A stretch of 64,000 bases of DNA from Methanolinea sp. (GTDB lineage: Archaea; Halobacteriota; Methanomicrobia; Methanomicrobiales; Methanospirillaceae): assembly GCA_018263335.1 (NCBI GenBank), contig JADFCY010000005.1, positions 36,466 through 100,465 on the forward strand. The letters run 5' to 3'. The translations under genes were made by a program, and so were the position numbers. A model generated the notes under the pieces. The model was not told where the DNA came from. It saw only the letters and a program-made list of their open reading frames with translations, and searched no databases. This document shows positions 1-64,000 of the stretch, piece after piece (positions within the stretch are counted from its first letter, which is position 1; every line of letters begins with the position of its first letter).

Positions 1-35
1 TATTAGTATGTAAGAACCAAAAGGAGGACAAGTGC

Positions 36-1133
36 ATGGCAAAAACCACGATTTCCCTGATAAAAGCAGATATCGGGAGCTTTCCGGGCCACTCCCGGAC
101 CCACCCGCTCATCCTCGAGAAGGCCGCACGGATGCTCAAGGAGCAGGAAGGAAAACTCCTGATCGACTCGTTTGTCACCCACTGCGGTGACGACCTTGAG
201 CTGATCATGACCCATACGCGGGGAGAAGACGACCCGGAGATCCATGCGCTCTCCTGGAAGGTGTTCACCGAATGCGCAAAGGTCGCAAAGGAGATGAAGC
301 TCTACGGGGCGGGGCAGGACATCCTCTCCGACGCATTCTCCGGAAACGTCAAGGGGATGGGCCCCGGCGTTGCCGAGATGGAGTTCGAGGAGCGGGGATC
401 TGATCCCGTCCTCCTCTTCATGGCAGACAAGACGGAACCGGGCGCCTGGAACTTCTACCTGTACAAGATTTTTGCCGACCCGTTCAACACCGCGGGGCTT
501 GTCATCGACCCGCAGATGCATGACGGGTTTATCTTCGAGGTCCATGACGTGATAGAGAAGCGGAAGATCGAGTTCCGGACCCCCGAGGAGAGCTACAGCC
601 TGCTCGCCTATATCGGCGCCCCTTCCCGGTACGTGATCAAGTACGTGAAGCGAAAGGACGGGGTCATCGCGGCATCGACGAGCACCCAGCGTCTTTCCCT
701 GATCGCCGGAAAATACGTGGGCAAAGATGACCCGGTCATGATCGTGCGGGGCCAGAGTGGGCTTCCTGCGGTCGGGGAGATCATCGATCCGTTCAGCATC
801 CCAATCATCGTGGCCGGCTGGATGCGGGGCTCGCATCACGGCCCCTTCATGCCGGTAGGCCTCCCCGATGCGAACTGCACCCGCTTCGACGGGCCGCCCC
901 GCGTCATCTGCCTCGGGTTCCAGGTCTGCAACGGGAAGCTGATCGGCCCGGCCGACATGTTTGACGATCCTGCATATGACAGGGTCAGGGCACGCTGCAA
1001 CGAGCTCGCCGACATCCTCAGGGCCCACGGCCCCTTCGAGCCCCACCGGCTCTCTTTGTCGGAGATGGAGTACACGACGCTCCCTGCCGTCGAGAAGGCG
1101 CTCAAGGGCCGGTGGGTCCCGATCAAGGAATAA
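36..1133 (+). CDS. fbp: Fructose-1,6-bisphosphate aldolase/phosphatase (archaeal bifunctional type V)
   Basis: 365 aa ORF; KADIGSFPGHSRTHP, DAFSGNVKGMGPG and GSHHGPFMPVG motifs typical of the family. Confidence 0.95.
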   Translation: MAKTTISLIKADIGSFPGHSRTHPLILEKAARMLKEQEGKLLIDSFVTHCGDDLELIMTHTRGEDDPEIHALSWKVFTECAKVAKEMKLYGAGQDILSDAFSGNVKGMGPGVAEMEFEERGSDPVLLFMADKTEPGAWNFYLYKIFADPFNTAGLVIDPQMHDGFIFEVHDVIEKRKIEFRTPEESYSLLAYIGAPSRYVIKYVKRKDGVIAASTSTQRLSLIAGKYVGKDDPVMIVRGQSGLPAVGEIIDPFSIPIIVAGWMRGSHHGPFMPVGLPDANCTRFDGPPRVICLGFQVCNGKLIGPADMFDDPAYDRVRARCNELADILRAHGPFEPHRLSLSEMEYTTLPAVEKALKGRWVPIKE

Positions 1134-1156
1134 ACATCCTTTTTCTCCTGCTCTGT

Positions 1157-1191
1157 GGTGCCGGGTGGAAAAACCAATAAATACCGGCACC
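1157..1191 (+). promoter_or_regulatory. Inverted repeat GGTGCCGG/CCGGCACC flanking the TATA-like box (aataaata) of the Lsm gene
   Basis: Perfect 8-bp arms at 1157-1164 and 1184-1191, directly upstream of the CDS at 1208. Confidence 0.5.
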
Positions 1192-1207
1192 CCCCAATAA
1201 AAGGCAG

Positions 1208-1444
1208 ATGGTGAACGGTATCGTATTACCCATAAAGAAGGTCTTTTCTCTGGTGGATTCAAAGGTCACTGTGGAGATAAAGGACGATCAGCGCAAGCTC
1301 CAGGGCCGCCTGGTTGCGGTCGATGAATACCTGAATATCCACATGGAAGACACCACCGAGTACATCAACAATGCGCGTGGCCGCACCCTGGGGACCGTGG
1401 TCATCAGGGGCAACAATATCCTCTCCATACAGCCCAACATCTGA
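1208..1444 (+). CDS. Sm-like (LSm) RNA-binding protein
   Basis: 78 aa; Sm1/Sm2 pattern (VTVEIKDDQRKLQGRLVAVDEYLNIHMEDT, RGTVVIRGNNI). Confidence 0.93.
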   Translation: MVNGIVLPIKKVFSLVDSKVTVEIKDDQRKLQGRLVAVDEYLNIHMEDTTEYINNARGRTLGTVVIRGNNILSIQPNI

Positions 1445-1456
1445 GCACCAAGGCTT

Positions 1457-1798
1457 ATGACGCAGACTCCAGAAGATGCACTCAAGGTGATCCAGTCACA
1501 TCCCGAGGGAGTCCTCCAGAGCGAGCTCTGGAAGATCCTCGAGGTCGACAGCCGCAAGTGCTCCCGCCTCGTGAAGAAACTCCTCGACGAGGGGCTGGTC
1601 GAGCGGGCCGAGTTCCGGAAGGAAGGTATCAAGACCTTCGTCCTGAAAGCCAGCCGCCGCCCCGTGGACCCGACCCTCATCCTCGCGGGCGAGGAACTGA
1701 TCCCCTGCATCGCGTGCGACCTGGAATGCCACATCGAGGAGTGCCCCCGCCTCCTCGACTGGATGTACCAGCTGGCCATCTGCGAAGTGGACCAGTAG
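1457..1798 (+). CDS. Winged-helix protein (MarR/Lrp-like N-terminus) with C-terminal Cys cluster
   Basis: 113 aa; HTH pattern VLQSELWKILEVDSRKCSRLVKKLLDEGLVER, then CIACDLECHIEECP. Confidence 0.75.
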   Translation: MTQTPEDALKVIQSHPEGVLQSELWKILEVDSRKCSRLVKKLLDEGLVERAEFRKEGIKTFVLKASRRPVDPTLILAGEELIPCIACDLECHIEECPRLLDWMYQLAICEVDQ

Positions 1799-1860
1799 AA
1801 ATCTTGCTCTTTTTTATCCGGACCCTATTTTAATACTCTGAGAATAGCGGGATAATTTTC

Positions 1861-2035
1861 AGACAGCGGCCAAAGAACCCCTGTCCCATCCCCAGATACA
1901 CGACAGTCCGTGGGCAGGGTGAATTGAGGCACTTTTGATCCCACCCTACTGTCCAGCACTGGCCCTATCGCATTAGGGGGATGCCACAGCGGCGGGGCGA
2001 AGCCCCAAGAGCGTTACCGTGTGTAGAGTGCGGAT
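1861..2035 (+). repeat. Family B dispersed repeat, copy 1
   Basis: CACAGCGGCGGGGC..AGCCCCA.GAGCGT.ACCGTGTG core, preceded by CAGCACTGGCCCTATCGC; shared with the 34.1 and 47.9-48.3 kb copies. Confidence 0.7.
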
Positions 2036-2086
2036 AGTTCACCTCAATAACAGACCTTACCAGATCTTTGGTCTGCACACCCCCGA

Positions 2087-2108
2087 AGTTGGGGCTAATA
2101 CCCCAACT
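2087..2108. terminator. Hairpin AGTTGGGG-CTAATA-CCCCAACT with the stop codon of the CMD gene in its loop
   Basis: Perfect 8-bp arms; stop codon at 2095-2097 on the minus strand. Confidence 0.5.
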
Positions 2109-2493
2109 GCTCCTCAAATATCCGCAATGAACGCGCCTGCACTGCTGTCTTTCCGATCACGGAAGCAATGACGAGGCAGTCCCTGATCTCCTCACGGGAC
2201 GCTCCTTCCTTTCGCGCCGCAGCGATATGCACCCTGAGGCAGTCCGGCGCATTGGATGCTGCCGCGGCCGTCATGGCAACCAATTCCGCCGTCTTTGCGT
2301 CGAGGCTTTCGGGGCGGCAGGCAAGGAAGTCGGCAAGTGCCGAGAGGACGAAGAGGTGGGGACGTTCCTTGAGGGTGCGAAAGATGAACGGGACCACTCC
2401 GAGCATCTCTTCTGCGTCCTGCTCGATCTCGCTTGTCATGGTATCGGAATGCCTGAGGAACTCCTCCAGTATCGTCGCAGATTCCGGTTTCAT
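2095..2493 (-). CDS. Carboxymuconolactone decarboxylase / AhpD-like family protein
   Basis: Start placed at MKPESATILEEF; the longer 2685 start overlaps thiC. LDAKTAELVAMTAAAASNAPDCLRVHI motif. Confidence 0.85.
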   Translation of the reverse strand: MKPESATILEEFLRHSDTMTSEIEQDAEEMLGVVPFIFRTLKERPHLFVLSALADFLACRPESLDAKTAELVAMTAAAASNAPDCLRVHIAAARKEGASREEIRDCLVIASVIGKTAVQARSLRIFEEQLGY

Positions 2494-2659
2494 TACTGTT
2501 GGTTCGAGGGGAGGAGAGATGAAGATGTGGAAACATGTCTTTGGGAGGCCTCGGGAAGAGCCGGTGAAGAAAGGTTCATGCGTCAGCTCCCGCTGTTTTT
2601 TTGCGCAATCGGGACCTCTCATTGCGGTCCGGATCCAGAAGTTACCGGTGAAAAAAGGT

Positions 2660-3934
2660 TCAGAAGCTGAAGTGCCGGTTGACAATCTTCAGCGCGCAGT
2701 AGTCGCCGCACATGGTACAGGCGTCGGCGTCGGCAGGCATCCTCTCGTCCCGGATCTTTCGTGCCCTCTCGGGGTTCATGGCGACCTGGAACTGCCGCTC
2801 CCAGTCGAGGTCACGGCGGGCGTGGCCCATCTCGAGGTCCGCGTCCCGCTTTTTGAGCTTGATCATATCGCCGACATGGGCGGCGATGCGGGAACTGATC
2901 ACGCCCTCGTAGACCTCCTCGGGGGTGGGAAGCGCCAGGTGCTCTGCGGGGGTGACGTAGCAGATGAAGTCGGCCCCGTAGGAGGAGGAGAGGGCTGCGC
3001 CGATCGCGGCAACCCGGTCGTCGTACCCGGGTGCAATGTCGGTCACGAGCGGCCCGAGCATGTAGAAGGGTTTCCGGTTACTCACCCGCTTCTGGAGGAT
3101 GACGTTTGCCTGTATTTCATCGATTGGGATGTGACCCGGCCCCTCCACGATCACCTGGACGCCCTCGGCATGGGCCTTGTCGGCAAGCTCTGAGTTGATC
3201 AGCAGCTCCTGGATCTGGGCCCTGTCGGTCGCATCGTGCACCGCGCCTGCCCGCATGCCGTTGCCCATCGAGAGGGTGACCTCGTGCTCCTTCATGATCT
3301 CGAGGAGGTAATCGAACTCCGAGTAGAGCGGGTTCTCCTTCTCGTTGTGGAGCATCCACGCGGTCATGAACGCGCCGCCACGGGAGACCAGCCCGCCATG
3401 GCGACCCTGGTTCTGGAGGCGCTTGACGGTCTCCCAGTTGATCCCGGTGTGGATTGCCATGAAGTTGGTCCCAAGCTTCGCCTGCTCGGCGGTGATGCGG
3501 AAGAGGTCGTCCTCTTTCATGTGCACGACCGCGCCATCCTTGATCGCGGCCTCGATGAATGCCTGGTAGAGGGGAACGCTCCCCACCGAGAGGCTTGTCG
3601 CCGCGATCACCCGCTTCCTGATCTCGACAAAGTCGCCCCCGGTGGAGAGTTCCATCAGGGTGTCGGCCCCGGCGAGCTCTGCCTGGCGGGCTTTCTCGAT
3701 CTCCATATCGATGTCGATGATATCGGTAGAGGTCCCGATGGAGGCGTTCACCTTGGTGCGCAACCCTTCGCCGATCCCGCAGATCTTCACGTCCCTGTAG
3801 GGGGAGACCGGGATCACGATGTGGCCGCCGGCAATCCCTCGCCGGACGAAATCCTCGGTCACCCCTTCCTGCCGGGCCACTGTCTTCATCTCATCGGTGA
3901 GAATGCCGGCCCTGGCATCGTCAATGAGGCTCAT
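2660..3934 (-). CDS. thiC: Phosphomethylpyrimidine synthase ThiC
   Basis: [10 protein letters not shown]...; [34 protein letters not shown] and [11 protein letters not shown] motifs. Confidence 0.96.
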
Positions 3935-4149
3935 GCGTACGTGTAGGAAGAAAGACAAGATAAAGGGTTCTTTTCAAAAACGAAGACTAAATCTTGCTTG
4001 TTATCTCCTCAAGTAAAGTTGATTTGCGTAGAGGCAACTTCAATTGAAGATTGGGCTGCAGCGGCGAGAGGATATCTGCAGAAGTGATGAGAGGGCTGAA
4101 GTGTCATGTGTGTTCCTGACAGGAAAGGAGGGGAAAGAATGGCGCGGCG

Positions 4150-4623
4150 GGTAAGGCTAAAAGTGGATACCCCCGCTTTGGAGAACACCCGTGGAGCCCC
4201 TGCAGGGGTGCCATTCGGCACTTTGGATCAGGTACCGTGAGGAGACGACAGGCCTGTTGAAACTGGGGGAAAAGTGGTCGTAAATCTGAGACCGGAGGGG
4301 GTACCCCCCTCCGGACCACCCCCGCGTCCTCCCGCAGGAGTGCCTGGTGGGCATTTGGATCAGGTATGGTGAGGAGACGACAGGCCTGTTGAAACTGGGG
4401 GAAAAGTGGTCGTAAATCTGAGACCGGAGGGGGTACCCCCCTCCGGACCACCCCCGCGTCTTCCCGCAGGAGTGCCTGGTGGGCATTTGGATCAGGTACC
4501 GTGAGGAGATGACAGGCTTGTTGAAACTGGAAGAAAGAGGTCGTAAATCTGAGACCGGATGGGGTACCCCCCTCCGGACCACCCCCGCGTCCTCCCGCAG
4601 GAGTGCCTGAGGGGCACTCCTGC
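4150..4623 (-). repeat. Family A tandem repeat array, 132-bp period, three near-identical units plus a degenerate fourth
   Basis: TTTGGATCAGGTA occurs at 4222, 4354 and 4486; each unit has CCGGAGGGGGTACCCCCCTCCGG; array ends with GCAGGAGTGCC-TGAG-GGCACTCCTGC. Confidence 0.92.
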
Positions 4624-4680
4624 TCCTTCCATAGTTTCAAGAAACTTCCCCTCCCAATAGTAGAGCACGGTGATATCCGG

Positions 4681-5508
4681 GTGAAGGTGAATTTCGGCGG
4701 GTTCGTGGACCTGAGCACGATCGACTGGCCGGGGAGGGCGGTATGCACGGTATTTCTTCGCGGCTGCCCATTGCGCTGCTCCTACTGCCACAACGCCGCC
4801 ATACAGGCTGGAAGCGACATGCGGGAGATCGGGGAGGTCATCGCGATGATCGAGGCAGCCCGCCCGCTCATAACAGGGGTGATCTTCTCGGGCGGCGAGC
4901 CGACGCTCCAGAGAGAGCCCCTCCTCGCACTCGCCCGGGCTGCAAAGGAACGCGGTCTGCTGGTCGGTATCCAGACCAACGGCTACTTCCCCGGCACTCT
5001 GGAGGCAATGATCAGCGAGAGGCTGGTGGACCGGGTGGCGCTCGACTACAAGAGCCGCTGGGAAGGTTTCGCCAAGCGGTGGGAGGGGTACGAGAATGTC
5101 AGTTCCAGGGACTACACCTCCCAGGTGCGGCAGGCTGTGGCCCTCTGCCAGGAGGCCCACGTCGCAGGGACGCTCCCAGAATTCGAGGTGGTCCTGACAG
5201 TCTTCTGGAGCAACGAGAAAGAGATCCTCGCGATTGAGAAGGAGCTGCCGAGGGGGGTCATCGTCCTCCAGCAGGGGGTGCACAAGCGGTTCTGGAAAGA
5301 CTGGGCCCTCTCAAAAGAGGTGAACGGCAAAGCGTACCGGTCCGACGAGGAGGTCAGAGGAGAACGGGCCCCCCTCACGTACGAAGAACTTGCGGCCCTG
5401 GCCGCAAAGATGGTGCGAGTGGGCAGAACCATCAGGATCCGGACCAGGGACCAGGGGGAGGTGACGTATGAAGGTGATCGGGGTCGTTGGGTTTCCTGCC
5501 AGCGGTAA
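4681..5508 (+). CDS. Radical SAM protein, anaerobic RNR-activating-enzyme (NrdG) type
   Basis: RGCPLRCSYCHN CxxxCxxC motif; start put at GTG 4681 because the tracked 4603 start lies inside the repeat. Confidence 0.88.
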   Translation: MKVNFGGFVDLSTIDWPGRAVCTVFLRGCPLRCSYCHNAAIQAGSDMREIGEVIAMIEAARPLITGVIFSGGEPTLQREPLLALARAAKERGLLVGIQTNGYFPGTLEAMISERLVDRVALDYKSRWEGFAKRWEGYENVSSRDYTSQVRQAVALCQEAHVAGTLPEFEVVLTVFWSNEKEILAIEKELPRGVIVLQQGVHKRFWKDWALSKEVNGKAYRSDEEVRGERAPLTYEELAALAAKMVRVGRTIRIRTRDQGEVTYEGDRGRWVSCQR

Positions 5509-6016
5509 GGGAGAGTTCTCCCGGATCGCCGCGGAAGAGGGGATCCCAATCGTCGTGATGGGAGACGTGATACGCGAGGCGGTGCAGGAGGAGGGTCTGC
5601 CTGCGACCGACGCAAACCTTGGGGCCGTGGCGAACCGGCTCCGCCGCGATGAGGGGATGGACGCCATCGCCAGGCGCTCCCTTTCGCGGATCAGGGCCTG
5701 CGGGGCACCGGTCGTCCTTGTTGATGGCATCAGGGGGGACGCCGAGGTGGACCTCTTCAGGAGGGAGTTTCCAGGCTTCTTTCTCATCGGGATCGAGGCA
5801 CCTTTCGTGGAGCGCCTTGAACGACTCTCCCACAGAGGCAGGGAGGACGACTTCTCCCTCCCCTCGCAGCTGAGAGAGCGTGACCGGCGTGAGATCGGCT
5901 GGGGTCTTGAGAAGGCGTTCTCCTCGGCGGATTACACGCTCGTAAACGCGGGAACGCTTGAAGAGTTCTCCTGCGCCGCACGATTGCTCCTCCGGGAGAT
6001 CAGGGAGGACCCATGA
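5468..6016 (+). CDS. AAA/P-loop nucleotide kinase-like protein (UPF0200 type, dephospho-CoA kinase-like)
   Basis: MKVIGVVGFPASGKGEFS Walker A; overlaps the upstream gene. Confidence 0.85.
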   Translation: MKVIGVVGFPASGKGEFSRIAAEEGIPIVVMGDVIREAVQEEGLPATDANLGAVANRLRRDEGMDAIARRSLSRIRACGAPVVLVDGIRGDAEVDLFRREFPGFFLIGIEAPFVERLERLSHRGREDDFSLPSQLRERDRREIGWGLEKAFSSADYTLVNAGTLEEFSCAARLLLREIREDP

Positions 6017-6786
6017 AGAACCCCCTCTCCTTCTCGGCCTCCTCGAAGGTCTGGGAGGACATCACCTGGATTTTCGGCATCGAGGAGGCAGGGTTTGATG
6101 GCTGGGAGATCGTCGCTGACGGAAACTACCGCCTCGACTCCCCCGAGAACGTGCGGCGTATTGACGAAGCAATCTCCTCCACGCACCTCCGCATCACAGT
6201 CCATGCCCCCTACGCCGACCTGAACCTCGCCACCCTCAACTACCCCATCTGGCGGGAGTCGGTCAGACAGGTCTGCACCTGCGTCGAGCAGGCCTCCGCC
6301 TGGTCCGACCGCGTTACCATCCACCCCGGGTACCTCTCACCGATAGGAAAAATGATGCCCCAGAAGGCATGGGAACAGCAGAGGGAGGCTCTCCGGGAGA
6401 TCGGCAGGGTCGCAGCAGAGAATGGAGTGCTCGCATGCCTCGAGAACATGATCGGGCTGCGCGAGTTCCTCTGCCGGGACCCCGGAGAGCTCTTCGGGAT
6501 GACGGGAGGGATCGAGGGGATCGGCATCACCATCGACATAGGGCATGCGAATACCATGGGCCTTGTCAGGGAGTTCCTCACCTGCATCGAAAACGCATCC
6601 CACATGCACATCCATGACAATTGCGGCCAGCACGACGAGCACCTCGCGATCGGGGAGGGGACGGTTGACTGGAAGAAAGTGGGCCCCGCCATCGCCTCAC
6701 GCTATACCGGGGTCCTCGTCGTCGAGGGGAGGAGCATCGAAGAGGGCAAAAAAAGCATCAGGGTGGTACACGGGTGGTTTTCATGA
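6013..6786 (+). CDS. TIM-barrel sugar phosphate isomerase/epimerase family
   Basis: HAPYADLNLATLN, HPGYLSP and TIDIGHANT motifs. Confidence 0.85.
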   Translation: MKNPLSFSASSKVWEDITWIFGIEEAGFDGWEIVADGNYRLDSPENVRRIDEAISSTHLRITVHAPYADLNLATLNYPIWRESVRQVCTCVEQASAWSDRVTIHPGYLSPIGKMMPQKAWEQQREALREIGRVAAENGVLACLENMIGLREFLCRDPGELFGMTGGIEGIGITIDIGHANTMGLVREFLTCIENASHMHIHDNCGQHDEHLAIGEGTVDWKKVGPAIASRYTGVLVVEGRSIEEGKKSIRVVHGWFS

Positions 6787-7751
6787 GCGGCGAGACGCTC
6801 CATGTATTTTTTCTCGGGACCGCCGCAGCGCTCCCCACCCCGATGCGAAACCCTGCCTGCATCATGATCAAGAGGGGCCGCGACACCCTCCTTTTCGACT
6901 GTGGTGAGGGGGCCCAGCAGCAGATGATGAGGGCCAGGACGGGGTTCCTCGTCGACGCAGTCTTCATCACCCACTGGCACGCGGACCACTTCCTGGGGCT
7001 CTTTGGGCTTGCCCAGACCCTCTCCTTCATGGGCAGGACCGAGCCCCTGACACTCTACGGCCCCGAGTGGGTCCACGAGGTTGCCACGTCTGTCCGTGCC
7101 CTCTCGCGGTACAATGTGAAATTTCCCATCAATTCAGTCGAGGTCCGTCCCGGCTCGGCCGTGCGGTTCTCGGGCTATTCTGTCCGGGCATTCGAGACCG
7201 CCCACGGCATGGCAGGACTCGGCTACGTCCTCGAGGAGGACGAGAGGCCGGGACGCTTCAACCGCCAGCGGGCCATCGAGCTCGGGGTTCCCCCCGGGCC
7301 ACTCTTTGGCAGGCTTCAGCGGGGTGAGACTGTGAAGGTCGCCAGGAATGGAGAGGAGGCAGAGGTGCAACCCGGCGACGTCATGGGTCAGCCGCGGCCC
7401 GGCCGAAAGATCGTCTATACCGGCGATACCCGGCCGATTCACACGCGGATAAGGGAGGTGGCGCACGACCCGGACCTCCTGATCCATGATGCCACCTACG
7501 ATGACCAGGCAATTGATCGGGCACGTGAAGTGCTCCACTCCACCGCGGGGGAGGCAGGAGAGGCAGCAGAATTCCTCAATGCCCGCACGCTTGCGCTTGT
7601 CCATATCAGCTCGCGGTATACCACCACTGCCGGCCACCTGAAGGATGCCGCGGCACGGTTCAGGGGCCGGGTGCTGGTCCCTTCCGATCTTGACATGCTC
7701 GAGATTCCCTACTCCGATTCGGGGGAATCAGCCGGCGGACGCGGGGATTAA
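6783..7751 (+). CDS. rnz: Ribonuclease Z (tRNA 3' processing)
   Basis: FLGTAAALPTPMRN and THWHADHFLG motifs; ATG overlaps the upstream stop. Confidence 0.95.
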   Translation: MSGETLHVFFLGTAAALPTPMRNPACIMIKRGRDTLLFDCGEGAQQQMMRARTGFLVDAVFITHWHADHFLGLFGLAQTLSFMGRTEPLTLYGPEWVHEVATSVRALSRYNVKFPINSVEVRPGSAVRFSGYSVRAFETAHGMAGLGYVLEEDERPGRFNRQRAIELGVPPGPLFGRLQRGETVKVARNGEEAEVQPGDVMGQPRPGRKIVYTGDTRPIHTRIREVAHDPDLLIHDATYDDQAIDRAREVLHSTAGEAGEAAEFLNARTLALVHISSRYTTTAGHLKDAAARFRGRVLVPSDLDMLEIPYSDSGESAGGRGD

Positions 7752-7847
7752 TTCCATACTTACATAAGAATCCCGCACCTATTGATATACTCAAAGGAGA
7801 ACGGATCGGGATCGGGGAAGAAGATCCTGCCTCGATCTGGCATACCT

Positions 7848-9692
7848 ATGAATGAGACGAATAATCTGGTATATCGCATGGGGCCGGGGTGCGACCTCGG
7901 CGACGTGGAAGTCGGGAAGACATATATAGGCCGCGTCCAGGGGTTTGCAAATTTCGGCACGTTTGTGCAGTTAAATGACCGCGTCAAGGGCCTGGTGCAC
8001 AAGAGCAATGCACGCACCACCCACCGGGAACGCGAGAGCATCCTCGTCAGGGTGATCAACATCAGGAGCAACGGGAATATCGACCTCGAGGAGGTCACTA
8101 TCCCCGTGTATACCGTGGAGATGGTGGAGAAGAAGTCGACTGCAGTCCGCCTCTCGGAACTCGGGGGGAAAGTGGGACGGACGGTCCGCATCGAGGGGGA
8201 GATCGCGCAGATCAAGCAGACCAGCGGCCCGACCATCTTTACGATCGTCGACGATTCCGGGACCGAGAACGCCGCAGCATTCGTTGAGGCGGGTGTCCGC
8301 GCATATCCCGAAGCGGAACTCGGTGACATGGTAAGGATCGTAGGCGAGGTGATGATGCGCCAGAACCAGCTCCAGATCGAGGTGGAGAACCTCTCGATTC
8401 TTGCGGGCGAGGAGGCCGAGGCCGTCAGGGACCGGATCGACAAGGCCCTCGAGGCGCGTGCAGAGCCGCCCGAGATACCGTTCCTCGTACAGTCGGAGGT
8501 CCTGGAAAAACTCAAGCCAGAGATGCGCAAAGTTGCAAAAATCATCAGGAAAGCAATATTTTCCGCCCAGCCCATCCTCCTCCGGCACCATGCGGACGCA
8601 GATGGGATCTGCTCGGGGGTTGCCATCGAGCAGGCAATCGTCTCTCTCATCCGCGAGTCCGGCGGCGACTTTGACGCAGATTACTTCCTCTTCAAGAGGG
8701 CGCCCTCGAAAGCCCCCTTCTATGAAATCGAAGACATCACAAGGGACCTTGACTTCGCGACAAAGGACCATATCCGTTACGGGCAGAAGATGCCGCTCGT
8801 AATCCTCACCGACAACGGTTCCACCGAAGAAGACCTCCCGTCCATGAAGATCGCACAGGTGTATGATCTCCCAATCGTCGTGATCGATCACCACCATCCC
8901 GACGCGATCGTGGACCAGTTCCTCGCCGGGCACGTGAACCCCTACCACGTGGGCGGAGATTTCGGGATCACCGCCGGGATGCTCGGAACCGAGGTGGCCC
9001 GGCTGATTAACCCGTCGGTCGAGAACCTCGTCCGGCACCTCCCCGCAGTGGCGGCGGTCGGCGACCGGAGCGAAGCCCCGGAGAGGGCCCGCTACCTCGC
9101 GCTCGTCAAGGAGACGTATTCTGAGCAGGACTGCAAGGACATCGCGCTCGCGCTCGATTACCAGCAGTTCTGGCTGCGGTTCAACGACGGACGGGAGCTG
9201 GTAAAGGACCTCCTGAACCTTGCCGGTGACTCCGGGCGACACAGGAGACTCGTGGCCCTCCAGGTGGAGGGTGCGAACCTTGCCATCCAGGACCAGATGA
9301 GCGCCTGCATGCCGCACGTCGTGCACAGGACGCTTCCCAACGGCGCCGAGCTCTTCCTCCTTGACGTGGAGATCCATGCCCATAAGTTCACCTTCCCACC
9401 CCCGGGCAAGACGTCCGGGGAGGTGCACGACCGCCTCTGCCAGCAGCATGCGGGATCGCCGGTCGTCACAATCGGGTTTGGCCCCGACTTTGCCGTGCTC
9501 CGTTCACGCGGGGTGATGATGAACATCCCGAAGATGGTAAGGGAGCTCCGGGACGAGATCCCCGGAGGCGGCATCTCGGGAGGCGGGCACCTCGTGGTCG
9601 GCAGCATCAAGTTCGTCGAAGGGATGCGTGAAGAGGTCTTGAAGGGCCTCATTGACAAGATCTCCATTGTACGGGCCGGGATGCCCGCGTGA
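7848..9692 (+). CDS. S1/OB-fold plus DHH-family phosphoesterase (archaeal RecJ-like)
   Basis: S1-like GKTYIGRVQGFANFGTFVQL, OB fold, RHHADADGICSG and IDHHHPDA DHH motifs; start at MNETNN. Confidence 0.9.
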   Translation: MNETNNLVYRMGPGCDLGDVEVGKTYIGRVQGFANFGTFVQLNDRVKGLVHKSNARTTHRERESILVRVINIRSNGNIDLEEVTIPVYTVEMVEKKSTAVRLSELGGKVGRTVRIEGEIAQIKQTSGPTIFTIVDDSGTENAAAFVEAGVRAYPEAELGDMVRIVGEVMMRQNQLQIEVENLSILAGEEAEAVRDRIDKALEARAEPPEIPFLVQSEVLEKLKPEMRKVAKIIRKAIFSAQPILLRHHADADGICSGVAIEQAIVSLIRESGGDFDADYFLFKRAPSKAPFYEIEDITRDLDFATKDHIRYGQKMPLVILTDNGSTEEDLPSMKIAQVYDLPIVVIDHHHPDAIVDQFLAGHVNPYHVGGDFGITAGMLGTEVARLINPSVENLVRHLPAVAAVGDRSEAPERARYLALVKETYSEQDCKDIALALDYQQFWLRFNDGRELVKDLLNLAGDSGRHRRLVALQVEGANLAIQDQMSACMPHVVHRTLPNGAELFLLDVEIHAHKFTFPPPGKTSGEVHDRLCQQHAGSPVVTIGFGPDFAVLRSRGVMMNIPKMVRELRDEIPGGGISGGGHLVVGSIKFVEGMREEVLKGLIDKISIVRAGMPA

Positions 9693-9818
9693 CCCCCACC
9701 TGTTCTCTTATTTCCACCGCCGGTCATCTTTCCCTCAGGTAAGTGTCGAGAATCCCTTTAGATAAAGCCGAATTCGGCGAAAAGTTCGAGTATAAACTCT
9801 TTCTGGATGCCATGACGA

Positions 9819-9836
9819 ACAGATATATATTTATAG
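9819..9836 (+). promoter_or_regulatory. TATA-box-like element (atatatatttatagatg)
   Basis: A/T run ~45-60 bp upstream of the GTG at 9878; lies within the tracked N-terminal extension. Confidence 0.5.
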
Positions 9837-9877
9837 ATGCATATGTGTACCATTCTCTCACGGCTGAGGTGATACTC

Positions 9878-10129
9878 GTGAACGCATCACGAAATATCCG
9901 CGATAAGTATAATGAGACTCAGACCCGGATTGTCCAGTACCTCAAGGGAGGTCTCGAGAAGGGGAAGCACTACTTCAAGTCCAAATACATAGCAAAGGAA
10001 CTGGGCCTCTCCCCGAAAGAGGTGGGGACCAACATGGCCATCCTCTCCGAGATCTGCCACGACCTGGCAATTATCAAGTGGAGCTATTCAAACAGCACCA
10101 CCTGGATGGTGACATCCAAGGCGGTGTGA
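9878..10129 (+). CDS. Small HTH-like protein (resembles haloarchaeal DUF7123 family)
   Basis: RIVQYLKGGLEKGKHYFKSKYIAKELGLSPKEVGTNMAILSE; GTG start after gaggtgat. Confidence 0.7.
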   Translation: MNASRNIRDKYNETQTRIVQYLKGGLEKGKHYFKSKYIAKELGLSPKEVGTNMAILSEICHDLAIIKWSYSNSTTWMVTSKAV

Positions 10130-10160
10130 GGGGGATCTCGATCCCCAAAACCCTTTCCTT

Positions 10161-10349
10161 ATGAAGAAGATTGCAGAGTTTGAGTCGGTCATCGAGTTCG
10201 TGGCCGTCATCAACGATGAGAAGGACTGCCTCATGTCCCAGGACAAGACGCAGGACCAGCCCGGCTCCATGTGGTTCAACATCGACGTGCCCAAGGGGCA
10301 TGGGATTGTGGCCGGGGACCGGGTGAAAGTGACCATCGAGAAGATCTGA
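10161..10349 (+). CDS. Hypothetical small protein (62 aa)
   Basis: Clean short ORF between same-strand genes. Confidence 0.5.
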   Translation: MKKIAEFESVIEFVAVINDEKDCLMSQDKTQDQPGSMWFNIDVPKGHGIVAGDRVKVTIEKI

Positions 10350-10444
10350 CGCCGCCGATTCGTGCACGAAGGATCTTTTCGTCCTTTTGTGAAGAGTATT
10401 TTTAAAAAGAAAAGAAGAAGCGCGGGGAGAACCGGGGAGCGCGG

Positions 10445-11563
10445 TTACCCCTGGTCCTCCTGCCCGATGGACTCCTCGATATCCTCCACAAGTTCGGATC
10501 CCGTCTTCTTCCTGCCCTTGCTGATATCCTTCAGTTCCTCGACGGTCACCTCCGTCTTGATGGCTTTGTCCATCTCTTTTAGGATCTCTTTTACCTCGTC
10601 TGCGGTTGGAATTGTGCCAAGGATGGCGCTGTCCGGGACCCCGGTCGCCGCAGGCTCCTCGGGTACCTCGTCTGTCGCCCCGATGAACCGGGCCGCCTGC
10701 TTCATGAGGCTTGAGACCTCGAAGGGGAAGATGATCTTCGTGGCCTGGCCGTTTGCCATCTCCTTGAGCGCGTCAAGCGAAAGGACCGTGATCGCCCTCC
10801 TGTCCAGGGGCTGGGACCCGACCGAGAGGATGCGAAGTGACTGCGCCTGGCCCTGCGACTGGAGGATACGGGAGATCCGCTCTCCCTCGGCGCGGAGCAC
10901 CTTGCTCTGCCGGTCACCTTCTGCTTCAAGGATCATGCTCCGCTTCGTTCCCTCCGCCTTCAGGATGGCGGAACGCTTCTCCCCGTCCGCACGGAGGATC
11001 GCGGCCCGGCGGGCACGCTCGGCGGCGGTCTGCTCGGTCATTGCCTGCTTGACCGCGCCGACAGGGTCGACCTCCTTGATCTCCACGCGCTCCACCTTGA
11101 CCCCCCACTGGTCGGTCTCACGGTCGAGGATGTCCCGAAGCTTCGTGTTGATGATATCCCTGTTGTAGAGGATCTCGTCGAGCTCCATGTCCCCGATGAT
11201 CCCACGGAGGCTCGTCTGTGCGAGGGCGACGGTCGCCATCCGGTAGTTCGCCACCTCAAAAAACGCTTTCTCGGGGTCGATCACCCTGATGTAGACGATC
11301 GCGTCCACGTTGGTGGGGGAGTTGTCCTTGGTGATGACCTCCTGGGAGGGGACGTCCATCACCTGGGTGCGCAGGTCCATCTTGACTACGTTTGTGATCA
11401 GGGGAAAGACCCAGCGGAACCCGGGGTTCATCCTCCCGATGTACCTGCCGAGGCGGATCGCCAGGCCCTGCTCGTAGGGCTGGACGATGACCACCCCGCG
11501 GGCGAAGATGATCACGATTGCAATGATCAGGAAAATTGTTATCAGTGTCTCGATTACAGCCAT
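10445..11563 (-). CDS. SPFH/Band-7 (stomatin/paraslipin-like) membrane protein
   Basis: GVVIVQPYEQGLAIRLGRY, LREDILDRETDQWGVKVERVEIKEV-type motifs. Confidence 0.93.
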   Translation of the reverse strand: MAVIETLITIFLIIAIVIIFARGVVIVQPYEQGLAIRLGRYIGRMNPGFRWVFPLITNVVKMDLRTQVMDVPSQEVITKDNSPTNVDAIVYIRVIDPEKAFFEVANYRMATVALAQTSLRGIIGDMELDEILYNRDIINTKLRDILDRETDQWGVKVERVEIKEVDPVGAVKQAMTEQTAAERARRAAILRADGEKRSAILKAEGTKRSMILEAEGDRQSKVLRAEGERISRILQSQGQAQSLRILSVGSQPLDRRAITVLSLDALKEMANGQATKIIFPFEVSSLMKQAARFIGATDEVPEEPAATGVPDSAILGTIPTADEVKEILKEMDKAIKTEVTVEELKDISKGRKKTGSELVEDIEESIGQEDQG

Positions 11564-11567
11564 AGGT

Positions 11568-12029
11568 TCATTTCACCTCTTCCACGACGATATGGACCCC
11601 TTCCGAGGCTTTTACCCTCACCCTGGCACCCGGGGGGATCTCACCTGACGCACTCCTGGCGCTCCATTCCTGGCCTGCGATGAGGACTTTGCCGGAGAGC
11701 GAGTCCTGGATGACCTTCCGGACGACCCTTCCCTCCATTCCCACCAGCGAATCGCGGCTGATGGTCGTGGGGGTCGCCTCGCCGGGGTTGATACGGCGGT
11801 AGAGCCAGATAGTGATCATCGAGACCACCACCGTTGCCACCACGCCGACCACGAGCCCCGTGGGCCCGCTGAAGATGTCGACTCCCAGGAGGAGGAGCAC
11901 CCCGAGGATTATCATCACTGTCCCCGGCACCGCGATGAAGAATCCCGGGCTCGAGGTCTCTATCACGAGGAAGAGCGCCCCGAGCACTATCAGGATCCAG
12001 CCAAAGGAGAGGTCAGCCAGCTCAACCAT
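11568..12029 (-). CDS. NfeD-family membrane protein (partner of SPFH protein)
   Basis: Start at MVELADLSFGW; TM segments plus C-terminal OB-fold. Confidence 0.88.
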   Translation of the reverse strand: MVELADLSFGWILIVLGALFLVIETSSPGFFIAVPGTVMIILGVLLLLGVDIFSGPTGLVVGVVATVVVSMITIWLYRRINPGEATPTTISRDSLVGMEGRVVRKVIQDSLSGKVLIAGQEWSARSASGEIPPGARVRVKASEGVHIVVEEVK

Positions 12030-12189
12030 ACCACAGGGTATCAACGGCGGGGGAGAAAAACTCTCTCGAAGATGTGGAATAGGGAGAACGCGCAGGGGAG
12101 CACGGAGTCGCAGTCCTCGTGAGGCTGCGTGTGGAGTGGGGGGTGCGAGTGAAATTACAAAAAAATAAAAATCCCGCCGGGCAAATGAG

Positions 12190-12789
12190 TTGGTTACTAT
12201 GACCATGCCCATTTTAGAGAAGATACGCGGATTCATGTTCACTCCTTCGCTTGCGTTCCGGAAGGTGAAAGACGAGGACGCGGGGGAGAGTATCAAATAC
12301 CTGATGATCCTCGCAGTCTTTTACGCCATCATGAGTGCGCTCATGACGGCCATCGAGATCTTTACGCACCCGTTTCTCACCGGCCTCCCCGCGATTGGGG
12401 CAAGCCCGGTCGAGCCGTTCCTCTTTATCTCGTGGGTGATCGTGATCCTGGTCATCACTCTCATAATGGCGGTCTTCTTTGGGCTCTGGCTCCATGTCTG
12501 GGTATACCTTCTTGGGGGAAGGAAGGGCGTGTGGCAGACCGAAAAAAGCGTCTTTTACAACCTGACTCCTACCCTTCTCCTCGGATGGATCCCCGTGATC
12601 GGTCCCCTCGTGGGCGGGGTGTGGTCTGTGATCATCGGGGTCATCGGGGTCAAGGAACTGCACGGGATGCCCGACACCAGGGCGGCGCTCGCGGTGGTCC
12701 TCTCGATTGTGATCGCATCCGTTCTCGTCGTCCTCATCCTCGGTGCACTGCTCCTTGCAGTGGTCTCCTCACTTGTAGTGACGGTGTGA
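12190..12789 (+). CDS. Yip1-domain membrane protein
   Basis: TPSLAFRKVK... and multiple TM segments. Confidence 0.75.
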   Translation: MVTMTMPILEKIRGFMFTPSLAFRKVKDEDAGESIKYLMILAVFYAIMSALMTAIEIFTHPFLTGLPAIGASPVEPFLFISWVIVILVITLIMAVFFGLWLHVWVYLLGGRKGVWQTEKSVFYNLTPTLLLGWIPVIGPLVGGVWSVIIGVIGVKELHGMPDTRAALAVVLSIVIASVLVVLILGALLLAVVSSLVVTV

Positions 12790-12792
12790 AGA

Positions 12793-13004
12793 GCAGGAGT
12801 GCCCCCCGGGCACTCCTGCGGGGGTTGTGCGGGGGTGGTCCGGAGGGGGGTACCCCCTCCGGTCAAGGATTTACGGACACTTTCTGCCAGTTTCAACAGG
12901 CCTGTCGTCTCTCCACGGTACCTGATCCAGAGTGCCCCCCGGGCACTCCTGCGGGGGTTGTGCGGGGGTGGTCCGGAGGGGGGTACCCCCTCCGGGGGAG
13001 TGTG
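12793..13004 (+). repeat. Family A repeat, one full plus one partial unit (133-bp spacing)
   Basis: GCAGGAGTGCCC-CCC-GGGCACTCCTGC at 12793-12819; CACTCCTGCG recurs at 12944; two CCGGAGGGGGGTACCCCCTCCGG palindromes. Confidence 0.92.
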
Positions 13005-13113
13005 CCGGGACAGGCCCCTATGCACCTGGTCTCTCACTTGAAAAGGCCTTTTTCCACCCGAATGTGCGGTTTCGGCATCATGCCGCAAGAGAAAAAAGAG
13101 AAGCCCGCAATCC

Positions 13114-13749
13114 TCATGCAGGCTTCACCTCGGGAATGAACGCTTTTCGAACCTGTTCCAGGCGCTCCTCCTGGAACCGGACGTTCATGCCCATGCTGCG
13201 GATCGCGAGCCCGGCCTCGTCTTCCATCTTCACCTTCTCGTCGCTTGTCTTGTAGGTGCTCTCCAGCAGCTTGAGGAGGCGCTTGTTGATATCGATACTC
13301 TTTCGAAGGCGCTTGTATTCATCGATGATCTCTTCACCCACACCGGCGTCCTTTGCCATCTGGATATCTATCTCGATCATCCTTCTCCGGTTGAGCTGGC
13401 CTTCGATTGCCTCGTACAGCTCCTTGTGGGTGATGGGTTTCATGATATAATCCTCTATGTAGATGCCGTACTCCTGCGCCTCGCTGGGAGTGAGCTGCTT
13501 TGCAGTGAGCATCATGACCGGGATATCCTTCAGTTCGGGTGAGTTCTTCAGGTTCATCAGGGTCTCCCAGCCGTCCATTGGCTCCATCATGATGTCGAGG
13601 AGGATGAGATCGGGCTTGACGGTGGAGAGCGTCTCGAGCGCCTCCTGGCCCCCGTAGGCTGCAACTGTCTGGTATCCCCCCCGCTGAAGCATCGTCACGA
13701 ATATATCGACGATGAACGGACTGTCATCGACTACCATCACTGTGAACAT
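13114..13749 (-). CDS. Response regulator (REC) with C-terminal coiled-coil extension
   Basis: MVVDDSPFIVDI, DLILLDIMMEPMDGWE and VMMLTAKQ motifs. Confidence 0.92.
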   Translation of the reverse strand: MFTVMVVDDSPFIVDIFVTMLQRGGYQTVAAYGGQEALETLSTVKPDLILLDIMMEPMDGWETLMNLKNSPELKDIPVMMLTAKQLTPSEAQEYGIYIEDYIMKPITHKELYEAIEGQLNRRRMIEIDIQMAKDAGVGEEIIDEYKRLRKSIDINKRLLKLLESTYKTSDEKVKMEDEAGLAIRSMGMNVRFQEERLEQVRKAFIPEVKPA

Positions 13750-14108
13750 CAGAACGACCCCCCGATCTCCCTGGCAAGACCCTCCAGCTGCGGTATTCCT
13801 GGGGCGGCAGTTCCTGCGTTCCCGATTATCGCCACGATGAGGAGTTTTTCGCCGGCACCGAGCACCATGATGGTCTTCTCCCTTATCATGATGGATACCG
13901 CATCGGGAGGTTGCAGCTTGAGAATCGCCGATGTAGACTCGGCGGAGGCAAAGAGCGTGGCACACATTGCGGCAAGCCAGGGCTCATTGAACTCACCTTC
14001 CCACGACTTGCCGAGCATGATCCCATCCCTCGAGATGAGCGCACAGTCAAGAATTCCTTCGATCCTCTTTATCCTCTCGATATACCCCTTAATCTTCTCC
14101 TTCAGCAT
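13749..14108 (-). CDS. Roadblock/LC7-domain protein
   Basis: IEGILDCALISRDGIMLG...MIREKTIMVLGAG; 1-nt overlap with the REC gene. Confidence 0.85.
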   Translation of the reverse strand: MLKEKIKGYIERIKRIEGILDCALISRDGIMLGKSWEGEFNEPWLAAMCATLFASAESTSAILKLQPPDAVSIMIREKTIMVLGAGEKLLIVAIIGNAGTAAPGIPQLEGLAREIGGSF

Positions 14109-14444
14109 ATGACCTCACCCTTCATCATGGTCCCCTCTCTCACGGAAGTGCACACAGGTTATTCATTCTCGCTATAGATATTCCTGATCAAAGATCACTC
14201 ATGAGAAACTGGGTCGCATGAGCGCTGCCGCTCCCCCCACTCCAGGGCAATGGCACAAAAAACCCGGAAATCGCCGAGCGGCCCATCAGCGGGAAGTCCG
14301 TCCGGCGGGTGTCCGACGGGGGATGGGATATTTTATTACATATCCCTTCTATACATATTATAACCCAAAATACACAATATTTGGGTTTAAAAATTTAAAA
14401 GAACAGTCTTATGACTGTGAAATCCACATGCAAAGATCCTGCCC

Positions 14445-14518
14445 GGGGCCATAGGGTAGCCTGGCCATCCTAGGAGACTGGGGGTCTTCTGACCTGCGTT
14501 CAAATCGCAGTGGCCCCA
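14445..14518 (+). tRNA. tRNA-Pro (anticodon GGG)
   Basis: Acceptor GGGGCCA/TGGCCCC, anticodon loop CTGGGGG, T-arm GCGTTCAAATCGC; TATA-like tttaaaaatttaaaag upstream. Confidence 0.92.
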
Positions 14519-14544
14519 TTCATTATCATTCTGCAGAAATAGCC

Positions 14545-15402
14545 ATGAAATTTGACGACCGCTGTTTTGACTGCCTTCTCTCCCGCGTATCCCTGGAATG
14601 CAGCCTCTGTGGCGCGGGGGAGGAACGATCCGCAGAGATCAGGGAAGAGTGCGCCCGGCTCCTTCTTGACCTGCGCACCCGGCCGCTTTCGCATCCACAG
14701 ATAGCGAGTGCGATGCATCGCCTCGCATATTCCCGGCTCGGGACAGGCGACCCGTTCAGGAGGCTAAAAGAGGAGAGCACCGCCCAGGCCCTCGAGGTAT
14801 GCAGGACCGTCCGGCCACGCATCAGGAGTTTTCGCGACCATGTCCTCGCGAGCGTGATCGGAAATACGTTTGACTATGGCGTCAAGTCCCATACCGTGAA
14901 CGCCAATTTTTCACAGTATTTCGAGGAGGAGTTCCAACTTGGCCTTGCCATCGACGACTGCGACCGGATCCTTCCCCTGGCGTCAGATATTGTGTACTTC
15001 ACCGACAACTGCGGGGAGATCGTCTTTGACCGGCTGCTGCTTGAGTTTCTCCACAGGTGTGGAGCAAAGGTCACGCTGGCAGTCCGCGAGGAGCCCATCC
15101 TGAATGACGCCACGCGCGAGGAAGCCCTCGCACTGCACATGGACCGCTTCGCAGATGTGATCACCCATACCGGCTGCGGCTGCGAGCTTGGTGTGCGCCT
15201 CGACTGCATGCCGGATCCACTCCGGTGTGCGATGGAGACCTGCACGCTGGTAATCTCGAAGGGCATGGCCAACTACGAGTCTCTCTCGGAGTACCACGAC
15301 CTCCCGCCCGTCGCATACCTCATGGCCGTGAAGTGCGAGCCCATCGCTGACGAAGTGGGAGTTCCCAGGGGGAGCAAGGTCGCGATGCTGCGGTTCCAGT
15401 GA
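14545..15402 (+). CDS. DUF89/ARMT1-like damage-control phosphatase family protein
   Basis: FDCLLSR, DNCGEIVFDRLLLE and SKGMANYESLSE motifs. Confidence 0.9.
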   Translation: MKFDDRCFDCLLSRVSLECSLCGAGEERSAEIREECARLLLDLRTRPLSHPQIASAMHRLAYSRLGTGDPFRRLKEESTAQALEVCRTVRPRIRSFRDHVLASVIGNTFDYGVKSHTVNANFSQYFEEEFQLGLAIDDCDRILPLASDIVYFTDNCGEIVFDRLLLEFLHRCGAKVTLAVREEPILNDATREEALALHMDRFADVITHTGCGCELGVRLDCMPDPLRCAMETCTLVISKGMANYESLSEYHDLPPVAYLMAVKCEPIADEVGVPRGSKVAMLRFQ

Positions 15403-15404
15403 AT

Positions 15405-15587
15405 GGCACTTCCTGCACCCCCCGCAGGAGTGCCCGGTGGGCAATTTGGATCAGGTATAGTGAGGAGACGACAGGTCTGTTGGACCTGGAAGAAAGTGTC
15501 CGTAAATCTGAGACCGGCGGGGGTACCCCCCTCCGGACCACCCCCGCACAACCCCCGCAGGAGTGCCCGGTGGGCACTCCTGCTCCC
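15405..15587 (-). repeat. Family A repeat, one full unit
   Basis: GCAGGAGTGCCC-GGT-GGGCACTCCTGC, GATCAGGTA, GTAAATCTGAGACCGG, GGGGGTACCCCCCTCCGG. Confidence 0.92.
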
Positions 15588-15591
15588 CGCA

Positions 15592-15611
15592 GTTGCGGCT
15601 ATTGCCCCAAC
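15592..15611. terminator. Hairpin GTTGCGGC-TATT-GCCCCAAC overlapping the tfuA stop codon
   Basis: One mismatch in 8-bp arms; stop codon 15599-15601 lies in the loop region. Confidence 0.45.
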
Positions 15612-16264
15612 GGCTCCCTCGAAATCTCCCTCGTCCTCCGGAGGGCCTCCAGCGCGTCCTCCCTCTTCTGGTCTACTGCGTGGGAGCGGGCGAAATCGAG
15701 GAACGACCGCAAGGCCGCAGGAGATACCGAGCCTTCCGCCCGCTCGCAGATGTGGGGGTAGGTCCGGTCCGGGAAGTAGAGAGCGCGGGCGGTGGAGAGG
15801 AGCGCTGCGGCGTCGCCAGAGGTGAGGATGCCCTCCTCCCTTGCCTTCCTGAGGGTGCAGCGGATGTTGATGAGAGGCTCGGAGAGGGGCGCGTAGTCCG
15901 ACGGGTCGTAGACGAGTGCGACCTCGTCGTCTGAAACAAGGACCCCGTCCCGGTACAAGCGGTAAATGAGCCCCACCCCCTCCATGCCGAGTGTGTCGAG
16001 TTCCGCAGCGCGGAGCGCCCCCATGCTGGAGGCACCGATCACCCGGATGCCGGACTTGAGCGCCGCAAGGATCTCGCGGTGGCCGACGGCACTCTCCTGG
16101 AAGAAGACCCCGTCAATGAGGGTAATGATGCGAGCGCCGTCCTCCGCAGCAGCAGTCAGGTCGCCCCGTGCCGCGGGGGGGAGAATATACTCCTCCGGGA
16201 GGATCGTCCGCGCGACCTCCCGCTCACAGCTTGGGCCCAGGTATACTGCGATTGCGCGCGGCAT
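15599..16264 (-). CDS. tfuA: TfuA-like protein
   Basis: [30 protein letters not shown] motifs; overlaps ycaO. Confidence 0.9.
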   Translation of the reverse strand: MPRAIAVYLGPSCEREVARTILPEEYILPPAARGDLTAAAEDGARIITLIDGVFFQESAVGHREILAALKSGIRVIGASSMGALRAAELDTLGMEGVGLIYRLYRDGVLVSDDEVALVYDPSDYAPLSEPLINIRCTLRKAREEGILTSGDAAALLSTARALYFPDRTYPHICERAEGSVSPAALRSFLDFARSHAVDQKREDALEALRRTREISREPLGQ

Positions 16265-17438
16265 GGCAGCGTGCCCCCATGCGTTCCTGGTCCATGGCAT
16301 AGACCTCGAGTCCCGGGACGATCACCCTGACCACCGGGACGTTGATCTCGGGCCGGGTGAGGTCCACGACGATCACCCGGTCAATCCCGGCGCCCTCCAG
16401 GCGGCCGAGGGTCATCCTGATGTCGGTCAGGAAATCGTCGCTGTCAAAGGAGGGAACGTCTGCAAATGGCTCTTCGCGGGGCGAGTCGAACCAGTAACGG
16501 TTCATCCTTCTCGCACGCTCGTATCCCATGACCTTCCGCATGTCCGCGGTGGGGGTGTCCTCCCTCGCGCCGTGGATCTGGGTCAGCCTGCTCTGGGCCA
16601 CCTCCGTCAGCGCACGGAGGAGCGCGATTGCGGCATTCGTGTGGGTCCCCATCCCGATGGTGAGAAGCGTCGGGTCCCGGAGCCGGAGGTCGTCGGAGAC
16701 CGCGGCGAAGGTGGGGATGCGAAGGTCGCTCGTGATGTCCTTGACCCGGACCTCAACTTCAGCCGACTCGAAACGGGAGAGAAGGTCACCGGGAAGAGCC
16801 CCGTTTATTCCCGTCACCATGGGGCCAGTCCTCCTGCTTGCCTCGGCAAGGGACCAGGCGTCCCGCTCGATCACCTCCATCAGCGCGTGGAAGACCGCCT
16901 CCTCCAGGGTATTTCCCGAGGCAAGGCCGTTCGTGGAGGTCCGGAAGAGCTGGGGGTACTGCGGCGGAAGGGGGTGGAAGACGGCGCTTGCAGGGACCAT
17001 GATCTCTTCCTCGTGCAGGAGGTCGTACCCCCGCGCCCAGGGGACCGGCATCCCGGGGTCGGCGTTTCTGGGGAGGACGAGGAGCGAGGGGTCAAGCGCC
17101 GGCCCCTCCCCTCTCATCGCCCCGAAGCGTTCAACCCGGAGCTCGACCCCGTCCGGGACTTCCGCAGAATACCGCTCGATCCCCTCCATGATCGCCGAGA
17201 CCTTTGCCTCGGTGGGGGTGGCACCCTTTCCGTTGTAGACAGAGACCGCCCCCCTCCCCGCGGTCGGCCGGATGCTGGAGAAGACGGGAATCCCGATCCG
17301 GTCGAGGCTCGTGATGTCCGCGACCCGCGTGATCCCGGCTGCGGGGAGTGCCTTCTCCACCCGGGCGAGGGTCTCGTCGGGCGAAGTGGTGCGCTGGGTC
17401 TCGTTCCTGTAGGCCTTCTTGCATGGCGAGAGGATCAT
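16224..17438 (-). CDS. ycaO: YcaO-domain protein (candidate McrA thioglycine-forming partner of TfuA)
   Basis: [50 protein letters not shown] motifs. Confidence 0.92.
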
Positions 17439-17520
17439 GGCATGCGTCCTTTGCAGGTTCTAGGTTTGGGAGAACCTCACATATAGGTTCCTTGGAGCAG
17501 GGCCCCGCGGGGCCCGGCGG

Positions 17521-18882
17521 TCAGCCGTGGAGGAAGTAGGGGAGGAATATGAGGGAGAAGAGCATCACCAGCATCAGGGAAGAGATGAAGGAGACTACCG
17601 GCAGCGCGTATCGCGAGATCCCCCTCCGTTCAAAGAGCCTCTCCACTCCCTCCTTCAGGATGTAGCCCCCGTCGAGGGGGACCATCGGGATTGCGTTGAA
17701 GATGCCGACATTGATGTTGATCCATGCGCACCAGAAGAGGAGGTGCACCGCTCCCCAGAACCCCGGGAACGGCTCGTGGTAGAACCGCGATTCGGGGGTC
17801 TCGAAGGCCAGCATCCGGAGGGCCTGGCCGCCGAGTGAGGGGTCGAAGGGGATCGTCAGGAACCGGAAGAACCCCGCGGCCGAGACCCCGCCCTGCACCT
17901 GCTCCATGACCATGGTGCCGTCATAGTAATGCACCCCCATGAACCCCGAGTCCCTCGCGCCAAGCTCTTCGGGCCACCTCGAGAGGGTGAGAACGTAGCT
18001 CGATTGCTCTCCCTCATGGTCCACGCTAAGCGTGAGGGCGTCACCCGGCCGCGTCGCGTTCAGGAGGGCCGAGACGTCCTCGCGGGTCTCTACCGGTACC
18101 CCGTTGATGGCGGTGATGAGTGAAGGGGTGGGGACGCCGGCATCCCAGGCAGAGTAGTTCTGGTAGACTCCCGCAAGCACCGGGCCCGAAGGGGGGACCG
18201 CCATCCCCGCGAGGAGGAAGAGCGCCACGAAGCAGATTGCGCCGACCACGATGTTGTTCGTGATCCCCGCGCCGAACATCCGGACCTTCGGCAGCCCCCG
18301 GCTCTTCTCGAGCTCCTGCTCGTCGGGCTCGACGAAGAACCCGATCGGGATCACCGCGATGAGTGCCCCCATGCTCCGGACCCCGATCTTTTCCACCCTG
18401 CAGAGGATCCCGTGCCCGAACTCGTGGATCGCGATGGTCAGGACAAAGGCAAACCAGACCGCCAGGGTGGAGGGGACGTACTCGTTGATCCCGGGTATGA
18501 GGAGGATGTTCTGCGGGGCGTAGATGCCCGTGGGCTCGGGCCGCAGGAGGAGGGTGAACTGGACCGAGACAAAGAGGATGAGTGCGATCCCGACCGAGAT
18601 GATCACCACCATGACCACCCCGAACGAGGCGTAGAGCCGAAGAAGCGTCGAGAACGGGGTGAACCTGTCGAAGAACCCTACCCGCTCGGTCTTAATGGCA
18701 AGGATCGGCCCATAAAAGACAACCGCGTCCCAGAAGGATCGATCAGGCTTACCCTCCCACGAATCCGGAAACGCGATCCGGTCTGCCCTCTCACGCTCCC
18801 AGGCGGCCTTCCTGGTGTAGACAAAGCCTGCGACGAGAGCATATGCCGCGACCGCCAGGAGCACGTAAAAGAGCCAGTGCAT
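17521..18882 (-). CDS. Site-2-protease-like membrane metalloprotease (M50) with PDZ region
   Basis: AIHEFGHGILCRVEKI HExxH; NAIPMVPLDGGYI motif. Confidence 0.92.
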   Translation of the reverse strand: MHWLFYVLLAVAAYALVAGFVYTRKAAWERERADRIAFPDSWEGKPDRSFWDAVVFYGPILAIKTERVGFFDRFTPFSTLLRLYASFGVVMVVIISVGIALILFVSVQFTLLLRPEPTGIYAPQNILLIPGINEYVPSTLAVWFAFVLTIAIHEFGHGILCRVEKIGVRSMGALIAVIPIGFFVEPDEQELEKSRGLPKVRMFGAGITNNIVVGAICFVALFLLAGMAVPPSGPVLAGVYQNYSAWDAGVPTPSLITAINGVPVETREDVSALLNATRPGDALTLSVDHEGEQSSYVLTLSRWPEELGARDSGFMGVHYYDGTMVMEQVQGGVSAAGFFRFLTIPFDPSLGGQALRMLAFETPESRFYHEPFPGFWGAVHLLFWCAWININVGIFNAIPMVPLDGGYILKEGVERLFERRGISRYALPVVSFISSLMLVMLFSLIFLPYFLHG

Positions 18883-18941
18883 TCCTGTACATTTCGCGGG
18901 AAATCTACATAAACCTGTGCGAAATGACAGGAATCACGCGT

Positions 18942-19595
18942 TTATTCCGTGCCTCGTCCCGGAAAGTCGAGGAGACTTGCCTGTTCCTGCCGTGCAGCGA
19001 GGGCCCTCACAGTCTCCCAGCTCCTCCGCGCAATCGGCGGGGGCCCCATGTGAATACTGAAATACTCTTCCAGGAACCGCACGGTGCAGGGATCCGAGGG
19101 ATAGCCGCTGCCGATCTCCCCGAACTCCTCCCTGAGGGCCCCGACAGATCGGTCCCGCTCCACCTTGGCGATGATGCTTGCCGCGGAGACGGCGGGGTGG
19201 TCCCGGTCGGCGTGGTGCCGGGAGATCACCCTGCAGGGGATATCAAGGTGCGAGGAGACCATGGCGCCGTAGCGGGCAGCCACCACGTCGCATGCGTCCA
19301 CCACCGCGAGAGCGGGACGAAGCGCGGTAATGACTCGTGCATGGGACCTGGCCATGAGGGCGTTCATCGTCATCCCGCGGGCATCGATCTCTGCGGGGGA
19401 GATTACCAGGACCTCCACCGGGAAGGATGCCCGTATCTCTGCGGAGAGGGCTTCCCGGCGGGCCGGTGGCAGGGCTTTTGAGTCTTTCACCCCGAGTTCC
19501 GCAAGGTCCTGCTGCCTCTCGCAGGCGACAGCGGCAACCACGAGGGGGCCGAGCACTGCGCCCTTCCCTGCCTCGTCAACCCCGCAGAGGATCAT
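18942..19595 (-). CDS. rnhB: Ribonuclease HII
   Basis: MILCGVDEAGKGAVLGPLVVA; VDACDV; AASIIAKVERD. Confidence 0.94.
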   Translation of the reverse strand: MILCGVDEAGKGAVLGPLVVAAVACERQQDLAELGVKDSKALPPARREALSAEIRASFPVEVLVISPAEIDARGMTMNALMARSHARVITALRPALAVVDACDVVAARYGAMVSSHLDIPCRVISRHHADRDHPAVSAASIIAKVERDRSVGALREEFGEIGSGYPSDPCTVRFLEEYFSIHMGPPPIARRSWETVRALAARQEQASLLDFPGRGTE

Positions 19596-19650
19596 CGGTA
19601 CAATTGCAGCCCGCAAAATATTTGAAGGGCGATGATTGAACCCTTACCCA

Positions 19651-20319
19651 ATGTACATCATCATCGTGGGGCTCGGCGGGATAGGGAGAAACCTCACCCA
19701 GCTTGCGGTGGAGCATGGCAACAACGTGGTGATCATCGACCGCGACGAGCAGCGCTGCAGCGAGATACTTGAGCATCACGATGTGCTTGCGATCACCGGC
19801 AACGCGACCGACAAGTCCATCCTCGAGGATGCCGGGATAGACCGGGCGGACGCGCTCGTCGCAACGACAAGCGACGACTCGGTCAACCTGATGACCTGCT
19901 GGCTCGCCAAGCGCTTCAAGGTCCCGAACGTCGTCTCCATCGTGAACCAGAAAGAGCACTCGGATCTCTTCGCAGAGGTGGGGGTGAAGATCTCCGAGAA
20001 CCCCGACGAGCTGGTGGCGCAGCGGCTCTACTACTGGGCCGAGAACCCCCAGATGCAGCAGCTCGCCTCGATCCCGGGCGGCACTATCTTTGAGGTCGTC
20101 GCGGAGAAAGGTGCACCAATCGTCGACCACGAGATCCGGGAGCTGAAAGTCAAGGACTTCGTCTTCATCGCGATCCGGCGGGCAGGGGGTGAACTGATCA
20201 TCCCAAGTGGAACGGTGAAGATCCGGCCCGGAGACACGATCACGGTCTTTACCAAAAAAGAGGCAGAGGACGACTGCCTCGCCATCCTCAACCGGCAGCT
20301 GCGCCGCTCACCCGAGTGA
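19651..20319 (+). CDS. trkA: TrkA-family K+ transport regulatory protein
   Basis: [17 protein letters not shown] Rossmann motif and C-terminal TrkA_C-like domain. Confidence 0.9.
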
Positions 20320-21504
20320 GGCCTTGAGCGCGGCCAGTTCCACCACGAGCTTGGGGTTGCGCTTCATCAGCTCCCGGATAAGACTCATGGTGCTGAACTC
20401 TTTTAAGTTGAGCGATGCGGCCGACTGGATGATGGCGTTCAGTTTCTCGTCCGGGAGCTTGATCAGGTACTCCTTGATCTGCCAGTTCCGGGCAATCGTC
20501 TTTCCCATCGGGGAATCGCGCCACGCGGTATCGTATTGCATGAGTGCGGCCTTCGAGCAGTCACCTTTCGATATCGCTGCCGCGGCGGTCACGGCCGCAA
20601 GTCTCCCCGTGAACATGGCGTTGTAGATCCCACCTCCTGTGAGGGGGTCCACCACCCGCGCTGCGTCCCCGACAATCATCAGCCCGTCAGCCACCGTGCA
20701 GGGCAGCGGCCTGCAGACCGAGACCCCGCCGACGATGTGCTCGATAGTCTTTCCTTCCGGGAACCGGGAGGAGACGAACCTGTCCAGGTAGTCCCGCGCC
20801 CGGTGCCCGGCACCGCTCTTCTTCCCGCTGATCCCGATCCCGACGTTCGCGGTGCGCTCGCCCTTTGGGAATATCCAGAGGTACCCTTCCGGCGCCACCT
20901 CGTTTCCAAGGAGGAAGACCGTGGTGTAGGGATCGATGTCGATGTCGGTCATCAGGTACTGGGCCGACGTCATAATCTCCCTGACTGGGACCGTCGTGTC
21001 GATGCCGCACCATCGCGAGAACTTGGACTCCACCCCGTCGGCGGCGATCACGACGTCAGCATCGACCCGCTGCCTCTCTCCGCAATACTCAAAGACCGCT
21101 CCCTTCACCGCGCCCCCTTCAAGGACCGGTGCGACTGCCCTCGTCTTTACCGCAACGTCGGCGCCGGCCTCGGCTGCCCGCCAGACGAGCTCCCGGTCGA
21201 AGAACTTCCGGTCCAGGATGTACCCTACCTTGCTCCCGGCCTGCTCCGAGGCGAGCTTCATCGAGGTGCCGTCGGGGGCAACGATCTCGGCCCCTTTGAG
21301 CTCCGCGGAGATCCATCTCGGGTCGGGATCGATGAACTCGGCCAGCGCTTCCTTTCCGATCCCCTCTGCGCACCGGATCGGCGCCCCGATGGCCGGGCGC
21401 TTCTCGGCGAGGAACACGGAGAGCCCCTTCTCTGCCGCGGTGCGGGCGGCGATGGCCCCTCCCGGCCCTCCCCCCACCACCACCACGTCATACCTGGACT
21501 TCAT
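20308..21504 (-). CDS. Geranylgeranyl reductase family flavoprotein (archaeal lipid saturation)
   Basis: [39 protein letters not shown]. Confidence 0.92.
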
Positions 21505-21712
21505 CCGTCACCTCCAGCGCACCCAGGGGACAGACCTTTGCACAGATACCGCAACCGGTGCAGGAGTCCCCTACCTCGAGGTAGGCGTCGATCAGCTCGA
21601 GCGCACCCTCGGGGCAGACCGAGACGCAACACCCGCAGTACCCGCATATCTCACGGTGAACCTGCAACATCCGGGTACAATCGGCGCACAGCACCCTAAA
21701 ACTTTTGCTCAT
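21488..21712 (-). CDS. 2x[4Fe-4S] ferredoxin
   Basis: [15 protein letters not shown] and [15 protein letters not shown]. Confidence 0.92.
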
Positions 21713-21754
21713 GCCCCTGGAGAATCTCCGGATTCTGGAAAACCGGGAGGATTT

Positions 21755-22906
21755 TCAGAGGAACGAGAAGGTGCCGTACCGCCCGCCGCCACCCGGAGAG
21801 AGCTTCACCCTCCCGCACCGCAGCGCAGCGATGGCGGATGCGGCGCCCTCGTGCACTGTGGCGATGTCCTGCACGGGGACTTCGGTCAGGACCCGGATCT
21901 CGTTTCCGAACCGCCCGACGAACCGGCTGTAGAGGAGTTCCACGCGCCGTGCCTGCGGCGATGAGCAGCCAAGGACACGCTGCAGGATCTCCGTCAGCGG
22001 GATCATGTGCAGGTAGGGAGGACGGGAACGGGGCTCCCCAAGAGAGAGCTCCCTCGCCCGGTCGAGGACTCCTTTCTTGATCCGCCCCCCGTCGCCCGGG
22101 CACTTCCAGGCATGCGCTGCCGCCTCGTCAATAGAAAATTGCAGAAAGCAGCGGGAGCAGGCGGTGCGGTTGTACTTCCCCTCCTCCGGGTAGAGGCCGA
22201 TGTTCCGCAGGATACGCCCGCCGGAGACGGCCTCGAGCACCCCTGCCGGGGTTGCCTCTCCCACCTCAAGCACCACGCACTCCCGCCCCATCCTCCAGGG
22301 GTCCGGGCAGTGGGCGTCGGAACTGGAGAGGAAGGGAACCCCGTACAGGTCCGGGATAGCTGCGCCGTAGGAGCTGTCGGCCGAGAGCCCGAGCTCGAGG
22401 AAGTCGATCGGCTCGCTCCCGTAGCACTCCGCGACACGGTCGTGGCTCGCATACATGGACGTCCAGGGAGTGAAGGCGTGTGCGGGGCCGACGAGTCCTC
22501 CGGCGTCGTGGACGCCACGTGCGATCTCCTCCCCGGAGAGGCGGACGCGCGGCCGGCCGGTCGCGGCGATCTCCCTGCCCGCAAGGGAGAACGTCTTTTG
22601 CAGCTCGAAGAACCCAAAAAAATCGTCCATCAGGATGAGGTGATGCACGCGGTCGCGGTCCTCGACCTCTGCGGAGGGAACGACGATGACTCCCGCAGTC
22701 TCACTGCCGGATAAGAACTCCTCCCATTCGCGGCGCCATTGGGGGTGGAGTGCATCCCCGGTCCCGATCGCACCAAGGCCCTTTCTCAATGCGGCCCCCG
22801 CCATGGCGTGTGGGGTCATGCGGGGGGAGGATGCGATGGAGAAACGGGAGTGGAGGTGGAGGTCGCAGGATATGTGCCTGCGGTCAGACGATATACCTGA
22901 GCTCAT
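21755..22906 (-). CDS. PHP-domain protein, endonuclease Q-like
   Basis: CDLHLHSRFSIASS; CSRCFLQFS...AWKCPGDGGRIKKGVLDRA. Confidence 0.85.
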   Translation of the reverse strand: MSSGISSDRRHISCDLHLHSRFSIASSPRMTPHAMAGAALRKGLGAIGTGDALHPQWRREWEEFLSGSETAGVIVVPSAEVEDRDRVHHLILMDDFFGFFELQKTFSLAGREIAATGRPRVRLSGEEIARGVHDAGGLVGPAHAFTPWTSMYASHDRVAECYGSEPIDFLELGLSADSSYGAAIPDLYGVPFLSSSDAHCPDPWRMGRECVVLEVGEATPAGVLEAVSGGRILRNIGLYPEEGKYNRTACSRCFLQFSIDEAAAHAWKCPGDGGRIKKGVLDRARELSLGEPRSRPPYLHMIPLTEILQRVLGCSSPQARRVELLYSRFVGRFGNEIRVLTEVPVQDIATVHEGAASAIAALRCGRVKLSPGGGGRYGTFSFL

Positions 22907-23639
22907 CGCTCTCGGTCGCGCGCTCGGTGTCCACGAGCTTCTGGATCATGTGCTCCATCTCCATCCCCCGCTCCTGGAGGGTCGTGGCGTCGACGCGAAG
23001 GTCGAGGAGGTTGGAGAGCACGTCAAGGACGCGGGAAGCGCTTTTCGGGTCGACCAGGTACCCCGACGTCTCGCCCATCAGGCATATCCCCTCGATCCCC
23101 CTCGCCCGGCCAAGGCCGAGAAGGAGCCCCGCGGCCCCGATGATCCCGCCGCCAGGCTCGTCGGGGCTGATGACTGCGCCGGCCGCCTCGATCTCTTCCT
23201 TAAGTGCCTCGTCGTTGACTGCGCCGAGCACCCGCGGGACGTCCACCAGGTGCCCGACACCGTATCCGCCGAGGGTATAGATGCGGGAGACCCCGAAAGT
23301 CTCCTCCGCGAGGGAGAGGAACGTGTCCGCGAGGAGGTAGTGGCCCTCTGCCGACGTGCTCTGGAAGTCCCCGACCAGAAAGAGGATCCTCTGCTCTTTT
23401 CCCTCGTAGTAATAGATCTCGTTGTTTGCGAGCCTTACCACACCGTTCTCCCCGATGATCACCTGGGGCGGGAAGAATATCGACTCGATCTCTGCGATCT
23501 TCCTTGCGCCAAGCTCGTGGATCATGTGCTCGGCCACGAGTTTGCCGACGTGGCCGATGCCGGGGAGCCCCTCGATGAGGACGGGGGCAGAGACATCCCC
23601 GGGATCTGCGATGAGGAAGCGGACGGTTATCTCGTCCAT
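22884..23639 (-). CDS. PAC2-family proteasome assembly chaperone-like protein
   Basis: [26 protein letters not shown] motifs. Confidence 0.88.
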
Positions 23640-23788
23640 CCCTTCATCTCCCTCCGATACTTGCCATAGCGGTCATCAGGAGAGAAACGTGCCGGGTGGG
23701 CGGACACCGTGGGCCGGCCGCAGGCAGGGCACTTCTCCTGCAGCGTGTAGGTCCGGTCAGAGGGGCAGCGCCTGAGCCGGCCGCTCAT
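23627..23788 (-). CDS. nop10: Nop10, H/ACA RNP component (53 aa, absent from the ORF track)
   Basis: Hand translation [53 protein letters not shown]. Confidence 0.93.
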
Positions 23789-24570
23789 GCCGTCTTCCCT
23801 GACTTGGGCTTCTTGATGAATTTTCCCTCTCCCCCGGCCCGTTCAACGACACCGATCGCCGCAGCGGCAGCCTTCTCGATCGCCTTCTCAGCGGTCTTGT
23901 AGTCCCGGGCGGTGACCTTGATGCGGTAGGCGGGGGCCCCGAGGTAAGAGAGCTCGATGTCCACGTCGGGGATCTTCGGCTCGGCGCTCCGGAGCGCCCT
24001 CCGGATGATATTCACGCCGTCGGGCTTCGTGGAGGTGAGGATAATGTTGCCGCCCACGGTGACACGCGGCATCTTCACGTTCTCCCGCGCCACCTGCTGG
24101 AGGGCAGAGACTGCTGCGGGCGAAATGCCGAGGGAATCAAGAGAATGTTCACCGCTGACGATATCCTCGAACACCGAGTAGAGGTCGCCGTAGTGGGAAT
24201 AGATCGCCGCCTCGATCTCCTCGGGCTTCTCACCTGAAGCCTGCGCGGCGAACCCGATCCATTTCCGGGCTTTGGACTCGTTCTTCCATTCCCGGATCTT
24301 CTCCCTGCGCTGGTGCTCGTTCACGTCCTTTAAGGAGAGATCGATGTGGCCCCTCTGGGTATCGACGTGGAGGACCTTGCAGACCACCTTCTGCCCCTCG
24401 CGGATGTGGTCGCGGATGTACTTGATCCACCCGGTCGCCACTTCCGAGATGGGGATCAGGCCTACCCTCCCTGGATACTCGTCGAGGCTGACGAACGCGG
24501 CGAAGTCTTTGACGTCCTTGACCGTGCAGACGACGAGTTCCGCCTGTTCGGGCCACACTCTCTCGCTCAT
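23785..24570 (-). CDS. Translation initiation factor aIF2 alpha
   Basis: Start at [10 protein letters not shown]1-like [31 protein letters not shown]. Confidence 0.95.
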
Positions 24571-24578
24571 CGGACCAA

Positions 24579-24767
24579 TCACTCGAGGGTTGCCAGGACT
24601 TCTGCCCTGAGCTGTGCCTTTCCGCCGGAAGGCTCTGCAAGGACTTTGCCGCAGACTACGCACTCGACTGTTGTGCTGGCCTTCTCAAAGACCATCTGCT
24701 CGTTCTCGCAGTCCGGGCACTTGACTTTAAAGAACCTGCTGCGGTTTTCGCGGAGTTGTCTGACCAT
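24579..24767 (-). CDS. rps27e: Ribosomal protein S27e
   Basis: FFKVKCPDCENEQMVFEKASTTVECVVCG. Confidence 0.95.
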   Translation of the reverse strand: MVRQLRENRSRFFKVKCPDCENEQMVFEKASTTVECVVCGKVLAEPSGGKAQLRAEVLATLE

Positions 24768-24772
24768 CACAC

Positions 24773-25051
24773 TCACTCCGTCAGCTCGAACTTGCCCGCA
24801 CGGAACCCGCAGCGGAGGTGGGCCTTCTTGCAGGTGATGCACCGGTAGCGCACGTTGATCTTCTTGGTGGGCTTGTCCCCGCCGGGCACCTTGGAGAACT
24901 TCCCCATGCTGCCCACCGTGCTCCTCCTCGCCTTCTGCCTGTCGATCCAGTGCAGTCCGGAGGTCCTGCTCTTCTTGACCTTCTCCACCTCGTGGACCTG
25001 GTGGGTGCGGCAGAACGGGCAGTATGTCTTGAATTTGACTGGCATTTTCAT
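24773..25051 (-). CDS. rpl44e: Ribosomal protein L44e
   Basis: [22 protein letters not shown]...[11 protein letters not shown]. Confidence 0.95.
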
Positions 25052-25088
25052 AGATATAGCCTCGTATTCAGGATATCGAATATCAGTA

Positions 25089-25718
25089 TTATTTGCCAGG
25101 GTTGATATTTAAGACTATGTTGCGCTCACAGAGGACCTCGGCGTTCCGCTCGGGGATAGTCACCAGGTCTTCGCGCTGGAGGTGGTAGATGCGGCCGTCC
25201 ACACCCATGAACGGCTCCATGTCCTGGAGGACGCGGGAGACCACGAACGCCGGCTGCTCGGCGGCGACGGCGGCCAGCACCGCAGCGCAGCGGTCACTCT
25301 CCCGATCGCTCCCGGGGTGTGCAGGTGCCCGTGGGATCGACCCTTCCACGAGCCGGCAGCGGGCCTGCGCGAGCGCCATGACCACCTGGTCAAACATGTC
25401 CTTCTCCTCGGGGAGGAGCTTCTTCAGCTCTTCGCGGTCGATGTATTGCCCGTCCTCCTGGGAGCGTGCGAGGGAGAGGATCTTCTCGGCCCGGATGCGG
25501 TAGAGGTCAAGCATCGTCTCCTTTATTGCGGCAATCCGCTCGATGAGGACCCGGGCCTCGTCGGAGAAGGGGTCCTCGCAGGCATACAGGCAGGTATACT
25601 GCGCCTCAAGGTGCCTGCCAACTGATGCAAAGAGATCCTTCTGGATCTGCACGAGCCGCCCGGACTCGCGCTCCGAGAGGAGGAGGATCCGCAGTTCATC
25701 AAGGTGCACGCGAGCCAC
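25089..25718 (-). CDS. GINS complex subunit (Gins51-like)
   Basis: Pattern and position next to PriS; C-terminal [30 protein letters not shown]. Confidence 0.8.
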
Positions 25719-26862
25719 CCCCTGCGATCTCTGCCGCGCCCCTGCAGCAGAGGAAGACCGCGAGCGCCTCGGGGACCGCGGATACCCCTTTCTCCAGCCG
25801 GAATGTCGTGCCCAGCAGCGGCATCGAGAGAGGAAAGGCGAGGTCCACCTTCACGTCCCGCTCCCCGAAGACGACCGCGTCTACCAGGGGGTCGAAGTCG
25901 CCGAGATCGGCCGGTGCGAGCGGGGTGACCCGAAACCCGCTCCCCCCGTGGAGCGATGACGGCAGGCGGATCAGCCGCTTCGTGTCGGTCGTCACGGGCT
26001 CGTCCGCGAGCGCGGCCCTTTTCCTGAGCATGGCGGCGAACTCCCCCTCCTTCTGCGCGGAGAGGCCGCGGATCACCTTTGCGAGGACCGCGTCTTTTAA
26101 GTTGAGGGACGAGGGGTCCGAGGTGACGAGGGAGATGACTTCCCTAAGCCGCCGGGAGAACTCCTCAGCGGTCGTCTTCCCCACCCCCTCCAGGCCGGCT
26201 ATGGCGGCCAGCCGCTCCTTCTCTCCGAGGCTCTCCAGCCATAGCAGGTACTCGGCAAGTGCAGCTATATAGCGGTGATGCCATCCGCGGGGTGAAGGTG
26301 TGCGGTGGGAGAGGACCCGGCCCGGGTCAAGGCCTATCCCGCAGACGTAGTCGATGAGCTCACGCCGCTCGCTGCTGCCCCAGTTCCGGACCGCCAGGTC
26401 ATGGACATGGACGTGGTAGCCCCGTCCCCCGGAAAAGACGAGCTCGATCTCCCTTGGGGAGAACCCGATCTCCAGGGTCAGCATGTCGAGGAGTTTCTCC
26501 GTCTCCTCCTTGACCCTCGAGAGCATGCGGTCGTAGGGCCCGCGCATGAGGTGGTCTGCGTCCAGGTCGAAGATGAGGTCTGCGCCGAGCCACTCCTTCT
26601 CCTGCATGGTGCCTGCACCCGGGCGTGCATAGTATGCGGTTGAGTAATAGATATGCGCGGGTGCCATCCCCCGGATGTAGGAGAAGGCCTCCTCCTTCGT
26701 CTCGAAGCCCAGGTGCCTGCGCATCCGGATATCGGGGTAATCGGGGTCAAAGAAGACAAAAGCCCATTCCCTCTGTGGGACAGACGAAGGGGAGAGGAGC
26801 GGCTCTTTTGCGTAGTACGCAGAGAAACGCTGGCGCAGGAACTCGAGGGTGGCGGCCTTCAT
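25699..26862 (-). CDS. priS: DNA primase small subunit PriS
   Basis: REWAFVFFDPD, DLIFDLDADHL, VFSGGRGYHVHV, TDTKRLIRLPSSLHGGSGF. Confidence 0.95.
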   Translation of the reverse strand: MKAATLEFLRQRFSAYYAKEPLLSPSSVPQREWAFVFFDPDYPDIRMRRHLGFETKEEAFSYIRGMAPAHIYYSTAYYARPGAGTMQEKEWLGADLIFDLDADHLMRGPYDRMLSRVKEETEKLLDMLTLEIGFSPREIELVFSGGRGYHVHVHDLAVRNWGSSERRELIDYVCGIGLDPGRVLSHRTPSPRGWHHRYIAALAEYLLWLESLGEKERLAAIAGLEGVGKTTAEEFSRRLREVISLVTSDPSSLNLKDAVLAKVIRGLSAQKEGEFAAMLRKRAALADEPVTTDTKRLIRLPSSLHGGSGFRVTPLAPADLGDFDPLVDAVVFGERDVKVDLAFPLSMPLLGTTFRLEKGVSAVPEALAVFLCCRGAAEIAGGGSRAP

Positions 26863-28433
26863 GCAAGCCTCCTGTGCATGTATGGGCCCCGGCGCTCATA
26901 TCCGTGACGCCGGTAATAGGGCCTCACCCCTACCCCGCTCATCACCGCGATCTCCCGGTACCCCGCGGATTGCGCCGTCTCCTCAGCCGTAGAGAGGAGG
27001 AGCCGGCCGAACCTGCGGTGCTGGCGCTGGTCCGGCGCGGGGGAGCTTCCGAGGGGAACGATGCTCCCGTAGACGTGCAGTTCCCGGAGGAGCGCCGCTT
27101 CGCCAAGTTCGCCGCGCCAGCGCTCGCCGCCGCACCGCAGCCGGGCAAACCCGACGAGGGCATCGCCGGAGACGACGGAGATGAAGTGCTCCGTCCCGCC
27201 GGTGCATTCGTACGTGAGGGTCCGGAGTTCCGCATCTCTTCCCCCCGGGCTCCGCCCCGCCTCGCGGCAGCGGATACAACGGCAGCGCCCGCCCGATGCA
27301 GCCAGGCGCTGCTGGCAGAGCTGGCGGAAGTTGCTGTGCCGGGACCCCGCGACGATCAGCTTCGCAGGGATGTCGCGCTGGATACGCTGGAGCCGGACGT
27401 ACTCGGGGAGGAGGGATTTTCCGTATGCAACAAGGTCGATCAGTGCGTCCTCGTAGTAGGGGGCGTACTCTCCCCTGGCCCAGAGCGACTCGATCTCGGA
27501 CCCGGGGGTGACAAGCGTCGGGTAGATCTTCAAAAAATCCGGCCGGAAGTCCGGGTTCTCGAAGAGCTCGGCAAACATCCACCGGTCCTGCCCGATGCTG
27601 CTGCCGGGAAGGTTGGGCATGACGTGGAACCCGACCTTGATCCCGGCGTCCCGCAATAGGCGGTTCGCGGTGACCGTGTCATCGACGGTGCATCCCCGGC
27701 GGTTGAATGCAAGGATACGGTCATCGAGGTGCTGTACGCCGAGTTCGACCTTGGTGACGCCAAGCGACAGCATCCGGTCGATCTGCTCCTTTCCGCACCA
27801 GTCAGGCCTGGTCTCAAAGGTCGTGGCCACGCACCTTACAGGAGACATCTCGTTCTGGAGGAAGACCGACGCCGTGTCGGGCGCCTCTGCTGGCGGAGGC
27901 CCCCGGTACTCGTTCATTGCCCGGATACAGGAAGCCACGAACCATTCCTGGTATGCAGGTTTCCTCGCGGTCATCGTCCCCCCCATGACTATCAGCTCAA
28001 CCTTGTCTACGTGGTGGCCCAGCAGTTCGAACTGCTCGAGGCGGGCCTGCACCTGGTCGTATGGGTCGTAGCCATGTTCGCGGGCACGCAGCGCCGCCGG
28101 CTCCTCCCCGGTATAGCTCTGCGGTGACTTGAACGGGTGGTCCGGGCCGCCCGGGCAGGGGAGGCATCTGCCGTGCGGGCAGGGGAACGGGGAGGTCATC
28201 ACTGCCACCGGGGCGACTCCCGAGAGGGTCCGGGTGGGCTTGACGAGCAGGAGCGCCCTGAGACGTTCCCGTTCACCGGGAAGGGCGGCGGCAAGGAGGG
28301 CCGAGTTCTTCGGGACTCCCGGCGCCCCGTGCTTCCTGCAGATCTCGATCTTTATCCGCGTGATGTCTCCCGGTGAAATGTCCCGGGAAAAGAGGGCCTC
28401 GAGTATCTCCCGGGAGATATCGGGGCGTGCCAT
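26859..28433 (-). CDS. Elp3-type radical SAM/GNAT tRNA U34 modification enzyme
   Basis: FPCPHGRCLPCPGGP; VELIVMGGTMTARK; C-terminal GNAT. Confidence 0.93.
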   Translation of the reverse strand: MARPDISREILEALFSRDISPGDITRIKIEICRKHGAPGVPKNSALLAAALPGERERLRALLLVKPTRTLSGVAPVAVMTSPFPCPHGRCLPCPGGPDHPFKSPQSYTGEEPAALRAREHGYDPYDQVQARLEQFELLGHHVDKVELIVMGGTMTARKPAYQEWFVASCIRAMNEYRGPPPAEAPDTASVFLQNEMSPVRCVATTFETRPDWCGKEQIDRMLSLGVTKVELGVQHLDDRILAFNRRGCTVDDTVTANRLLRDAGIKVGFHVMPNLPGSSIGQDRWMFAELFENPDFRPDFLKIYPTLVTPGSEIESLWARGEYAPYYEDALIDLVAYGKSLLPEYVRLQRIQRDIPAKLIVAGSRHSNFRQLCQQRLAASGGRCRCIRCREAGRSPGGRDAELRTLTYECTGGTEHFISVVSGDALVGFARLRCGGERWRGELGEAALLRELHVYGSIVPLGSSPAPDQRQHRRFGRLLLSTAEETAQSAGYREIAVMSGVGVRPYYRRHGYERRGPYMHRRLA

Positions 28434-28439
28434 GAAAGG

Positions 28440-28706
28440 TTAGTGTTCGGCTGCGACCGTCTCCGACGTGGTCTCTGAGGAGTACCCCACCGGCACCATC
28501 TGGGTGCTCCGCAGGTGAGTGACGATCTCGTCGCCAAGGGCAAGGATCGCGTCCTTGTGGCATTTCTTATTTTTATGAATGTGAACAGGAGAGATGTGAA
28601 GGGAGTTGTAGCGTTTTGTGGGAATTTCTTCGCTGGTGATGGTTTCGTAGTACTTCTTGATGTGGATCATCAACATGTGGAGATGGAGCAGTTCTTCCTT
28701 TTGCAC
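28440..28706 (-). CDS. UPF0058-family protein
   Basis: MQKEELLHLHMLMIHIKKYYE...YNSLHISPVHIHKNKKCHKDAILALG. Confidence 0.88.
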   Translation of the reverse strand: MQKEELLHLHMLMIHIKKYYETITSEEIPTKRYNSLHISPVHIHKNKKCHKDAILALGDEIVTHLRSTQMVPVGYSSETTSETVAAEH

Positions 28707-28756
28707 ACTATCACCTTCTGAGAATCAACACTATTTTCCTGATCAGATATAGTTTA

Positions 28757-29644
28757 TTGGTGAACTTTATATCCGACTTCAGCCGCGCCACAGGGGTCCT
28801 GCTGGGGCTCGCGATTGGCGACGCGATGGGTGCGCCCCTGGAGGGGAAGGAGCGCCCTTTGGCCCCCGTCAGGAGGTTCTATGCCGGGGGGAGGCTCCCG
28901 CGGCATGCCGGTGCCTGGACGGACGATACGTTCCAGGCGCTCGCGCTTGCCGAGTCGCTCGCGGCATGCCGCGGCTTCTCTCCCGCGGACTTCATGGGCC
29001 GGCTCATCCGCGACTACCTCGTGCACCGGGAGTGGTACGGCCCTACCTCCGGGGCGGTCTTCTCACTCGTGATCGAGGGGGTGCCGCTCTCTATGGCAGC
29101 CCGCCTCGTTCACGCAAGGCTCGGGGGGAGCAGGAGCAACGGAAGCGTGATGCGGGGCCCCCCGATCGGGGTGTTCTACGGCGGCCCCGAGGTCGAGGCC
29201 GTCTCGTTCGCATGCTCGGCGCTCACGCACAGGGACCCCGTGGCAGGGGCCTGCTCCGCATTCGTCAACCGGATGGTGAGCGACCTGTGCCGTGGCATCC
29301 AGGGGTCAAGGGCGCATGGCAGGGCACTTCAGCGGTGCCGGGACCCCGAAGTTGCCTCCGTGCTGGGTGGGTGGCGGGCGCATCCCCCCGTCCCCGGCCT
29401 TGACGCCCTGGAGGCCACCCACGCGGCCGTCTCGGTCTTCATGGAGACCGGCTCGTTCGAAGAGGCGGTACCTGCCGCGGTGAGCATGGGCGGTGACAGC
29501 GACACGGTAGGTGCCATCGCAGGTGCCCTGGCCGGGGCGGCGTACGGGGCGCAGGCGATCCCTGATGAATGGGTCCTCGGGATCGCGGACAGGGCCCGCG
29601 TCCTCGAGGCGGCGCATGGGCTGTGGCTGGCGTCCCGCGTCTGA
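28757..29644 (+). CDS. ADP-ribosylglycohydrolase family protein
   Basis: GLAIGDAMGAPLEG; WTDDTFQALALAESL; GSVMRGPPIGV; GGDSDTVGAIAGALAGAAYG. Confidence 0.93.
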   Translation: MVNFISDFSRATGVLLGLAIGDAMGAPLEGKERPLAPVRRFYAGGRLPRHAGAWTDDTFQALALAESLAACRGFSPADFMGRLIRDYLVHREWYGPTSGAVFSLVIEGVPLSMAARLVHARLGGSRSNGSVMRGPPIGVFYGGPEVEAVSFACSALTHRDPVAGACSAFVNRMVSDLCRGIQGSRAHGRALQRCRDPEVASVLGGWRAHPPVPGLDALEATHAAVSVFMETGSFEEAVPAAVSMGGDSDTVGAIAGALAGAAYGAQAIPDEWVLGIADRARVLEAAHGLWLASRV

Positions 29645-29652
29645 CCAGGCCC

Positions 29653-30108
29653 CTAGGCTGACCGGAGCTCCACCCGCTGGAGGTTTCGCCCCTTCGCACA
29701 CCCCGGCGGTGCATTCCCGAGCACCTGGACTACCACGTACTTCTCACCAGGGATGAGGCCCTCGGGGTGGCAGAGGGGGAAGTGCTCGCAGGATTCCCTG
29801 GTGCAGGAAGGCTCAAAAGAGATGCGGGTGTTCCTGATGGCCATGTCCGCGCTGATCAGCGCAGGGACTGATGACTCCACCACCTCGACCGCCGTCGCTC
29901 CATCGAGGTGAAGTGGGCATGCATGGCGGGTCTTTCTCACCCCCACGATCCGATACCTCCGCCCGGGCTTCAGGTTATGGCAGGCCTTCATCACTGTGCA
30001 GCCCTCGCACTCGGCGCTCTCGCCCTCGTAGATGAACTCGAGGTCGACCCTCGCGAGGGTGGTGCCGATGAGGGTGACCTTTGGCTTGATCTCTGACAAC
30101 CTGATCAC
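29653..30108 (-). CDS. UPF0179-family protein
   Basis: CEGCTVMKACHNLKPGRRYRIVGVRKTRHACPLH. Confidence 0.88.
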   Translation of the reverse strand: MIRLSEIKPKVTLIGTTLARVDLEFIYEGESAECEGCTVMKACHNLKPGRRYRIVGVRKTRHACPLHLDGATAVEVVESSVPALISADMAIRNTRISFEPSCTRESCEHFPLCHPEGLIPGEKYVVVQVLGNAPPGCAKGRNLQRVELRSA

Positions 30109-31184
30109 TCCCTGTAGAGCATCCTCACGAGCTCGGTCGCCGACTCCCTTGTCAGCCCCATGTCCATGATGGTGAACCGTTCGGGGCGGATATCCTTTGC
30201 GCCAAGGAGTGCCTCGACGACCAGGTCATCATCGATGCCGAGATCGGCAGGAGTGACGGGGGCCCCTATCGACCGGAGCGCCTCCCTGATCGCCCTCCAG
30301 TCGCCCCCGTGGAGGTACATCGCGATGATGGTGCCTATCCCGCAGGCCTCTCCGTGGAGGGCTGCCCCGGGCGCAAGCCTCTCCAGGGCATGGCCGAACT
30401 TGTGCTCGCTCCCTGAGCCCGGCCGCGAGGAGCCCGCGATACTCATGGCAACACCCGATGATACGAGCGCTTTTGTGACCATCCAGGCAGACTCCTCGTG
30501 GTGGGGCTTGATGCTCCCTGCATTCTTCATCAGGAGCTCTGCAGTCATCCTCGAGAGGGCTACCGCGTACTCGCTCACCTCTTCGTGCTTCAGCCGGTGC
30601 GCAAGCTCCCAGTCGAGGACGGCAGTCGAGTTTGAGATCACGTCGGCGCAACCCGCGGCAAGGAGGCGGTGGGGCGCCGCGGCGATGAGCCCCGTGTCGG
30701 CAACGATGGCGATGGGGGGGTGGGCCTCGAGCGAGACGCTGCCGCTCTCAATGGGGACCGATGCCCTGGCCGATGCGATCCCGTCATGGGATGCGGCGGT
30801 GGGAACGCTGATGAACTGGCGGTCCAGGTTGTAGGAGACGATCTTTGCGCAGTCGATGACCCTGCCGCCACCCACGCCTGCAAGAAAACCGGCGCCGCCC
30901 GAGCATTCCTCTGCCTCCCGGATGGTATCCATGCTGATCTCCCTGACCGAGTAAGTCGAGACCTCGTAGCGCTCGGAGAGGAGGGATGCCACGCGGTCGC
31001 CCGCACAATCGCGGGTGCGGGTCCCAGAGAAGACAATGGCCGGGCCCTTGAGGCCGAGGTCAGCGCAGACCGCGGGGATCTGGGGGAGCACATCGTGGCC
31101 GATGACCACGTCCCGGGGCAGCTGCATCCACCGGGATTTGTCAAAGACCTTGGTTTTGAGTACTTTTATTGGGTCTGCGCTCAT
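30105..31184 (-). CDS. egsA: sn-glycerol-1-phosphate dehydrogenase
   Basis: WMQLPRDVVIGHDVL, GVGGGRVIDCAK, SVPTAASHDGIASARAS; start at MSADPIKVL. Confidence 0.94.
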   Translation of the reverse strand: MSADPIKVLKTKVFDKSRWMQLPRDVVIGHDVLPQIPAVCADLGLKGPAIVFSGTRTRDCAGDRVASLLSERYEVSTYSVREISMDTIREAEECSGGAGFLAGVGGGRVIDCAKIVSYNLDRQFISVPTAASHDGIASARASVPIESGSVSLEAHPPIAIVADTGLIAAAPHRLLAAGCADVISNSTAVLDWELAHRLKHEEVSEYAVALSRMTAELLMKNAGSIKPHHEESAWMVTKALVSSGVAMSIAGSSRPGSGSEHKFGHALERLAPGAALHGEACGIGTIIAMYLHGGDWRAIREALRSIGAPVTPADLGIDDDLVVEALLGAKDIRPERFTIMDMGLTRESATELVRMLYRE

Positions 31185-31196
31185 ACAAATCAGGAA

Positions 31197-32045
31197 ATGA
31201 TCTGGGATTTCATAGAGAAATATTACATCGATCCAATACGCTACGGCCAGCCCTACAACGTGGTGGACACGGTTACCTACGCTCTGGTACTGATCCTCGC
31301 CATATATATCATTTATCGCTGGCTTTCCCGGTCCGAGATCATCCGCATCGACCGGGACTTCATCCTGTGCACCCTTCCCTTCGTCGTGATGGGGGGGATG
31401 CTCCGGGTGGTCCAGGACACCGGCATGATCGAATCGGACTGGCAATTCCTCCTTGTCACCCCGCTCATCTACTTCGTGATGTTCATCTATACCGCGGGAG
31501 CCCTGGTGATCTCAGCGACTCTTCAGGCCCGTGGAATTGTCAGGGACTACCACAGGGGATACGTCGCGGCCGGGCTTGCCGGGGCAGCGGCGACCGGGAT
31601 TGTCCTCCTCTGGTTTGGGGCAGGGAACGGGATTATCGCCTGGGATGTGCTGTTCATCATCATCGCGATGGCGGTTTTGTCAAGTGCTGCTGTCTTTGGG
31701 GTCATGCGCTACCTCCTCCGGTGGCGCTACGCGGCGGACCCGCTCTACCTCTCCCTCCTCTTCGGCCAGCTCCTGGACGCAAGCGCCACGAGCTACGGGA
31801 TCGACCTGCACCCCCTCCATTACGTGGAGGTGCACGTGGTCGGCTCGCACCTCATTGAGTGGACGGGGACCGCGTTCTCGATGTTCCCCCTCAAGCTCCT
31901 CGTCCTCTTTCCCGGAATCTATGTCCTTGAACGGTTCCGCCACGAGGGGCCCGGGGCACTCTGGCACCTCATCCTCCTTGCGATGATCACGGTCGGGCTG
32001 GCGCCCGGGGTCAGGGACATGATGAGGATGGTGCTCTATGTCTGA
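31197..32045 (+). CDS. DUF63-family membrane protein
   Basis: MIWDFIEKYYIDPIRYGQPYNVVDTVTYALVL; multiple TM; LLFGQLLDASATSYGID. Tracked 30669 start is inside egsA antisense. Confidence 0.85.
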   Translation: MIWDFIEKYYIDPIRYGQPYNVVDTVTYALVLILAIYIIYRWLSRSEIIRIDRDFILCTLPFVVMGGMLRVVQDTGMIESDWQFLLVTPLIYFVMFIYTAGALVISATLQARGIVRDYHRGYVAAGLAGAAATGIVLLWFGAGNGIIAWDVLFIIIAMAVLSSAAVFGVMRYLLRWRYAADPLYLSLLFGQLLDASATSYGIDLHPLHYVEVHVVGSHLIEWTGTAFSMFPLKLLVLFPGIYVLERFRHEGPGALWHLILLAMITVGLAPGVRDMMRMVLYV

Positions 32046-32598
32046 TTTTGCGAGGAATGCCGGCGTCGTCGTCGTGCTCCTCGCGGTCTCGGTCGGTTTT
32101 GGGGCCTGGACCACGATGCAGGACCCCACCGTCGGAGAGCAGCTGATCTCACTCCTTAAGGAGTCCATCATCGGAGAGGCGCTCGATACGTCAGGGCCGA
32201 TGATGGCGGTGATGCTCTTCTTCAACAACCTCCAGGCCTGCGTCCTCATGTTCGTCGGGGGTGCGTCGCTTGGCCTCCTCACAGTCTTCATCATCAGCAC
32301 GAACGGCTTTGTGATCGGGTCGGTCCTTGAGATGGTGCGAAAGGACCACAGCGCCCTCTACGTGGTGGCCGCGATCGTCCCGCACGGGCTCCTCGAGATC
32401 CCTGCCTTCATCATCTCGGGGGCGCTCGGGCTCATGCTGGCAAAGGCGCTTTGGAGAGAGTGGGAAGGAAAGGAAGATGCATCTGCCCTGGCGCTCTCCT
32501 ACGGGCGCACCTTTCTCCTCGCAGTCGTCCCCCTCGTTGCGGTGGCCGCGTGCGTGGAGGCATTTATTACGCCGGAAATCCTACGTGTGATAATTTGA
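32038..32598 (+). CDS. Stage II sporulation protein M (SpoIIM)-like membrane protein
   Basis: [19 protein letters not shown]...NGFVIGSV...[17 protein letters not shown]. Confidence 0.88.
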
Positions 32599-32599
32599 G

Positions 32600-34045
32600 G
32601 TGTGTTTTTTGGCCGAGGAAGATCAGGGGGCCCTCCCCTCCAAGGGTGACTTCTCTGCATGGTACAACGAGCTCCTGTGGCGGGCGGAGATCATGGATGT
32701 CCGCTACCCGGTCAAGGGCCTCTACGTCTGGTACCCGTTCGGGTTCTCGCTCCGGCGAAACGTCTACGACCTGCTCCGCCTGCTCCTCGACCGGGACCAC
32801 CAGGAGGCCCTCTTCCCGCTCCTCATCCCAGAGCACGAGCTTGCGAAGGAGGCCGAGCACATCAAGGGCTTCGAGGACGAGGTCTACTGGGTCACCCACG
32901 GCGGCCTCTCTCCCCTGGACGTGAAGCTTGCGCTTCGCCCGACGAGCGAATGCGCCATCTATCCCATGTATGCCCTCTGGGTCCGGTCCCACGCGGACCT
33001 CCCGCTGAAGATCTACCAGATCGTCAATACTTTCCGGTACGAGACAAAGCACACGAGGCCGCTGATCCGCCTCCGGGAGATCACCTCCTTCAAGGAGGCC
33101 CACACGGTGCACACCACCTGGGAGGACGCCGAGCGGCAGGTCGGGGAGGCGATTGCCCTCTACCGGGAGTTCTACGAAAAGCTCTGCGTCCCGGTGATCA
33201 TCTCGCGGCGCCCCGAGTGGGACAAGTTCCCCGGCGCCGACTACACGATGGCGGTCGACACCGTCATGCCTGACGGGCGGACGCTCCAGATCGGGACGGT
33301 GCATCACCTGGGCGACCACTTCTCGAAAACCTTCCAGATCACCTACGAGGATGTCGCAGGCGAGCAGCGGTTTGCCCACCAGACCTGCTACGGCATCTCG
33401 GAGCGGTCGATCGCGGCCCTCATCAGCATGCATGGCGACGACCGGGGGCTCATCCTCCCACCCGACCCGGCACCCGTCCAGGTGGTCGTCATCCCCATCA
33501 CGATTGGGAAGCGCAAGGACGAGGTGAGCGCGGAGGCGGCAGGAATCGAGAGAGAGCTTGCCGGGGCAGGGTTCAGGGTGAAGGTCGACTCCCGCGACAT
33601 TCGCCCGGGTGCCAAGTACTACTACTGGGAGATGCGGGGAGTCCCGCTGCGGCTCGAGGTCGGACCACGCGACATCGATGCAGGGCAGGTCACCGCGGTG
33701 ACCCGTCTTGGCGAGAAGTCCCAGGTCGCAAGGGACGCCCTTGTTGCGGGGGTCACCGGGTGCCTCGCCTCCTTTGCAGCCACCCTGAAGGAACGTGCAG
33801 AGGCCCATGTCCGCACCCACATCAGGGTCTCGCGGAGCATGGACGAGGTTCTGGCCGCAGTCGGGGACGGCGTCACCCTCGTCCCCTGGTGCGGCAGCCG
33901 CGAATGCGCCGACCTTATCGAGGAGAAGACCCGGGCCGCGGTCCTCGGGACGGATGTCCGGTCCGCCTACCTCGTGGACGTTTCTGGGCCGTGCGTTGCG
34001 TGCGGGAAGCAGGGAAGCACTGCCCTGGTGGGAAGGTCGTATTGA
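32600..34045 (+). CDS. proS: Prolyl-tRNA synthetase
   Basis: [50 protein letters not shown]; start could be the TTG at 32609. Confidence 0.95.
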
Positions 34046-34119
34046 GCAGTTGGGGCATCAGCCCCAACTGCGGGGGTTGTGCGGGGGAGGCACCGGAGGG
34101 GGACCCCCCCTCCGGGCAT
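34046..34119 (+). repeat. Family A repeat, 5' fragment (hairpin plus palindrome)
   Basis: GCAGTTGGGGC-ATCA-GCCCCAACTGC then GGGGGTTGTGCGGGGG..CCGGAGGGGG.CCCCCCTCCGG. Confidence 0.82.
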
Positions 34120-34149
34120 AGGTGACGGCCTACTCTCATCGGGGCCATA

Positions 34150-34365
34150 AGCCTCGTATGCGTCACCGTGTGTGAAGTGCGGTTCTGTTCAGGGTATGAA
34201 AGATCCCATCCATTTGCGGGGAGGAGGAGAATCCCGCTCCCCTGTCCCCTCCCCTCATATGAGATAGCCTGTGGGCAGGGGTGCATAGGGACATACCAGG
34301 ATTCGGTACCACTTCCCCGCACTGACCCAATCGCGACCAGGGGCTGCCACAAAGTGCGATAAGGC
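34150..34365 (+). repeat. Family B dispersed repeat, copy 2
   Basis: GCGTCACCGTGTGTGAAGTGCGGTT...GGAGAATCCCGCTCCCCTGTCCCCTCCCC...GAGATAGCCTGTGGGCAGGGGTGCA. Confidence 0.7.
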
Positions 34366-34481
34366 CCGTGCAGAGGAACATTAGTGATAAAAGGGCTTTA
34401 ATTCGAGGAGAATCCGATAATGGGTAGTAGGAGGGGGGCGTGAGTGGACGAACGCACGTCCTCATTTGGAAAAAAAAGGAT

Positions 34482-34949
34482 CTAAGTCCCCTGGATGCAC
34501 GGACCGCAGCGGTGGGTGATCCGGTAACCGGGGACGGCCAGGTCGCCGGAGAGGAGCTTCTTTCCCCCCCGCAGGAAGAGTTTTCCGCACCGGTCGCACC
34601 GGCGGGGAACCAGGTGATCAAAACGCCCGGGCGTGATCTCGAGCTCGAACCGGGTGTCAGGCCTTGTCACCGAATCAGTCATACACGAGTCCTCGTAGAG
34701 CGATACGAGCTGCATCACCTTGAGCGGGCTTGCGCCAAGGTCGGTAAACTGCTTGAAGAGGAAGTAATTGAAGATCAGCCAGGAGAAGTCTCCCCTGTCC
34801 AGGAGTTCTTCCACCTCGCTCTCCACTTCCTCCATGTCTTCGAGCGTGCAGCCGCAGAGCGGACAGCGGCCCTTGACAAGCTCGTCGAGGTAGACCTCCT
34901 CCTGGCAGCCTGGGCAGGTGGTATGGGCGGCGTGTGTCCGGGATGTCAT
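34482..34949 (-). CDS. Hypothetical zinc-ribbon protein
   Basis: 155 aa; TCPGCQEEVY..CPLCGC and CDRCGKLF..HRCGPC. Confidence 0.65.
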   Translation of the reverse strand: MTSRTHAAHTTCPGCQEEVYLDELVKGRCPLCGCTLEDMEEVESEVEELLDRGDFSWLIFNYFLFKQFTDLGASPLKVMQLVSLYEDSCMTDSVTRPDTRFELEITPGRFDHLVPRRCDRCGKLFLRGGKKLLSGDLAVPGYRITHRCGPCIQGT

Positions 34950-35321
34950 GGTTGAAAGTTCGGTCCGGTATTATTCAGTGACGGGATATTCGCAGTTCAT
35001 CGTGCTGTAGTGAGCTGGTCCGCATAACGGTACCTTCTATTCACCGCACGCCTGGATCGATCGCATCTGAGGATTCCTGTGCACCACAGGTGCGACCTCC
35101 AGGTAAATTGCCTCTTCTATTTGTACCTCCATCACATAAACCATGCGCTCGGGGACTTTTTCTCGATGGAATGGACAAATAAAGGGTTTTTTGCTGATAT
35201 TTAAACCTGTTCCCTGCAGAGTCAGAACATATGGCATCACCTTGCCCGTCCCTGTGGTGGTCAGGCATGCCCAAAAGAGCGCCTGGCGGGAAGGATGAAG
35301 GTGAGGACGAGGGGCGGGGCG

Positions 35322-36317
35322 TCACCTGAGCAGGATGCCGAGGGCCTGGGAGAGGCAGCGCACCCCTTCTTCCTTCTTTCCTTCCCGAAGGAGGGTGACC
35401 GCACGGGAGAGCGAGTCACGGATGTCCTGCTTGTCGATCCCGTACGCGACCATGAAGCAGCGGACCGACTCCTCGATCTCCCCGACCATGAAGTGGCAGT
35501 TGGAGAGTTCGATCCAGGTCTCCGCGTGGCGCGGATCTTCCCTGACCACTTTTGAGAGGATGGCGATTGCCTCCTTCCGGCGGCCCGACCGGGAGAGGGC
35601 CACGCCCTTCCAGTAGAGTCCGCGCACGTTCAAAAAAGGCCTGATTCGTTCGGCCGACTCAAAACAGGACACCGCACGTGCGTACTCGTTCATATGGCAG
35701 CATGCGATGCCCATGTTGACCCATGCCGAGGCGAACCGGGGATATACCTCGAGCGCACGCGTGTAGGCCGAGACGGCCTCCCGGAACCGCCTGAGTTTCA
35801 TCAGCGCGTACCCGCGGTTGACCCATGCACCGACGTACCGGGGGCGAAGCGAGGTGGCAATCTCAGTGCAGGTCAGTTCCTCCTCGAACCTGCCGAGTTC
35901 CCCGAGGGTATGGCCCCTCGCGTTCCATGCCTGGGCAGACGATGGGTCAAGGATGATTGCGCGCTCGCAGCAGACCAGTTTCTCGGAGAACCGGGAGAGC
36001 TTTCCGAGCGCAAAGCCCCGGTTGATCCAGGCATCGACAAGGGTCGGGTCGAGTGCAAGCGCCTGGTCGCATGCCTTGATCTCCTCCTTGTACCTTCCCA
36101 GTTTTCCAAGCGCAAACCCGGATGCGACCCATGCAGGGGTGTAGGTGGGGTCCTCGTTGAGCGCCCTCCCGAACAGCTCAAGCGCCTCGGCGTGGCGTCC
36201 ATGGCGGGAGAGCCTCATTCCCTCCCTGGTGAGGTCCTCTGGCCCTGATCCCCCTCCCTCCTCCAAATAGCCGGCGACCGGACCGTCACTTTTCCCCTGG
36301 TCTTGTGTCCCTGCCAT
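35322..36317 (-). CDS. TPR-repeat protein
   Basis: Repeated ~34-aa TPR pattern (PTYTPAWVASGFALGKLGRYKEEIKACDQAL). Confidence 0.9.
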   Translation of the reverse strand: MAGTQDQGKSDGPVAGYLEEGGGSGPEDLTREGMRLSRHGRHAEALELFGRALNEDPTYTPAWVASGFALGKLGRYKEEIKACDQALALDPTLVDAWINRGFALGKLSRFSEKLVCCERAIILDPSSAQAWNARGHTLGELGRFEEELTCTEIATSLRPRYVGAWVNRGYALMKLRRFREAVSAYTRALEVYPRFASAWVNMGIACCHMNEYARAVSCFESAERIRPFLNVRGLYWKGVALSRSGRRKEAIAILSKVVREDPRHAETWIELSNCHFMVGEIEESVRCFMVAYGIDKQDIRDSLSRAVTLLREGKKEEGVRCLSQALGILLR

Positions 36318-36483
36318 TCCCGTCTCTCGGGAACCTTGTCCCACTATTCTATACCCCGACCGTGTTGGATAAATGCATCCATGGAGTCATGGGCCGTTTC
36401 CTCACCACGAGTCAGTGGGGAAGGGATCCGGCACCCTTCCTGCAAGTCGGCGCACGCGTGTTCATGCCCGGGCACCGGCATGC

Positions 36484-37965
36484 TCACTTCTTTGCAAGCG
36501 ACCCGAGGATCCCCCGGATGATCTCCCTTCCCACCTGGCTGCCCGCGGCACGGGCCGCGCTCCCCGCCATCTTTGTCAGGACATCGGATCCTGCCTTCCG
36601 GGGAGTGGTTGCGGGCTGCTGCGGCCTCCGTTGCGCAGCCTTTCCAGGCGCCTCCTTTGGCGGGGCGACGGCCTCGGCCCTTGACGCGAGCATCTCGTAT
36701 GCGGAGGCGCGGTCGAGGATTTTATCGTAGGTGCCAAAGAACGGCGATGACTGGATGACCGCCCTCCGCTCGTCAGGGGTGAGCGGGGCAAGGCGGCTTT
36801 TCGGCGGGTAGATGAATGCCCGCTCGGTCACCCCGGGAGCACCCTTCTGGTCAAGGAAGGAGACGAGCGCCTCGCCCGTCCGCAGTTCCGTGATCGCGGT
36901 CTTTGTATCGAGGTGAGGGTTCTGCCGCATGGTCTCGGAGGCAGCCCTGACCGCCCTCTGGTCCTTCGGGGTGAAGGCCCGGAGCGCGTGCTGGACGCGG
37001 TTTCCGAGCTGGCCGAGCACGTCGTCGGGGAGGTCGAGCGGGTTCTGCGTGACGAAGTAGACCCCCACCCCCTTTGACCTGATCAGCCGGACGACGAGGA
37101 CGATCTTCTCGAGGAGGGCTTTTGGCGCATCGGAAAAGAGGAGGTGTGCCTCGTCGAAGAAGAAGACAAGAGCGGGCTTCTCGGCGTCCCCCACCTCGGG
37201 GAGCTGCTCGTAGATCTCTGAGAGGAGCCAGAGGAGAAACGTCGAATAGAGCCGCGGCGACTGGAGGAGCCGGTCGGCGGCGAGGATGTTGATGACGCCC
37301 TTCTCCCCTGACTGCCGGATGAAGGCGGAGGGATCGAGGGCAGGCTCGCCGAAGAACTTCGATCCGCCCTGGTCTTCGAGCGCAAGCAGGCTCCTCTGGA
37401 TAGCCCCGATGGTGGCCGGCGAGATGTTGCCATACGCGGTCTTCAGCTCCTTTGCATGCTCCCCCGCGTACCTGACCATGGCCTGGAGGTCTTTTAAGTC
37501 AAGGAGAAGGAGGCCCTGTTCGTCGGCGACCCGGAAGACCAGCGTGAGGACGTCTGCCTGGGTATCGGAGAGGTCGAGGATGCGGGAGAGGAGGAGCGGC
37601 CCCATCTCCGAGACGGTGGTCCGCACCGGGTGGCCCTGCTCCGAGAAGAGGTCCCAGAAGACGACCGGGAAGCCCTCGAACGAAAACCCGGAGAGCCCGA
37701 GTTCCTGGACCCGCTCGGCAACTTTCGCGTGGTCCCCGCCGGCCTTTGCGATCCCCGAGAGGTCGCCCTTGACATCGGCCAAAAAGACCGGTACACCGAT
37801 CGCGGAGAACTGCTCCGCGAGGACGCGGAGACTGACGGTCTTTCCGGTCCCCGTCGCTCCCGCGATAAGCCCGTGACGGTTGGCCATTCCCGGCAGTATC
37901 CCGAGCGGCCCGGCACCCCGGGCAATGAGAAGAGGTTCATCCTTTGGCGGCATCTTTTGCAGCAT
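36484..37965 (-). CDS. HerA-like/DUF853 ATPase
   Basis: [64 protein letters not shown]. Confidence 0.92.
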
Positions 37966-38051
37966 CCTTTATCCAGTGTGTAAGCCAGCGCTGGCGATAA
38001 TCGTATCCCGGCCGGAAAGGTATATCTCTCTCCCTGACCCTATGCCTGCAG

Positions 38052-38837
38052 ATGGAACGGGAGATCCCACCTTCGGCCTGCACCATCGCAGGGTCAGATT
38101 CGGGGGGCGGCGCAGGCATCCAGGCAGACCTGAAAGTCTTCCAGTCTCTTGGCATATGGGGGCTCTCGGTGATTACGGCCGTGACCGCCCAGAACACCCG
38201 CGAAGTGAGGGGAATCTCCCAGGTCGAACCCCCGATGGTAACCCAGCAGATGCAGGCGGTGCTGTCGGAGTTTGACATCCGTGCGTTCAAGACCGGGATG
38301 CTCGGCGCCGCAGGGACGATCCGGGCCATCGACCGGGAGCTCCCCGAAGAGGTCCCCCTTGTCGTGGACCCGGTCATGGTCTCCACCAGCCGGCATGCAC
38401 TGATGGAGGCAGGCGCGCGGGACATCCTCGTCGAGTGCCTGCTGCCGAGGGCAACGGTCGTAACCCCGAACCTCGACGAGGCAATGGCGCTCTCGGGACT
38501 CCGGTCTATCCAGACACTCGAGGAGGCACGCGAGGCGGGGCTGCGAATCCTCGACCTCGGGCCCGCGTTCGTGCTCGTGAAGGGAGGGCACCTCCCCGGA
38601 GAGGAGGCGGCAGACATCCTCCTCTCTTCGGGCAGGGAGTGGGTGATCGCCACCCCGCGGCTTCCTGTGACTGTGCACGGGGCAGGGTGCTGCTACTCGG
38701 CGGCACTCTGCGCCCACCTGGCCAGGGGGTGCCCCGTCAAAGAGGCGTTCTCTCTCTCGAAGGGGTACATCGACCGCATGATCCGGTCGTCTGTGAGGGC
38801 ACCGTCGGGCGTGCACGTCCTTTTCCCCGGCCCATGA
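38052..38837 (+). CDS. thiD: Hydroxymethylpyrimidine/phosphomethylpyrimidine kinase
   Basis: TIAGSDSGGGAGIQADLK; DPVMVSTSRHAL; VTVHGAGCCYSAALCAHLARG. Confidence 0.94.
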   Translation: MEREIPPSACTIAGSDSGGGAGIQADLKVFQSLGIWGLSVITAVTAQNTREVRGISQVEPPMVTQQMQAVLSEFDIRAFKTGMLGAAGTIRAIDRELPEEVPLVVDPVMVSTSRHALMEAGARDILVECLLPRATVVTPNLDEAMALSGLRSIQTLEEAREAGLRILDLGPAFVLVKGGHLPGEEAADILLSSGREWVIATPRLPVTVHGAGCCYSAALCAHLARGCPVKEAFSLSKGYIDRMIRSSVRAPSGVHVLFPGP

Positions 38838-38870
38838 GGCCTCCCTGCAAAGGATCTCTTTTTTTGGGCA

Positions 38871-39998
38871 ATGGTTCCGCTAGGTTCAAGGCAAGACCGG
38901 GACAAGATCATCATCACTGGAGAGACTGTGAAAGAGGGGGGAGGATCGAACGGGGAGGGGGGTGCCGCCGGAAGCCTCTGGCGACACGTACTCGACGCGA
39001 TGCCCGGCCCGGTCATCGTCGTTGACGCCGAAAGAAAGGTACTTTACGTGAATCCTGCCATGGCCAATCTCTGCAATCGCGCCGATGCGGCGGGGTTGGC
39101 CGGGAGGCCTGCGGACGAGGTGCTCGCGCCCCTGCCGTTCGAGGTGCAGAGGGCGCTCCACTCGGTACTCCGGACGGGAACGCAGGTGAGCTCCTCGATC
39201 ACCTGGAGAGAGTGGGAGAAGGGACCGATAGTCCTTGATAGCAGCGCGTTTCCCATCTCCCTCCCGGGGAAGGGACCCCTGGCTGCCGCGGCCTGGACCG
39301 CCTCGGTCCACCCAGCAGAGTCCCCCGACCAGGAAGACCTGGCAATAGAAGCCTCACGGAAGAAGGGAAAGGACCTCCTCTCGGTGGTCAGGCACGATAT
39401 CCTCAACCAGCTGACCATCCTTATCGGGTTCCTCCAGTTCTCAGAGGACTTCATCGACGACCCGCAGGTACGGGAGTTCCTTTTAAAGGAGGAGGCTGCA
39501 GGACAGGTCATCCAGGCGCTGATCGAGTTCACCCGCGACTTCCAGGACCTCGCGGTCGAAGACCCGCGCTGGATGGTCCTTGATTCGGTTGTGGCGTCTG
39601 CACGGGAGAGAGTGGACGCAAAGAGCGTCACGATCGTCACCGATCTCGGCGCGACCGAGGTCTACGCAAGCCCCCTCATCCGGCACGTCTTTGTCACCCT
39701 GATCAAGAATGCACTGGACCATGCCCGCGGGCTGACCCGCATCGCCATCTCCGCGGAGAGGGAAGAACGCGACCTTGTGGTGGTCTGCGAGGACGACGGC
39801 CCGGGCATCCCCGAGGCCGAGAGAAAGACCCTCTTTGACCGTGGACACGGCAGGAACAGGGGGTACGGCCTCTGGCTTGCAGGGGAGATCCTCTCCATCA
39901 CGGGTGCCTCGATCCGGGAGGCCGGAAGAATGGGCGGCGGGGCAAGGTTCGAGATCCGCATCCCCCAGGGGATGTGGCGGGACGGCAGGCCCCGCTGA
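38871..39998 (+). CDS. PAS-domain histidine kinase
   Basis: RHDILNQLTILIGFL H-box; HVFVTLIKNALDHA N-box; VCEDDGPGIPEAER G-box. Confidence 0.92.
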   Translation: MVPLGSRQDRDKIIITGETVKEGGGSNGEGGAAGSLWRHVLDAMPGPVIVVDAERKVLYVNPAMANLCNRADAAGLAGRPADEVLAPLPFEVQRALHSVLRTGTQVSSSITWREWEKGPIVLDSSAFPISLPGKGPLAAAAWTASVHPAESPDQEDLAIEASRKKGKDLLSVVRHDILNQLTILIGFLQFSEDFIDDPQVREFLLKEEAAGQVIQALIEFTRDFQDLAVEDPRWMVLDSVVASARERVDAKSVTIVTDLGATEVYASPLIRHVFVTLIKNALDHARGLTRIAISAEREERDLVVVCEDDGPGIPEAERKTLFDRGHGRNRGYGLWLAGEILSITGASIREAGRMGGGARFEIRIPQGMWRDGRPR

Positions 39999-41666
39999 TC
40001 AGGCGATCTCCTGGACTATCCGCCCGTCCTTGAAGATCGAGATCTTCCCCCCGCTCTGCGAGAGGACGATGCCGATGGCCCTCGTGACGAGGGTGATGCC
40101 CGCCACCGAGGAGTGCCTCGTTCCAAGCCCTTTCTGGATCCCCACCCTGCTCGTGTCGATGGTGATGTAGCGGGCGGCAGCCTCTATCCTCCCGTCACCC
40201 CTGACGACAAACGCGCCGTCGAGCTGTGCCAGTTCCTTGATGTTCTCCTTGATGTCGTGGTTCGTGATCATCCGGTCCGCGGCCGGGTGGCCCTCGAAGG
40301 GGTTGAGGATCAGCTGCTTTGACTTGACCAGCACCGCGTCAGAGTCGCCGATGACAAACGCGGTCCCCACCTGCTTGCCTTCCCTGCCCTCCTTGGCGAT
40401 CTCGATGCAGATGTGGAGGACCGAGTCAAAGACCTCCTCGCGGACATCGGTGCCTGCGATCACGGTGTCGCGCCACATCGCCGTGCTTATCCGGCGGCGT
40501 TCCCTGTGCTCGTGGTCGGTGATGTCGTGGCCGATGCAGACGACCTCGTCAAGGTGCCCGTCCGCGTTGCGGATGGCGCGGGTGTGCCAGGCGACCCAGG
40601 CAGGTTCCCCCCCACGGACCTGCATCTCGTAAATCCGAAGCCCTCCCCCTTCGTGGGTCGCGCCCGGGTCGGCGACGAACGCCGGGGAAGATTTTCCCAG
40701 CTTCTGTGGGAGGAGGGTGTCGCGGATGTTCTTCCCGAGGATCTCGGCCTCGGAGTACCCGAAGAAGGCCTGCGCATGCTTGTTGAAGAAGGTGATGACC
40801 CCCTCCGGGTCGAGCTTGACGATCAGGCTCGAGGCGTTCTGGAGGAACTCCCGGTACCGGAGGTCGCTCTCCTTCTGGGCCTCGGCGAGCCTCTCCTGCT
40901 CGGTCCGGTCCTCGCAGACCAGCACCTGGCCCCGGGAGGGGTCCGAGGGGTCCATCGCCCGAAGGCTCAAGCGGCAGGGGATGAGTGTCCCGTCCTTTCT
41001 CTTCAGCACCGAGTGCGCGTGCCCCCATCCCTGGTCGTCAGTCCTGTGCCCGAGCTCTCGGAAGGCCCGCTCGAACTCATCGGCCCCGGGGAATATCTTC
41101 TGGACTCCCTGGCCGGCGAGCGACCCCGCGTCAAGCCCAAGGCCGCGTGCCATCGTTGAATTGACCCATTCGAAGACTCCGCCACGCACCTGGCAGATCC
41201 AGAGGGGAGAGACCGAGAGGATCGCAGAGAGCATGTCGGATCGCAGGACCTGGTCGCGCTCGGCCTTCTTCCTGAGCACTGCCTGGTAGATCATGTCGCG
41301 CATCTCTGCAATGGGCGCACCCGTTCCTCCGCCGTTTCCGCGGGCTTCTGTCGCGTGGTGGACGTCCTCGATGAGGAGGGTGTCCCGGTCGGTCCGGTGG
41401 TAGAGGATGAACGGGAGGCCCCCGTGGGTCGCCTTGAGATCCCGCAGGAGTTCTGCGCCGGTCATGTCGGCCAGGAACTCGATCCCGTTGATCTCGGGCA
41501 GGCGGAAGTACGAGATGATGATGTCGTATCTCCTCCGCCTCGCCATCTCCAGGGCCTGCTTCGTGGAGTGCACGGTGTCCACCCGGATCTCTCCCATCCG
41601 CTCCAGGTAGGCCCTGGTGCTCTCGATGGCATCGCTGTTGTCGTGCACGAGAAGGACAGTGATCAT
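39999..41666 (-). CDS. Degenerate receiver-PAS-PAS-diadenylate cyclase (DisA_N/DacZ-like) protein
   Basis: N-terminal REC-like fold lacking the phospho-Asp; two PAS; C-terminal GTAFVIGDSDAVL, DGAFVVRGDGRIEAAARYI, GLGTRHSSVAGIT. Confidence 0.88.
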   Translation of the reverse strand: MITVLLVHDNSDAIESTRAYLERMGEIRVDTVHSTKQALEMARRRRYDIIISYFRLPEINGIEFLADMTGAELLRDLKATHGGLPFILYHRTDRDTLLIEDVHHATEARGNGGGTGAPIAEMRDMIYQAVLRKKAERDQVLRSDMLSAILSVSPLWICQVRGGVFEWVNSTMARGLGLDAGSLAGQGVQKIFPGADEFERAFRELGHRTDDQGWGHAHSVLKRKDGTLIPCRLSLRAMDPSDPSRGQVLVCEDRTEQERLAEAQKESDLRYREFLQNASSLIVKLDPEGVITFFNKHAQAFFGYSEAEILGKNIRDTLLPQKLGKSSPAFVADPGATHEGGGLRIYEMQVRGGEPAWVAWHTRAIRNADGHLDEVVCIGHDITDHEHRERRRISTAMWRDTVIAGTDVREEVFDSVLHICIEIAKEGREGKQVGTAFVIGDSDAVLVKSKQLILNPFEGHPAADRMITNHDIKENIKELAQLDGAFVVRGDGRIEAAARYITIDTSRVGIQKGLGTRHSSVAGITLVTRAIGIVLSQSGGKISIFKDGRIVQEIA

Positions 41667-41793
41667 GGCTGGTGGCCGCTCCGGGGTATCATAACAGAGG
41701 TATGGGAAAAGGTAGGAGATGCCAGAATTTAATAATTATTGGTGAGCAATCCCGGATTGAGCCTTGCAGACAGCGCAATTTTGGGGAATCGCC

Positions 41794-43119
41794 CTATCTT
41801 CCCCTTCCCTTCGCGCTGCTGCCGGGGAGCATGCCGGCCTGCATCCTGAAGAGGGCAGCGGCGACTTCAAGCGAGGTGTACTCGTCTCCCATCACCTGCT
41901 CTACCCTGGCGATGTAGGGCTCGAGGTTTCCGGTTGCGATCTGCTCCCGGATCCTCTCCATCATGTTCACGATCCGCCTCTCGCGGAGGTCCTCCTCGGC
42001 AGGAACGGCATGGCGTGCGATCCGGATCTTTGCAAACTTCTGGATGTCCCGCAGTTTCCACATCTCTTTTCCGGAGACGAAGGTGAAGGCCTTGCCGGAC
42101 TTGCCGGCCCTGCCGGTCCGCCCGATGCGGTGAATGTAATACTCGGGGTCCTGGGGGACATCGTAGTTGAAGACCACCCCGACCTCCTCAACATCGATGC
42201 CGCGGGCGGCGACATCGGTTGCAACCAGGATGTCGGATGTGGCCGCACGGAACCGTGACATCACCCGTTCCCGTTCTTTCTGGTCCATGTCGCCGTGGAG
42301 TGCCTCGGCGAGGTACCCGCGGGCCTGGAGCTGGGTGCAGACCTCGTCAACTTTGCGCTTCGTGTTGCAGAAGACGAGCGAGAGTTTCGGGTTGTAGAAG
42401 TCGATGAGGCGGGAGAGGACCTCTACCTTGTCGGACTCACGCACTTCGAAGTAGCGCTGTTCGATGAGGGCAGGGACCTCGAGCCTTCCGTGGACGACCT
42501 TGACCATGCGGGGGCTCTTCAGGTACTTCTGAGTCAGGGAGAGGATCTCCTTTGACATGGTCGCAGAGAAGAGGACGGTCTGGCGTTCGGCGGGGGTGCG
42601 CTTCAGGATGAGCTCGATGTCTTCGCGGAACCCCATGTCAAGCATCTCGTCGGCCTCGTCGAGCACGGCGAGGCGTATCCCGGAGAGGCTGATGGTCCGG
42701 CGGTCGAGGTGGTCGATCAGCCGGCCGGGGGTGGCGATGATGATCTGGACGCCCTTTTTGAGGACTGCTATCTGGCGCTCGATCGGCTGGCCGCCGTAGA
42801 CGGGGAGGATGGTGATCCCCCGCAGGTACTTTGCCAGTCTGCGGAGTTCTTCTGAGACCTGGATTGCAAGTTCCCGCGTGGGGCAGAGGACGACGGCCTG
42901 CACTTCCTGTCGGGATGCGTCGATATGCTCAAGGAGCGGGATGCCGAATGCGGCCGTCTTCCCGGTCCCGGTGTGGGCCTGGCCCACCATGTCGTGGTGT
43001 TCGCGCATGACAGGGATGGCAAGCGACTGGATGGGGGTCGGCTCCTCGAAGCCCATATCGAGGACTGCCCGCATGAGCGGTTCGGGGAGGTCAAGATCAA
43101 CAAATGAGATGGTTTTCAT
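41794..43119 (-). CDS. DEAD-box ATP-dependent RNA helicase
   Basis: GQAHTGTGKTAAFG; LDEADEMLDMGF; FSATMS; HRIGRTGRAG. Confidence 0.95.
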   Translation of the reverse strand: MKTISFVDLDLPEPLMRAVLDMGFEEPTPIQSLAIPVMREHHDMVGQAHTGTGKTAAFGIPLLEHIDASRQEVQAVVLCPTRELAIQVSEELRRLAKYLRGITILPVYGGQPIERQIAVLKKGVQIIIATPGRLIDHLDRRTISLSGIRLAVLDEADEMLDMGFREDIELILKRTPAERQTVLFSATMSKEILSLTQKYLKSPRMVKVVHGRLEVPALIEQRYFEVRESDKVEVLSRLIDFYNPKLSLVFCNTKRKVDEVCTQLQARGYLAEALHGDMDQKERERVMSRFRAATSDILVATDVAARGIDVEEVGVVFNYDVPQDPEYYIHRIGRTGRAGKSGKAFTFVSGKEMWKLRDIQKFAKIRIARHAVPAEEDLRERRIVNMMERIREQIATGNLEPYIARVEQVMGDEYTSLEVAAALFRMQAGMLPGSSAKGRGR

Positions 43120-43311
43120 GTACATGTTCCGTGGTGTCGGGCATTCTTCCAGGAGGTATTTTCGGTCGCGATTCCTTATCCCGGATCGTGCTGCAGGAAT
43201 AATGTCCCCTTCCCCTTAATAGCAATTTGCGATGGGTATCCTGATCACGGGAGCAGGCGGAACCTGCGACCGGGCATACTCTCCGGGCAATTGCACCCCC
43301 AGGGGCCCTGG

Positions 43312-44133
43312 TCAGTCCCTGATGACCACCGAGGCTCTCTCATCGAAGGGATTGGTGCGGAGCGCGAGGGAGTAGAGGTAGGGGTAGTGGCGTTTCAGGT
43401 GGACGAGGTATACGGTCCACTCGATGACCAGGAGGCCGTAGACGCGGCTCAGGTCCCCGGAGAGGTGCGCCGTGTCGGACTCGGGAAGGCAGGAGAACTC
43501 ATCCCGGTGCGAGAGCTCCTGCCAGAGGTGGAGCAGCGCCTGGAGCAGGTCGCAGAACCGCGAGTGTTCCTCGAGGTCCGGGTTCTGGAGGAGAACAGTC
43601 AGGACATCGACCTTCTCCCCCAGGGTGTCCCGGAGGGCTGCGAGGTCGAGGGCCCGGCAGTCGAGGTGGTATGACCGGGACGCGAGCGCGCCGGTGATCC
43701 CGGCGGACGCGGGGGAGTCCGCGAACGTTGGCCCCGACAGGAGGCGGGAGAGATCCTGGCGGCCAGGGTCAGCCCGTGCGCAGGTCGCAAGGAGCGAGGT
43801 GCCCACCTGCGTGAAGAAGATCCCGACCAGCATCAGGGTCTTCTGCCGCCGCCGTGCCCGCTCCTTGTGGAATGAGATGTGCTCGACCACGTTTGCGACG
43901 AGGCCGACGAAGCAGCCCACTCCTCCGACGATCACGGCGACTGCAAGCACCTTGCCTGCCTCTGTTGCCGGGTGGAGGTCCCCGTACCCTACTGTCGCGA
44001 TGGTCACGATGGTGAGGTAGAACGAGTCGAGGGGGGTGAACCCTTCCAGCAGCGAGAACCCCGCAACCCCGATGACCACGACCGAGAAGAGGAGGACAAT
44101 ATACGCCTGGAGCCTCCGTTCATACGAGCCCAT
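43312..44133 (-). CDS. Two-TM ion channel (K+ channel-like) with long cytosolic C-terminus
   Basis: TIVTIATVGYGDLHP selectivity filter. Confidence 0.85.
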   Translation of the reverse strand: MGSYERRLQAYIVLLFSVVVIGVAGFSLLEGFTPLDSFYLTIVTIATVGYGDLHPATEAGKVLAVAVIVGGVGCFVGLVANVVEHISFHKERARRRQKTLMLVGIFFTQVGTSLLATCARADPGRQDLSRLLSGPTFADSPASAGITGALASRSYHLDCRALDLAALRDTLGEKVDVLTVLLQNPDLEEHSRFCDLLQALLHLWQELSHRDEFSCLPESDTAHLSGDLSRVYGLLVIEWTVYLVHLKRHYPYLYSLALRTNPFDERASVVIRD

Positions 44134-44246
44134 CTGGTGAAAGGGTCGCCCTGCATCGATGATAAACCTCACCTCCGCGAATGCGGCCCGTGTCCTCCTC
44201 CGCACCCTTCATCACCTCGCGCACCCTCCTTAACCCTGTGGAGACC

Positions 44247-44552
44247 ATGAGCGATACATTCAGGGACGTGACCCGCGAACTGAAGGCCCGGAAAAAGGAG
44301 GAGCGGTGGAAGCGCTACGAGGACTGGAAGAAGTCCTGCTGCTGCCCGGAATGCCCGAGTTACAACGACTGCGCATCAAGAGGCCGCGAACTCCTCTACT
44401 GCGTGCTCGGGATGAGCAACGTGTGCATCAGGGAGGACCGGCACTGCATCTGCCCGAAATGCGCACTCTACCCGGAGCTCGGGCTCTCGGGAAAAGACTT
44501 CTGCATGAAGGGGAGCGAGGCGGCGGTCCGGTACGAGAGGAGCCTGGAGTGA
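44247..44552 (+). CDS. DUF2769-family Cys-rich protein
   Basis: CCCPECPSYNDCASRGRELLYCVLGMSNVCIREDRHCICPKCALYPELGL. Confidence 0.85.
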   Translation: MSDTFRDVTRELKARKKEERWKRYEDWKKSCCCPECPSYNDCASRGRELLYCVLGMSNVCIREDRHCICPKCALYPELGLSGKDFCMKGSEAAVRYERSLE

Positions 44553-44684
44553 CGGGTGGGAAAAGGTAAACCCTCAATGGACCCCGGCAGTCTCAGTTAA
44601 TAAATTTCATTCACAGGTGGTATGCGCTACACACATCCTCCCGGCTTCCCCCCAAGGAGTATTGGCAGGAGATATACAGACATC

Positions 44685-45116
44685 TTATTGGGGTCCAAGT
44701 ATCTGCTCTATAATCTGGATAAATTCCGGGGCATACTCAAGAATTGACTTGATTTCACCTGGGAATGGTTCTGCACCAAGCGTATACTGGTCTTCATTGC
44801 GGATTGACATGACCTGATCGAACCTTTCCACCCAGGTGTGATCAATGAGTCCTTTTTGGGCATATGATTCAAGGTAGAGGAGTATGCAACCATGACTCTT
44901 CTCTCTTAACCCATCGCGGAAAAGAATGGCCCTTGCTGCATGGAAATATGCCATGTAGGCAGCGACAAGTGCGGACCTGTACGCTTCAGCCCGATATGTT
45001 ATCCGGGCCTCCTCAAGCCATACCCTTGCCTGGTCAAGTGATCGGGTGGCTTTTTGGGCAGATGGCTGAGTCTTGCGAAGAAGTCCCCGTTCAAAACACT
45101 CTTCAAGCGTGAACAC
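44685..45116 (-). CDS. HEPN-domain protein (partner of MNT)
   Basis: ALVAAYMAYFHAARAILFRDG... HEPN helix pattern; RNEDQY near C-terminus. Confidence 0.82.
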   Translation of the reverse strand: MFTLEECFERGLLRKTQPSAQKATRSLDQARVWLEEARITYRAEAYRSALVAAYMAYFHAARAILFRDGLREKSHGCILLYLESYAQKGLIDHTWVERFDQVMSIRNEDQYTLGAEPFPGEIKSILEYAPEFIQIIEQILGPQ

Positions 45117-45666
45117 AATGCTCTCCCCGGATGAGGATCATGGATTGCATAAGTGAGGCGTAAAATGGCGGATCGTTCCTTCGCAAATCTTCGATTCTTT
45201 CTGGAGTAAGGAGGAGTATCTGGACATCAATGGAGATGGTATCCCTGACAGCTCTTCTGAGCCTTCCTAACTGTTCTGCAGGGGGGACTTCTTTTGAATA
45301 TACCCAGAGGTCGAGGTCGCTTCCTTCCATATTCGTACCCATACCCCAGCTTCCATATGCCCCGATGCCGGAGGCCCACTCCGGCAAAGGCAGGGAAGTC
45401 TGGAGGGTGAGTATATTGAGAAGTTTCCGGAGTGCGACAGTGAGGGGAGAGTCAACCAGCCGATATCCCTGTCCTTCCCGGACAAGGGCGCCCGCCCTCT
45501 CCATAAGTGAGAGATAGCGGGAGGCAGTCCCTTTATTGACCTTTTTGTGCTCTGAAAGGTTGGTCACGCTCACAGTGTGGCGATCGAGTACGGCCCTGAG
45601 GATTGCGACCCTGGCAGGAGTCTTGCAGAGGTCCGACAGTATCTCCTCTGCAGAAGTCGTGTCCAT
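45103..45666 (-). CDS. MNT-type nucleotidyltransferase with fused N-terminal winged HTH
   Basis: GSWGMGTNMEGSDLDLWV nucleotidyltransferase motif; HTH VTNLSEHKKVNKGTASRYLSLMERAGALVRE. Confidence 0.85.
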   Translation of the reverse strand: MDTTSAEEILSDLCKTPARVAILRAVLDRHTVSVTNLSEHKKVNKGTASRYLSLMERAGALVREGQGYRLVDSPLTVALRKLLNILTLQTSLPLPEWASGIGAYGSWGMGTNMEGSDLDLWVYSKEVPPAEQLGRLRRAVRDTISIDVQILLLTPERIEDLRRNDPPFYASLMQSMILIRGEHCVHA

Positions 45667-45696
45667 ACTGAATTGTTTCCTATTGGACAACAAAAT

Positions 45697-45737
45697 GTTT
45701 CCTATTAGGAAACAATTTGTTGCACGGGGTGCAACAA
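45697..45737. promoter_or_regulatory. Two palindromes upstream of the HTH-MNT gene
   Basis: GTTTCCTA-T-TAGGAAAC (45697-45713) and TTGTTGCAC-GGG-GTGCAACAA (45717-45737). Confidence 0.6.
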
Positions 45738-45780
45738 TTTACTTCACGGAAATGAGATAGCAAAAAAATCGCATGAGTCT

Positions 45781-46308
45781 TCATTCACCGTTTCGGCCAT
45801 CTAATACCTCTTCTTCTTTATGTTCCTCTTGCTGCTCAAGTTTTTCCTGGCTGAAGATCAGCCACCCCACCGCCCACACGAGCGGGATTCCGACGGGGAC
45901 CGAGAACCCTGCCGGCCCCGAGAGGAGCGGGCCGTACTGCGTCATGCAGGAGAGGAGGAGGAGGATGCTGGACGCGATGACCATGAGGCCTGGGATGCGG
46001 AAGTGCTCGTCCATTTCTTCAGCGATCATCACCGCGAGCGCGATGCACGAGATGACAAGCAGGACTGCCCCCGCAACCCAGAGCGAGATCGAGACCGCGG
46101 ATTTCCCCGTAATGAGGCCGGAGGTGAGGTACCATACCTCCCTGTCAGGCGTGATGAACGAAGTCCCGTACAACGTGTCCTGGTACCGGAAGAGTGCCCA
46201 CTGGACACCGGTTCCGATCCAATCGCCGATGACGTAGATGTTCAGGGGAATCACAAAGAGAAGGAGGAGAGGGACGAGGAGGAGCCGGCGGTCCGGGAAA
46301 CGAATCAT
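45781..46308 (-). CDS. Hypothetical multi-TM membrane protein
   Basis: 175 aa with about four hydrophobic segments. Confidence 0.65.
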   Translation of the reverse strand: MIRFPDRRLLLVPLLLLFVIPLNIYVIGDWIGTGVQWALFRYQDTLYGTSFITPDREVWYLTSGLITGKSAVSISLWVAGAVLLVISCIALAVMIAEEMDEHFRIPGLMVIASSILLLLSCMTQYGPLLSGPAGFSVPVGIPLVWAVGWLIFSQEKLEQQEEHKEEEVLDGRNGE

Positions 46309-46522
46309 TCACCATATCTGCTCCGGCATGCATCATCAGGGTTACGGGCCTCTCACTATTACTCAGTGAAAAGCGGAAATGACGAGCATAAGGGAGAAAA
46401 AGGAGCCTCTTCCGAGAGTACGCCTATAATAACCTTTAAATATCTTCCGGTCTGATTTCGTTATTACAGTGTCTTGCCCATGCTGATTGGGCAATGCGCG
46501 AGAATGCATCAAGGTGTTATCA

Positions 46523-46948
46523 ATGAAGATCATCAAGAATGATGAAGCAGTATCACCCGGTAAGACCGTGTCAACAGAAGACGCTGTGTCACCGGTCATC
46601 GGTGTGATTCTGATGGTCGCAATCACCGTCATCCTGGCGGCAGTCATTGCGGCGTTCGTGTTCGGACTGGCGGGGACCACCAGCACTACAAAGAACGTGG
46701 GAATAACGGCTACTGCAAATACAAGTGGGTTTATTACCACAGTACAAGGTGGAGTCGATACCGATAAAGTGACAAATTTAACTGTCCAGGTCGACGGAGG
46801 AGCTCCCACGACGATCCTCGACGGAACTCCCTATGTTGGAATGACCAACTTCACTTCTGTAACTGGTGGAGGTGCAGGCCACAGATTAGTAGTGGTTGGG
46901 AAATTCAATGATGGGTCTTCCCAAGTCCTGTTTGACAAGCAGTTCTAA
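46523..46948 (+). CDS. Archaeal type IV pilin-like protein
   Basis: EDAVSPVIGVILMVAITVILAAVIAAFVFGL class III signal/pilin N-domain; TATA-like ctttaaatat and AGGTG upstream. Confidence 0.88.
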   Translation: MKIIKNDEAVSPGKTVSTEDAVSPVIGVILMVAITVILAAVIAAFVFGLAGTTSTTKNVGITATANTSGFITTVQGGVDTDKVTNLTVQVDGGAPTTILDGTPYVGMTNFTSVTGGGAGHRLVVVGKFNDGSSQVLFDKQF

Positions 46949-46966
46949 CCCTTACTCTTTTTTCGC

Positions 46967-47140
46967 TTAATATTGACTTCTTCCTCTTTCATCATCGATA
47001 AACGCCTGTAGGTCCTCCTCATGGACTCGCACCAGACCTCCCATCTTGAAAGCCTTGATCTTCCCCTGCCGTATCCACTCCCTGACGGTTCCCTACCCGA
47101 TCGTCCTCTCCCCGACAACCCACCAAGAAATACTATCTAC
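46967..47140 (-). pseudogene. Remnant of excisionase/HTH_17-type DNA-binding domain gene
   Basis: Translates ..GERTIG*GTVREWIRQGKIKAFKMGGLVRVHEEDLQAFIDDERGRSQY* with an in-frame TAG. Confidence 0.7.
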
Positions 47141-47458
47141 ACCGTCCTGTGGCCACCACAACATTTATGAACACACCACATTCGGCACCCTCAGCAAAGA
47201 CTTAAAACCACCACTGCCTCATCATTTTTTGTATGCGATTGGCCGAGAAATCCTTCCCTTCTCACGGGCTGGTCGCATAGAGGTGAAAACACGTTATTCA
47301 AAGGATTTGATTCAGGACGCCACGTTTTTGATACACCGGGGCGTCACACCGGCCACCACGACCCTGGCTGGCTTTGACCGGTTGCCATTGAAATCAACTC
47401 ATGAAAAAAATCAAGCCTCTCCTTGGTTTATTACTACGCCGTGGCTTACCAGGTAGGG

Positions 47459-47466
47459 ATATATAA
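47459..47466 (+). promoter_or_regulatory. TATA box (atatataa) upstream of candidate small RNA
   Basis: gggatatataagcggg. Confidence 0.5.
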
Positions 47467-47486
47467 GCGGGCTTCTTGTGTATTTC

Positions 47487-47545
47487 CCTCCCCAAGGCGT
47501 CCCCCTTTCAACCCTTAAAAAACGGGACCCATCCCGCCCTTTTTT
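47487..47545 (+). ncRNA. Candidate short transcript ending in hairpin plus T-run
   Basis: TATA at 47459; CGGGA-CCCA-TCCCG (47523-47536) followed by CCC and T6 (47540-47545). Confidence 0.35.
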
Positions 47546-47623
47546 CCCCTCCCCCATGCACAGGCATATATACTCACCGGTCACATCTTATACCGCAGAA
47601 TAAAAACTGCATAGGTAAGAACA

Positions 47624-47788
47624 ATGGATGACAGAGGTTTTAGGGGAGGGTTCAACCGGCCCCGGACAATGACAAAAACTGTTTGTGCGGACTGTGGAAA
47701 AGAGTGCGAGGTACCGTTCGTCCCCACCGAAGGAAGGCCGGTCTACTGCCGGGAGTGCTTACCCAAGCACAGGAAACCCCGGTACTAG
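47624..47788 (+). CDS. Small CxxC zinc-binding protein (54 aa, absent from the ORF track)
   Basis: MDDRGFRGGFNRPRTMTKTVCADCGKECEVPFVPTEGRPVYCRECLPKHRKPRY*; TATA-like catatatactc upstream. Confidence 0.85.
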   Translation: MDDRGFRGGFNRPRTMTKTVCADCGKECEVPFVPTEGRPVYCRECLPKHRKPRY

Positions 47789-47875
47789 AACCCTCATATT
47801 TTTCGAGCTCGCTTTTCTGTAGAATTTATTGACGCGATCCTGCGTCGTCGTGCGTGTTTTTGGTGTATATGGTGT

Positions 47876-48300
47876 GTGAAGGAGCGGAGTCGCTTCTCAT
47901 GTCAGCTATGCGGGGAGGGGGAGAATCCCAACCCTTCGGGTCCCCGGGCGAGGCGCCCTTTTCCCCTGTCCCCTCCCCCGGTACGCGATAGCCTCTGGGA
48001 AGGGTTGCACATGGATACCACTCGACACTTCCTGCTCCCCAGCACTTGCTCTATCGCGCTTAGGGGACGCCACAGCGGCGGGGCATCAGCCCCAGGAGCG
48101 TCACCGTGTGATGAGTGCGGTTATCCTATTGCAGGAGGGGGGAGAATCCCCCCTCCCACACCCTCCCCCCGATACGCGATAGCCCGTCGGCATAGTTCAC
48201 CAGAATACCATTCGGCACTTCCAGTTCCCTCAGCACTGGCATTATCGTGATCACGGGATTCCACAGCGGCGGGGCATCAGCCCCAGGAGCGTCTTATGGA
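47876..48300 (+). repeat. Family B repeat, two tandem units (~191-bp spacing)
   Basis: CACAGCGGCGGGGCATCAGCCCCAGGAGCGTC at 48071 and 48262; GCGATAGCC...TATCG inverted pairs in each. Confidence 0.8.
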
Positions 48301-48441
48301 GGAGTGTGGTTGGGGTCTATCCGCGAACAGGCTGTACCTGGGCATTGGTCTGCAGCCCCCCGCAGTTGGATCTGATGATCCAACTGCTCCCCAGGGTATC
48401 ATTATTAGGAGAGACTATCCACATCTGATTGGGTTAAAACA

Positions 48442-48666
48442 ATGGAAACATTTCGTTTCTCTGTTGTGATTGAGAAGGATGAGTCCGGGTATTACGTGTT
48501 CTGCCCCGAGCTGCAGGGGTGTTATTCACAGGGATCTACCTACGAAGAGGCCCTTGATAATATCCGCGATGCAATACGCCTCCATCTGGAAGACAGAATC
48601 TCATGCGGCGAGGCAGTTCCCCAACCCAAGATGGTGAGCATTACCACTCTTGATGTGGCAGTATGA
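48442..48666 (+). CDS. hicB: HicB-like antitoxin
   Basis: FSVVIEKDESGYYVFCPELQGCYSQGSTYEEALDNIRDAIRLHLED. Confidence 0.92.
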   Translation: METFRFSVVIEKDESGYYVFCPELQGCYSQGSTYEEALDNIRDAIRLHLEDRISCGEAVPQPKMVSITTLDVAV

Positions 48667-48884
48667 AGGGGAAATTGCCACGGGTTACAACCGAAAAGAT
48701 CATTAAAATATTGCAGAAACATGGTTTTTCCGAAATCCGTCAGAGCGGAAGTCACAAGATATTTCGCAATTTGCAGGGGTGCAGAGTCACAGTTCCAGTC
48801 CATTCCGGAACAATCCTTCATCCCAAGTTGACAAAGGCCATTCTTGAAGATGCAGGAATTTCACCTGAAGAACTTGAAAAATAA
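48663..48884 (+). CDS. hicA: HicA-like toxin
   Basis: KIIKILQKHGFSEIRQSGSHKIFRN...TVPVHSGTILHPKLTKAILEDAGIS. Confidence 0.92.
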   Translation: MKGKLPRVTTEKIIKILQKHGFSEIRQSGSHKIFRNLQGCRVTVPVHSGTILHPKLTKAILEDAGISPEELEK

Positions 48885-48979
48885 AGTGGTATTGCGTTGT
48901 ATTGTTGTGCAGGCTTATTCTCTTTATTAAAAACGAAAACCCTCATCCTCTCCTGCCCCCAAACATCTCTTGACAGGAA

Positions 48980-50287
48980 GTGATCCCCATCGCACCAACG
49001 CCCCCCACGACGCGACCTGGACTCGTACGAAGGCTCGGGTTCTGGGAGGTGACCCTCTCGGGAATCGGGATCATCCTCGGCGCCGGGATTTACGCGCTCA
49101 TCGGGGCGGCTGCCGGGACTGCCGGCAATGCGGTCTGGCTCTCGTTCGTGATCTCGGCGCTCGTCGCGTTCTTCACCGCCCTCTCCTACATGGAGCTCTC
49201 CTCGATGATGCCGGACGTTGGCGCCGAGTACGAGTATACCGCAAGGGCGGTAGGCCGCCGGGTGGCGATGGTGGTCGGGTGGCTCATCATCTTTTCCGGC
49301 ATCCTCGGGGCGGCGACGGTTGCGCTCGGGTTTGCCGGGTACCTCGAGGGGCTACTGGCGGTCCCGGCCTTTGCCGCCGCCATGCTGCTGATCGCGGCTC
49401 TCTGCGGGATCCTGCTGCTCGGCGTGAAGGAGAGCGCGTGGGTTGCGGTCGGGTTCACCCTCATCGAGGTGGGCGGGCTCCTGCTGATCATCGTTGCCGG
49501 GCTCCCGTACCTCGGGCGGGTGGACTACCTGGAGATGCCAATCGGGATGACGGGGGTGGTGTCCGCCGCGGCGCTGGTCTTCTTCGCCTACCAGGGGTTC
49601 GAGGAGATGGTGAAGTTCTCGGAGGAGACCATGAGGCCGGAGCGGACGATTCCATTCGCCCTGATGACGGCGCTTGCGGTCTCGACCATCCTCTACATCC
49701 TGGTCTGCCTCTCGGCGGTGAGCGTGGTCGGCTGGGAGGCGCTCGCGGCCTCTTCCGCACCGTTTGCGACCGTTGCGTCCGCGGCATGGGGAGCCGATGC
49801 ATCGCTCCTCCTCTCGGTCATCGCGCTCTTTGCGACCGCGAACACCGTGCTGATGATGATGTTTGCCTCCTCGCGGATCTCGTACGGGATGGCCCGTGCA
49901 GGCTCCCTCCCGGGGTTCATCTCGAGCGTCCATCCCGGCCGGCACACCCCCTGGACCGCGATCCTCCTGGTCGGGGCAGGCGCGCTCCTCTTCATGTTCA
50001 CCGGGGATATTGCGTTCGTTGCAAATATTGCGAACTTCACCCTCTTTGTCACGTTCGTGGTGGTGAACCTCTCGGTGATCATCCTCCGCTACAAAGAGCC
50101 CGGAAGATCAAGGCCATTCTCCATTCCCGGCAGGCTGGGGAGATTTCCCGTCTTCCCGCTCCTCGGCCTCCTCTTCTGCCTCTTCCTGCTGGTGCAGCTC
50201 GAGCCGGCCGTCCTCGGCGTGGGAGCGCTCCTTACCGGGATCGGGGTGGTGATCGCGGTCTTTTACGGGAAGGGAGCCGCGAGGTGA
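48980..50287 (+). CDS. APC-family amino acid permease
   Basis: LGFWEVTLSGIGIILGAGIYALIGAAAG; ~12 TM. Confidence 0.92.
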   Translation: MIPIAPTPPTTRPGLVRRLGFWEVTLSGIGIILGAGIYALIGAAAGTAGNAVWLSFVISALVAFFTALSYMELSSMMPDVGAEYEYTARAVGRRVAMVVGWLIIFSGILGAATVALGFAGYLEGLLAVPAFAAAMLLIAALCGILLLGVKESAWVAVGFTLIEVGGLLLIIVAGLPYLGRVDYLEMPIGMTGVVSAAALVFFAYQGFEEMVKFSEETMRPERTIPFALMTALAVSTILYILVCLSAVSVVGWEALAASSAPFATVASAAWGADASLLLSVIALFATANTVLMMMFASSRISYGMARAGSLPGFISSVHPGRHTPWTAILLVGAGALLFMFTGDIAFVANIANFTLFVTFVVVNLSVIILRYKEPGRSRPFSIPGRLGRFPVFPLLGLLFCLFLLVQLEPAVLGVGALLTGIGVVIAVFYGKGAAR

Positions 50288-50314
50288 GAGGGGAATCCTG
50301 CGAAAGAATTTGGG

Positions 50315-50587
50315 TTATAGATCCCGGCAAATATGCTTGCGGTGGCCGAGATCAATGACGAGGATCACGAAGTAATCCTGCCCGATATCGAGAATGACCC
50401 TGTACTCCCCCACCCTGTGGGAATACACGGTTCCAGTCGACTGGCCCTTGATCTTTTTCAAGGATCTCCTGGGATCAGGCTCTCTTGCCAGAGCAAGAAG
50501 GTCATCTCTTATCCGGAAGAGAACCGGTCTTGGTATCTGCTTTGCATTCCTTATTGCATGAGGCGACCAGAGTGTGGTCCAGGTCAT
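50315..50587 (-). CDS. RelE/ParE-family toxin
   Basis: LKKIKGQSTGTVYSHRVGEYRVILDIGQDYFVILVIDLGHRKHIC. Confidence 0.88.
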   Translation of the reverse strand: MTWTTLWSPHAIRNAKQIPRPVLFRIRDDLLALAREPDPRRSLKKIKGQSTGTVYSHRVGEYRVILDIGQDYFVILVIDLGHRKHICRDL

Positions 50588-50805
50588 TCAAGTCCCAGTT
50601 CCTTGAGCGCTTCTTCCATCGTGTAAAACCGGCCGGAACTGACATCTTCCCTGGCCTGCCTTATCGCATTCAATGTCTCGACGCTGAGTGGTTCCTCATC
50701 GAGTGCATGTGCAACCAGGCGGTCTATCACATCGGAATAGGACTCGCGAGGATGGACCTTGAGATCCGAGAGTGCCTCTTTTGTCTTCTCGTTGATCCGT
50801 ATCAT
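50584..50805 (-). CDS. Antitoxin of the RelE-type pair
   Basis: MIRINEKTKEALSDLKVHPRESYSDVIDRLVAHAL; overlaps the toxin start. Confidence 0.8.
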   Translation of the reverse strand: MIRINEKTKEALSDLKVHPRESYSDVIDRLVAHALDEEPLSVETLNAIRQAREDVSSGRFYTMEEALKELGLE

Positions 50806-50816
50806 CGATCCTTGCA

Positions 50817-50847
50817 TATACAATTGTATACTTATGTTATACATAAG
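50817..50847. promoter_or_regulatory. Palindromic operator candidate of the RelE-type locus
   Basis: TATACAATTGTATA (50817-50830) plus CTTATG-TTATA-CATAAG (50831-50847). Confidence 0.6.
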
Positions 50848-50921
50848 CATATAAATTCCTGACACTACTGGTGAGCGTCAGAAAGCAAGGAGAGAGTCAG
50901 AATAATGGCGAAGCAGTGGGT

Positions 50922-52046
50922 CTATACCCACTCGCTATTTCCCACATACGGCCGGTTCTCCTCAAGGCACATCGCCAGGTCCTGCATGATCCCCTGCAGG
51001 TCCCCGGTATCGTAAAACCTCTCCGCGAGGACCTGCCCAAGGCTCCCCTCCTCGATCCTTGTCCTCACCAGCGGCAGGTACCGCCGCTCGTCGCCGGTCG
51101 CGACCTTCTCGGCGCGGCGATAGAGTGCCGCAAGTTCGTCCTCGAGGCCGGCGGTTCCCGCCCGGATGGCCCGCTCCGTCATCGCGACGAGCGTATCCCG
51201 GTCCTCTTCGAGGGGGAGGTCGCGGGCCCTTGCGAGCGCCCGCACGAACGCACAGAGCGCCATGTCCGAGAAGACGCATTCCTGCTCGTCGATTGCCTTG
51301 ATCTCGATGCAGGGCCTGCTGAAACGGACGATCACTCCCGAGGACGCAACCCACTCCTCGCAGAGGACACCTGCCCCCTGTGCACGGAGCTCCGCATACA
51401 TCCCCGAGAGCCGATCCCGGTAGTCTGCGACCGTTGAGATGGGATCCGGGACGATCCCGTTGCAGATCGCCGGGATACGCGCCTGGTTCTCCCGGTAGAA
51501 GAGGAGGCGATTGTCGACCGGGCCGGGGGCCTTTCCCTCGACGAACGGGGATGCAGCCGAGACGGCGATGAGGAAGGGGAGGAGGCACCGGATGCGGTTG
51601 TGGAGAGAGACGAGGCGGCTCTCGTCCGGATACTCGAAGTTCACCTGCAGCGCCTGGATATTCAGCCACCCGTGCTGGCGGATGCCGAAGAGGCGGTCAT
51701 ATGCGGTGTAATACTCCCCCTCGCCATGGTCCCAGACCTGCGCCCGGTCCAGTGAGAGGGTCGGGTGCATCCCGAGGCCGAGGAGCCGGTAGCGGCCGGC
51801 GAACCGCCGGGAGAACTCCCGGACTCCCCCCTGGACCGATGACTCGAGGTCTGAGAGGCTCTCCGAGGGGTGCAGGGGTATCAACTCGATCACGTGCTTC
51901 TGCAGCTCCTTGCAGGCCTTTGCACCCCCAAGCGGCATCTCGCCGTCCCAGCCCCCGCCAATCTCCGCGAGGACAAGGTCGGACTCGGGCAGGGGAACAA
52001 ATCCCGGCCCGTTGAGGGAGTACTCGTGCTCGGTTCCCGTCTTCAT
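50922..52046 (-). CDS. GCS2-type glutamate-cysteine ligase-like / carboxylate-amine ligase
   Basis: GTEHEYSLNG; LGMHPTLSLD; NIQALQVNFEYPDESRLVSLHNRIRCLLPFLIAVSAASPFVEG. Confidence 0.87.
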   Translation of the reverse strand: MKTGTEHEYSLNGPGFVPLPESDLVLAEIGGGWDGEMPLGGAKACKELQKHVIELIPLHPSESLSDLESSVQGGVREFSRRFAGRYRLLGLGMHPTLSLDRAQVWDHGEGEYYTAYDRLFGIRQHGWLNIQALQVNFEYPDESRLVSLHNRIRCLLPFLIAVSAASPFVEGKAPGPVDNRLLFYRENQARIPAICNGIVPDPISTVADYRDRLSGMYAELRAQGAGVLCEEWVASSGVIVRFSRPCIEIKAIDEQECVFSDMALCAFVRALARARDLPLEEDRDTLVAMTERAIRAGTAGLEDELAALYRRAEKVATGDERRYLPLVRTRIEEGSLGQVLAERFYDTGDLQGIMQDLAMCLEENRPYVGNSEWV

Positions 52047-52555
52047 GGGGCCCCACTCTCCCCGGGAGGTATGGGGATCTCGGCCACGAGCTCGGTCTCG
52101 GGCTCAGGGATTCGGTTGATCACGTCGAGTTCCTGCGCGGGAAGGGACCGGACCAGCACCATCAGGCTCTTTACCGCCATCCTGAACTGAGTGGCATATG
52201 CATCCGCATCCGCCTTGAGATAGGGGACCAGGGGGCATATGGTCTCGTGCTTGAGGAAGAGGCGGAGGGTATGGTCCTGCACCTCGAAGGTGAAGGGCCC
52301 TGCCACGCAGGTCTCGGGCTTGAAGGCATGGACCCGGCACTTGCCGCCGCTGCACATGATGCACATCCCGTTGTCGTGCGACTTCATCCGGGTATACCCG
52401 ACGAATTCGATCACCGAAGGCGGCACTCCCCTCGCACGGAACTCCTCTATCCGCGCGGGGGAGAGCGGGGGATGCGCCTCGTGGCAGCATTTCCCCCCGC
52501 ACCCGGCGCAGATGGCCTCTGCTGTCTCTTCAAAGGATCCTGGCATGGCTGGCAC
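52043..52555 (-). CDS. YkgJ-family Cys-cluster protein
   Basis: CAGCGGKCCHEAHPPLSPARIEEF...CIMCSGGKCRVHAFKPETCVAGPF. Confidence 0.88.
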   Translation of the reverse strand: MPAMPGSFEETAEAICAGCGGKCCHEAHPPLSPARIEEFRARGVPPSVIEFVGYTRMKSHDNGMCIMCSGGKCRVHAFKPETCVAGPFTFEVQDHTLRLFLKHETICPLVPYLKADADAYATQFRMAVKSLMVLVRSLPAQELDVINRIPEPETELVAEIPIPPGESGAP

Positions 52556-52557
52556 CT

Positions 52558-53430
52558 TCAGGTCTCGAGGAGTGTGTGCACGATCTCCCGGTACACGTGG
52601 GGGTATGCGGTATCCTCGCCGCCCTCAAGCGACGGGTTGTCGTTCACCTCGATGACGCAGGGGCCTGCCGGCCCCTCCTTGATGTCCACGCCGTAGAGCC
52701 CGTTGCCGATTGCCCTGCCGGCCCTGACCCCGAGGTCTATGACCGCGGGGGGGACCAAGGCGGGAGGGACGCTCTCTACCCCGCAGTAGACGACGTGGCC
52801 GTTTACCGAGTCCTGGATCTTGAAGGTCTGTGAAGGGATGATGTACTTGCACGCATACAGGAACCGTCCCCGGAGCACGCCTACCCGCCAGTCATACGTG
52901 CTCTCCACGTACTCCTGCGCCACGACCCAGTCCGAGAGCTTGAAGTATCGCCTGGCCACCTGGAGGAGCTCTCCTGGTCCCTGCACCTTCTCCACCCGGA
53001 GCGAGAACGAGGTGGAGGGCTCCTTGACCACGAGGGGAGACCCGAGCTCGTCGAAGACCTGGCGCGCCCTTTCATGGGTCAGTTCGCGGTACGAGAGGAA
53101 GAGCGTCCGCGGGATCTCGATCCCTTCCCGCAAGAGCGTTGCGTACATGTGCACCTTGTCCGAGCAGACCTGGATGGATTCCGGGTCATCGATCACGGGG
53201 ATGCCGGCGAACGCGGCCATCCGGGAGGCGACATACGTGATGTTCATCGGGTCCGTCCTGGCACGGATGAAGAGCCCGTCCACCTGGGGGATCTTGCGTA
53301 TGTCCACCGGGAAGATGAACTCGGCCGCGTGTCCCATCTCCTCGGCGGCGTCGCGGCAGCGGATCAGGGCATTGAGCTGTTCTGCGGACGAGAGGGTCTT
53401 TCTGTCCACGAATATGCCGAGGCGGCTCAT
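52558..53430 (-). CDS. RimK-type ATP-grasp ligase
   Basis: PVIDDPESIQVCSDKVHMYATLLREGIEIPRTLF; PLVVKEPSTSFSLRV; GVDIKEGPAGPCVIEVNDNPSLEGG. Confidence 0.9.
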   Translation of the reverse strand: MSRLGIFVDRKTLSSAEQLNALIRCRDAAEEMGHAAEFIFPVDIRKIPQVDGLFIRARTDPMNITYVASRMAAFAGIPVIDDPESIQVCSDKVHMYATLLREGIEIPRTLFLSYRELTHERARQVFDELGSPLVVKEPSTSFSLRVEKVQGPGELLQVARRYFKLSDWVVAQEYVESTYDWRVGVLRGRFLYACKYIIPSQTFKIQDSVNGHVVYCGVESVPPALVPPAVIDLGVRAGRAIGNGLYGVDIKEGPAGPCVIEVNDNPSLEGGEDTAYPHVYREIVHTLLET

Positions 53431-54167
53431 AGGAAGACCTGGCCCGAGAGATAGGCGGAGAGGAGCTCTTTTTCTGCAGGCGCCAGCCTTGAATAGCGGA
53501 CAGGGCAGAGCGAGGAGAGCCTGAGGCCGGAAGGCCCGTCCAGGCAGATGATCTCCACCAGGGGGATCCAAAACGCCTCCCATATCCCCGCGGCCATCCC
53601 GGCCATCGCAGGGTCGGGAGAGGAGACGTTCCCGAATATGGAGACGGCCCTCCTTATCGTTGCCCCATCTTCAAGCCGCTGCGAACAGAATGGATACTTC
53701 CCGTTGTTGGTCACGTGCCTGATCAGTTCCCGGGCCGATTCGTCTTCGCGGAGTACCTCGAAGTGCGAGGTGCAGGCAAAGTAGTTGAGGCCGTAGATGA
53801 CCGCAGGCGCCTGGATGCACGACTGTGAGATGGCATACTCGGCGACTGGTATCCCCTCCATCCGGGCCCGCTCGAGGCACACGGGCACCACGAACGCATC
53901 GAGGATCGCCCGGGTGCCAGGCGCCACTTTCTCTCCCTGTGTCTCGTGCATGAGGATCGAGTAATACGCCTCGCTCTTGTAGGAGTAATTCTCCGAGACA
54001 AGGTACATCACTCCTTCCCGCACCACGGTATGGAGGCTCTCCCGGCAGAGGGCCAGGCCGCTCTTTGCCCGCGAGGGATCTCTTCGGCCCTGGGCGTTGG
54101 CCCTGGGGAGGGCCTCACCGGGCGCAGGCGGCTCGAGGAGGAGCTGCCCTTCGGGCATCAGGAGCAC
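53427..54167 (-). CDS. Stand-alone RimK-like ATP-grasp N-terminal (RLAN-like) domain protein
   Basis: YLVSENYSYKSEAYYSILMHETQGEKVAPGTRAILDA resembles the RLAN YxSxxYYxSLLAExxGxxVxP pattern; overlaps the ATP-grasp gene. Confidence 0.7.
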   Translation of the reverse strand: MLLMPEGQLLLEPPAPGEALPRANAQGRRDPSRAKSGLALCRESLHTVVREGVMYLVSENYSYKSEAYYSILMHETQGEKVAPGTRAILDAFVVPVCLERARMEGIPVAEYAISQSCIQAPAVIYGLNYFACTSHFEVLREDESARELIRHVTNNGKYPFCSQRLEDGATIRRAVSIFGNVSSPDPAMAGMAAGIWEAFWIPLVEIICLDGPSGLRLSSLCPVRYSRLAPAEKELLSAYLSGQVFL

Positions 54168-54440
54168 ACCTCCGCGCAGAGGTGAGCGTGGCGTCCAGGT
54201 GAGGGTGAGGTGTTCGAAAAACTGTCAGCGTGGACCCTATCATGAGGGTCATCGTCGTTCTCGTTCTCTGGTTCTGGCATGGGGAACCACGAGCCGCAGT
54301 GTATGCGGCTGAAGAGGTATTACTCAGGTGGTGTGACAGTCTTGCCTTAAAGGTTTGTGGTCGGCATGATGGTTGGGCGAAAAAAAGAGGTGAATTCTGC
54401 CCGCATCCGCATGGGAAGCGGCCCCGCTTCTCCACCCGCG

Positions 54441-55097
54441 TCACTTGATCTCGATCCGCTCACCCGTCACCATGTAATGGACTTTCTCGGCGATCTTGCA
54501 GGAGTGATCCGCGCACCGCTCCAGGTAGCGGGCGACCATCAGGTAGTTCATGCACCGGGTGATCGTCCGCGGCTCTTCCATCATGTAGGTGATCCCCTCA
54601 CGAAAGATAGTATGGCGCAGCGCATCCACGACGTCGTCGCGCTCGGAGTGGTGCCGGATGTATTGGAGGTCCCCTGTCTCGTAGGCCCGCAGGGAGTCGT
54701 CGATCATCGAGATGACGAGGCCTGCCATGTGCGGGATCGAGAGGCCGGTTGCAAGGTCGCTTGCCCGGGCGTCCGTGGTGGCGATGACGACATTTGCGAT
54801 ATCCTTGCCATAGCGGCCGATCCGCTCGGCAGAGGCAATCACCTTCAACGCACAGGCAACCGCCCGCATGTCCCTTGCCACCGGCTGGTAGAGGGCGATC
54901 ATCCGGTAGACCTCCTCCTCCAGGGCATCGTTCTGTGACGAAAGCGCCCCTTTCCTGCCCTTCACGTCGCCTGCAAGGGCCACGTCCTGAGTCCTCAGTG
55001 CCTCGACTGCATCACGAAGCATCCCTTCTGCAAAGAGCCCCATCGCGAGTACTTTTCTCTGCATCTCTGCCATCTCTTCGTGGAACTTGTCGGTCAT
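54441..55097 (-). CDS. phoU: Phosphate uptake regulator PhoU
   Basis: FHEEMAEMQRKVLAMGLFAEGMLRDAVEAL...YLERCADHSCKIAEKVHYMVTGE. Confidence 0.93.
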   Translation of the reverse strand: MTDKFHEEMAEMQRKVLAMGLFAEGMLRDAVEALRTQDVALAGDVKGRKGALSSQNDALEEEVYRMIALYQPVARDMRAVACALKVIASAERIGRYGKDIANVVIATTDARASDLATGLSIPHMAGLVISMIDDSLRAYETGDLQYIRHHSERDDVVDALRHTIFREGITYMMEEPRTITRCMNYLMVARYLERCADHSCKIAEKVHYMVTGERIEIK

Positions 55098-55108
55098 ATC
55101 CGCATCAC

Positions 55109-55870
<762 letters not shown>

Positions 55871-55884
55871 GGTCTTGCTGTCGC

Positions 55885-57837
55885 CTAGTTCTTCTGGGAT
55901 TTCGTGCGTATCAGGATGGCCACCGAGTAGATCAGGACCACCAGGATCAGCAGCACCAGTGCGGTCGCATACTTGTTCGTGTCCGCGCCCGGCACGTTCG
56001 TCGCGAGGATGTAAAGGTGGTAGGGGAGCGCCATCACCGGCTCAAAGAGCGACGAGGGGAGGAACCGCTGGGAGAAGACGGCTGCGGTGAAGAGGATGGG
56101 GGCGGTCTCGCCCGCAGCCCTCCCGATCGAGAGGATTGCGCCCGTGATGATCCCCGGGATTGCGGGCGGGATCACCACGCGGGAGATCGTCTGCCACCGG
56201 GTTGCGCCGAGTGCAAAACTTCCTTCCCTGAGTGCAAGGGGGACGTTCTTCAGGGACTCTTCAGTGGTCCGGATGATGGTCGGGAGCACCATCAGCGCAA
56301 GCGTCACCTGTCCGGCGATCAGGGAGACCCCAAAGCCCAGGGACAGGACGAGAAACGCGAACCCGAAGAGCCCGAAGACAATCGACGGAGTGCCGTTGAG
56401 AAGGTCGGTTCCGGTGCGGATTGTCCGCGTGAGCCTCCCCTCCCTGGTGTACTCGGTAAGGTAAATGGCCGCGCCGATCCCCAGGGGGAGGGCGATTGCA
56501 ATTGCGCCGGCCACGAGGTACAGTGTCCCCACAAGGGCAGGGAATATGCCGCCGGCCCGACCCAGGTTCCGGGGAGGCTCGGTGAGGAACTCCCAGGTCA
56601 GGCCCGGGAGGCCATTGATGATGATATCGGAGAGAATGATGGCGAGGATCGCGATCACCGCCAGGGTTGAGGCCAGGAGGAGGGTGAACGCGACCTTCTG
56701 CGCGATCTTTGGGGTGACCCTTGCCTTCAGGCGCCAGAGGCAATACCCCATGAGCGCAACGCCAAAGTAGCCGGGCACTCCCGCAATGGGAAGTCCCAGG
56801 AGGGCTACGATCGCGATCAGGACATAAGGCCTGAGAGGTTCGAGCCGTGAAGAGAGTGAACTTCGCTCTTTTGGGAGGGCCCCCTCTGTCCTGCAGGACA
56901 GGACATTCGGTGCGTTCTGCTGCCGTATCCGTGCAAGGATGAAGGTCGCGGCGAGGTTCACGAGGAGTGTGATCACGAGCAGCACCACCGCGACTCCGAA
57001 GAGCGCATGGTAGTGCGCGCTGCCGATGGCAACCTCCCCCATCTCGATCCCGAGTGTCCCGGTCAGGGTCCTGACAGGCGAGAGGACGTTCCAGAGGGGG
57101 TCGGGGATGATGGCGGCGTTTCCTGTCACCATCAGGACCGCCATGGTCTCTCCTATCGCCCTCCCCATGCCGAGGATGACCGCGGCAGTGATCCCCGAGA
57201 CTGCCGAGGGGACGACAACCCTGGATATGGTCTGCCACCTCGTGGCACCGAGCGCGAGGCTGCCCTCCCGGAACTCGCGGGGGACCGAGGTGATGGCATC
57301 CTCGGAGACGCTGATGATGGTGGGAAGCGACATGATCCCGAGCAGGAGGGAACCCGCAAGCCATGACTCCCCCGACGGGACGCCGAAGGTGACCCGTATC
57401 CAGTCGGTGAGCACGATCAGGCCGAAGAACCCGTACACGACGGAAGGGATCCCTGCAAGGAGCTCGATTGCGGGCTTGGCGATTGCTTTCACGCGGGCGG
57501 GCGCAAGTTCCGCGATGTAGATTGCGCTCCCGATACCGAGAGGGACCGCCATCGCCATTGCCCCTGCCATCACGAGCAGCGTGCCTGCAATCAGCGGGAG
57601 GATCCCGTAGAGGGGGGGAGTGCCAGTGGGGTTCCATACCGTTCCGGTGAGTATCTCCAAAAATCCGGCCTGGACGAAGATCGGGAACCCGTCAATTAAG
57701 AGGAACGCGAGGATGAAGAGGATGACTGCGACAGAAAAAATGGCGCAGGCAAACCAGAGGAGCCTGATGATACCTTCCTTTGCCCGCCCCACCCGCCCGT
57801 GGCGGAATACCCCCGTGGACTGTTCGGGCACGGTCAT
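55885..57837 (-). CDS. Fused phosphate ABC transporter permease PstC-PstA
   Basis: 650 aa; two permease modules each with [22 protein letters not shown]-loop motif. Confidence 0.92.
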
Positions 57838-57877
57838 GGCGTATCCTTAAAAAAAAGAGAGGCGAGGGTTCATGGCC

Positions 57878-58747
57878 CTACACCAGGGGGACGAATCCCT
57901 CTTTTACAAGGATCGCCTGGCCGGAAGGCCCGGAGAGGAACGCAAGGTAGTCCTTTGCAAGCCCTGACGCCTCCCCCTTCGTGACCATGAGGAGCGGCCT
58001 TGCGATGGGGTACTTCCCTGAAAGGACATTTTCTACGGTAGGCTCGACGGGTGAGCCGGAGACCATGATCGGGAGGGCTCTTATGGCCCCGTCCACGTAG
58101 CCGAGCCCGACATACCCGATCGCGCCAGGAGTCTGCATGACCGTCTGCTTCACGGCACCGTTTGAGTTCTTCTCAAGCTGTGTCGGCACGAAGTCCTCCT
58201 TCTGCATGACCTTCTCGTGGAAGAACTCCCGGGTGCCGGACGCACTGTCCCGTCCCACTACGACTATCGGAAGGTCGGGCCCGCCGAGTTCCTTCCAGTT
58301 GGTGAAAGCCCCCTGGTACGCGCCCTTCACCTGGTCGAGGGAGAGTGGCCCGACAGTGTTGCCGGGGTGCACAATGACCGCAATTCCGTCATTTCCGATT
58401 ACCGTGGCCACGAGGTCGGGATACCTGGTCTTCTCCTCGGATTTCAGGTCGCGGGAAGACATCCCGATGCCGGCGGTGCCCTCGCCAACGGACTGGATGC
58501 CTACGCTGGAGCCGCCACCGCTGACGCGGATGTCGACATCCCCATGGGTATTCATGTAGGCGTCGGCTGCGGCCTGGGCGACGGGCAGCACGGTGGTGGA
58601 CCCGGTGATGGTGAGAGACTCGATCTTCTGTCCATGGGCCCGCGGGCCCTCTCCTCCCGGCTGCGTGCAGCCGCATACCACGAGCGCAGCCGCAAGGATC
58701 ACCGCGAGAACGGTGGCAGACAACATCCTGGTGCGTGAATCAGGCAT
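57878..58747 (-). CDS. pstS: Phosphate-binding protein PstS
   Basis: Lipobox-like VCGCTQ; SLTITGSTTVLPVAQAAADAYM; VVGRDSASGTREFF. Confidence 0.95.
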   Translation of the reverse strand: MPDSRTRMLSATVLAVILAAALVVCGCTQPGGEGPRAHGQKIESLTITGSTTVLPVAQAAADAYMNTHGDVDIRVSGGGSSVGIQSVGEGTAGIGMSSRDLKSEEKTRYPDLVATVIGNDGIAVIVHPGNTVGPLSLDQVKGAYQGAFTNWKELGGPDLPIVVVGRDSASGTREFFHEKVMQKEDFVPTQLEKNSNGAVKQTVMQTPGAIGYVGLGYVDGAIRALPIMVSGSPVEPTVENVLSGKYPIARPLLMVTKGEASGLAKDYLAFLSGPSGQAILVKEGFVPLV

Positions 58748-58750
58748 AGT

Positions 58751-58778
58751 GTTCGAAGAGAACGTTCGCTCGGTTCTG
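58751..58778. promoter_or_regulatory. Repeated GTTC/GAAC motif cluster between pstS and the AbrB-PhoU gene
   Basis: GTTCGAAGAGAACGTTCGCTCGGTTC directly upstream of the pstS start codon. Confidence 0.4.
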
Positions 58779-58866
58779 GTTTACCCTTTTTCGATGGAGA
58801 CTATATGTATATATATAATATATTGTGAGGCATAGAGGAGTATAGAAAAGAGGCAAGTTCAGAGCC

Positions 58867-59874
58867 ATGGAGATTCGAAAGGTACAGGTCACCGGGGGGT
58901 CCTCGTTTGTGATCACCCTTCCCAAGGAGTGGGCAGAGAAGCAGCAGGTCAAGAAGAACGATCCCCTCGGCCTCGTGACGCAGCCGGATGGGACTCTCCT
59001 CGTAACGCGGGACCTCTCCGAGACCCCTGCCCAGCGCTCAAAGACTTTTGATGTGACCGCGATCAACGACCCCACATTCCTCTTCCGGCTCCTGATCGGC
59101 TGCTACATTGCAGGCTACACCTCGATTGCGATCACGTCAAAGCACCGCCTGCCGGCCTCGATCCGGATGGTCGTAAGGGAGTTCACCCAGATGACGATAG
59201 GCCCCGAGGTGGTGGAAGAGACAGACTCGTCGGTGCTCCTCAAGGACCTCCTGAACCCTGCGGAGATGCCGTTTGAGAACACCATCAAGCGCATGTACGT
59301 GATCGTCAAGAACATGTACATGGACGCCCTGACGGTGCTTGAGTCGGGAAACGGGGCCCTCGCACACGACGTGATTGCACGGGACAACGACGTGGACCGC
59401 CTTCACTGGCTGGTGGCACGGCAGACAAACATCATCCTCAAGAACGCAAGCCTCGCAAGGAAGATGGGGGTTTCCCCCTCCAGCGTCGTGAACACCTACA
59501 TCATCAGCAGGATCATCGAGCGGATCGGGGACCACGCGGTCAGGTACGTCGAGCAGGCCCAGAAGATCCCGCCGGGAAGCCTTGGCCCGGAACTCTCCGA
59601 CGCGGTGCGAAAGGCCGCGGCACACTCCCTCTCCATCTTCGACCGGAGCATCGTCTCGTTCTTCAAGGCCGATATCAGGGAGTCTCATGCAAACATCGAG
59701 CAGGTGGAGGTCCTGGAGAGGCTCTGCCAGGATATCACCTCACACTCGATGGACCATCCCCCCGGGGTCGCGGTGCCCCTCCGGTATATCGCCGAGAGCA
59801 TCCGCCGGGCCGGCGAATATGCCGGGGACATCTCCGAGAATGTGATCAACGTGCTGGTGGAAGACAGGATCTGA
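58867..59874 (+). CDS. AbrB (SpoVT) domain plus PhoU-domain regulator
   Basis: MEIRKVQVTGGSSFVITLPKEWAEKQQVKKNDPL AbrB motif followed by PhoU helices. Confidence 0.92.
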   Translation: MEIRKVQVTGGSSFVITLPKEWAEKQQVKKNDPLGLVTQPDGTLLVTRDLSETPAQRSKTFDVTAINDPTFLFRLLIGCYIAGYTSIAITSKHRLPASIRMVVREFTQMTIGPEVVEETDSSVLLKDLLNPAEMPFENTIKRMYVIVKNMYMDALTVLESGNGALAHDVIARDNDVDRLHWLVARQTNIILKNASLARKMGVSPSSVVNTYIISRIIERIGDHAVRYVEQAQKIPPGSLGPELSDAVRKAAAHSLSIFDRSIVSFFKADIRESHANIEQVEVLERLCQDITSHSMDHPPGVAVPLRYIAESIRRAGEYAGDISENVINVLVEDRI

Positions 59875-59949
59875 AATGGCCCGGCCACCCCGGTCACGGG
59901 CCAACCTATATTATCCCCTGCCTTCAACCTCACACGCGGGAGAGAGAGA

Positions 59950-60342
59950 ATGGAAGGGGGAGACCTGATCGAAGTGACCGATCGCACATGGGAGGACACG
60001 GTCGAAAGAAGCCAATTGCCGGTTCTGGTGATGTTCTACAGCCCTACCTGCCCCCATTGCAGGACGATGGAGCCGTACGTGCGGGAATTCGCACGCGAGT
60101 ACGGGAAGACTGTCCTCTTCGCACGCGTCGATATCACGTCGAGCCAGTGGACAGCAGAGCGATACGGCGTCCGAAGCACGCCGACGTTCAAGTTCTTCTG
60201 CAGCGGAAGACCGGTCTCTGACATGGTGGGGGCGGTTTACCCTGCACTCCTGAAGAAGATGATTGATGAACGGTTGAAAGATGGCCATGAGTGCCTGGCG
60301 CACTCGACTGAGATCAATTACGACGTCTCAGGGTACGCCTGA
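59950..60342 (+). CDS. Thioredoxin-like protein (CPHC active site)
   Basis: PVLVMFYSPTCPHCRTMEPYVREFA...RVDITSSQWTAERYGVRSTPTFKFF. Confidence 0.92.
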   Translation: MEGGDLIEVTDRTWEDTVERSQLPVLVMFYSPTCPHCRTMEPYVREFAREYGKTVLFARVDITSSQWTAERYGVRSTPTFKFFCSGRPVSDMVGAVYPALLKKMIDERLKDGHECLAHSTEINYDVSGYA

Positions 60343-60479
60343 ATACACGGTGAGTGCATCCTTGGCGGACCCGCGCGGCAGCGGGAAAGAGGGGCTTATG
60401 GGACACCGGGCTCCTCCACTGCCCTTGCAACCGTCTCAATAGGTATAAATAAGGCCATTTGCAAACTGTTGTTATTAAA

Positions 60480-61793
60480 ATGACGACAAAATTCCGGCAT
60501 CGCCCCCTCGTCACCCTCGTCATCTGCGCAGCACTCCTCCTTGTCCCTGCTCCTGCCCTGGCGGGCGTGGAATATCTCGGGGGGGAGCCGGTCATCACCG
60601 CGTCAATACAGGGACAAAACGAGTTTTTGCCCGGGAGCGATGCACTCCTCGTTGTCGAGATAGAGAACCGGGGAATCCCTGATTTCAAGCTGATCCCGCA
60701 GGAGCGGATCGCACCCGACGACCAGCCCTCGACCGCCAGGCTCGTCAGGGTCGGACTTGAGGCAGGGGACTCGCCATTCCTGGTGCAGACAGATCCCCAG
60801 ATGGCAGGGGACATCCCCGCGAACTCACGAGTGGAGGTGCCTTTCCAGGTCAAGGTTCTCCAGAATGCCACGGGCGGGACCTACACTCTCCCGCTCACGC
60901 TCCAGTATTCCTCCCTCTCTTTTGCCGAACAGCGCGGGACAGGGACAATGGCCTATGTTTACAAGGAAGGCCAGGCGAGAGTCCCGCTCCAGGTCAGGGT
61001 CACCCCCCGCGTCCGTATCGCGGTCGTCGACGTGCAGGCAGAGGAACTGACCGCAGGAAACGAGGGGTACATTGCGGTCACCCTCAGGAACGAGGGGTCC
61101 CTTGCAGGTAACGAGTGCACTGCACGGATACTGAGGCATCAGGAGAGCCCGGTGGTCCCGGTATCCGGCAGCGCATACATTGGCATGTATGGTCCGGGAT
61201 CAGAAGTCCAGGGCAGGTTCAAGGTTCGGATCGACGAGGGGGCCCAGGCCGCATCTTACCCGCTTGACATTGTGGTCGAGTATCTTGACCCCAATGGCGA
61301 TTCGGTCATCTCCGAGCCAGTCGTCATTGGTGTGCCGGTGCAGGGGGCAATCGAATTCGAGATCACTCCCGAAGAGTTCGCGATCCCGCGGGGCGGGACA
61401 GGAGAGATCGATATCACCTTCAGAAATATTGGCCCTGTGACGATCAGGAGCGCCCAGGCGCGGATCGTGGCCATCGATCCCTTCACTTCGACGAGGGACA
61501 CCGCGTCGCTTGGGGACCTTGCGCCAAATGAGGAGGCACTCGCACACTTCACCCTCTCGGTCGACAAGACCGCAACGGTGAAGGAATATGGACTTGATTC
61601 TGAAGTGAGATACCGCGATGCCCTTGACAACCGTCTCATATCCGACCCTGTGAAGGTCAGGGTCAGGGTGGTGGAGAGGACGGGGCCTGACATTATCCTC
61701 GCAAACCCCGTATACCTGAGCGTCATTGTGGTGATCCTGATCGGGGTTGGATACTACTTCCATACCCGCCGGAAGAAGGCCCGTTCCGAGTAA
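60480..61793 (+). CDS. Secreted/membrane-anchored CARDB/NEW3-like Ig-fold (S-layer-like) protein
   Basis: Signal peptide, repeated beta domains, C-terminal TM plus RRKKARSE; TATA ggtataaata ~30 bp upstream of the ATG. Confidence 0.8.
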   Translation: MTTKFRHRPLVTLVICAALLLVPAPALAGVEYLGGEPVITASIQGQNEFLPGSDALLVVEIENRGIPDFKLIPQERIAPDDQPSTARLVRVGLEAGDSPFLVQTDPQMAGDIPANSRVEVPFQVKVLQNATGGTYTLPLTLQYSSLSFAEQRGTGTMAYVYKEGQARVPLQVRVTPRVRIAVVDVQAEELTAGNEGYIAVTLRNEGSLAGNECTARILRHQESPVVPVSGSAYIGMYGPGSEVQGRFKVRIDEGAQAASYPLDIVVEYLDPNGDSVISEPVVIGVPVQGAIEFEITPEEFAIPRGGTGEIDITFRNIGPVTIRSAQARIVAIDPFTSTRDTASLGDLAPNEEALAHFTLSVDKTATVKEYGLDSEVRYRDALDNRLISDPVKVRVRVVERTGPDIILANPVYLSVIVVILIGVGYYFHTRRKKARSE

Positions 61794-61999
61794 TCCAACG
61801 CCTGGTGGGAATGCGAGAGCACTCCTCCTTATAACCCCCTGTCGGGGGTATTTATTCCAAAGGTCAGAGCAGGGCGCCTGTTGGCGCCGACCCAATTTCC
61901 TCGAGTGTTCATGCCGCTGCCGTTCCACTCCAGAGTGAGGTGGAGAAAGAGTTGGGCCTGCAGGATGGATAAAAAAAATGAAATAGGGTGTTGCTGTTC

Positions 62000-62455
62000 T
62001 TACCAGCTCTCGGAGAACGCCGTGTTGACGTAGATGTCCTCGAGCCGGGTCTTGTGGCCCCGCTCCATGCTGGCGAGCTCCATGAACATATTCTTCTGCG
62101 CGGCGTCTTCGCTGTTTTTCGCAAGCGCCGTGTACATCTGCATGGCCTCGAGTTCCTTCTTGATGGCGACGACGAGGCCGTCGACCGGCTTCATGTCGGG
62201 GGTCAGCGCCGGGGTCTTGATGTTGTCCCCGACCTTGTAGTCCTTGGTCGCCGAGAACTTGAGGGACTTCACGTCCTTTGAGAGGAGGCCCTGAAGGAAC
62301 TCGCGGTGCTTGGTCTCTTCCCCTGCAAGCTCGAGGAAGAGCTTCTTGAGGTTTGCGTCTTTTACCTTGTCTGCAACCGTCTTGTAGAAGGTATAGGCTT
62401 CCACTTCGCGGTCTATGGCAGTAGCGATGATCTTTTTATATTCTTCTGGAGTCAT
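62000..62455 (-). CDS. Ferritin-like/rubrerythrin-type diiron protein
   Basis: DREVEAYTFYKTVAD...LAGEETKHREFLQG...KKELEAMQMYTALA...ASMERGHKTRLE. Confidence 0.9.
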   Translation of the reverse strand: MTPEEYKKIIATAIDREVEAYTFYKTVADKVKDANLKKLFLELAGEETKHREFLQGLLSKDVKSLKFSATKDYKVGDNIKTPALTPDMKPVDGLVVAIKKELEAMQMYTALAKNSEDAAQKNMFMELASMERGHKTRLEDIYVNTAFSESW

Positions 62456-62671
62456 TCGAATCAAATCCTCCACCAATTGGATACTCCCTGTCCATATATA
62501 AGAGTGCGTTTCTTGCCATTCCTGGCGACTCTTTTTCGCTATTTATTGCTCATTCCCGCAAACGTGCGAATATTTTTCGATTTCTCAGGAAGCAACGTGC
62601 CGGGCTGAGGTAAAAGACCGGACGAGTGCTGGTGTTCTCTTAAAATGACCCGAAAAAAGAAAAAAGTGTGT

Positions 62672-63907
62672 TTACTTGAAGATATTGAAGATCTGGTCGC
62701 TTCCCGTGGCAGCAAGCCGGTCGCGCTCCTCGCGCTCCTCGACGAGTGCGAGCAGCGGGAGTTTCATGTCGACGCCGGGGACGTGCCCGAACATCTTCTC
62801 GAGCTCGACCTGCTGGGCGTGCATGTGCAGGGAGTTCGGGATGTCCATCGCGCAGAGTTCCTGGCACTGCCCGCAGTTGATGCAGGAGTCGGCAATGTGC
62901 GCGAACCGGATGAGGTGGAACATGAAGCTCGGGGGGACCTGCCCGGGGGTGACGAAGTGCGGCTTCTTGGTGCTGCACTCAACGCAGTAGCAGATCGGGC
63001 AGTTCTCGATGCAGGAGTAGCACTTGATGCACCGGGAGGTGTCAGCGAGGATCTTCTTCAGGCGCTCGCGGCCGGTTCCAAGGGACGCAAAGTCCTTCTC
63101 GCGCCACTTGTCGCCGAGCTTGAGCATTGCGTTCTCGACTTTTCCGCGCATCTCGACACCTTTCGGGTCGGCGGGTTCGGTCTTGAGAGCTCCTGCCTTG
63201 ACGGCCTGGTCAAGGATGCCGGCACCCTTGTCGCTGCAGACCTCGACGAATGTTGCCTTCCCTGCCTTGTCGCCGATCACACCCCAGTTCCCGCAGGCAA
63301 GGTCCGCCTGCCTGGGGACTTTCATCTTGCAGCGGCGGCAGTTGGAGCGGCGTCCGTACCCCTCCTCCTCCAGGTCGTCGATCTTGATGCCCTTGTGGCC
63401 GCCCTCGTACTCGATAATGAACTGGCCCTTGTCGATCTCCTCCTTGTGGACAGTGTCCGGGTCAACGCCGAACTTCTCCCTGATCATCTTCCGGGCAAGG
63501 ACAGGGCTCACTGTCCCGCCGCAGTTGACCCCGATCATGACGATGTTGTCGAGGTTCACCTGCTGGCGCTTGGCAAGCTCGTACAGCCCCATGGCATCGC
63601 AGCCCTTGACGGTGATGGCGATCTTCTGGTTGCTGGCGCCGTCAAGGAATTTCTTCACGAGCTTGGACATGAGCAGGGTGCCACAGTGAAGTGAACCTGC
63701 GGTCTCGTTGATCTTGGCCGGGTCGGTGATGAGGGTCGGCACCGCATCATAGATGTCCTGGCCTCTCTTGACCGCGAGGACCGCGTCCACGATCTTCTTC
63801 TCGAGCATGAACTTCAGGAGTCCTGAGACGGCCCCGCCGCACTCTGCCTTCTTGGCGAGATCGGCATCGGGAGTCCATGCATAGAACATGTCACCTTTCT
63901 TGGACAT
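62672..63907 (-). CDS. fdhB: Formate dehydrogenase subunit beta (F420-reducing)
   Basis: GCDAMGLYELAKR; IGVNCGGTVSPV; CIKCYSCIENCPICYCVEC; CINCGQCQELCAMDIP. Confidence 0.95.
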   Translation of the reverse strand: MSKKGDMFYAWTPDADLAKKAECGGAVSGLLKFMLEKKIVDAVLAVKRGQDIYDAVPTLITDPAKINETAGSLHCGTLLMSKLVKKFLDGASNQKIAITVKGCDAMGLYELAKRQQVNLDNIVMIGVNCGGTVSPVLARKMIREKFGVDPDTVHKEEIDKGQFIIEYEGGHKGIKIDDLEEEGYGRRSNCRRCKMKVPRQADLACGNWGVIGDKAGKATFVEVCSDKGAGILDQAVKAGALKTEPADPKGVEMRGKVENAMLKLGDKWREKDFASLGTGRERLKKILADTSRCIKCYSCIENCPICYCVECSTKKPHFVTPGQVPPSFMFHLIRFAHIADSCINCGQCQELCAMDIPNSLHMHAQQVELEKMFGHVPGVDMKLPLLALVEEREERDRLAATGSDQIFNIFK

Positions 63908-64000
63908 CTAGTTCCCCTCCTTGATCTTCTCGACTTTGACCGCACAGGCCTTGAACTCCGGGATCTTGGCGATGGGGTCGAGCGCGTTGTTGGTGAGGAC
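63908..64000 (-). CDS. fdhA: Formate dehydrogenase subunit alpha, C-terminal fragment (truncated by window edge)
   Basis: Minus-strand translation ..VLTNNALDPIAKIPEFKACAVKVEKIKEGN*; stop abuts the fdhB ATG. Confidence 0.85.
   Translation of the reverse strand, partial: VLTNNALDPIAKIPEFKACAVKVEKIKEGN

Follow-up and report, generated by a model that had tools for sequence, protein, structure and literature searches.

A DacX-type candidate sensory diadenylate cyclase with an aspartate-less pseudo-receiver and tandem PAS domains in Methanolinea

The window analyzed here is a 64,000-nucleotide stretch of Methanolinea sp. DNA (assembly GCA_018263335.1, contig JADFCY010000005.1, positions 36,466 to 100,465 of the forward strand). 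It contains a gene, hereafter that of the window protein, in which a pseudo-receiver and two PAS domains precede a C-terminal diadenylate cyclase (DAC) domain (Table 1). The reading frame begins with ATG and the N-terminal MI[ST]VL is common to the orthologues. The protein aligns end to end with 47 relatives at 44-87% identity, which excludes a chance match. The original prediction, made from the sequence alone, placed two PAS domains and a receiver-like domain ahead of a DisA_N-type C-terminus with DGA and GTRH motifs, and profile searches bear this out. With Pfam, Response_reg matched residues 4-69 at 40.7 bits (cut-off 30.2), two PAS stretches scored over their cut-offs (PAS_9, 73.4 bits) and DAC/DisA_N (PF02457) matched residues 424-549 at 71.5 bits (cut-off 27), with both motifs intact; with NCBIfam, the PAS S-box model (TIGR00229) matched twice. 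The NCBIfam DacZ model scored 113.9 bits over residues 405-554, for which the full-length equivalog cut-off of 430 lies far above. The predicted DacZ/DisA_N match therefore holds for the DAC domain, which is DacZ-related, and not for the protein itself, which has no DacZ_A domain and belongs to a separate clade.

Table 1. Positions of the cyclase gene, its domains and motifs, and the adjoining genes in the window.
Feature	Position	Strand	Evidence
Pseudo-receiver-PAS-PAS-DAC gene, 555 aa, candidate sensory diadenylate cyclase, DacX type	39999..41666	-	Pfam, NCBIfam, full-length alignment
Pseudo-receiver domain, residues 1-116	41319..41666	-	Pfam Response_reg, AlphaFold, Foldseek
Tyr53 codon TAC at phospho-Asp position	41508..41510	-	Translation; alignment of DAC-fused receivers
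PAS domain 1, about residues 140-262	40881..41249	-	Pfam/TIGR00229, predicted model
PAS domain 2, about residues 263-392	40491..40880	-	Pfam/TIGR00229, invariant columns
DAC (DisA_N) catalytic domain, residues 405-555	40002..40454	-	PF02457; PDB CdaA matches, E 7e-9
DGA motif, residues 483-485	40212..40220	-	D and G invariant, 48 orthologues
GTRH motif, residues 515-518	40113..40124	-	G515, R517 and H518 invariant, 48 orthologues
PAS-HisKA-HATPase histidine kinase, convergent with DAC gene	38871..39998	+	Pfam, synteny
DEAD-box RNA helicase (DeaD type)	41794..43125	-	Pfam, synteny
Potassium-channel-like protein (Ion_trans_2, TVGYGD filter)	43312..44205	-	Pfam, synteny

The gene order is conserved through most of the genus and runs from the potassium-channel-like gene through the helicase, the DAC gene and the convergent kinase to a phosphomethylpyrimidine-kinase-like gene. 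The channel-like gene lies two genes upstream of the DAC gene, and the C-terminal ~180 amino acids of its product gave no Pfam match. Comparisons were extended to family f1, which comprises 17 genera including Methanolinea, Methanoregula and Methanospirillum. The helicase adjoins the DAC in six genera of f1; the histidine kinase does so in most relatives within the genus, and the Methanospirillum DAC also has a related kinase beside it. An operon uniting the DAC and kinase genes is ruled out by their convergent orientation.

The position at which a receiver carries its phospho-accepting aspartate is occupied by Tyr53, at exactly the codon where it had been predicted. All 78 distinct DAC-fused receivers that were aligned lack Asp at this site: Tyr is found in 60, Phe in 3 and Cys in 3, and the remainder are Asn (5, paralogues), Gly (3), His (1), Leu (1) or a gap (2). 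As an in-genome control, the other receivers encoded in the same genome were inspected, and Asp is kept in 24 of 24. Set against that control, its absence from all 78 DAC-fused receivers indicates from the alignment that the acceptor was lost early and that the Tyr is ancient; it also rules out a sequencing error or a recent mutation at Tyr53. The conservation of Tyr among orthologues, which the original prediction proposed to check, was thus upheld, with Asn in the paralogue, which likewise has no Asp. It had been noted further that the codon is one base from GAC. The codon is indeed TAC, but since the Thr and Lys sites are changed as well, a single-base change would not restore a working receiver.

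Of the features of a phospho-acceptor receiver (Asp, acidic pair, Thr/Ser and Lys), the domain retains one acid in LVHDN, a reduced form of the acidic pair; the Thr site is Tyr and the Lys is absent. Its receiver sequence and fold without a phospho-Asp are those of an aspartate-less pseudo-receiver as defined in a 2025 review (PMC12632262), which knew of no archaeal pseudo-receiver with a published function. With the Asp missing, the expectation that the domain is not phosphorylated stands for phosphorylation of the standard kind. An AlphaFold model of residues 1-155 (pLDDT 83) was searched with Foldseek, and the PDB matches listed were all receiver proteins, with E values down to 2.7e-5. By this model the receiver fold is kept: it is predicted at the start of the domain, a beta hairpin (residues 96-101 and 106-110) replaces the helix 4/strand 5 region, and a long helix (residues 117-152) leads into PAS domain 1.

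The arrangement of the domains is not given by the predicted full-length model, for which pTM was only 0.45, and a fold search with it returned generic PAS-PAS matches only (DosP, FixL, MmoS and NifL). Judged by invariant columns in the orthologue alignment, PAS domain 2 is better conserved than PAS domain 1. In the 48-orthologue alignment neither PAS domain has an invariant His such as would mark a haem PAS, and no invariant residue marks any other known PAS cofactor.

Several lines of evidence point to a functional catalytic domain. D483, G484, G515, R517 and H518 are invariant in the 48 orthologues, and the domain matches CdaA crystal structures in the PDB (Table 1). Values of dN/dS, calculated against seven relatives, were lowest for the DAC domain, at about 0.03-0.18, while the remaining domains stayed below about 0.55; dN was likewise lowest in the DAC domain. 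All domains of the protein are under purifying selection. Note that while DGA and RH are intact, the motif that reads RHR in bacteria ends in Ser here, at a position that is variable in other archaeal DACs, and that in the VSE of CdaA/DacZ the Glu after the Ser is replaced by Gln in the clade of the window DAC.

The assembly (99% complete) holds two DAC genes. The second, on contig C24 (L002:190-1896(+) / L032:3588-5393(+)), also encodes a pseudo-receiver-PAS-PAS-DAC protein, in which DGG stands in place of DGA and Asn occupies the phospho-Asp site. With this second DAC, the window protein would not be alone in supplying c-di-AMP in its own genome. Paralogues of this type occur in five genus members and form a single clade (SH-aLRT 100). 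The closest named DAC sequences to the window DAC are those of Methanoregulaceae archaeon PtaB.Bin056 (DAC 98% identical) and Methanolinea sp. A separate dacZ elsewhere in the genome, another point the original prediction wanted settled, was sought by profile search: no stand-alone DacZ and no DacZ_A match were found in the assembly, the other DAC being the paralogue of like architecture.

Counts for f1 were made from 59 genomes of at least 90% completeness. DacZ_A scored over its cut-off in one and was missing from 58. A single DAC match was obtained in 28. Twenty-six of those matches are orthologous to the window protein and carry Tyr, Phe or Cys at the phospho-site; the remaining two are a TPR-DAC (L060) and a truncated frame (L324). 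Haloferax cannot lose its stand-alone DacZ, which is essential (PMC6741144), and it follows that in those 26 genomes the window-type orthologue, judged by sequence, is probably the active housekeeping cyclase that makes the cell's c-di-AMP. A few genera carry DacZ-type DACs, some with N-termini that DacZ_A does not recognize (L056, L058 and L082). Other families of the order typically have a stand-alone DAC of about 270-300 amino acids, for which DacZ_A was confirmed in L095.

A tree was constructed from 140 DAC domains, with no bacterial outgroup. DacZ-type DACs (34) lie on one side of a branch with SH-aLRT 100, and the window DAC and the other fused DACs lie on the opposite side. The fused clade is represented in f1 and f3, by single genera in f2 and in f5, and by Methanoperedens-type genomes (f33). 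Some of its members resemble receptors, with PKD (L034, L042, L055 and L059) or TPR (L064 and L067) regions that are predicted to be extracytoplasmic and flanked by two transmembrane segments, the DAC being cytoplasmic. In f3, among order relatives, TrkH (155-163 bits) is fused in one frame to a C-terminal DAC (L094:3336-5411(+), L273:368-2566(-) and L110:3180-5321(+), the last labelled by its sequence and tree position); such a protein may be a transporter that makes its own c-di-AMP signal. One further frame (L238:911-2722(+), 604 aa) joins an AAA ATPase with a Vps4_C match to a DAC. Its sequence is identical to that in L191, from Candidatus Methanoperedens sp., and another DAC from that genome (L239) matches MIT weakly. 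Across the wider clade the DAC would thus appear to be an interchangeable output module, attached to PKD/TPR receptors, TrkH or a Vps4-like AAA ATPase.

Genomes G016, G015 and G034 are those that we take to be Methanoregula boonei, Methanosphaerula palustris and Methanospirillum hungatei JF-1, respectively. The only DAC of G016 (L057) is a receiver(Tyr)-PAS-PAS-DAC protein 47% identical to the window protein. Braun et al. 2019 (PMC6741144) list the archaeal DAC classes DacV, DacW and DacX of Corrigan and Gruendling 2013 with representatives, that of DacX being M. boonei A7I8S2. This accession presumably denotes L057, the single DAC in its genome. Since the single DAC of M. boonei has the architecture of the window protein, DacX is presumably the class to which the window protein belongs; the two differ in genus, and the 2013 class is compared here through the citing paper. 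DacV most likely corresponds to the PKD-DAC found in M. palustris (L055). Multi-domain control in an archaeal DAC had been put forward as notable. The architecture is not new, for DacX was catalogued in 2013 according to the same paper, but our literature search for studies of PAS-linked archaeal DACs found none. The window protein thus adds one member to a class that has been catalogued and, as far as that search shows, is apparently uncharacterized.

By NCBIfam the nearest named family is DacZ/CdaZ (Haloferax volcanii and Methanocaldococcus jannaschii), a known enzyme converting ATP to c-di-AMP, to which the window protein is likened by its sequence. DacZ is about 270-300 amino acids long with a PK_C-like/DacZ_A N-terminus, which the window protein lacks, and the two DACs fall into the separate clades described above. 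The bacterial enzymes CdaA, DisA and CdaS share the DGA and RH(R) motifs and need a head-to-head dimer, but have other regulatory domains, and the window DAC scores only about 35-39 bits against CdaA by sequence. Tandem PAS domains joined to a cyclic-dinucleotide enzyme are found in DosP and other PAS-linked c-di-GMP enzymes, a likeness of architecture; their catalytic domain and second messenger differ, and the window PAS domains have no conserved haem His. FixL also has tandem PAS domains, and it and DosP were among the top fold matches of the window model. In PleD (receiver-pseudo-receiver-GGDEF) a pseudo-receiver helps to dimerize a cyclic-dinucleotide synthase (PMC12632262); PleD also owns a working receiver, whereas the window protein has none.

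We favor, with a probability of about 0.7, a reading in which the window protein is a working DacX-type diadenylate cyclase, one of two in its genome, that is regulated through a stalk by its PAS domains and whose c-di-AMP serves potassium and osmotic control. DAC domains require a head-to-head pair (PMC8573169); two C-terminal domains paired in this way would make c-di-AMP from two ATP, and unpaired domains would make none. The pseudo-receiver, the long helix and the tandem PAS domains would form a dimeric signaling stalk. One or both PAS domains would sense a cytoplasmic cue, and this would shift the stalk such that pairing is favored or blocked. The receiver fold would have been retained as a phosphorylation-independent element for dimerization or docking. 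Alternatively, the protein could be a constitutive housekeeping cyclase in which PAS domains and pseudo-receiver only dimerize or anchor, c-di-AMP being set by the phosphodiesterase and by gene expression. Its orthologues' role as sole DAC in 26 good f1 genomes would suit such an enzyme, as would a phosphorylation-dead receiver and PAS domains with no invariant residue typical of a known cofactor; but the tandem PAS is kept across f1 at dN/dS below 0.55, and the same DAC clade is fused to plainly sensory modules (extracytoplasmic PKD/TPR and TrkH), and we consider this alternative unlikely.

It is considerably less probable still that the receiver remains a phospho-input, with the neighboring or another kinase phosphorylating Tyr53 or some other residue, or docking and relaying its state. 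The kinase that lies beside the DAC in most genus relatives, and its relative by the Methanospirillum DAC, would be suited to this role, but none of the Asp, Thr and Lys sites is preserved, and the Tyr is itself exchanged for Phe or Cys in orthologues and for Asn in the paralogue. Because the two genes are convergent rather than in one operon and the supposed target Asp is absent, neighboring kinase and pseudo-receiver are unlikely to be a signaling pair. Hardest to credit is a degenerate DAC domain, acting as a nucleotide receptor or inhibitory partner and not as a synthase. RHS in place of RHR and Gln for Glu beside the conserved Ser are what such a domain might show; against it, D, G, R and H never vary among the 48 orthologues, dN is the lowest of all domains, and no other DAC was found in 26 good f1 genomes.

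Under the favored reading, a sensor-regulated cyclase, c-di-AMP would act on potassium and osmotic control. The genome encodes TrkA_C transporters and, on contig C1 (L285:967-2436(-)), a TrkA_N-DHH-DHHA1 protein that is a GdpP-like candidate c-di-AMP phosphodiesterase; by family-level comparison, it is possible that these degrade or bind c-di-AMP.

We know of no account of what sets c-di-AMP levels in archaea. That question and the function of archaeal pseudo-receivers meet here in one soluble protein, which is the sole DAC found in many species. Since a window-type protein is often the only DAC in close relatives, a fundamental signal of the cell is probably coupled directly to a sensor. The present analysis contributes the finding that loss of Asp is conserved, checked against the other receivers of the genome, together with the absence of DacZ, the genomes that have a single DAC and the range of DAC fusions. 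A broader proposal, which we offer tentatively and hold at somewhat under even odds, is that f1 lost its stand-alone housekeeping DAC and replaced it by sensor-fused cyclases from a separate, fast-diversifying clade of swappable outputs (pseudo-receiver-PAS-PAS, membrane PKD/TPR and TrkH; compare GGDEF in bacteria). In that case c-di-AMP would be a true environmental signal, and the pseudo-receiver would have lost its Asp early and functioned without phosphorylation since. Apart from these proteins, a very divergent DAC of 339 amino acids (L071:4983-5999(-)), on a branch of >2.6 changes per column, was found as the third DAC of genome G024.

Follow-up and report, generated by a model that had tools for sequence, protein, structure and literature searches.

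An archaeal operon combining a separate RLAN gene with RimK-like and GCS2-type ligases, and a conserved leader ORF preceding it in Methanolinea

Amidoligase systems in which an RLAN domain is joined to a RimK-type ATP-grasp ligase were reportedly predicted for bacteria by Iyer et al. in 2009. The nearest bacterial system found in this work is an operon of Legionella adelaidensis, composed of an RLAN-RimK fusion, a GCS2 gene and an N-formylglutamate amidohydrolase gene; its GCS2 protein matches the archaeal profile over the full length (6e-77). In Azospirillum and Tistrella the RLAN-RimK fusion lies downstream of a GNAT-DUF3335 protein, and in Aeromonas it precedes MgtC. A search of plasmids by tblastn with the archaeal RLAN alone gave no match, and RLAN-RimK fusions were found when the ATP-grasp was used as query. 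In view of the bacterial fusions and of the homologous GCS2 in Legionella, the archaeal operon described here is considered a new variant of known, functionally uncharacterised amidoligase systems.

The operon lies within the window, the whole analysed stretch of 64,000 nucleotides from the 2.03 Mb genome of a Methanolinea sp. (contig JADFCY010000005.1). Its features, with positions in the window, are the following.

54346 to 54353, minus strand: TATA-like promoter element (CCTTTAAG; conserved ACCACAAA-C-TTTAA), from aligned Methanolinea upstream regions
54292 to 54310, minus strand: leader hairpin 1 (AGCCGC...GCGGCT), in which the aligned Methanolinea sequences show compensatory-looking changes; the Methanoregula-group equivalent is supported by covariation
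54158 to 54280, minus strand: leader ORF of 40 aa (MPEPENENDDDPHDRV...), recognised by its codon-position signature, with a conserved acidic N-terminus and a variable remainder; the stop overlaps the RLAN start (TGATG)
54233 to 54250, minus strand: hairpin within the leader ORF (GACCCT...AGGGTC) and, after it, a T-run at 54221-54217, from sequence and alignment
53427 to 54158, minus strand: RLAN protein, a separate gene, with a predicted degenerate ATP-grasp fold (Pfam PF14401, 3.5e-8; model pLDDT 88; Foldseek against LysX/ArgX/RimK, E 1e-7)
52558 to 53430, minus strand: RimK-like ATP-grasp ligase of 290 aa, catalytic residues kept (Pfam RimK, 2.1e-9; alignment; PDB matches RimK/LysX)
52043 to 52555, minus strand: CxxCxxCC (YkgJ-type) protein in which eight Cys and an EPET segment are conserved (Pfam CxxCxxCC, 1.3e-8; alignments)
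50922 to 52046, minus strand: GCS2-type carboxylate-amine ligase of 374 aa (Pfam PF04107, 9.4e-31; alignment; plant GCS match)
48980 to 50287, plus strand: APC-type amino acid permease, convergent, a possible associated carrier (Pfam; neighbourhood comparison)

The initial annotation of this DNA had named the four proteins RLAN-like, RimK ATP-grasp, YkgJ and GCS2, and these identities are borne out by Pfam matches which exceed the curated cut-offs for all four. A check of sequence and ORFs in the window likewise agrees with the positions on the minus strand and with the tight four-gene operon claimed, in which the RLAN and ATP-grasp genes overlap by 4 bp (ATGA at 53430), the ATP-grasp and YkgJ genes are separated by 2 bp, and the YkgJ and GCS2 genes overlap by 4 bp. 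The RLAN start was placed at a GTG at 54167 and is here replaced. That start is unlikely, because the ATG at 54158 overlaps the stop of the upstream leader ORF as TGATG and a comparable coupling of 1-4 bp between leader ORF and RLAN is found in relatives; the revised gene runs from 54158 to 53427 and encodes 243 aa. The leader ORF, the carriers and the apparent nature of RLAN as a degenerate ATP-grasp did not figure in that annotation. Between the operon and the APC permease sits a ParE-like toxin/antitoxin pair.

A survey of neighbourhoods, which the initial annotation had asked for, showed strict co-occurrence of the four genes in relatives. RLAN, ATP-grasp, YkgJ and GCS2 stand in identical order at 40 of the sampled related loci, while YkgJ is missing at 4 loci and RLAN-ATP-grasp occurs alone at 6. 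Other arrangements include RLAN-ATP-grasp facing YkgJ-GCS2 (3 Archaeoglobi loci) or facing YkgJ only (3 loci), GCS2 on the opposite strand (one Methanoperedens locus), and all four genes on one strand with GCS2 preceding YkgJ (one Archaeoglobi locus). For part of the compared genomes the group labels, such as Archaeoglobi and Methanocella, are our own readings; two of the former are presumably Archaeoglobus fulgidus and Ferroglobus placidus, and one of the latter we take to be M. paludicola. RLAN was present in 44 of 299 evenly sampled Halobacteriota genomes, GCS2 in 38 of these 44 and YkgJ in 36 of these 38 (GCS2 and YkgJ counted at E < 1e-50), and no GCS2 or YkgJ orthologue was found in any RLAN-negative genome of the sample. 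Presence is therefore perfectly nested, with hypergeometric values of 4e-42 and 2e-44, both of which are inflated by kinship. The same-order loci together with the nesting place the arrangement far beyond chance, and the nested sets together with the rearranged order and strands in Archaeoglobi argue for a functional link between the genes.

The nesting suggests a hierarchy of dependence in which the RLAN/ATP-grasp core functions without GCS2, and GCS2 without YkgJ, but never the reverse. Genomes free of YkgJ or of GCS2 exist, so not all four genes are needed; and as RLAN and ATP-grasp are present without GCS2 in the Methanocella-type genomes and in f32 and G038, the ATP-grasp step needs no GCS2 product. 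The hosts are methanogens (including Methanothrix and Methanomicrobiales), Archaeoglobi and one Methanoperedens MAG; within the same order many methanogens lack the operon, as does one genome of the same genus. RLAN was initially described as normally fused to RimK and separate here. This holds against the bacteria sampled, in which the plasmid records examined have both in a single ORF, but not as a peculiarity of the window's genome, since none of the 58 RLAN/ATP-grasp neighbour pairs at the archaeal loci examined is fused.

For the RLAN protein an AlphaFold model was built from 26 RLAN sequences alone (pLDDT 88, pTM 0.85). In Foldseek its top matches are LysX and ArgX (E 1e-7, probability 1.0), the best matches reach a TM of 0.62-0.66 by query length, and all 50 matches listed are proteins of the ATP-grasp superfamily; on these matches the reading of RLAN as an unknown alpha+beta fold was rejected. 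None of the catalytic ATP/Mg-binding Lys, Asp, Glu and Asn residues of ATP-grasps is conserved in RLAN, and the only invariant positions of the alignment are Y8, Y15, E22, P30 and P149, with no Lys, Asp or Asn among them. The RLAN segment YY.SLLAEARG..V.PS...I.D falls on the segment TY..A..A...G.PVIDDP.SI..C of the partner ATP-grasp. With archaeal RLANs only, hhalign did not find the expected ATP-grasp register, which was recovered after five bacterial RLANs had been added (p 0.0012). The predicted structure thus resembles that of ATP-grasp ligases although the catalytic residues are not kept, and we conclude that RLAN is probably a degenerate domain of this fold serving as a partner. If true, this would explain its strict pairing with the ATP-grasp. 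We know of no earlier structural account of the RLAN family.

Loss of catalytic residues in the GCS2 or ATP-grasp protein had been named beforehand as speaking against an amide-forming pathway; the residues are conserved in both. In the ATP-grasp alignment K92, D180/R182, D249, E261 and N263 are invariant and K136 nearly so, and by these residues the protein appears to be an active ligase. Its nearest relatives in the PDB are RimK, LysX and ArgX, but it scores far under the curated cut-offs of RimK (TIGR00768, 75 against 143 bits; PRK10446, 36 against 331) and LysX, and also of the MptN equivalog (44 against 350 bits), for which a better-scoring gene is present separately from the operon elsewhere in the window's genome. 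GCS2 has a conserved GTEHE motif, R241, E248 and a D253-Q255 block, and aligns with plant glutamate-cysteine ligase; it reaches the cut-off of no curated NCBIfam GCS equivalog, all such models scoring far below. The YkgJ protein has eight conserved Cys and, near the C-terminus, a conserved I-EPET-D-VAEI segment. Its model is confident (pLDDT 86) and has no fold relative in the PDB, by sequence or by structure; kinship of YkgJ with the ATP-grasp was rejected on comparison.

Membrane carriers adjoin the cluster in several lineages. A CitMHS/ArsB-type carrier abuts it at three Archaeoglobi and four Methanomicrobiales loci, at a spacing of about -4 to 34 bp, and at a fifth Methanomicrobiales locus it is oriented divergently; most pairs of carriers from the two groups share about 28-34% identity, the protein of one locus (L114) about 25%. 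At seven Methanoregulaceae loci, close relatives of the window included, the APC amino acid permease is convergent with the 3' end of the operon. The carriers are lineage-specific, and the APC permease is convergent only. No peptidase, amidohydrolase, LysW-like carrier or precursor gene was found among the recurrent neighbours of the cluster. The initial annotation had left the choice between a peptide-like metabolite and a protein tail. The idea of an amide-forming pathway holds, and because carriers adjoin the cluster and a conserved carrier or precursor protein is lacking, the choice leans towards a small molecule.

Upstream of RLAN, eleven Methanolinea sequences, one of them divergent, have in common the TATA-like element, the hairpin and an ORF of the type M[PS]EPE[NST]E[NS]DDDPH[DN]RV. 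Substitutions in codons 2-16 number 46, 69 and 259 by codon position, while the variable columns of codons 17-24 are spread evenly over the positions (7, 6 and 7); conservation of the peptide ends after about 16 codons, and the RNA hairpins overlap the ORF. In the genomes searched the leader ORF is found once per genome and only upstream of RLAN, the sole exception being a second copy in one fragmented genome. The sister genus (Methanoregula group) has an equivalent layout with a hairpin, an ORF M.ECLNSDDDDEENHR..., a second hairpin that a T-rich run follows, and a stop codon that overlaps the start of RLAN; a covariance model matches 30 of its 39 genomes, nearly always once. Pairing in the two helices amounts to 89.7% over 21 sequences, and 25 changes are two-sided, in an alignment fitted to the model, which favours pairing. 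None of 500 shuffles matched this pairing, though kinship among sequences can give values above those of shuffles even where no structure exists, and sliding the helix partner lowered pairing in the 21 sequences to 28-56%. This model has no match in the window's own genome, so that the two leader types are taken as homologous on the grounds of position, peptide motif and layout. No Rfam match was found in the operon region and no tRNA in the leader.

The leader may be an MgtL-like leader, an attenuator responding to Asp/Glu, or a precursor peptide. A regulatory leader is preferred here, since only the first codons and the RNA structure are conserved and the enzymes are distributed far more widely than the peptide. 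Ribosomes are destabilised when acidic residues lie close to the N-terminus, and the EPDP motif of MgtL senses Mg2+ (PMC11282234, PMC9718836). The leader resembles this type of ribosome-destabilising leader and may sense the state of the cell. A literature search found no archaeal operon under a ribosome-destabilising leader peptide, and to our knowledge none was known previously.

Our main reading, to which we give a probability of roughly 0.45, is a pathway in which acidic amino acids are joined, without the ribosome, into a small amide or short peptide. The order of reactions, the class of substrate, the role of a metal, transport and the function of the leader are inferred, the mechanism from the families and from co-occurrence; gene content, co-occurrence, conserved residues and leader conservation are direct observations, and the RLAN fold is a prediction. 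RLAN, devoid of catalytic residues, would pair with the active RimK-like ATP-grasp to give the core ligase, which would activate a carboxylate as acyl phosphate and join it to an amine. GCS2 would add a second amide next, probably via the carboxylate of a side chain, as gamma-glutamyl ligases do, and the CxxCxxCC protein could bind metal through its eight Cys and act in a metal-dependent step that comes later and is linked to GCS2. Substrate or product may be moved by the CitMHS/ArsB-type carriers in Archaeoglobi and some Methanomicrobiales, and by the APC-type carrier in Methanoregulaceae, in which expression would be tuned by the acidic N-terminus of the leader ORF and the hairpins, coupled to RLAN by overlap. 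Points against this reading are that the carriers are lineage-specific, that some genomes lack YkgJ and GCS2, and that hhalign missed the ATP-grasp register with archaeal RLANs only. A bolder version is doubtful in our view: RLAN as a dead ATP-grasp in an obligatory heteromeric ligase with the active one, under MgtL-like control by an acidic leader peptide which, through intrinsic ribosome destabilisation in archaea, senses ionic conditions or the supply of acidic amino acids.

The ligases might instead attach acidic residues to the terminus of a protein or to a carrier, as RimK does on S6 and LysX/ArgX on LysW, with YkgJ as carrier or target. The kinship of the ATP-grasp with RimK, LysX and ArgX fits this, as does a YkgJ which is Cys-rich like LysW and carries the conserved EPET segment, but that segment is a confidently predicted strand and not a free tail, the true C-terminus is variable, and YkgJ is missing from several ligase-bearing genomes; we consider modification of a protein unlikely. 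A glutathione-like thiol pathway, with GCS2 making gamma-Glu-Cys and the ATP-grasp adding a third residue like GshB, appears distinctly improbable. GCS2 and ATP-grasp do correspond to the GshA/GshB pair of folds, and the alignment with the plant enzyme agrees with it, but the persistence of RLAN and ATP-grasp without GCS2 is the reverse of a GshA-first pathway, the NCBIfam GCS scores are far too low and the ATP-grasp is RimK/LysX-like rather than GshB-like.

Methanogens, Archaeoglobi and Methanoperedens, the hosts of the operon, all use the coenzymes F420, tetrahydromethanopterin and methanofuran, and MptN and CofF are RimK-family ligases. Lineage-specific tailoring of the glutamate tail of one of these coenzymes is nevertheless very unlikely, given the absence of the operon from so many methanogens of the order and from a member of the genus, the separate MptN-like gene and the low MptN score of the ATP-grasp. 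Least probable of all is that the ligases act on Asp/Glu residues of a ribosomally made precursor peptide encoded by the leader ORF. The ORF is acidic, conserved, single-copy and the first gene of the operon, and ATP-grasps cross-link acidic side chains in graspetides (PMC8939145). Against it stand the end of conservation after about 16 codons, the overlapping hairpins and the narrow range of the peptide, homologues of which were recognised in Methanolinea and the Methanoregula group only; the enzymes range far wider. The small-molecule reading is preferred. Two ligases with intact active sites, co-inherited in Archaeoglobi, Methanothrix, a Methanoperedens MAG and Methanomicrobiales, point to a metabolite or modification of environmentally important archaea.

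Compared with the bacterial RLAN-RimK systems, the archaeal operon shares the RLAN domain with the same ATP-grasp subtype and, in Legionella, a homologous GCS2 in the same operon, but RLAN is a separate gene in archaea, and a CxxCxxCC protein and carriers are found where Legionella has an N-formylglutamate amidohydrolase (FGase) and Azospirillum and Tistrella the GNAT-DUF3335 peptidase. With RimK, LysX and ArgX the ATP-grasp has in common the fold, the ATP/Mg residues and the D-x-R motif; it differs by the lack of an S6 or LysW context, by equivalog scores far below cut-off and by its constant RLAN partner. GCS2 shares the GTEHE and core ligase motifs with YbdK and plant GCS, but forms a distinct subfamily under all curated NCBIfam cut-offs. 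Like MgtL, the leader is a short ORF with acidic and Pro residues just after the start (EPDP in MgtL, PEPE..DDDP here), and structured RNA lies upstream of the regulated gene, the conserved structure here being that of the sister genus; in distinction to MgtL, the host is an archaeon and the leader overlaps the next start codon.

The RLAN operon of the window is directly preceded, on the same strand, by the genes for phosphate uptake:

54441-58747, minus strand: complete pstSCAB-phoU phosphate uptake cluster

Among the sampled loci of other genomes, pst or phoU genes also adjoin or lie near the RLAN cluster in Methanomicrobiales (L031, L032, L069, L071 and L119-L121), and at L115 phoU adjoins the opposite end of the cluster. 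This neighbourhood suggests a possible link of the RLAN cluster to phosphate.

At the other end, GCS2 and the amino acid permease are separated in the window by a toxin-antitoxin type pair:

50315-50865, minus strand: ParE-like toxin and VapB/DUF7557-like antitoxin ORF

The permease immediately abuts GCS2 in L031, L032 and L036. The loci L120 and L121, which have no YkgJ gene, encode a divergent GCS2 (L120:5636-6631 and L121:3295-4278) with internal deletions, shortened to about 330 amino acids and 33-34% identical to that of the window, and here a CitMHS carrier adjoins the shortened gene. The CitMHS-type carrier beside GCS2 in L108 (14141-15339) is broken into two ORFs by a frameshift or a sequencing error; the same locus carries a second RimK-like ATP-grasp gene (15384-16298).

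In Methanothrix, a putative ORF containing ..EEIQISENEMASDPDRHRSL.. is found immediately upstream of RLAN (L046, L047, L055 and L059), and its sequence is reminiscent of the acidic-HR leader. The Methanothrix ATP-grasp proteins (L040-L070) have a C-terminal extension of approximately 50 amino acids, absent from the other lineages seen.

In Aeromonas, where RLAN and ATP-grasp are fused in one RLAN-RimK gene, a gene of the MgtC family, encoding a Mg2+-related protein, follows after 18 bp (L144:6218-8446).
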